Translations under genes and position numbers: made by a program
Source of the DNA: a virus
DNA length: 23,040 bases
Strand: one strand, 5' to 3'
IMG/VR virus record: IMGVR_UViG_3300033153_001033
Span: 1-23,040 of that record
Notes under the pieces: model-generated
Database searches by the model: none
Told to the model about the DNA's origin: nothing
The model's input: the letters and a program-made list of their open reading frames with translations, nothing else
Shown: positions 1-23,040 of the stretch, piece after piece
Position numbering within the stretch: position 1 is the first letter of the stretch
How the letters are laid out: each line of letters starts with the position of its first letter

Positions 1-410
1 GGTGAAGCACCTAAAGCATCAAATATAACGCCCGTGCTTGGGTCCATCACCAAGCCGCATAGCACATCTGAAATACCTGTAATGGGCGTGGCTGAAATAA
101 ACCCTAAAATAAAACTATTCCCCGTACCTGTCTGAGCTTGAAAGGTTGTTTCAATATGAACAATTGATGATTGACTTGTAAACCCAAAGGCAGAATCAAC
201 AACAATCGGCGTATTATTAATTGAAGTTCCTGCTGTATTTATGCCGGTAATATTATTACCAACAACATTCGTAGTTTGGCCCCCCGTGATAATAGTGGGC
301 GTATAGGTAGGTGATGCACAAAAAGTAGGGCCACCCTCATCCTGAATGTCATCATCACCAGCACCTAAGAAGGAATTCACTTTAATATACCTTTCTTTTG
401 AAATAGACAT
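1..410 (-). CDS. Tail-associated protein downstream of the tail fibre (partial, C-terminus beyond window)
   Basis: Reading leftward from an ATG at 410, the frame is open for 136 codons and runs off the left edge, so only the N-terminus is visible. The start directly abuts the TGA of the tail-fibre gene (TGAATG), and a GAGG ribosome-binding sequence lies inside the end of that gene. The protein begins MSISKERYIKVNSF and is rich in Gly, Thr, Ser, Asn and Ile, with alternating polar/hydrophobic stretches typical of beta-structured fibre or receptor-binding proteins. I do not recognise a family. Position after the fibre suggests a second fibre subunit or fibre-associated protein; this is inferred from context only. 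Confidence 0.7.
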   Translation of the reverse strand, partial: MSISKERYIKVNSFLGAGDDDIQDEGGPTFCASPTYTPTIITGGQTTNVVGNNITGINTAGTSINNTPIVVDSAFGFTSQSSIVHIETTFQAQTGTGNSFILGFISATPITGISDVLCGLVMDPSTGVIFDALGAS

Positions 411-1931
411 TCAAGCAACCTCTAAGTCATCGATAACTGATACGGCATACAAAGCAGATGACGCGGAATTGGTTCCGCTTCCATCACCTGCCCAATACAA
501 AACTTGTGAGTTAGTGCTACTAACAGGGCAAACAACCTGCGAAATTGTTTCCCCTAAAAACTGACTGGCCCCAATATCTAAAAAGCTCCTAAAGGTTATA
601 TCTGCCGTTTGAACACCAAAAGGCCCAGTGTCCTGATCTGGGTGATTTAATTTAAAGCTGCAAGATGCACCAAAAGAACCCACCTCGATCATGGCTCCAT
701 AAATTGATGTCCTTAATTTTCTGTTAGCAGGACACGGAACATTTGGAATTGGTGTTGTTGAAATGTTAGAAATATCAACAACATTACCTGAAAAGTATTC
801 GACAGCTTCAAGATAAAAATACTCTCTGTTATTTCCAGTGCCTACCCAATTATAAATATTTGAGGCTCCGTTTGTTTGAACATCACCAACCCTGCGATAA
901 TAAACAAACCCAACACCCGCAGCGGTTAACAGGTTTGCAGCCGTATCGGACGTGTCAAATCCTGAATAAACGGTTGATCCGTTGGATATTACAAAAACAC
1001 GATAAGAACTATCAGCCACCAAAGGAACGCCAGCAGGCAAACCGCCAGTTTCCATGATGGGATTATCAGGAGCCCAAACAGCATCAATTTGCTTGGTTAT
1101 TTGATTTGGAAAATCAATAAATGCAACATTATCCCAATCCATTATGCTACCAGGAAATATATCTATATCGTTAGCCGAATCCGTTATATTGTTTTGAAGC
1201 TCTAAGCCAGAAACATAAGCCTTTCCCAATGGAGGATTATTTATTGATGTCGATGGAGAAACCCTCAAATCCTCAACATCAATAATTCCAGAAACATCCG
1301 TTTCAATCCTCCATATAATTAACTGACTAGGCCCAACGGTCCCAGATGTAAATCCAATTAGGTTTGTTGATGAATCAATAAAAACAGAAACTATCGAGCT
1401 TGAGGGAATGGTTAAAACTGACGCTGCAACACTTACCGTTTGGGAATTATTTATATATCTACCAGCACCAACAGCAAATTCAAAATCAGTTGATTCATTT
1501 TTAATCTCTCGATTGAATGATTGTCCTCTAGGCATATCGGTAAAATCACTAGCAATAACCCAATCACTTGGATTTGCATCTGGATCACCAGTGTTAGAGG
1601 TTATTAATGATTCATATATCTCACCATCAACCCATAAAACTTTCGCGTTTTTTGCATAAGGGAATGGAACCGCATCATTTTGGGCGGGTGTAATAAATGG
1701 ATAAATACCAAATGTTTGCCACTCATTGAGATTTTCCGTTATATCTTTATAAAGTGCGTTTGATTCTTCTCTTGGGACATCCTTGGCATTAATTGGATCG
1801 ACGGTTTTATCAATCTCATAATCTGAACCAAAACCCTGCTCATAGCTAACACTTCCATCGATCTGATCCTCATCAGGAATTGTCGTTGTATCCCCACCAG
1901 TTGCCCAAGGAATTCTGAAAAATTTGCTCAT
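411..1931 (-). CDS. Tail fibre protein
   Basis: A 506-residue protein last in the baseplate gene order, where phages place the receptor-binding fibre. Its N-terminus has the layout of baseplate-anchored fibres: an IPWATGG opening, an IPDEDQIDGSVSYEQGFG segment near residues 18-35, and a conserved-looking stretch with ITENLNEWQTFG near 64-75. Residues about 90-130 (VLWVDGEIYESL, then NTGDPDANPSDW) resemble the small carbohydrate-binding-like module common in phage fibres. The rest is Gly/Ser/Thr/Asn-rich and beta-predicted, with no recognised enzymatic motif. ATG at 1931 follows the TAA of the previous gene after one base. Fibre identity is well supported by N-terminus and context; the receptor is unknown. 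Confidence 0.8.
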   Translation of the reverse strand: MSKFFRIPWATGGDTTTIPDEDQIDGSVSYEQGFGSDYEIDKTVDPINAKDVPREESNALYKDITENLNEWQTFGIYPFITPAQNDAVPFPYAKNAKVLWVDGEIYESLITSNTGDPDANPSDWVIASDFTDMPRGQSFNREIKNESTDFEFAVGAGRYINNSQTVSVAASVLTIPSSSIVSVFIDSSTNLIGFTSGTVGPSQLIIWRIETDVSGIIDVEDLRVSPSTSINNPPLGKAYVSGLELQNNITDSANDIDIFPGSIMDWDNVAFIDFPNQITKQIDAVWAPDNPIMETGGLPAGVPLVADSSYRVFVISNGSTVYSGFDTSDTAANLLTAAGVGFVYYRRVGDVQTNGASNIYNWVGTGNNREYFYLEAVEYFSGNVVDISNISTTPIPNVPCPANRKLRTSIYGAMIEVGSFGASCSFKLNHPDQDTGPFGVQTADITFRSFLDIGASQFLGETISQVVCPVSSTNSQVLYWAGDGSGTNSASSALYAVSVIDDLEVA

Positions 1932-1932
1932 T

Positions 1933-2523
1933 TTATAGCCCCACTATTGTATGAGAAACGCCCGATGGCGTTGGTACAACATTTAGATTTTCCATAACAA
2001 ATTCCACCCAAGGAGGAATTACAAAATCAAAATTATAAACAATGGTCATATCCTGATTATCAATAACCCAAACATCACCTAAAGCGCCAAAAGCATTAAC
2101 TAAAATTTGATTAATCTCTGGTACTGTTCCGCTAGAAACTAAATATTGGTATCTCATTTTTAAAACAAGCCTACGTTGCTCCACGCTAAGGAACTGGGCA
2201 CCAGTACCTGAAATATTGAAATTGCCATTATTAAAGTTTTCTCTAAACTCCCCAAAACCCCATCCCTCTTTGTTAGGATTAACGATTGGCTCATTTATCA
2301 GCAACGGCACATCGAGAATTATGGCCCACACTGCAAGACCAAACTCATTAGAACTGTCAATATTAAAAACATCGGCAATCCAATTATTCCAAAATGTTTC
2401 ATGGTTTTCATCTAAAAAATATTGTTTATTTTGAATCCATGCAATCAGTCTTTCGGCAGAATCATATTGCCAAAGTACATTCCTCATAAGATTAATTGAA
2501 AAATCAAAAGTTTGAATATTCAT
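1933..2523 (-). CDS. DUF2612-type baseplate wedge protein
   Basis: A 196-residue protein directly after the gpJ-like gene and before the fibre. It starts with aromatic-rich helical sequence (WQYDSAERLIAWIQNKQYF around 19-37), continues with WNNWIADVFNIDS and ends with a short beta-rich domain whose tail, VVPTPSGVSHTIVGL, fits the Pro-x-Gly-Val ending I associate with DUF2612 proteins. In phages with DUF3383 sheaths this family is the wedge component linking gpJ to the tail fibre, similar in role to P2 gpI. Its ATG overlaps the TAA of the upstream gene by one base (TAATG), implying coupled translation. Family from memory, supported by synteny. Confidence 0.7.
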   Translation of the reverse strand: MNIQTFDFSINLMRNVLWQYDSAERLIAWIQNKQYFLDENHETFWNNWIADVFNIDSSNEFGLAVWAIILDVPLLINEPIVNPNKEGWGFGEFRENFNNGNFNISGTGAQFLSVEQRRLVLKMRYQYLVSSGTVPEINQILVNAFGALGDVWVIDNQDMTIVYNFDFVIPPWVEFVMENLNVVPTPSGVSHTIVGL

Positions 2524-3719
2524 TAAACAATTACCACCGATATATCGGATGTCGTAATGCTTGCTTGCTGGAATATTTCTATAGGGAAAACATTTGTGGC
2601 TGGTGTTCCGCTGGCAACACTATCTACCTCTACTTTTCTAACAAATAAACCGGGGTTTTCTTGGTTTACGGCACCGCCAAGCTCAAATGGAGAAACAGAA
2701 GCCCCCACAACAAAACCACCTTCACCCTCTATTAGCCCATTCGCATAATCAACAATCGATTGTTTAACGGCGGTTTCTGCATCCACAATAGCGGTTCCAA
2801 CACTAACCTCAACCACGGCCTCCATTGGTACATCCACCGGCCTATCAAATTTAACATCGTAAGATTGGCCGGTTATCTCATCAACCGTTGGAACAACTAC
2901 TGCTCCCGTCCATCCGGTGCCGCCTGTTTTTGATTTAAGTAGTGCGGCGGCAACATCCGCATCCGTACCACCAGAAACGCAAACATAAATGGAATTCGCC
3001 TCTATAAATTTTCCATCAATCAAAGCGCCCGAGGACGTATTATTTTCCCTGTAAGCCAATGACGTAACATTATCAACAGCTCTAACATTAGACGAAACAG
3101 CCTCCGACAATGAGCGACCTTGAAGTGCCAGAGTTTGCTTTCTCCTTAATCTCGCCGCTTGATCTTTTTCCTGATCTCTTCCGGTTGTTCCGGCCACTGT
3201 ATTGTTTATTGTCTCCCAACCCAAAACGGCGGTGACTATTTCAGAAAGCTCACCAATACCAACTTGAATTTCCCCATCTTCAATTGATTGAAAACTTCCA
3301 GAACCATTTCCACTACCATCGAGATTTATAACGGCGGTTGATTCAAAAATATCACCATTAACTGTTTTTGCCTGACTTCCTGCAGGTATGACGGTTAGAG
3401 GCTCCCCTGTTACATCTGGTGGTGTTAAAAAGGTTGTTGGTAATCCCCCTAATCTCTCACCGTCTGTAAGAGCAAATATTGCATCAAGAAACAATCCCTC
3501 TGATAAATTAGGGTTAATTTGATTCGCTAGATCGGCATTATTTCTAGCCAAGCCATCTCTTTGGTCGATTTCTGCACCTATGATAACGCCTTCGGGTGAT
3601 TCTGGATCAATAACAAAATCCACCCCAAAAATAGCCTTGTACTCGTTTTCAACATCCTCTTGGGTGGTAGCGGTATCTGGGACAATGATTCCTGTTTCTG
3701 TAATGTAATTATATGGCAT
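2523..3719 (-). CDS. Baseplate J-like wedge protein
   Basis: A 398-residue homologue of P2 gpJ / T4 gp6, the wedge protein that forms the ring around the baseplate hub. Typical features are the N-terminal YITETGIIVPD and ATTQEDVENEYKAIFG region, the segment following with IDPESPEGVIIGAEIDQRDG, a beta-rich middle (PAGSQAKTVNGDIFES, residues about 112-127), and the RDQEKDQAARLRRKQTL helix near 180-200 that precedes the core gpJ fold. Length is normal for the family. It is coupled to the genes on both sides by TAATG junctions, between the gp25-like and DUF2612 wedge components, matching the standard contractile-tail order. Confidence 0.92.
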   Translation of the reverse strand: MPYNYITETGIIVPDTATTQEDVENEYKAIFGVDFVIDPESPEGVIIGAEIDQRDGLARNNADLANQINPNLSEGLFLDAIFALTDGERLGGLPTTFLTPPDVTGEPLTVIPAGSQAKTVNGDIFESTAVINLDGSGNGSGSFQSIEDGEIQVGIGELSEIVTAVLGWETINNTVAGTTGRDQEKDQAARLRRKQTLALQGRSLSEAVSSNVRAVDNVTSLAYRENNTSSGALIDGKFIEANSIYVCVSGGTDADVAAALLKSKTGGTGWTGAVVVPTVDEITGQSYDVKFDRPVDVPMEAVVEVSVGTAIVDAETAVKQSIVDYANGLIEGEGGFVVGASVSPFELGGAVNQENPGLFVRKVEVDSVASGTPATNVFPIEIFQQASITTSDISVVIV

Positions 3720-4078
3720 TATATTGTTCCGCTTATTGGGGCTGTTCCATAGATCGTTTTAATGGTCGCCTCATATATAATTGTGTTATTAATAAATCGA
3801 ACGTCAAAATTAGGAACGTCCTCAACATCAGGAACCGACTCAAGGGCTATTCTGGACTTAAATTCGAACTCAATCAAATTAGGTGAATTACCAAAAACAC
3901 CGTTTTGATCAAAACTCAAAATCCCTCGATTAATATCGCGCACTAACTCGCCTTTTCTGATAGTGATAATCTGTTCGCATAATTGAATTACAGCGGCCAA
4001 TTCGGTGAATATAGCCAAGTGGCTGTCCTGACCCAAAAACCAATCGTTGTTTTCATCTGTTCCAATTACTTGTGTCAT
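3719..4078 (-). CDS. gp25-like baseplate wedge protein
   Basis: A 119-residue protein with the length and fold signature of the T4 gp25 / gpW family (also called XkdS or DUF2634), a small wedge component that helps initiate sheath polymerisation. The ELAAVIQLCEQIITIRKGELVRDINRGI region (cited in parts: helix near 27-40, KGELVRDINRGI near 42-53) corresponds to the conserved helix-turn that ends in Gly. The C-terminal half is a beta-alpha-beta stretch (ESVPDVEDVPNFDVRFINN) as expected. It lies between the spike and the gpJ-like gene, the usual place, and its stop overlaps the next start as TAATG. No lysozyme catalytic residues are expected in this family. Confidence 0.82.
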   Translation of the reverse strand: MTQVIGTDENNDWFLGQDSHLAIFTELAAVIQLCEQIITIRKGELVRDINRGILSFDQNGVFGNSPNLIEFEFKSRIALESVPDVEDVPNFDVRFINNTIIYEATIKTIYGTAPISGTI

Positions 4079-4080
4079 TC

Positions 4081-4815
4081 TTAACTCGCCGTATGCTTTG
4101 TTGATGCGCTTGTAATGACTCCAGGAACTGTTACTGGGGACGGGTTAGGGACTCCGGCTGTAGCAGAAACCAAAAAAGTTCCAGACGGTATTGTAACCTC
4201 AACCTCGTCACCCTCTCGGGCTATAAAAGGACCACCAGAGCCAAGATTTACATTTACACCAATATTCACCTCGCTAGCCGCCTCAATATCAACAACATGA
4301 TCGCATATAATTTTTATTCTATCATCTTTGAAGGCGACACGCTTTTTACCATCAATGGCTTGAATTACAAAATGCTCGCCGTTTTCAACCTCATATCCTC
4401 GCATTACATCAGGAATAAATACAGCATCCGAAAATTTATGTCTTCTTTTGGTGTTGGGCCCACTTTCCTCGTAACTTTGAAGAAAAAGAGAAATATCCCG
4501 ATCATTGGCTTTTATCCATCCCAGATCACCAGCGGATATATTGTTGAAATTAATTACATAACCACCACCGCCCAATTGAAATACAGGCAAGCTTTCAATG
4601 GATTCCCTTTCGATTAATTCCCCTGTTTGAGATTTTAAAATCTTAATTAATGGTTTTACCTTTACGCGAGCGGGTGGTCCAGCTTCAAAAGCCTGAACCA
4701 TGCAAGGCAACATATCATCAACACCGCCAATAAATTTAGGTAATATTTCAGCCAACATCCCAGACAAATCACCTTCATTTGCTGGATTTCTGCTAGGTGC
4801 TACATTATCAGCCAT
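4081..4815 (-). CDS. Baseplate central spike, Gp138-like OB-fold protein
   Basis: I place the start at the ATG at 4815, giving 244 residues beginning MADNVAPSRNPANEGD, because GAGAGG lies just upstream. An in-frame upstream ATG at 4881 would add 22 residues inside the hub gene and has less support. The protein has an N-terminal OB-fold segment (MVQAFEAGPPARVKVKPLI, then FQLGGGGYVINF and AGDLGWIKANDRDISLFLQ) matching Gp138-type membrane-piercing spikes. A short beta-rich C-terminus with EVTIPSGTFLVSAT could form the trimeric needle. The gene overlaps the hub gene end by 8 bases. Role: tip of the tail tube that contacts the outer membrane. There is no His-x-His metal-binding tip motif of the P2 gpV type. 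Confidence 0.78.
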   Translation of the reverse strand: MADNVAPSRNPANEGDLSGMLAEILPKFIGGVDDMLPCMVQAFEAGPPARVKVKPLIKILKSQTGELIERESIESLPVFQLGGGGYVINFNNISAGDLGWIKANDRDISLFLQSYEESGPNTKRRHKFSDAVFIPDVMRGYEVENGEHFVIQAIDGKKRVAFKDDRIKIICDHVVDIEAASEVNIGVNVNLGSGGPFIAREGDEVEVTIPSGTFLVSATAGVPNPSPVTVPGVITSASTKHTAS

Positions 4816-5647
4816 TCTTACCTCTCGGTCTTTGTGCGGATGCGATATAATAAAAAGGCGTATCTCTATTTGCCAAATCAAATTCTAAGCTATAGATAGT
4901 ATATACGCCATTCGCGCCAGGATAAATTTCGCTATCAAGCTCAATTTGAGTACCAACTTTTGTGACATTATCCACAAAAAACTTTACCTTTATGCCAAAA
5001 TCAATAAATTCAGGAATTCCCACCATTCCGGTGTCTTTGCTTACCAATCTTCGACTATTTGGTAATGGTTCTCCGCGATCTGAAACCACCAAAGTGTCAT
5101 CATCTAAATAGGCGTAAACATCACCGTATTGATATATTTCATTGATTTGTTTTTCAACCGCACCGGAAAAACTGTAATTGCTGATTTGCTTATCAGTAGC
5201 CACAAAATTAAGACCCACCCCCAAGTCATCTGCTATTTGTTGGGCAATATTTGAAAATTTGGTAATACTGGGAGCCGTTCTCGATACGATGTTGCCTTTC
5301 TCGAATTGACCGGTTAAAGCTTTAATAATGACGGTAATATCTGGTGGCTGTGTAGCCGATACCTCGACGATATCACCACGATACACCACAAACGTACCGT
5401 AAGATTCTCGACCAGCCTCTACGCGAATACTCGACCTTTTTCGAAGACTCAGGCGATTAAATGGCGAGCCCTCCGTCAAAAGAAAATCACGAGTCTTTTT
5501 GTCGATATTCGAAATGGTTATTTCACAGCTATTTTGAAGATAGGAACCGCTTTTTGTACCCTTTGCGGTGATAGCTAGGTCTTTATAGACGTATTCCTGA
5601 CCATCAATAGTAATGACCGTTTGGAGTAATCGTTTATCAAGACTCAC
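4808..5647 (-). CDS. Baseplate hub protein
   Basis: A 279-residue protein with the layout of gp27/gp44-like or gpD-like hubs: beta-barrel segments (TVITIDGQEYVYKDLAI at the start, SCEITISNIDKKTRDFLL near 42-59, SSIRVEAGRESYGTFVVYRGDIV near 72-94) and a middle helix region (FSNIAQQIADDLGVGLNFVA near 131-150). The start is GTG at 5647, supported by a GGAGG sequence six bases upstream; there is no better ATG. It overlaps the plug gene by 11 bases and the spike gene by 8. In the tail it would form the trimer connecting the tube to the spike. Assignment rests on fold-like pattern and position between plug and spike genes. Confidence 0.75.
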   Translation of the reverse strand: MSLDKRLLQTVITIDGQEYVYKDLAITAKGTKSGSYLQNSCEITISNIDKKTRDFLLTEGSPFNRLSLRKRSSIRVEAGRESYGTFVVYRGDIVEVSATQPPDITVIIKALTGQFEKGNIVSRTAPSITKFSNIAQQIADDLGVGLNFVATDKQISNYSFSGAVEKQINEIYQYGDVYAYLDDDTLVVSDRGEPLPNSRRLVSKDTGMVGIPEFIDFGIKVKFFVDNVTKVGTQIELDSEIYPGANGVYTIYSLEFDLANRDTPFYYIASAQRPRGKNG

Positions 5648-5957
5648 GAGCGGCCTCCATTTCTGCCGCTGTCAAATAAACCAGAAACTGCGTGATCCCA
5701 TAATTTTCGTAATATGGAATTTGCTGGTTTGGGGTATCGAATATAAAATTACCCCCTATTCCTTCCATGTATTCATACGGCAATAAAGGTGTTCCACCAA
5801 CCGCCCTGACGTTTTCAATAATCATGGCATCATTAATAGAAACGGTAGCTAATGCGCTGGTTGCGGTTGATTTCAAGGCGATATCGTAACGAACATTTTC
5901 CAGATTAATAGAAAATTCTTCATTTGGGATAGACTGTATAGGTACAATTAAACTCAT
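5637..5957 (-). CDS. Baseplate plug-like protein (Pam3 gp18-type)
   Basis: A 106-residue protein that resembles, from memory, the plug protein described in the simplified baseplate of cyanophage Pam3. The recognisable part is the C-terminal half, LLPYEYMEGIGGNFIFDTP followed by YYENYGITQFLVYLTAAEM, which fits the family pattern of a Gly-Gly-Asn-Phe turn and a Tyr-rich end. It overlaps the preceding gene as ATGA and the hub gene by 11 bases, which supports coupled synthesis with the hub. The role, filling the lumen of the hub until the tail is triggered, is known for the Pam3 protein and is inferred here. Confidence 0.6.
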   Translation of the reverse strand: MSLIVPIQSIPNEEFSINLENVRYDIALKSTATSALATVSINDAMIIENVRAVGGTPLLPYEYMEGIGGNFIFDTPNQQIPYYENYGITQFLVYLTAAEMEAARES

Positions 5958-6541
5958 TGAAGATAACCTGAAATGGAATCAAAGGCTCTAGCCGCAATGC
6001 TGGATTGTGGTGTTTGAGGGCTTTGAACGCCTAAATTACTGGTAGATGACTGATAAGGATCGGTCACATCCTCCACGGTGAGATTTACAATCACCAAGGA
6101 TACAAACTGAGTTTCCAATAATTTCAATTCAACGTCGATAGCCTCGAACATTTCGGGATTTTCATCGTGAGGCAAAGCCTGAATAATTAAATTATCAAAT
6201 CTTCCCGCCCGAGTTTGAACACTTAGTAAGTCGGCATTTCTAAACGATTGCGATATCTGAGCATAAACATCCCGAAGTCTTTTTTGGCTGAAACCAAAAA
6301 ATGCGGATTGGTTTTTTAAAAATAAAATCAAACTAATTTCGGTCTGAAGAATTACCCGATGATCCGTAATCTCAACACTGGTTTCAAGGGGGTGAGTGAA
6401 CGCCTTGGCTCTTTGAGAAACGCTTGCTCTCATTGGTACACCGTCAGCAAAAACCTGTTCGCCGCTTTGATTGTAAATAGCAACCACATCCGTTGAAAAA
6501 CGGTTGATTATTTCACCGGCAACATCCGTCAAAACACTCAT
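5954..6541 (-). CDS. Dit-like tail/baseplate protein
   Basis: A 195-residue protein directly after the tape measure gene (ATGA overlap), where contractile tails encode the first baseplate or distal-tube protein. Residues about 30-75 contain AFTHPLETSVEITDHRVILQTEISLILFL, here cited as its parts AFTHPLETSVEITDHRV and LQTEISLILF, the short beta pair seen in Dit-like N-terminal domains that clamp the tail tube. Residues 112-135 (FDNLIIQALPHDENPEMFEAI) continue the barrel, and the tail after 155 is Ser/Gln-rich and probably flexible. Assignment to the Dit-like family is moderate; LysM-bearing gp53/XkdP-type proteins occupy the same position, but no LysM motif is visible. Confidence 0.6.
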   Translation of the reverse strand: MSVLTDVAGEIINRFSTDVVAIYNQSGEQVFADGVPMRASVSQRAKAFTHPLETSVEITDHRVILQTEISLILFLKNQSAFFGFSQKRLRDVYAQISQSFRNADLLSVQTRAGRFDNLIIQALPHDENPEMFEAIDVELKLLETQFVSLVIVNLTVEDVTDPYQSSTSNLGVQSPQTPQSSIAARAFDSISGYLQ

Positions 6542-7962
6542 GCTTCCACCCCATCGTCAAAACTATTAATGGCGCCCTGAATCTGACTACTCAATTGCTG
6601 TTTAAAGTCTTTGGCAATTCCTTGTGAATCGGTAGCTTGTGTCTGGATAGTAACATCACCAATGCTTATGGTTCGCCCACCTTGATTTATTGTGGAGTTA
6701 GCAATACTCCCAGACGTTTGTGCAGCCAGAGGAAAGCTCGAAGCCTCCCCTAATAGTTGAGCTCCTCTTTGTAGAAAATCCCCCTCTACACCGTCAGGTG
6801 ATAACGGGTCAAGACTTGAAATAAATTTAATAACCTTATTATCTTTGAACATGTTTTCGATATCGGCAATCCAACCTTTTATTTGCTCGGAAATAATATC
6901 GCCTATCTCTTTGAAAAATTCTTTTAGGTCTTCCCATTTTTTCATTACTCGACCGATAATAGAATCATTTCCTTTTTGGAAATTTACAATATCGTCATAT
7001 AGCAAACCAAACGCCGTACCAACCAGGGCAAGAATTCCTATCGCTAACAAAAATGGAAGCATAGCAAGCAAGGTGGCTCTAGCGGCATTCGCCATAGCTG
7101 GCAAATAATAAGCTGTAATAACCGAGGCAATAGAGATAAAAAATCCCGCTATAAAATCCTTGTTTTCTCGAATCCAAACGCCTACATCGGTCATTATATC
7201 TAAAAAACCTTTTATGGCCGGTGAAGCCGCCAAAAGCAATTCTCTCGCCAATGTTCCAAATATTTGGTTCGTATCGCTTAAGCTTTCATTAAGTTCTGCC
7301 GCAATTTTCGCCTGTTCTTTGGTTATCACCCCCAAGGACTTCTGGCGCTTGACCATTAAATCAACCTCCCTCCTTCCTTTCTGCAATAACATTATGGTCC
7401 CTTCATCGAACCCCATTTTTTTACCTAATGCGGCGGATTCCGCTTTGCTCAAGTTCTCGAATGCGGAGGCTATTTCTGGAAGAACCTGAAAAACATCACG
7501 AGCCTTTCCGTTGGCGTCGAGTGCGGAAATTCCAAGTAAATTAAAAAACGGGATAATTGAACTGGTTCCGACCAGTGAGGTTTCTACCAATTGCTCATTA
7601 AGAGATTCAACGGAAGAGGTGAATGCTTGAATATCGCCACCAGCCCGAATAGCCGCTTGACCATAAGCTCCGGTTTTTTCCAGATTTAAGCCAAGCATTG
7701 TGGTTAATTTTCCGAATTGATCTATATCATCCGTAAGATCAAGGGCGGTTTTTGCGGTGGCGAGTGTTAGAAATGCTCCTGCACCTGCAATAACAACGGA
7801 TGCCAGACTGTTAATACTTTCGTTTAGATTATCGGATTCCTGTTTTATATCGCCTAAATTATCTTCTACCTTGTCGCCAGCTTTTTCGAACTTGTCAAAA
7901 TCCTTTGCCGCTTTATCGGCATCGGATTCAAACAACATGACAAACGTATCAAGGACCGACAT
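6538..7962 (-). CDS. Tail tape measure protein
   Basis: A 474-residue protein with an alpha-helical, charged N-terminus (residues 12-55), a Gly/Ala hydrophobic segment near 53-70, and two strong hydrophobic helices near 271-290 and 297-320, followed by an amphipathic region ending in a Gln/Ser-rich tail. That pattern, with its position between the tail assembly chaperone and the baseplate genes, is typical of tape measure proteins, which set tail length and are released into the host membrane on infection. The ATG at 7962 has AAAGGT upstream. At roughly 0.15 nm per residue the predicted tail is about 70 nm, which is short. No peptidase or lysozyme motif is visible. Confidence 0.85.
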   Translation of the reverse strand: MSVLDTFVMLFESDADKAAKDFDKFEKAGDKVEDNLGDIKQESDNLNESINSLASVVIAGAGAFLTLATAKTALDLTDDIDQFGKLTTMLGLNLEKTGAYGQAAIRAGGDIQAFTSSVESLNEQLVETSLVGTSSIIPFFNLLGISALDANGKARDVFQVLPEIASAFENLSKAESAALGKKMGFDEGTIMLLQKGRREVDLMVKRQKSLGVITKEQAKIAAELNESLSDTNQIFGTLARELLLAASPAIKGFLDIMTDVGVWIRENKDFIAGFFISIASVITAYYLPAMANAARATLLAMLPFLLAIGILALVGTAFGLLYDDIVNFQKGNDSIIGRVMKKWEDLKEFFKEIGDIISEQIKGWIADIENMFKDNKVIKFISSLDPLSPDGVEGDFLQRGAQLLGEASSFPLAAQTSGSIANSTINQGGRTISIGDVTIQTQATDSQGIAKDFKQQLSSQIQGAINSFDDGVEA

Positions 7963-7990
7963 TTTATGACCTTTGGCAAAGACTCAACCA

Positions 7991-8529
7991 TCATTTTTTC
8001 TGACTATCGATGGCTATTTTTTCATTATATAAGTTTGTTGCAATTACTTCCCACATATCAAAGGCTTCCTCAAGCGTATAATGCTCGGTTAGCTCTCTGA
8101 GGGTGGCTTGCTTACTTGAGATAATCGTTCCAATAAATCCGTCAACGTTGACGAAGCCAATTCCCTGATCCGATCCTCTAAGTTTTTGAACAAACCCGAG
8201 GCTTTGCCTTCTCGAAAAAAAGAGGTGTTATATTCAATCATCTCCCTTTCGAGTCTCACCATACATTCAAAATCCGGTATATGATTATCAATCAAAGCTC
8301 TGGTTGTTAATTGAAACTCGGAATCACCATTTTTGGCGATTATATATTTCATCATTAACAAGGCCATTTCTTCGTTTGCTTCATAATCCCCGACTTTTGG
8401 TGCTGCCGATGGTAGATATAAGGCCGCAACCTTTCTGCCATCTAAAGCAGGTATTTTATGAATGATAAAAGTTCTAGGCTCGCTATCAAGGCAGTTAACC
8501 AAAATCTCTTTCGGTTCTCGTAACGCCAT
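7991..8529 (-). CDS. Tail assembly chaperone, long form made by predicted -1 frameshift
   Basis: This is the predicted frameshift product. Translation from ATG 8529 through residue F105 would slip -1 at T-TTT-TTT (8221 to 8215) and continue for 74 codons to a TGA at 7993-7991, giving 179 residues. The -1 frame is fully open over that distance, although the zero frame stops at 8089. Its end reads ISSKQATLRELTEHYTLEE then AFDMWEVIATNLYNE, a convincing helical C-terminus of the type seen in the extended (GT-like) part of tail chaperones. In lambda and P2 such fusions bind the tape measure and recruit tube subunits. The slip position is inferred; the open frame and its protein-like content are seen directly. 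Confidence 0.65.
8089..8529 (-). CDS. Tail assembly chaperone, short (zero-frame) form
   Basis: A 146-residue protein between the tube and tape measure genes, the standard place of the lambda gpG / P2 gpE class of tail assembly chaperone. It is mostly helical, with IHKIPALDGRKVAALYLP near 23-40 and an EMALLMMKYIIAKNGD helix near 54-69. Its start overlaps the tube gene stop as TAATG. After residue 105 the zero frame continues to a Ser/Pro-rich end (SQVSKPPSES), while the -1 frame carries a second, conserved-looking C-terminus. The protein should not be part of the mature virion. Confidence 0.78.
   Translation of the reverse strand: MALREPKEILVNCLDSEPRTFIIHKIPALDGRKVAALYLPSAAPKVGDYEANEEMALLMMKYIIAKNGDSEFQLTTRALIDNHIPDFECMVRLEREMIEYNTSFFREGKASGLFKNLEDRIRELASSTLTDLLERLSQVSKPPSES
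8215..8221 (-). promoter_or_regulatory. Candidate -1 ribosomal slippery heptamer
   Basis: Seven consecutive T on the minus strand, in register as T TTT TTT with the zero frame (codons TCT TTT TTT CGA, residues 103-106). This is a canonical X XXY YYZ heptamer that allows re-pairing of both tRNAs after a -1 slip. It is the only such heptamer I found in the last 45 codons. I did not identify a clear downstream pseudoknot by eye. Confidence 0.6.
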
Positions 8530-8975
8530 TAAACACCCACCTTATTTTCAAACGCGAATCGATAAATTTTAGTTTTCTTCCGACCGTCAGAAGAAACCCC
8601 GCTAAATGGATTTCCAGCTATGATTTTACCATTGGTAGCAATCAGTGGATTTTCACCCGGGAATGATCGAGAAAAAGTGATTTTATCAGCGACAGATCGC
8701 TTTCCTTTTCCTGTTCGGTTTGCCTCAAACAATATACCAAGATTCAAATCATCTTCGCTGTCAGGTATAACCGCAATATCAACCAAAACAGGCTTTGGAG
8801 TAGACCAAGAAATCAAGTCGCCATTTAAACCCATAGCAACCTCCGCTGTCTGAAGTTCGGGAACATCAAGAGGATCGGTATCATCTGGGAATTGCGTAAC
8901 ATCAAAACCAGCAGGGAAAGTTCCTGTGGCTATAATGTTAACGGTCAGTCCTGACCCTGTAATATCTTCGCTCAT
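8529..8975 (-). CDS. Tail tube protein
   Basis: A 148-residue protein directly after the sheath gene, the standard order sheath, tube, chaperone, tape measure. It is beta-rich: TVNIIATGTFPAGFDVTQFP near 10-30, a DPLDVPELQTAEVAMGLNG region, and PVLVDIAVIPDSEDDLNLGI near 61-80, consistent with DUF3277-like tube proteins of DUF3383-sheath phages. A GGAGAA ribosome-binding sequence lies nine bases before the ATG at 8975. It would polymerise into the rigid inner tube through which DNA passes. The role follows mainly from size and position; the family name is from memory. Confidence 0.75.
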   Translation of the reverse strand: MSEDITGSGLTVNIIATGTFPAGFDVTQFPDDTDPLDVPELQTAEVAMGLNGDLISWSTPKPVLVDIAVIPDSEDDLNLGILFEANRTGKGKRSVADKITFSRSFPGENPLIATNGKIIAGNPFSGVSSDGRKKTKIYRFAFENKVGV

Positions 8976-9018
8976 GGTGATTTTCTCCTATTTATTATTT
9001 GCCGTTATATCAAGGCGG

Positions 9019-10524
9019 TTATGTCAAAGTGTGGGTGCCATCAATTTTATTTACCGCATCATCTTTGGCATAAACGATTAAATATGTTGCTTGGTATTCA
9101 GTAGGTGAGGTTGCCGGAATTGGCTCTATTGCTACACTGACCCAGTACCCAAGATTTTGAACTTGATGGTAGGCGGTATCATCACCAGTAATTGTGGTAA
9201 TAAATGCCTTTTGGTCGTTTGTCAATTCTCGCCCTGTACTGATTGTTCCATTATCTAAGGCTGAATCGATAGGACCCTGAAGTACACCAGCCACTTGATT
9301 TTTTCCAGCCTCGTTCGCTGAAATTTTAAGAGCCAAAAGTCTGTTTAATAAGGCAACAGTTACCGCATCCTTAAACCAGATTTCGTTTGCGTAAGTATTC
9401 ATAAATGATGGGGCTGTACTTGAGCCCATCAAAAAACCTCGTTGGTAGAAACTTACATTCTGACCCGCTTGCTGAGTTACGCCATAATAGTTAATTCTGA
9501 GGGCGTCTAGCTCATTTGCTGTGGTGTCATCTGCAACCGTTGGAGACAAATCGGAGGCTTGCTGAAACATATAATTCTGGGTTGCATTTACTCGGTTATA
9601 ATCCGTAGCGGCCAAAACCATCATGGGTATCATTTCTGGATATTGGTCGGTTATTGTGTCACTTATAAGCGTAAGACCTGAACCGGCGTAATCTTTTAAA
9701 TCGTCATAGTAAGCCTGTGAATTTGCCTCAATAACCGGAACCATATACATAAACTTAAGATTTTGGGATTGATTGTATTGAGCTAATGCCACGATCTGAG
9801 GAAGCGTTAAGGTATCCATAAAAAGGAATGATCCGAAATTATCAGAAACATTCGCCGATGCTGTTAAAGAATCCACTGGTTCTTCAGCAACGGCACCGGC
9901 TGATAGAATCGCATCGGTTCCCCATCCCATATCCGTTTGAATCTCTGTACCAAGACCACCGGCTGAAACAGAAATTGGTGCCACTCCCGTGGCCCCGCCT
10001 ACTAGATTAAAAGAATTTTTCACGGCGTCATAAGTAACCGCTGCCGCTGTCCATACACCTATACCACCGGCTGTTTGAATCTCCGTCTGAAGGGTTGCAG
10101 CAACATCCGCCAAACTTGCATCACCGCTAAAATCAATACCGCTCACCACATTGGTTTCGGCACCCATTTCGAGAGTAAATGAGCCATCGGTAATTGCCTG
10201 CCATTCGGCCAAGGTTAAGCCTTGTTCTCCACCAAATATAAGTGGTGCAACATCAACATCAATCCATCTGGCGAAAGTAATTTTTTGCGGTGATCTAATT
10301 AGCTTACTAATAAAACCAAAGTAAAAAACGGCTCGGCCATATTCTTCCGAACTTGTACCAAAATATTCACCTACCTCGTCAACTGTATCGAAATCCACAA
10401 AAGAATTGGTTGGGATCAAAATGTTACTGGAAAATAATCTACCAATTAACAGTCGAGCAACGAACGATGCCGCACCCCCAACACCGCTTAAGATATCCAC
10501 AAATCTAGTGATACTAATAGCCAT
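9019..10524 (-). CDS. Tail sheath protein (DUF3383-type)
   Basis: A 501-residue protein whose N-terminus (MAISITRFVDILSGVG, then GRLFSSNILIPTNSF) and the following VDEVGEYFGTSSEEYGRAVFYFGF segment near 50-73 match the DUF3383 family, the sheath of BcepB1A-like and Pam3-like myophages. The middle (about 95-220) is a Gly/Ala/Thr-rich insertion, likely the variable outer domain. The C-terminal part, with YYGVTQQAGQNVSFYQRGF and an EIWFKDAVTVALLNRLL helix, resembles the conserved sheath core that binds the tube. A GAGGA sequence precedes ATG 10524. This protein shows that the tail is contractile. Confidence 0.88.
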   Translation of the reverse strand: MAISITRFVDILSGVGGAASFVARLLIGRLFSSNILIPTNSFVDFDTVDEVGEYFGTSSEEYGRAVFYFGFISKLIRSPQKITFARWIDVDVAPLIFGGEQGLTLAEWQAITDGSFTLEMGAETNVVSGIDFSGDASLADVAATLQTEIQTAGGIGVWTAAAVTYDAVKNSFNLVGGATGVAPISVSAGGLGTEIQTDMGWGTDAILSAGAVAEEPVDSLTASANVSDNFGSFLFMDTLTLPQIVALAQYNQSQNLKFMYMVPVIEANSQAYYDDLKDYAGSGLTLISDTITDQYPEMIPMMVLAATDYNRVNATQNYMFQQASDLSPTVADDTTANELDALRINYYGVTQQAGQNVSFYQRGFLMGSSTAPSFMNTYANEIWFKDAVTVALLNRLLALKISANEAGKNQVAGVLQGPIDSALDNGTISTGRELTNDQKAFITTITGDDTAYHQVQNLGYWVSVAIEPIPATSPTEYQATYLIVYAKDDAVNKIDGTHTLT

Positions 10525-10536
10525 AATTATTTCCTC

Positions 10537-11097
10537 TTAAATAGCTTGGGTATTTCCCTCAATCGCTTCAAGTTTTTCAACCTTCGATTGCTTGGTTAAT
10601 AAATAACTAAAGACACAATCAAAATTTGGCTGCATCGTATAGCGGTCATGTTCATCTTGAATGTACGGTTCCCGAACATCGGTAATTCGAATAATACCAA
10701 CCCCTTGAGATTTAAGCGATAAAAATATTTTTTCCGAACCAAAACCCATATTAATACAATTTACCACATCCGTAGCGGTTGAGAGAGTATCATCGGCAGG
10801 GTTTTCGGTTATTTCCACGCCAATTTGCACCGTTCTTTCCTTCCACTGCCTTTCAGTGTGGTCAAAATCATCATCACCATCGTTAAATTCGTCCTTTCTG
10901 CTCTGCCATCCGTAGTTTTTGGTGCCAATTATGTTGTAAAATGCCATAGGATTCTCGGCCTGGCCTTGCTGTCTTGGCTGATTACCGGCCTCTGTTTTAA
11001 CGGGGTTGGGCAAATTGATTTCGCCGGAAGTTTCGGCATCCAGAATAATTGCCGTGATAGTTGTTAGAATTATTTCCTTGAAGTCGTTATCCGTCAT
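10537..11097 (-). CDS. Tail/neck terminator protein (gp12-like)
   Basis: I place the start at ATG 11097, giving 186 residues beginning MTDNDFKEIIL, because GAGG lies about eight bases upstream. The open frame extends to 11361, but that would bury 88 residues in the upstream gene with no ribosome-binding site. The protein has an N-terminal helix, a Pro/Gln-rich linker, then WKERTVQIGVEITENPADDT and a C-terminal VGIIRITDVREPYIQDEHD segment near 138-156. The pattern suits the LIC_12616 / gp12-like neck terminator family, which caps the tail tube and joins it to the head. It overlaps the previous gene by 11 bases and is followed by the sheath gene. Confidence 0.68.
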   Translation of the reverse strand: MTDNDFKEIILTTITAIILDAETSGEINLPNPVKTEAGNQPRQQGQAENPMAFYNIIGTKNYGWQSRKDEFNDGDDDFDHTERQWKERTVQIGVEITENPADDTLSTATDVVNCINMGFGSEKIFLSLKSQGVGIIRITDVREPYIQDEHDRYTMQPNFDCVFSYLLTKQSKVEKLEAIEGNTQAI

Positions 11098-11455
11098 TTG
11101 GAACCTCGACAAGCATAATACCAGACCAACCATCCACAGGCTTCCAGCCGCCTTCTTTTTTAGCCTGAAGTCTAAATCCCTCATATTCAATTTGATCGCC
11201 TCGACCCCCTCTAAACAGTCCAGAAACGTCATCTGAGGTATAAAGCATGTAATGTACTGATTTGGTATCCAGCCCCATTTCTTCGAGAATTTCACGGGGA
11301 ATCGCTTGAAAGCTACCGTTAACAGGAATACCGGTAGCGAATGTGGTGATATATTGACCAACTCTATTTATAACTCTCGAATCAAACTTAAAAAGCGTTC
11401 CAGACTGAGAAGGGATGACCGTTAAAGCTTGATTTAGCAAGTTATCTAAAATCAT
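11087..11455 (-). CDS. Neck/collar protein
   Basis: A 122-residue protein in the head-tail connection block. It has VINRVGQYITTFATGIPVNG near 28-47, a FQAIPREILEEMGLD helix, and ends with KEGGWKPVDGWSGIMLVEV, a pattern I associate with small phage collar proteins, where a Gly-Trp pair follows a beta hairpin. Its ATG at 11455 overlaps the upstream TAA (TAATG) and its end overlaps the tail terminator gene. The exact structural role is not established; connector or collar is inferred from position between the HK97 gp10-like and terminator genes. Confidence 0.6.
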   Translation of the reverse strand: MILDNLLNQALTVIPSQSGTLFKFDSRVINRVGQYITTFATGIPVNGSFQAIPREILEEMGLDTKSVHYMLYTSDDVSGLFRGGRGDQIEYEGFRLQAKKEGGWKPVDGWSGIMLVEVPNDG

Positions 11456-11928
11456 TAGTCGACCTCATGTGTAACGGAATTAAACATTACTGCCGATTCT
11501 ATTAACGGTTTGGTTAAATTGCCAACTTTTTCATTGTTTGCAAGCTTTCTTTGTCTGGCTTTTATCGTGGCCGGCTTTAATGGGGGCGCTGTGATTTCAG
11601 CTATTTTTGCCGCAACATCACCAGAAGACCTTAGACCAACAATATTCAAGGCATCGGTTACGCTCATTGATCCGTCCATTATTTTAGGACCAAACTTTTC
11701 CATTATTTTTGCCCACTCCTTTTCCTTCTCAATCATTGTGGTTCGCATAAATGATCGAGAGCCACCATCCAAAAATTCTTGAATAGCAGCAACATAGGCA
11801 ACCGGTGTACCATCCGCATATTTCGAGGAAGAAAAAAACCCCGTTTTTACATTATGCTTTTTTAGGTCTTTCAGGCCCTTTTTAATAGTCGTATAAAAGG
11901 CCGACTTTTCTCGTCGAACCTTGGACAT
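11455..11928 (-). CDS. HK97 gp10-like neck/tail completion protein
   Basis: A 157-residue, lysine-rich protein in the position usually filled by HK97 gp10-like or virion morphogenesis proteins. The diagnostic stretch is NVKTGFFSSSKYADGTPVAYVA near 25-46, followed by IQEFLDGGSRSFMRTTM near 49-65; this 'G-x-x-VA-x-A-x-x-x-E-F-G' then 'PRPFMR'-like pattern is typical. The C-terminal half contains PPLKPATIKARQRKLAN and LTKPLIESAVMFNSVTHEV, also a familiar end for the group. TAATG junctions on both sides suggest coupled translation with the connector genes. It would stabilise the head-tail joint. Confidence 0.72.
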   Translation of the reverse strand: MSKVRREKSAFYTTIKKGLKDLKKHNVKTGFFSSSKYADGTPVAYVAAIQEFLDGGSRSFMRTTMIEKEKEWAKIMEKFGPKIMDGSMSVTDALNIVGLRSSGDVAAKIAEITAPPLKPATIKARQRKLANNEKVGNLTKPLIESAVMFNSVTHEVD

Positions 11929-12377
11929 TAGAATACCCCGCCGACCTTTCTGAATGCCGATTTTTCTGGTAGCCCACCAACATATAATCCACCAATCGAT
12001 TTAACCTTTAGCAAGGCAAGTAATTGTTGACCGTATGATGTTTTGTTTAGCCAGTAATGAAATTGGGAAGTGATTGTTGGGGGTGCCTCAATATTTACCG
12101 ATACTTTATCGATAGTAGCGGAAGTGACGTTCCCTGTCGCATTCCCTCCTGGAGCCTGTATACCGCTGTTAACCCCTAACTGAAGTAAATGGGCTGTCAT
12201 GGCGTTGATAGCGAAAGCGAGGCAGCCTCCCAAAATTGAGCAAGCCTCTTGATTATTTATATAGCAAGTGGCGATATCCCATTGCGCCTCGATTATAGCA
12301 TCGGTAAAACCAGCCGCCACCGTAAAGGAAGGAAACTGGCTTCTAAATAATACTGGATCAAAGGTTATGATTGCCAT
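11928..12377 (-). CDS. DUF4054-type head-tail connector
   Basis: A 149-residue protein with the DUF4054 layout: an N-terminal FDPVLFRSQFPSF segment, a helix with ATCYINNQ, then CLAFAINAMTAHLLQLG near 49-65, followed by a TSATIDKVSVNIEAPP strand and a WLNKTSYGQQLLALL helix near 108-122. This is the adaptor fold (like gp6 of HK97 or YqbG) that docks on the portal and extends the DNA channel. It begins eight bases after the preceding gene and overlaps the next as TAATG. The family match is from memory but the motif spacing is good. Confidence 0.78.
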   Translation of the reverse strand: MAIITFDPVLFRSQFPSFTVAAGFTDAIIEAQWDIATCYINNQEACSILGGCLAFAINAMTAHLLQLGVNSGIQAPGGNATGNVTSATIDKVSVNIEAPPTITSQFHYWLNKTSYGQQLLALLKVKSIGGLYVGGLPEKSAFRKVGGVF

Positions 12378-12385
12378 GATTTATA

Positions 12386-12811
12386 TTAAGAAGTCCTTTT
12401 TTTAGCCGCTTTTTTACCGGAATTTTTCTTAGGCTTTTTAGTAGTTTTTGGCTTCTCATCTTCCTCGAAGTCTTCATCCACTAATTGATCGCCACCGTCC
12501 CGACCTTCCATATCTGAAATAACTTTATCCATATCCCGCATTTTGTCTTCGATTTTCAAATAGCCATTTTTCATGTGTTTTTGAAAAGAGGTATTTTTCT
12601 TTAGAAGCTCCAATTCTGAATCCGAAACCTCAGTTACAACACCGTGGGGCGTTTGGAGATTTTTCTGCATAACACCCGCACCGCCTTTAATTGTAACACC
12701 TGGCGTTTTTGGTATTAATTTACCTTCCTTAATGGCTTTTTTTACCTGATCCTTGTCGACTTTAACGGGGTAGCAGTTGTCACATGCAAGCTTTGAATAA
12801 ACGAAAGGCAT
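12386..12811 (-). CDS. Conserved structural-module protein of unknown function
   Basis: A 141-residue protein encoded just after the capsid gene and its terminator. It begins MPFVYSKLACDNCYPV, with a Cys-x-x-Cys pair (C10, C13), and continues with GVTIKGGAGVMQKNLQTPHG (about 39-58), VVTEVSDSELELLKKNTSFQ and KHMKNGYLKIED. A related arrangement follows the capsid gene in other DUF2184/DUF3383 phages, but I know of no assigned function. The tail after 95 is highly charged, acidic then Lys-rich (PKTTKKPKKNSGKKAAKK), and probably disordered. An AGGAGAAGG ribosome-binding site sits just before ATG 12811. A neck, decoration or DNA-contacting role is possible; none is shown. Confidence 0.7.
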   Translation of the reverse strand: MPFVYSKLACDNCYPVKVDKDQVKKAIKEGKLIPKTPGVTIKGGAGVMQKNLQTPHGVVTEVSDSELELLKKNTSFQKHMKNGYLKIEDKMRDMDKVISDMEGRDGGDQLVDEDFEEDEKPKTTKKPKKNSGKKAAKKRTS

Positions 12812-12834
12812 AACCTTCTCCTGAAATTTAAAGT

Positions 12835-12864
12835 AAAAAAAAGGGCTTACATTAAAGCCCTTTT
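12835..12864 (-). terminator. Intrinsic terminator after the major capsid gene
   Basis: On the minus strand AAAAGGGCTT (12864 to 12855) pairs with AAGCCCTTTT (12848 to 12839) around a six-base TAATGT loop, followed by an uninterrupted run of eight T (12842 to 12835, partly shared with the stem base). This is a textbook intrinsic terminator located 34 bases after the capsid stop. On the plus strand only four T follow the stem, so the leftward direction is favoured. Confidence 0.85.
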
Positions 12865-12897
12865 ATCGTAAGAATCTAAATACTAGACCAAATTCTT

Positions 12898-14025
12898 CTA
12901 TATGTCACTAGCTCTGTAAACCGCCCAAGGACGTTTTGTAAGAATACCAGCCGTTGCGTTTGAATAATCTTCGACATAAGACTTGGCGCGTTGCTCAACA
13001 CCTAGAGTTTGGAACTTAGCAGGTACTACCTGAACAAAAGTTCGGCTATCGTCTGTAGAACTATCACCAGAAACCGTTTCGGCATAAAGATAAGCCACGT
13101 TTTGGCCAGCATTTGCCGCATCTAATTCAGGTGCAGAAATAACTCGGGTATTTGGATAGTTTTGAGTCAACCATTCTCTAACACTAATACCAAAATCGGA
13201 AGTGGTAGAAAGTTGATCAATTACCGCAGTAGCCAAAGCCATTGTTAAGTTTTCACGACTAGGATCAATTCTATCTCGCGAATTGGTGCGTAGATTCGAC
13301 ATCCAAGATCGAATATCGGCAGTAATTTCCAAAAAGGTTTTATTTACCCATTCAGTTCCACTACCTGGATCGGTAACAGGAACGTAAGCTGGCAAATTAG
13401 GATCATTCAAGAAACCATAAGTTCGGTTTGCACCGTTGTTATAGCCGAAAAAGCCAATTAAGTTTCGATTGATTTCTAAAGCCTCACCAGCCGCATTTCT
13501 TTTTGAGCTTGCACTATCAACACGAATTCTGGCAGCACGTTTTTCCTCTAAACGGCCAACCATGATTCCTTCTTCGAAGCGCACAATATCCCTTCGCTCA
13601 TAGTTTACATTCCAGCTTGAAAGAGGAACGTTGGTATAATCACCGTAAACAGAAACACTTCCTGTTAGCTCCATAACGCCTTGGACAATTTCTTCGTCCT
13701 CCCAAGAACCTTGTGTGGTAATACCAACAAGCTCGTCGATTCTTCGGGCTGCCGTTACAACATGAACAAAGCCGGGCAACCAAGCCTGTAAAAACTGGAC
13801 AGGTGTTGTAATGCTTGCAGAGGTTAAAGGATCAACCAAAGCGGCGTCCTGACCGTAAGCATTAACAACCGCATCAAACATTTGGTTCATTTGTCTTTCA
13901 TCAAGACAGATTCCCAAAGCCGCAAGTTGGTTATAATTTTCTACCTGATCGAATGCAAAAGGTACTATTCCCTGACCGTCTGCACCCCTTGGGCTGATAT
14001 GGCTTAATTCGAGTGACTGATTCAT
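12898..14025 (-). CDS. Major capsid protein (DUF2184-type)
   Basis: A 375-residue protein with the HK97-fold DUF2184 pattern: an N-terminal arm with ARQ-free region, QVENYNQLAALGICLDERQMNQ near 27-48, the AARRIDELVGITTQGSWEDEE region near 91-111, and YERRDIVRFEEGIMVGRLEEKRAARIR near 144-170 (cited by its parts ERRDIVRFEEG and RLEEKRAARI). The C-terminal half contains LTMALATAVIDQLS and RVISAPELDAANAG. Hundreds of copies form the head, so a strong ribosome-binding site and a terminator immediately downstream make sense. It follows the cement and scaffold genes in the normal order. No delta-domain cleavage site was sought or identified. Confidence 0.88.
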   Translation of the reverse strand: MNQSLELSHISPRGADGQGIVPFAFDQVENYNQLAALGICLDERQMNQMFDAVVNAYGQDAALVDPLTSASITTPVQFLQAWLPGFVHVVTAARRIDELVGITTQGSWEDEEIVQGVMELTGSVSVYGDYTNVPLSSWNVNYERRDIVRFEEGIMVGRLEEKRAARIRVDSASSKRNAAGEALEINRNLIGFFGYNNGANRTYGFLNDPNLPAYVPVTDPGSGTEWVNKTFLEITADIRSWMSNLRTNSRDRIDPSRENLTMALATAVIDQLSTTSDFGISVREWLTQNYPNTRVISAPELDAANAGQNVAYLYAETVSGDSSTDDSRTFVQVVPAKFQTLGVEQRAKSYVEDYSNATAGILTKRPWAVYRASDI

Positions 14026-14067
14026 AACAGACTATCCCTTAATTTAAAGTTTACGGTTAATAAAAAA

Positions 14068-14559
14068 TTAGTTGGTTAATTCCACGATTGCAAGACCAGC
14101 GCCAGTTGTATTGTTTCGAACAAACTTGGCATTTGGAACTTGAGTAAAACCAGCCGCTGCACCTTCTCTCAATTCGCCTGTAGTATCAGAGGCAAAAACC
14201 AAACCGCCAATTGTTACCGCAGTTAGAGATTGAACAATTATAATTCCCATTTCTATAACTTCGGCATTTTCTTCATTAAGAAGAGTCAAATTAGGATCGA
14301 GAGAGCCAGAAGCGGGGCCATCAGTAGCGTAAACTTTGGGATTAGCCAAAATTCCCGCAAAAACCAAAGTGTCGGCATCTTCAGCACTAACCGCATCATC
14401 ATCACCGGCCAAATGATACATGGCTCTACCTATCACGTTATTAAGTGGGTCGGTACTACGCAAGATAACTGGTCGCGCACGTTGTGGACCATCAAAAATT
14501 ATTTCACCAACAATCCCTGTAGTTTGCGCCAATCTTACTGAACTTTGAAATGGAGGCAT
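14068..14559 (-). CDS. Capsid cement / decoration protein (Gp24-like)
   Basis: A 163-residue protein between the protease-scaffold and capsid genes. It is beta-rich and Gly/Ala/Thr-rich: RLAQTTGIVGEIIFDGPQRA near 9-28, LVFAGILANPKVYATDG near 65-81, and VIEMGIIIVQSLTAVTIGG near 100-118. This suits the structural cement proteins (Gp24-like) that sit beside DUF2184 capsid genes and bind the outside of the shell. The ATG at 14559 has a near-perfect AGGAGAAAGG ribosome-binding site, fitting a protein made at capsid-like levels. Function is inferred from composition and gene order. Confidence 0.72.
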   Translation of the reverse strand: MPPFQSSVRLAQTTGIVGEIIFDGPQRARPVILRSTDPLNNVIGRAMYHLAGDDDAVSAEDADTLVFAGILANPKVYATDGPASGSLDPNLTLLNEENAEVIEMGIIIVQSLTAVTIGGLVFASDTTGELREGAAAGFTQVPNAKFVRNNTTGAGLAIVELTN

Positions 14560-14611
14560 TGCCTTTCTCCTGATTTATTGAACTAACAATTATCTGATTA
14601 AAAACTATTTA

Positions 14612-15193
14612 TTAAGATTTACCTAAGTATGCAGAAACTTGGTTACCTTCTCCACCTTTATCTTTCCTGTCCATACTAAAAGCATTTTCAGAAACCTTGG
14701 GGCGATTATGGAAAAAACCTTTAAGTACAGCAATTTCACTGCCTTTTTCACACTCAATTTCCAACTTATCTATGCCGTATTGGGCAACTTCTTCCAGAGA
14801 TTTTTCGGCGTGATCGAAAGCGCCTACATGCTGAGAAATATTTTCGACCAGTTCGTTTTTGGATGCTTGATCTTTCAGGAAGTTTTTAACTCCATTTTCT
14901 GATTGATCTTTTAATTTAGATTCGAGATCGGCTATTTTTGCATCTTGAGCGGCAAGTTTATAGGCGGTTTCTTCTTCTTCGTCCTCGTCCTTTTTCTTCT
15001 CTTCTTCTTCGTCTTCGGCCTTTTTCTTCGCCTCTGCTTCTTCGTCTTCGGCCTTTTTCTTCGCCTCTGCTTCTTCGTCTTCGGCCTTTTTCTTTTCTTC
15101 CTCGGCCTCATCCATAGCATCTAAACGCTTATTGATAGAATCTTGACCAGTAAGAATTAGGTCCATTTTTTCTTCGAGTGCTGACTTAGGCAT
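14612..15193 (-). CDS. Predicted free scaffold protein from an internal start of the protease-scaffold gene
   Basis: Inside the protease-scaffold gene, an in-frame ATG at 15193 (residue 192 of the full product) is preceded by GAGGA at 15205-15201 with an ideal seven-base spacer. It lies just after the protease domain ends, so it would yield 193 residues ([16 protein letters not shown] onward) made only of the coiled-coil scaffold part. This mirrors lambda Nu3 inside C and Mu Z inside I, where free scaffold is produced in excess from a nested start. The ATG and ribosome-binding site are seen directly; use of the start is inferred. Confidence 0.6.
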
Positions 15194-15766
15194 TTGGAAA
15201 TCCTCGTTTGAATTCTGTGTGATATTGTAGTGATCTAAAGCTATTCCATCCGACTTGTCAAGGACTGCAACCTCTTTGCCCATTCTGCCCTCTGGCACCA
15301 AAGCTAAATGATTGCCTCTTATATCGGTTTGAATAACGTCATATCTTTGACCTTCGAATTCTCCTACAGCTAATTCATATTTGCAACGGTAGCCACAAGA
15401 TAATTCTCTTTTGCCGGATTCTATATCATTCGCCATACTTTCTGAAAATAATTTAATATTTCCTTTTAAGTAACCATCCTCGAAATAAATATCCTCTCCG
15501 GTAACACCGTCCACCCCTTTATCTTCGGGGGCTGTAAAGCTTTCGCCTAACATTTCATGCTCATCGATCCACGGCAAAAGTTTGAAAGAATTTATACAAT
15601 TCGAATCTGAAAGCGCGGATTCTGGTCGATAAACTTTATAAATTTTATTTTTATCTAAGCCTGGCAAGCCGATAGACGAGCCTAAATAATCAAAAACACC
15701 AACCTTTGACAAGGGATTTCCCTTAATCTCCATAAAGCCATTGGTATCAAAATCTCTCGCTGTCAT
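14612..15766 (-). CDS. Prohead protease with C-terminal scaffold domain (DUF2213-type)
   Basis: A 384-residue two-part protein. Residues 1-170 match the DUF2213 protease pattern: a conserved His in DEHEML (H70), a [13 protein letters not shown] segment, the [11 protein letters not shown] motif with a Ser (S123), and [15 protein letters not shown] (H153). Ser and His residues in this layout fit a herpesvirus-assemblin-like serine protease that removes scaffold during head maturation. Residues about 200-300 form a very charged coiled coil with an 11-residue Glu/Lys repeat, the scaffold. The C-terminus (about 300-384) would contact the capsid protein. The region just before ATG 15766 lacks a strong ribosome-binding site, unlike the internal start, so the full-length form may be the minor product. 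Confidence 0.82.
15018..15083 (-). repeat. 33-bp tandem repeat encoding an undecad coiled-coil repeat
   Basis: Two identical 33-bp units lie at 15018-15050 and 15051-15083, with partial copies on both sides (about 15002-15017 with one mismatch, and 15084-15094). Each unit encodes 11 residues, [11 protein letters not shown] in one register, so copy-number changes keep the frame. It forms the core of the scaffold coiled coil. Perfect identity at DNA level suggests recent duplication by slippage. Confidence 0.9.
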
Positions 15767-15769
15767 TTT

Positions 15770-16093
15770 TTATTTGCTCTTTCGTGAGATTTGTTTGGCT
15801 CGGTAGGATATTGCTTTCTCATCGTCGCACCACGCCTCGGTTAGTTCTTTAGTTTTGAATTGTAGCGCATCGCCCACCATAAAAGTAGATAGATGTTTAA
15901 AAGTCTGTTTTTTCCTTTTTTCTTCCGTTGCGCTTAATCTTTTTGCATAAGCGCCTTTAACTATTACGGATTCAGCCACCCAGACCAAATTAGGATCGGG
16001 CTTTCTCTTTGCGCTTTCTCTTTTTGGGGTCGATCCCATTTTATTTAGCTTTGAAGAGGTTTTTTTGGAGATTTTCTTTTTTGTTTCGCTCAT
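15770..16093 (-). CDS. Small lysine-rich protein of unknown function
   Basis: A 107-residue, strongly basic protein (KKKISKKTSSKLNK at the N-terminus, ending AKQISRKSK). A middle part with NLVWVAESVIVKGAYAKRLS and KHLSTFMVGDALQFKTKEL could be a small folded domain. Its ATG overlaps the stop of the Mu gpF-like gene (ATGA), and the protease-scaffold gene starts four bases after it ends, so it is translated with the head genes. I do not recognise a family. A nucleic-acid-binding or head-internal role would suit the charge, but nothing shows it. Confidence 0.65.
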   Translation of the reverse strand: MSETKKKISKKTSSKLNKMGSTPKRESAKRKPDPNLVWVAESVIVKGAYAKRLSATEEKRKKQTFKHLSTFMVGDALQFKTKELTEAWCDDEKAISYRAKQISRKSK

Positions 16094-16992
16094 ATTATTT
16101 CACCATCTTCGAATTCAATAACTGGCATCATTCGGCATTTGCAATTGATCGCCTGCCCAGGTATGCCTCTTTCACCAGTTCGAGTATCTATAACCGGCAA
16201 ATCAGAAAAGCTAAAAATACCACCATTTAAACCAGAAGGAAACTTTGCAATGTGATGAGGTCTTGGAGTTTGACCTCCACCGGAGTGAAGCCATTTGAAT
16301 TTATTAACACCAACATCCTGCATTCTGGCTTTATTTACCGAATTATAGGCTTTTCTAGTTTGATCCAGAGCCATGTTTTTAGCGTGTCGCTTGGTAATTC
16401 CCTTTTGTTTCTCAAAAAATGGAACCAAATTCTGCAAACCATTACCAGTGGTAATTGATCGCATAACCTCGCCCTGAATTTGTGTTAAATATCGTGTTGG
16501 AATAGTTTTGATCAATTCAGCATTTTCCGCAATTGATGCCTTTACTACTTCAGACACGTTTTTGGTTGCTTTGGTGGGGTCGATGGCGATCCCTCCTGAC
16601 AATTCTTTTAAACTGCTTTTCAATGATGCTTCGCTGGTCTTATTCACAGCACCGAGCATTTCCTCGCTTATGCTTTTTGCTTTATCGGAAAAGAGCTTTT
16701 CGAATTCTTTTATAAGCTCATTCATTAGAATTCGAGATTGACTGGAAATACTGGCATCCTCACCAGTTGATTGCTCGAAATACTCTTTCGATTCGGGGGC
16801 GGTGAATAGCTTTACCACTTGCGATTGAGTTTCTTTAATCATTGAATTGATTAACTTGTTAAGCTCTTTCGTATAGAGAATACCAATCGAGGCGTTATAG
16901 TTAAGGGGATTTCCCTCAACTACCGCCGTGGGCTTGAATTTTTCAGCCCATTTTTTTCTCTTATCGCTTATCGGAATGGCGCGTCGACTCAC
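16090..16992 (-). CDS. Minor head protein, Mu gpF-like / SPP1 gp7-like
   Basis: A 300-residue protein immediately after the portal gene, the normal place for this family. The C-terminus has the diagnostic pattern: ALDQTRKAYNSVNKARM, a Trp-His pair (KWLHSGGG), RPHH at 244-247, LNGGIFSF, and GIPGQAINCKC with Cys 284 and 286. These His and Cys residues probably bind a metal. Family members act in head morphogenesis and may be ejected with DNA. The start is GTG at 16992 overlapping the portal stop as GTGA, with no strong ribosome-binding site, implying translational coupling. Confidence 0.88.
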   Translation of the reverse strand: MSRRAIPISDKRKKWAEKFKPTAVVEGNPLNYNASIGILYTKELNKLINSMIKETQSQVVKLFTAPESKEYFEQSTGEDASISSQSRILMNELIKEFEKLFSDKAKSISEEMLGAVNKTSEASLKSSLKELSGGIAIDPTKATKNVSEVVKASIAENAELIKTIPTRYLTQIQGEVMRSITTGNGLQNLVPFFEKQKGITKRHAKNMALDQTRKAYNSVNKARMQDVGVNKFKWLHSGGGQTPRPHHIAKFPSGLNGGIFSFSDLPVIDTRTGERGIPGQAINCKCRMMPVIEFEDGEII

Positions 16993-18989
16993 TTAGCTGG
17001 CATCCATCTTTCATCGTGCAAGATTAGGAAATTCACATTATCCCAAGAATCTTTAAACATATCGGAATTGGCATATTCGATCATTTTTGCCAAGTCGCCT
17101 TCTTCTGGCTGATATTTCAAGGAAATATGAGGTAAAAATTCATCGTGTGAATGTTCACCCCCCAAATCGGCTATTTCTTGGTGTCTCGCCTGCAGGTCGT
17201 CCGATTTCAGCATCATAACCAAAGCTCTATATTCTCCCTCTCCCAATATTTTGAATTCGTTGGTCGGGTAGGCTGTTCTCGGGTCGTTTTGCAAATCAGT
17301 TTCAGGAATTCCTTCGGGAGTTTTGTCGTAAAATAAGGTTATATGCAAATCTTCAGGCATTAAACCACCTTCGATATCGGCACCGTATCTCACCATATCC
17401 GATATTTTCATGGCGTCATTACTTCTCGGGCGAATGCTTACATATCCATTGATGTTTAAAAAATCCGTTCCGTCTGTGGCATCTAAATCTTCCTCGATTT
17501 CTTCCTCTTCGTCCGTTTCTGGCAATTCTAAATGGTTATAGCCGCTATTTTTATCAGTCGCTAATTTTTCCCGAACGTCCAGACCGTCGATTGCTCCAAT
17601 ATTTGAATAGTTTAAGGCGGTGATTGATTTAGTTTGATTAATATCCGCCTCTTCTTTTTGCGTAGGCGCATCAACGGGGCTCCAATCAATATCGAATTCC
17701 TTTTTTTCGTTGAAATCAGACTTTAAAACCAATTGATAATGTCTTTCGACCATGCTGTTTAGATTATTTTCCTGAATAGATTCCAGAGATTCATGGTAAA
17801 CCTTCAATTCATTTTCACCAGTAGCATTGAAACCTTTCGGGCTGGTACCCAATAATCTTGTGGCCGGTGTGTTAGCGATAGCAGCAACCAATTGGTATTG
17901 TGTCATTATCACGGCATCTAAATCGGCAAGAGAAGTATCCGTTTCGCTGATTGTTTCATCTAGCCCTAAAGTTTTGACCGCAAAGTTATCACGCAAAGCT
18001 ACCCACCTTTCCATTTTATCCATAAAAACTTCTTCGTTTGTGATAGCGGCTTCCATATCGACGTTAATCGAAGTGGTTCGCTTGGTCATTGCAAGCATTG
18101 GTCCCTCGTTAGCTGTACGCTCTGAGGCATAAACTCGCTCATATATCAATTGAGTAAGAGGCAGACCTCCATAAATATAGGTAGGTTTGTAAATGTCTGG
18201 GACTTCCGAATAACGAGTAATAACCAAATGCGATTTGTGATAAAGCCTTCCTGAAATTCTCCAATAGGTAGGTTCATAAAAATCAATCGATGCAGGTTCG
18301 GCAACGGCAGCCGAGTTTAATTCTGGTGTTACCCAATACGGATCAATTTGCGAAATCCCTTTATATTTTCCCTTTTTTACACCATCGATATTGAAGGGTT
18401 TTTTGTAATAATCTTTATCGCTTGAATCTACGACAAACAAAGCAACACGAATTCCAAAAACTCGATTGAACTTTTCGAACTCGATTAAATTTTTGTGAAT
18501 CTTGTATTTTTTATCCGTTTTTCGGAGTTTCATCATAAAATCGGCGTCGATTTCATTATCGGCTGGAAAATTAATATTATATCCATTGCAAACGGCGTCC
18601 TCTGCGGCTGCGGTGCAAGCTTTATCAATCAACCAATGCTGAGACAGCAAAGCGCAAGCCTGATGTCCTATAAAACTTTGAGAGGTATACCAAGAAAACA
18701 GGGAATCTGGCATTACTTGCTGATTCAATGCAAAGGCTTTGTTTAATGTTCCCTCGTCCATTGCCGTATGCGCACCATCAATTGCGAATTGATCATCACC
18801 AACACCGTCGATTTTCTTAAACTCTGGTATTTCGGTAATGGCATTTTTTTTAAAAAACGATTTAACATTCAGATTTCTAAGGGAAATGTCCGTTCGAAAA
18901 AATCCGTTATAGACCGGTTCACCTTTGCTTGGTGAATTTACTATTGGATTATCGTCTTTGTTTCTGTTCCCAAAAATATTATTAAACAT
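16989..18989 (-). CDS. Portal protein (DUF1073-type) fused to an Acb1-like 2H phosphoesterase domain
   Basis: I start this at ATG 18989, giving 666 residues (MFNNIFGNRN); GAGGA with a seven-base spacer supports it over a TTG at 19019. Residues about 70-470 are the DUF1073 portal: HWLIDKACTAAAEDA, an FNRVFGIRVALF strand region, IDPYWVTPEL, IYGGLPLTQLIYERVY and ANTPATRLLGTSPKGFNATGE. Twelve copies would form the DNA channel. An acidic linker (EEEEIEEDLDATDGTD, about 494-508) leads to a C-terminal domain with NGYVSIRP (Tyr 516) and two H-x-[ST] motifs, HITL (H549, T551) and HISL (H621, S623), the signature of 2H phosphoesterases. Motif spacing resembles the anti-CBASS protein Acb1, which cleaves cyclic nucleotide signals. 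Whether the domain acts in the virion, or after release, is unknown. Confidence 0.85.
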   Translation of the reverse strand: MFNNIFGNRNKDDNPIVNSPSKGEPVYNGFFRTDISLRNLNVKSFFKKNAITEIPEFKKIDGVGDDQFAIDGAHTAMDEGTLNKAFALNQQVMPDSLFSWYTSQSFIGHQACALLSQHWLIDKACTAAAEDAVCNGYNINFPADNEIDADFMMKLRKTDKKYKIHKNLIEFEKFNRVFGIRVALFVVDSSDKDYYKKPFNIDGVKKGKYKGISQIDPYWVTPELNSAAVAEPASIDFYEPTYWRISGRLYHKSHLVITRYSEVPDIYKPTYIYGGLPLTQLIYERVYASERTANEGPMLAMTKRTTSINVDMEAAITNEEVFMDKMERWVALRDNFAVKTLGLDETISETDTSLADLDAVIMTQYQLVAAIANTPATRLLGTSPKGFNATGENELKVYHESLESIQENNLNSMVERHYQLVLKSDFNEKKEFDIDWSPVDAPTQKEEADINQTKSITALNYSNIGAIDGLDVREKLATDKNSGYNHLELPETDEEEEIEEDLDATDGTDFLNINGYVSIRPRSNDAMKISDMVRYGADIEGGLMPEDLHITLFYDKTPEGIPETDLQNDPRTAYPTNEFKILGEGEYRALVMMLKSDDLQARHQEIADLGGEHSHDEFLPHISLKYQPEEGDLAKMIEYANSDMFKDSWDNVNFLILHDERWMPAK

Positions 18990-20640
18990 CAAAAAATCCT
19001 CGCGCTCTGCCGCTGCCAATTAGCATTCTATCTATGGCATCCATCCATGTATCCCAAATATCATCGTTATCATGGGAATCATCAACACTGAAATCGGATG
19101 CCTCTTTTAAAGCTGTCAAAACCCAATCGGTACTACCTGCTCGGGTGCCATCACTATAATACACTTCTTTTACTTTATCGCCTTCCTCGTCATAAACCTC
19201 TGGTACAAATACCTCACCGCCTTTAACTTGAGGTGTGACGTTTTGACACCGAATAACCTTGTTTTCGTTATTTCCCCTTGGTATTTCTTCCACTGGAATC
19301 TTTATTTTTTTTTGTCTGGCTTTTTTCTTTAGTGTGGTAATTAAGCCTTGTCCAGCCTGTTTGTCCTCAATCGCCATATATCTAATTCGGGATTCCTTGT
19401 TTTTGCTCCATCGATCCCAAACCTCAATTGCCTTTTTGACCAAATCGTCTGGGTCCCATTTTCCCCTCTCTACGTCGATTATATATAAATTACCATCCAT
19501 CCCCAATCCAGCCAAAGTAAAAACGGTATAATCGTTGTGTTCTTTTACCTTTCCTGAATTCGTATCAACGAATACGGCTCGCCATTGGAGTTTTGGCAAT
19601 TTCTCATATCTTTTAAACCAATCCGAGTCTATTAAACCACCCGTAAGCACTTTTGGTTTCTGCATGTACTGACTTAAAAAGGTGTAATCGTCCGATTCCC
19701 ACAAATCGACCAAATCTTGAACATATTCCATTTGAGGCCAATATGACCAATATTTTACCCCGGCAACCTCAACTGATTCGGAATCCTTAACACATTTCCA
19801 ACACAAATCTCGGTAATAAGGGTCAAGAGTTTGAATATATTCCTCATCGATCAAAGCGGGAATGGTAAGACAATCGAAATTCACCCCCATACCTCCTGAA
19901 AGCATAAAGCCCGAGGCATCCATTGTGTGTAGTCTTTGCTGAATGGATAAAAAGGGGGTGGGGTGTTCTTTTGATTTGTCGCCTCTTCTCGATCTGACGG
20001 TGTTTACCAATTTTCTGTTTGCTGCATCACGTTTGGTTTCGGAAAACATATCGTCTGGCTTATTGTAATCGTCCAGCATCACGGCGCCCGAATATTCCTC
20101 GCCATAATAACCGGCCCGACCACCAGTAATTTGACCGCCTGAACCTCTACTAACGGTCTGACCTACAGATTTTCCTTCCTCGTTTAAAATCTCCCATTCT
20201 TCCGCTTGATTCACGCCAAATTTAACAGGCCATAATTCCTGAAATTCAGTCGATGCCAAAATGTCTCTGGTTCTCCTTGAGTTTCTTTTTACCAATGTGT
20301 CAGCAAAGGAAATATTCAGATTGCGGAATTTCCTAATTTCGTTCGTCATGCATTTGACGTACTGATAGGCGGGAAAGTGGATAGAAAAGAATTCCGTTTT
20401 CGTTCCACCTGGCGGGATATTTATTACTAATGAGTTTCTATTTTCACCAGAAATCATTTGATCAACCTTATCGGCCATTAATTCATGGTGCCAATTTATC
20501 ATCAACTTATCGCCTTGCATGATTTGAAACCATACTCGGGTAAATTGAAGAAATGAGGATTCGGCAGTATTTTTAACCGCTACTTTGTCGGCAATTGATA
20601 ATTCGGGCCACTCAATTATTCCACTGTCAGAGTTTGCCAT
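18982..20640 (-). CDS. Terminase large subunit
   Basis: A 552-residue DNA-packaging motor protein with ATPase and nuclease domains. The ATPase part shows WHHELMADKV (50-59), a Walker A-like INIPPGGTKTE (74-83) that departs from the usual GKS/GKT loop by having T before K, and a Walker B-like GAVMLDDYNKPDD (about 185-197). The nuclease part shows VFVDTNSG (Asp 359), DYTVFTLAG, MAIEDKQAGQG (Glu 425, Asp 426) and a C-terminal DDSHDNDDIWDTWMDAIDRM. It overlaps the small subunit by 14 bases and the portal by 8. Full length for the family. It translocates DNA through the portal and cuts the concatemer. Confidence 0.92.
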   Translation of the reverse strand: MANSDSGIIEWPELSIADKVAVKNTAESSFLQFTRVWFQIMQGDKLMINWHHELMADKVDQMISGENRNSLVINIPPGGTKTEFFSIHFPAYQYVKCMTNEIRKFRNLNISFADTLVKRNSRRTRDILASTEFQELWPVKFGVNQAEEWEILNEEGKSVGQTVSRGSGGQITGGRAGYYGEEYSGAVMLDDYNKPDDMFSETKRDAANRKLVNTVRSRRGDKSKEHPTPFLSIQQRLHTMDASGFMLSGGMGVNFDCLTIPALIDEEYIQTLDPYYRDLCWKCVKDSESVEVAGVKYWSYWPQMEYVQDLVDLWESDDYTFLSQYMQKPKVLTGGLIDSDWFKRYEKLPKLQWRAVFVDTNSGKVKEHNDYTVFTLAGLGMDGNLYIIDVERGKWDPDDLVKKAIEVWDRWSKNKESRIRYMAIEDKQAGQGLITTLKKKARQKKIKIPVEEIPRGNNENKVIRCQNVTPQVKGGEVFVPEVYDEEGDKVKEVYYSDGTRAGSTDWVLTALKEASDFSVDDSHDNDDIWDTWMDAIDRMLIGSGRARGFFDV

Positions 20641-21022
20641 TCAATTTTTTTTGAGCCTCTTCGATTTGCTTTCGAGTTACTTCGGTGTGCTCTATTGGTC
20701 CGCCTTGAGGCCCCGTATGCTTATGATTAACCGAATCGTTATAACCACGATTGGATTTTTTTAATCTGAATTCAATTGCTCGCTGGTCTCCTTTCTCAAT
20801 ATTGGCAAATAGTTTCGCTTCGGTGTAATCGTCCAATTCCTCATCTATTTCCTTGAATCTCTCGGCATATTTAGGATTATGTTCTAGCCAGTTGTAATGA
20901 GTTTGCCTGGAAACACTAATCGCCTGCATGGTTTTGGTAACGCTTCCTTTTTTGCTGTAAAAAAGGTCCAAAGCCTGTTTTTGCTTTACGCTTAATCTGT
21001 ATGTGGGTTTTTTATCTGCCAT
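20627..21022 (-). CDS. Terminase small subunit
   Basis: A 131-residue protein directly upstream of the large subunit. Residues about 26-47 form a helix-turn-helix (GSVTKTMQAISVSRQTHYNW), followed by HNPKYAERFKEIDEELDDYTE and the characteristic IEKGDQRAIEFRLKKSNRGY segment near 76-95. It would recognise the packaging initiation site and load the large subunit. The start ATG 21022 lies one base after the glycosyltransferase gene stop, and its end overlaps the large subunit by 14 bases. The pattern of HTH plus the 'gd-x-x-a-x-x-f-x-LK' region is typical of this family. Confidence 0.9.
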   Translation of the reverse strand: MADKKPTYRLSVKQKQALDLFYSKKGSVTKTMQAISVSRQTHYNWLEHNPKYAERFKEIDEELDDYTEAKLFANIEKGDQRAIEFRLKKSNRGYNDSVNHKHTGPQGGPIEHTEVTRKQIEEAQKKLNGKL

Positions 21023-21023
21023 T

Positions 21024-21944
21024 TTAAATCTCGCTTAACAAAACATCTTCGATTTGCTCGATTGTCTCACCCATTTGGATGATTACCTGTTCTTTCCACT
21101 CCTTCTGAATATTCAAACAAGCTTTATAATTAAACTCGTTGAATTTTTTAAGGTCTTCATGGTTGTTAATTATGAAAGACTTGTAATTTTTTATTCCGCT
21201 TTTCTCTAAAGTCTTGATGCAATTAGAATCAAATAGAATAACGGTATCAGCGCCCAGACACTCATAAAATCTATTTGCTAGATTGTTGAAGTTATCGTGG
21301 GTAAATTCGTCCTCGATATACAGGGAGTACCTAAACGAATTTAAGAGTGGCTTTGACCAGTTGATTTTTTTAATAAACTTCGGTTCACAGCCGATATGTT
21401 TAAATTTCTTGTAATTTTTGGGGCTGGTCGATAAAAATACCGGAGCTTGAAGGTACTTTTTGAAGTATTCCTTTCGATCGATTCTGAATGTTCCGTAATA
21501 GATGTGATCATATTTTTTGGGCGTCGATTTCAAATCTCTGAATAACAGTGTGTTCAAATTAACCATGTGAAAACTATCAAAGCAAGCAAATTTTACCGCG
21601 CCTTGTTCGTAATTGGCTAGAATGAATGCGCCACGCTTTTTGAAATGCTTATAAAAACAACCGTTAGGCCGTAAATTATATTCGTTGGTTATCCACCCGA
21701 GGCGAGCTTTGCTATTCCGATCCAAAAAAGAATCTATATCATCAAAACTAGGATACGGGGTCGCATAACTGACCAGAATAATTTCGTAATCATTCGCCAG
21801 ATATTTTGTTTTTTCGTTCGTGTGGAGAATGTCAACTTTATGCCCTCTCGCCCTCAAACCTTCGGCAATTTTATAAGCATTCCGAACGTGTGCATCAATT
21901 GGGTTTTTTGATTTAGGAACCGTTTCGATTATTAATAATTTCAA
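21024..21944 (-). CDS. Glycosyltransferase-like protein (GT-B-type N-terminus)
   Basis: About 306 residues from a TTG at 21944, which puts a typical GT-B strand first (LKLLIIETVPKSKNP) and has GGGGA six bases upstream; a TTG at 21977 is possible but adds an atypical N-terminus. The early part, DAHVRNAYKIAEGLRARGHKVDIL, matches the start of GT-B glycosyltransferases. The C-terminal half has FTHDNFNNLANRFYECLGADT then VILFD, resembling the sugar-nucleotide-binding region ('N-R-x-x-E-x-L-x-x-G-x-x-x-I'). It overlaps the ParB-like gene by 32 bases. Acceptor unknown: phage DNA, protein or host surface. Glycosyltransferase is inferred from motif pattern, with lower certainty at the active site. Confidence 0.6.
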   Translation of the reverse strand: MKLLIIETVPKSKNPIDAHVRNAYKIAEGLRARGHKVDILHTNEKTKYLANDYEIILVSYATPYPSFDDIDSFLDRNSKARLGWITNEYNLRPNGCFYKHFKKRGAFILANYEQGAVKFACFDSFHMVNLNTLLFRDLKSTPKKYDHIYYGTFRIDRKEYFKKYLQAPVFLSTSPKNYKKFKHIGCEPKFIKKINWSKPLLNSFRYSLYIEDEFTHDNFNNLANRFYECLGADTVILFDSNCIKTLEKSGIKNYKSFIINNHEDLKKFNEFNYKACLNIQKEWKEQVIIQMGETIEQIEDVLLSEI

Positions 21945-22539
21945 AGAATTTCCCCGAACTAATTTTGTCAGTTTCAACGCCTAATTCCATTTTTAATTGG
22001 TGTAAGTCGGATAAATCCTCACATTTAATAATAAAATTGGCGCTTTCGTTAATTTCGTCCTCTTCGTCAAAGTCTTCCGTATCCGAATCGTCCATAAATT
22101 CATCGATTTCATTTTGATCAAAACCTGTTTCCTCTGCATCAAATTCTTCCGACTCGATAATCTCCCGCATATCAGCGATTAAATTTTCCATGTTCCAGCT
22201 TGCATCTAAAGCCAAACGATTATCGGCAATGCCATAGGCTTTCTTTTCAATGTCTGACCAGCCTTGCGCAATCATAACAGGGCAATTAACCAAATTTAGA
22301 TGCTGTGCAGCCATAAGCCTACAGTGACCAGCGATGATTAAATTATCCTCATCTACCACTATCGGGTTGGTGAACCCAAACTTCCTCATTGATCTGACGA
22401 CTTTTTGAACTTGTTCCTCTGAATGATCGCGGGTATTCCCTAAATACGGTGAAAGCTCAACGGTAGGTAATTCGGTGAATTTATGCTTAAAAGGTAATTC
22501 CACTGGAATATTGTTTTCTTCTTGCGCGTTTTCACTCAT
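21913..22539 (-). CDS. ParB/Srx-fold nuclease-like protein
   Basis: I start at ATG 22539 (208 residues, MSENAQEENNIPVELP) because AAGGTG lies five bases upstream and the promoter start is predicted near 22585; the ATG at 22584 would be leaderless. Residues about 25-115 form a ParB-like domain with NTRDHSEEQVQKVVRSM, FGFTNPIVVDEDNLI, the AGHCR motif (G71-R74), CPVMIAQGWSDIEKKAYGIADNR. Such domains bind or cut DNA, or use nucleotides, and often precede a methylase; here none follows. After a WNMENLIADMREI helix comes an acidic stretch (about 145-166) and a C-terminal SANFIIKCEDLSDLHQLK segment. It is first in the operon. Function in this phage is unknown; DNA modification or packaging-linked roles are possible. 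Confidence 0.78.
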   Translation of the reverse strand: MSENAQEENNIPVELPFKHKFTELPTVELSPYLGNTRDHSEEQVQKVVRSMRKFGFTNPIVVDEDNLIIAGHCRLMAAQHLNLVNCPVMIAQGWSDIEKKAYGIADNRLALDASWNMENLIADMREIIESEEFDAEETGFDQNEIDEFMDDSDTEDFDEEDEINESANFIIKCEDLSDLHQLKMELGVETDKISSGKFFEIINNRNGS

Positions 22540-22591
22540 TGAATCACCTTTTTGGGTATTTTTTGCAAATAATTTGTTAAGCATGAAAAGG

Positions 22592-22621
22592 AATTTACCA
22601 CGACTTTTTCGAAAATGTCAA
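22592..22621 (-). promoter_or_regulatory. Sigma70-type promoter for the ParB-to-tail operon
   Basis: On the minus strand a perfect TTGACA -35 box (22621 to 22616), an 18-base spacer and TAAATT (22597 to 22592), matching TATAAT in four of six positions. With a 17-base spacer GTAAAT is an alternative. Transcription would start near 22585, about 45 bases before the ParB-like ATG at 22539. No other comparable promoter was found at the upstream end of the leftward genes. Confidence 0.6.
22602..22619. promoter_or_regulatory. Near-palindromic operator candidate overlapping the promoter
   Basis: The minus-strand sequence GACATTTTCGAAAAAGTC is an 18-bp inverted repeat with one mismatched pair in nine, centred on the perfect palindrome TTTTCGAAAA. 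It covers most of the -35 box and the spacer of the predicted promoter, the usual position for a repressor operator. The cognate regulator is not identified in this window. Confidence 0.5.
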
Positions 22622-22809
22622 AATTGTAAACTGAGTTGTGGGATTTTTTTGAGTTAAGCAATTGAAAATAAAGGAAAAAAATATTTTAAAAATAAAAAAT
22701 AATAAAGCGCGAATGCAATTAAATTGGACAGCTATGTAAAAAAAAGACTCCATAAATAGTTTTAATCGGTCATTCAGAGTGAAATTGACGTTTAATTGGA
22801 ATCTGGAAA

Positions 22810-22875
22810 TTATTCCAAAATATACAAAGCCACCCCCGAGGCTACGATTAAGCTAATTATTAAAATCGAGGTCAT
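22810..22875 (-). CDS. Candidate 21-residue single-pass membrane peptide
   Basis: An ATG at 22875 overlaps the TGA of the zinc-ribbon gene (ATGA) and opens 21 codons ending in TAA: MTSILIISLIVASGVALYILE. Residues 3-19 are continuously hydrophobic, enough for one membrane helix with small residues (S, A, G) that favour helix packing. The ATGA overlap implies translational coupling, but no separate ribosome-binding site is evident and the length is too short for statistical support. It could be a small membrane effector or a chance frame. Confidence 0.4.
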   Translation of the reverse strand: MTSILIISLIVASGVALYILE

Positions 22876-23030
22876 TTTTCAATTACTCTCATATACCCAA
22901 CACCCTTACATTTAGGGCATTCAGCTTTTAGCTCAAATGATTTTATGCTTTTATAAGCTGTTATTGCTTTCTTGCCGCATGACTGGCATTTAGCTTCAAA
23001 TGTGTGTTTTCTATTTATTCTGTTTGGCAT
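22872..23030 (-). CDS. 52-residue zinc-ribbon protein
   Basis: From ATG 23030, a 52-residue basic protein (MPNRINRKHTFEAKCQSC) with two Cys-x-x-Cys pairs, C15/C18 and C38/C41, separated by 19 residues. This is a classic zinc-ribbon spacing and both knuckles end in basic or Gly residues (CQSCGKK, CPKCKGVG). Small phage zinc ribbons often bind nucleic acid or the transcription machinery, but the partner is unknown. Only ten bases upstream are in the window, and they show no clear ribosome-binding site, so an earlier start cannot be excluded. Its stop overlaps a possible 21-residue membrane peptide. Confidence 0.7.
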   Translation of the reverse strand: MPNRINRKHTFEAKCQSCGKKAITAYKSIKSFELKAECPKCKGVGYMRVIEK

Positions 23031-23040
23031 TTTTATTTAT

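Follow-up and report, generated by a model that had tools for sequence, protein, structure and literature searches.

An Acb1-like 2H phosphoesterase domain at the C terminus of a DUF1073 phage portal protein, a candidate anti-CBASS enzyme tethered to head assembly

The window, i.e., the whole analysed stretch of 23,040 nucleotides (positions 1 to 23,040 of IMG/VR record IMGVR_UViG_3300033153_001033), belongs to a contractile-tailed phage. When IMG/VR relatives were sought by the window's protein alone, only one identical fragment was found (contig 3300033144_000848). The portal gene, its parts and the neighbouring head genes are located as follows.

18982..20640, minus strand: terminase large subunit (PHROG 38), directly upstream of the portal gene and overlapping its start
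16989..18989, minus strand: portal-Acb1 fusion protein, 666 aa from the ATG at 18989
17628..18662, minus strand: DUF1073 / Phage_portal_3 core (Pfam PF06381, E 4.1e-81)
17448..17555, minus strand: acidic linker from core to enzyme, predicted to be disordered (pLDDT and composition)
16992..17447, minus strand: Acb1-family 2H phosphoesterase domain (PF23474 and predicted model)
17442..17444, minus strand: codon of Y516, equivalent by alignment to the base-stacking Y12 of Acb1
17337..17345, minus strand: first H-x-T motif, H549/T551 (Acb1 H44/T46), invariant in 163/163
17121..17129, minus strand: second motif, H-x-S, H621/S623 (Acb1 H113/T115), His invariant
17010..17012, minus strand: codon of E660, which aligns with Acb1 E141, invariant in 163/163
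16090..16992, minus strand: MuF-type head morphogenesis protein (PF04233, E 8.9e-10; PHROG 324), directly downstream of the portal gene
14612..15766, minus strand: DUF2213 head maturation protease (PF09979, E 2e-42; PHROG 3778)

An in-frame TTG at 19019 would extend the portal by 10 aa (ORF 16989-19019, minus strand). The ATG at 18989 is the better start, with a GAGG 8 bases upstream, and reproduces the residue numbering (666 aa) of an earlier note on this DNA. From its N terminus the protein comprises the DUF1073 core, a disordered acidic linker and the C-terminal Acb1 domain. The core passed the PF06381 profile with 272.9 bits (cut-off 33.8), and its nearest solved portals in a search with the full-length model were Pa193 (9b41; 47% identity, Z 29.6) and E217 (8fvh; 49% identity, Z 28.9). 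PHROG 146 (portal) matched residues 82-646 and thereby spanned both the core and the Acb1 domain, a hint that the fusion is common among phages. Core and enzyme are predicted to be joined by a flexible acidic linker: D or E occupies 14 of its 37 residues, and residues 479-526 (ATG numbering) had pLDDT values below 50 in the full-length model, in which the core is usable and the Acb1 part poorer than when folded alone.

Additionally, a strongly repetitive acidic/lysine stretch lies within the head protease ORF (14932-15120); read in a different frame of that strand, it gives an Arg/Lys-rich ORF of 62 aa. The gene for a 317-aa protein (21024-21977) is situated upstream of the terminase genes, with the small terminase on one side and a ParB-like protein on the other; for this protein, PHROG and PADLOC searches gave no match and Pfam only weak ones, with a hint of glycosyltransferase family 4.

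The earlier note had proposed an Acb1-like 2H phosphoesterase at the portal's C terminus from two H-x-[ST] motifs and a preceding Tyr. Acb1 is the anti-CBASS protein 1 of phages and degrades the nucleotide signals by which bacterial CBASS immunity raises the alarm. These residues lie where it had placed them (Y516, H549, T551, H621 and S623 from the ATG; Y526, H559, T561, H631 and S633 from the TTG), at distances of 72 between the two His and 33 from Tyr to the first His, and the Acb1 spacings of 69 and 32 that it gave agree with the published Y12, H44/T46 and H113/T115 (PMC9117128). As proof of Acb1 the motif pair was dropped: the same ORF holds four H-x-[ST], so two motifs alone mean little and the weight is carried by profile and fold. 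The Acb1 profile PF23474 (cut-off 27) scored 61.6 bits on the whole protein (E 8.7e-17) and 65.5 bits on the domain segment alone (E 5.6e-18); PHROG 755 matched the domain with E 5.6e-22 and the Acb1 chains of the PDB matched by sequence with E 9e-6. With PF06381 and PF23474 each scoring, the note's surmise that Pfam knows both domains was borne out. The folded domain begins at about 17447, slightly upstream of the motifs and inside the interval noted before, and ends at the stop codon. A model of residues 505-676 (TTG numbering; 28 sequences) reached pLDDT 88 and pTM 0.80. The comparison with Acb1 that had been suggested returned a bilobal 2H fold like that of solved Acb1, with FBB1 Acb1 7t26 as the best solved match (Z 15.8, 2.3 Å over 136 residues, 20% identity), closely followed by the phosphodiesterase of Burkholderia phage BCSR5 (Z 15.7); phage Acb1 and BCSR5 together ranged from Z 15.4 to 15.8, above LigT, CPDase and Usb1 (Z 10.7-12.4, rmsd at least 3 Å). 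Thus, profile, fold and catalytic residues support a DUF1073 portal that ends in an Acb1-like 2H domain. This part of the earlier interpretation stands, while enzyme activity and an anti-CBASS role are what we infer.

The fold is common to LigT, Usb1 and plant CPDase (Z 11-12), and a Usb1/LigT-like enzyme would process 2',3'-cyclic phosphate RNA ends or cut RNA instead of cleaving cyclic oligonucleotides. Such a function would agree with the weak match to PF13563 (LigT / 2'-5' RNA ligase 2), with the PHROGs family label 'RNA ligase' and with the RNase role that is one favoured option in the available part of a 2017 paper (PMC5512222). However, PF13563 stayed under its cut-off of 27 (20.4 bits for the whole protein, 24.7 for the domain), Acb1 is the better match in sequence as well as structure, and no RNA ligase was seen within the 23 kb of the window, itself a fragment. 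Since LigT-type profiles fall below cut-off and the Acb1-type residues, namely the adenine-contacting Glu and the stacking Tyr, are kept, we consider an RNA enzyme distinctly unlikely.

To the ligand residues of Acb1 also belong W74, F107, W147 and E141, the first three as base-stacking aromatics and the last in contact with adenine N6 (PMC9117128). Our domain set comprised 221 distinct domains from 274 loci, 163 of them on a DUF1073 core, 27 in other long ORFs and 31 short. H549, T551, R602, H621 and E660 were unchanged in all 163 distinct portal-fused domains; position 623 was Thr in 146 and Ser in 17, and position 516 Tyr in 161 and Phe in 2. Ser at the last catalytic position also occurred in 9 of the 31 stand-alone relatives. 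Some patterns of the viral scan contained Y516, H549/T551, H621 or E660; those of the genome scan (an II-WAK-Q and an A-WD-Y stretch) included none of these residues, and the 41 fused domains from that scan were equally invariant at the catalytic positions. Among 16 aligned full-length portals, eight columns were invariant, all in the Acb1 domain and none in the core. The active-site invariance, including that of the 41 pattern-independent domains and of the 16 portals, argues strongly, if indirectly, for a functional enzyme. The position of Acb1 F107 is His in the window's domain, and W74, W147 and the C-terminal lid could not be aligned with confidence; therefore, the substrate range may differ from that of Acb1.

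Unchanged active-site residues also speak against the domain being a purely structural portal appendage in which catalysis plays no part. What such a role would explain is the constant placement: the domain follows the core in each of 140 DUF1073 fusions, nearly always at the extreme C terminus. Close portal relatives, however, lack the domain or hold a pyrophosphatase there, and we regard the appendage as highly improbable. The window's core groups with that of locus L022 and, with it, the PB1/E217-type portals (starred branch of the core tree) of Pseudomonas, Xanthomonas, Serratia and Burkholderia phages. These are the closest cores (about 50% identical) and likewise carry a small C-terminal enzyme, but theirs is an inorganic pyrophosphatase (InPase, PF18823) instead of Acb1, a fusion already noted in 2017 for BcepF1 (PMC5512222). 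The next relatives, from Leptolyngbya phage Lbo-JY16 (492 aa) and Pseudomonas phage KLEP17-4 (482 aa), end without an extra domain. In the window's nearest portal relatives, the C-terminal slot used by Acb1 hence holds a pyrophosphatase or nothing, and the existence of related cores without it indicates that the domain is dispensable for portal structure. The InPase architecture was seen in L275, L276, L277 and L280, and tblastn with one InPase portal returned 467 phage records; the solved E217 portal is without the InPase region.

The domain also moves between portals, as L079 and L061 share 77% identity in the Acb1 domain vs 26% in the core. L079 falls into the window's core clade, yet shares 27% identity with the window in the Acb1 domain. 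A quick tree suggested that the window's domain had been acquired separately, from a T4-like lineage, which we do not claim; in an AU test, a single clade of all portal-fused domains was not rejected (p 0.86). Within the class of the host of L137, only 3 of 385 genomes matched, two of them already in the locus set; prophage copies are rare there. L061 additionally encodes a 798-aa portal with Acb1 and a PBECR3 nuclease (1830-4223), i.e., two effector domains on one portal.

Beyond DUF1073 portals, the Acb1 domain is also attached to a second portal family, to MuF, to DarA and to prohead proteases of three families. It was found with the portal family PF04860, usually plus MuF (L076, L201, L202, L214, L264), on MuF (L248), and N-terminal to DUF2213 head proteases (L065:3610-4878, L087:3908-6154, L184:2181-4055, L210:3285-4559, L234:3183-5495, L256:3330-5210), the family to which the window's own protease belongs. 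It likewise precedes the prohead proteases Peptidase_S78 (L058:3941-5104) and XkdF/S78_2 (L121:3740-4975, L195:875-2185, L217:3426-4334). In all five loci that also showed a DUF1073 portal alongside the DUF2213-protease fusion (L065, L087, L184, L210, L256), the portal was without the Acb1 domain. A P1-like plasmid of Pantoea sp. CCBC3-3-1 encodes a 1038-aa protein of DarA_N, DarA_C and Acb1 (L004:1961-5074), whose Acb1 domain is 41% identical to the window's; here, a head protein of the anti-restriction type is joined to an enzyme of the anti-CBASS type. That the domain sits on unrelated head proteins, N- or C-terminally, favours co-localisation or co-packaging over a portal-specific structural role, and the N-terminal position on proteases counts against an appendage as well. 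Edwardsiella phage ZHS has a separate Acb1 gene between terL and portal. Stand-alone Acb1-like proteins are annotated as 'prohead protease' in this phage (L017:2116-2712) and in Roseobacter phage DSS3P8 (L016:3489-3938); this name in public records and 'RNA ligase' for PHROG 755 look misleading for Acb1-like proteins. The domain also resides in giant ORFs of 1390-2194 aa, together with a portal and NUDIX (L064:2-6424), a pyridine nucleotide oxidoreductase (L057:624-6386) or a cREC cyclic-phosphate domain (L046:3701-7879); in a fourth (L241:840-7421), the Acb1 domain was accompanied by no non-2H Pfam match.

The location in the particle can be approached through cyanophage Pam3, whose portal has the same order of DUF1073 core and Acb1 domain (PF23474, E 5.5e-29, about 471-616), although its core is only about 22-27% identical to the window's. 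Its structure 8HDS ranked third for the full-length model (Z 21.5, aligned residues 27 to 406), and was absent among the listed matches of the isolated domain model. Of the 621-residue chain 442 residues are modelled, the Acb1 domain not among them; with the alignment covering 27-406 and the domain at about 471-616, at most part of the domain could be in the model. A domain not visible there is a further point against an appendage, and its absence fits protease cleavage and plain flexibility equally well. The C-terminal barrel of the related E217 portal points into the head (gp19 modelled 97-528 of 765; PMC10329688), so anything attached there sits within the capsid.

These data bear on the main rival to a late cytoplasmic enzyme pool, namely that the same enzyme is packaged in the head, is set free either by the maturation protease cutting in the acidic linker or during ejection, enters the next cell with the DNA and clears its signals immediately. 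The inward barrel, the head maturation protease encoded a few genes downstream of the window's portal, and cleavage as the cause of the missing Pam3 density would suit such a route, but the cleavage site in the linker is putative and twelve copies per virion amount to a small dose. Moreover, portals are not known to be ejected or to leave the capsid. For DarA, to which the Acb1 domain is joined in the Pantoea plasmid, the route has support, as the P1 protease processes DarA and the protein is ejected along with the DNA (PMC12810830). Packaging and injection have been proposed for 2H domains fused to MuF or portal in the available parts of the papers by Iyer et al. (PMC5512222, PMC9503650). On balance we consider delivery unlikely for the window's portal.

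With regard to CBASS, a SMODS cyclase domain over cut-off was present in 14 of 47 genomes with Acb1-fusion prophages vs 27 of 297 comparison genomes (odds ratio 4.2, p 2.7e-4), an association that is suggestive only because the 297 genomes, sampled from the order of one fusion-bearing genome, were unmatched for lineage and genome size. The BREX gene pglZ was no different (2/47 vs 10/297, p 0.67). The prohead protease of Bas13 is reported to interact with a CBASS sensor (PMC12409349), which makes late head assembly a plausible CBASS trigger, and nine further Acb1 proteins tested by Hobbs et al. all cleaved 3'3'-cGAMP and cAAA (PMC9117128).

The best explanation is, with a probability of about 0.65, a late-expressed, portal-tethered anti-CBASS phosphodiesterase. 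It builds on directly supported points (homology, the predicted fold, unaltered catalytic residues, mobility of the module and repeated head-protein attachment), from which we infer catalysis, substrate, timing and place of action. The last ~150 portal residues would form a working 2H phosphodiesterase of the Acb1 family, borne at the C terminus as cargo by the flexible acidic linker, and would hydrolyse adenine-containing cyclic di- or trinucleotide alarm signals of the CBASS type through acid-base catalysis by both H-x-[ST] motifs. Made with the late head genes, the domain would build up when head assembly can trigger CBASS, and each free, ring-assembled or prohead portal subunit would act as a signal-destroying enzyme in the cytoplasm. 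In subunits built into the virion, the domain would lie on the lumen side of the portal and be inactive there unless the head protease cut it free. As a tentative generalization, somewhat doubtful as it stands, Acb1 might be a mobile cassette placed on any available head-assembly protein (portal, MuF, prohead protease, DarA) that destroys the CBASS signal where and when assembly triggers it, so that anti-immunity would be wired into an essential structural part and its loss costly.

Compared with Acb1 of T4 and FBB1 (7T26/7T27, Hobbs et al. 2022), the window's domain shares the 2H fold, the H-x-T/H-x-[ST] tetrad at near-equal spacing, the stacking Tyr and the adenine-contacting Glu. In contrast to those free proteins of ~150 aa, it is fused to a portal and ~20% identical, its second Thr is replaced by Ser, and some aromatic pocket residues are not conserved. 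P1 DarA resembles it as a head-packaged anti-defence protein with an Acb1-joined relative in Pantoea, but is no portal, and the defence it counters is type I restriction. Both the fusion class and a role against signalling were put forward in print by Aravind's group in 2017 and 2022, and the window's portal is therefore not the first of its kind. The available text of Iyer et al. 2017 places 2H domains on MuF or portal and suggests that they act as RNases or degrade immune nucleotides (PMC5512222); that of 2022 suggests packaging and injection against nucleotide signalling (PMC9503650). Architecture class and the idea of countering nucleotide-based immunity are the same as here, but injection was their route and Acb1 is unnamed in the 2022 text; fusions to prohead proteases or DarA are not mentioned in the available parts of either paper. 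What is added here is the breadth of head fusions, the active-site invariance, the exchange of the domain between portals and its lack in the model of the Pam3 portal. The same intact enzyme on unrelated head proteins, including prohead proteases of the type that CBASS can sense, makes it directly testable whether counter-defence is co-localised with its trigger or delivered with the DNA, all the more as the fusion is present in culturable phages (Pseudomonas phiPSA1, Rhizobium phages, Vibrio phage PP270, cyanophage Pam3). If the domain is active, these portals would be structural proteins that double as hydrolases of immune signals.
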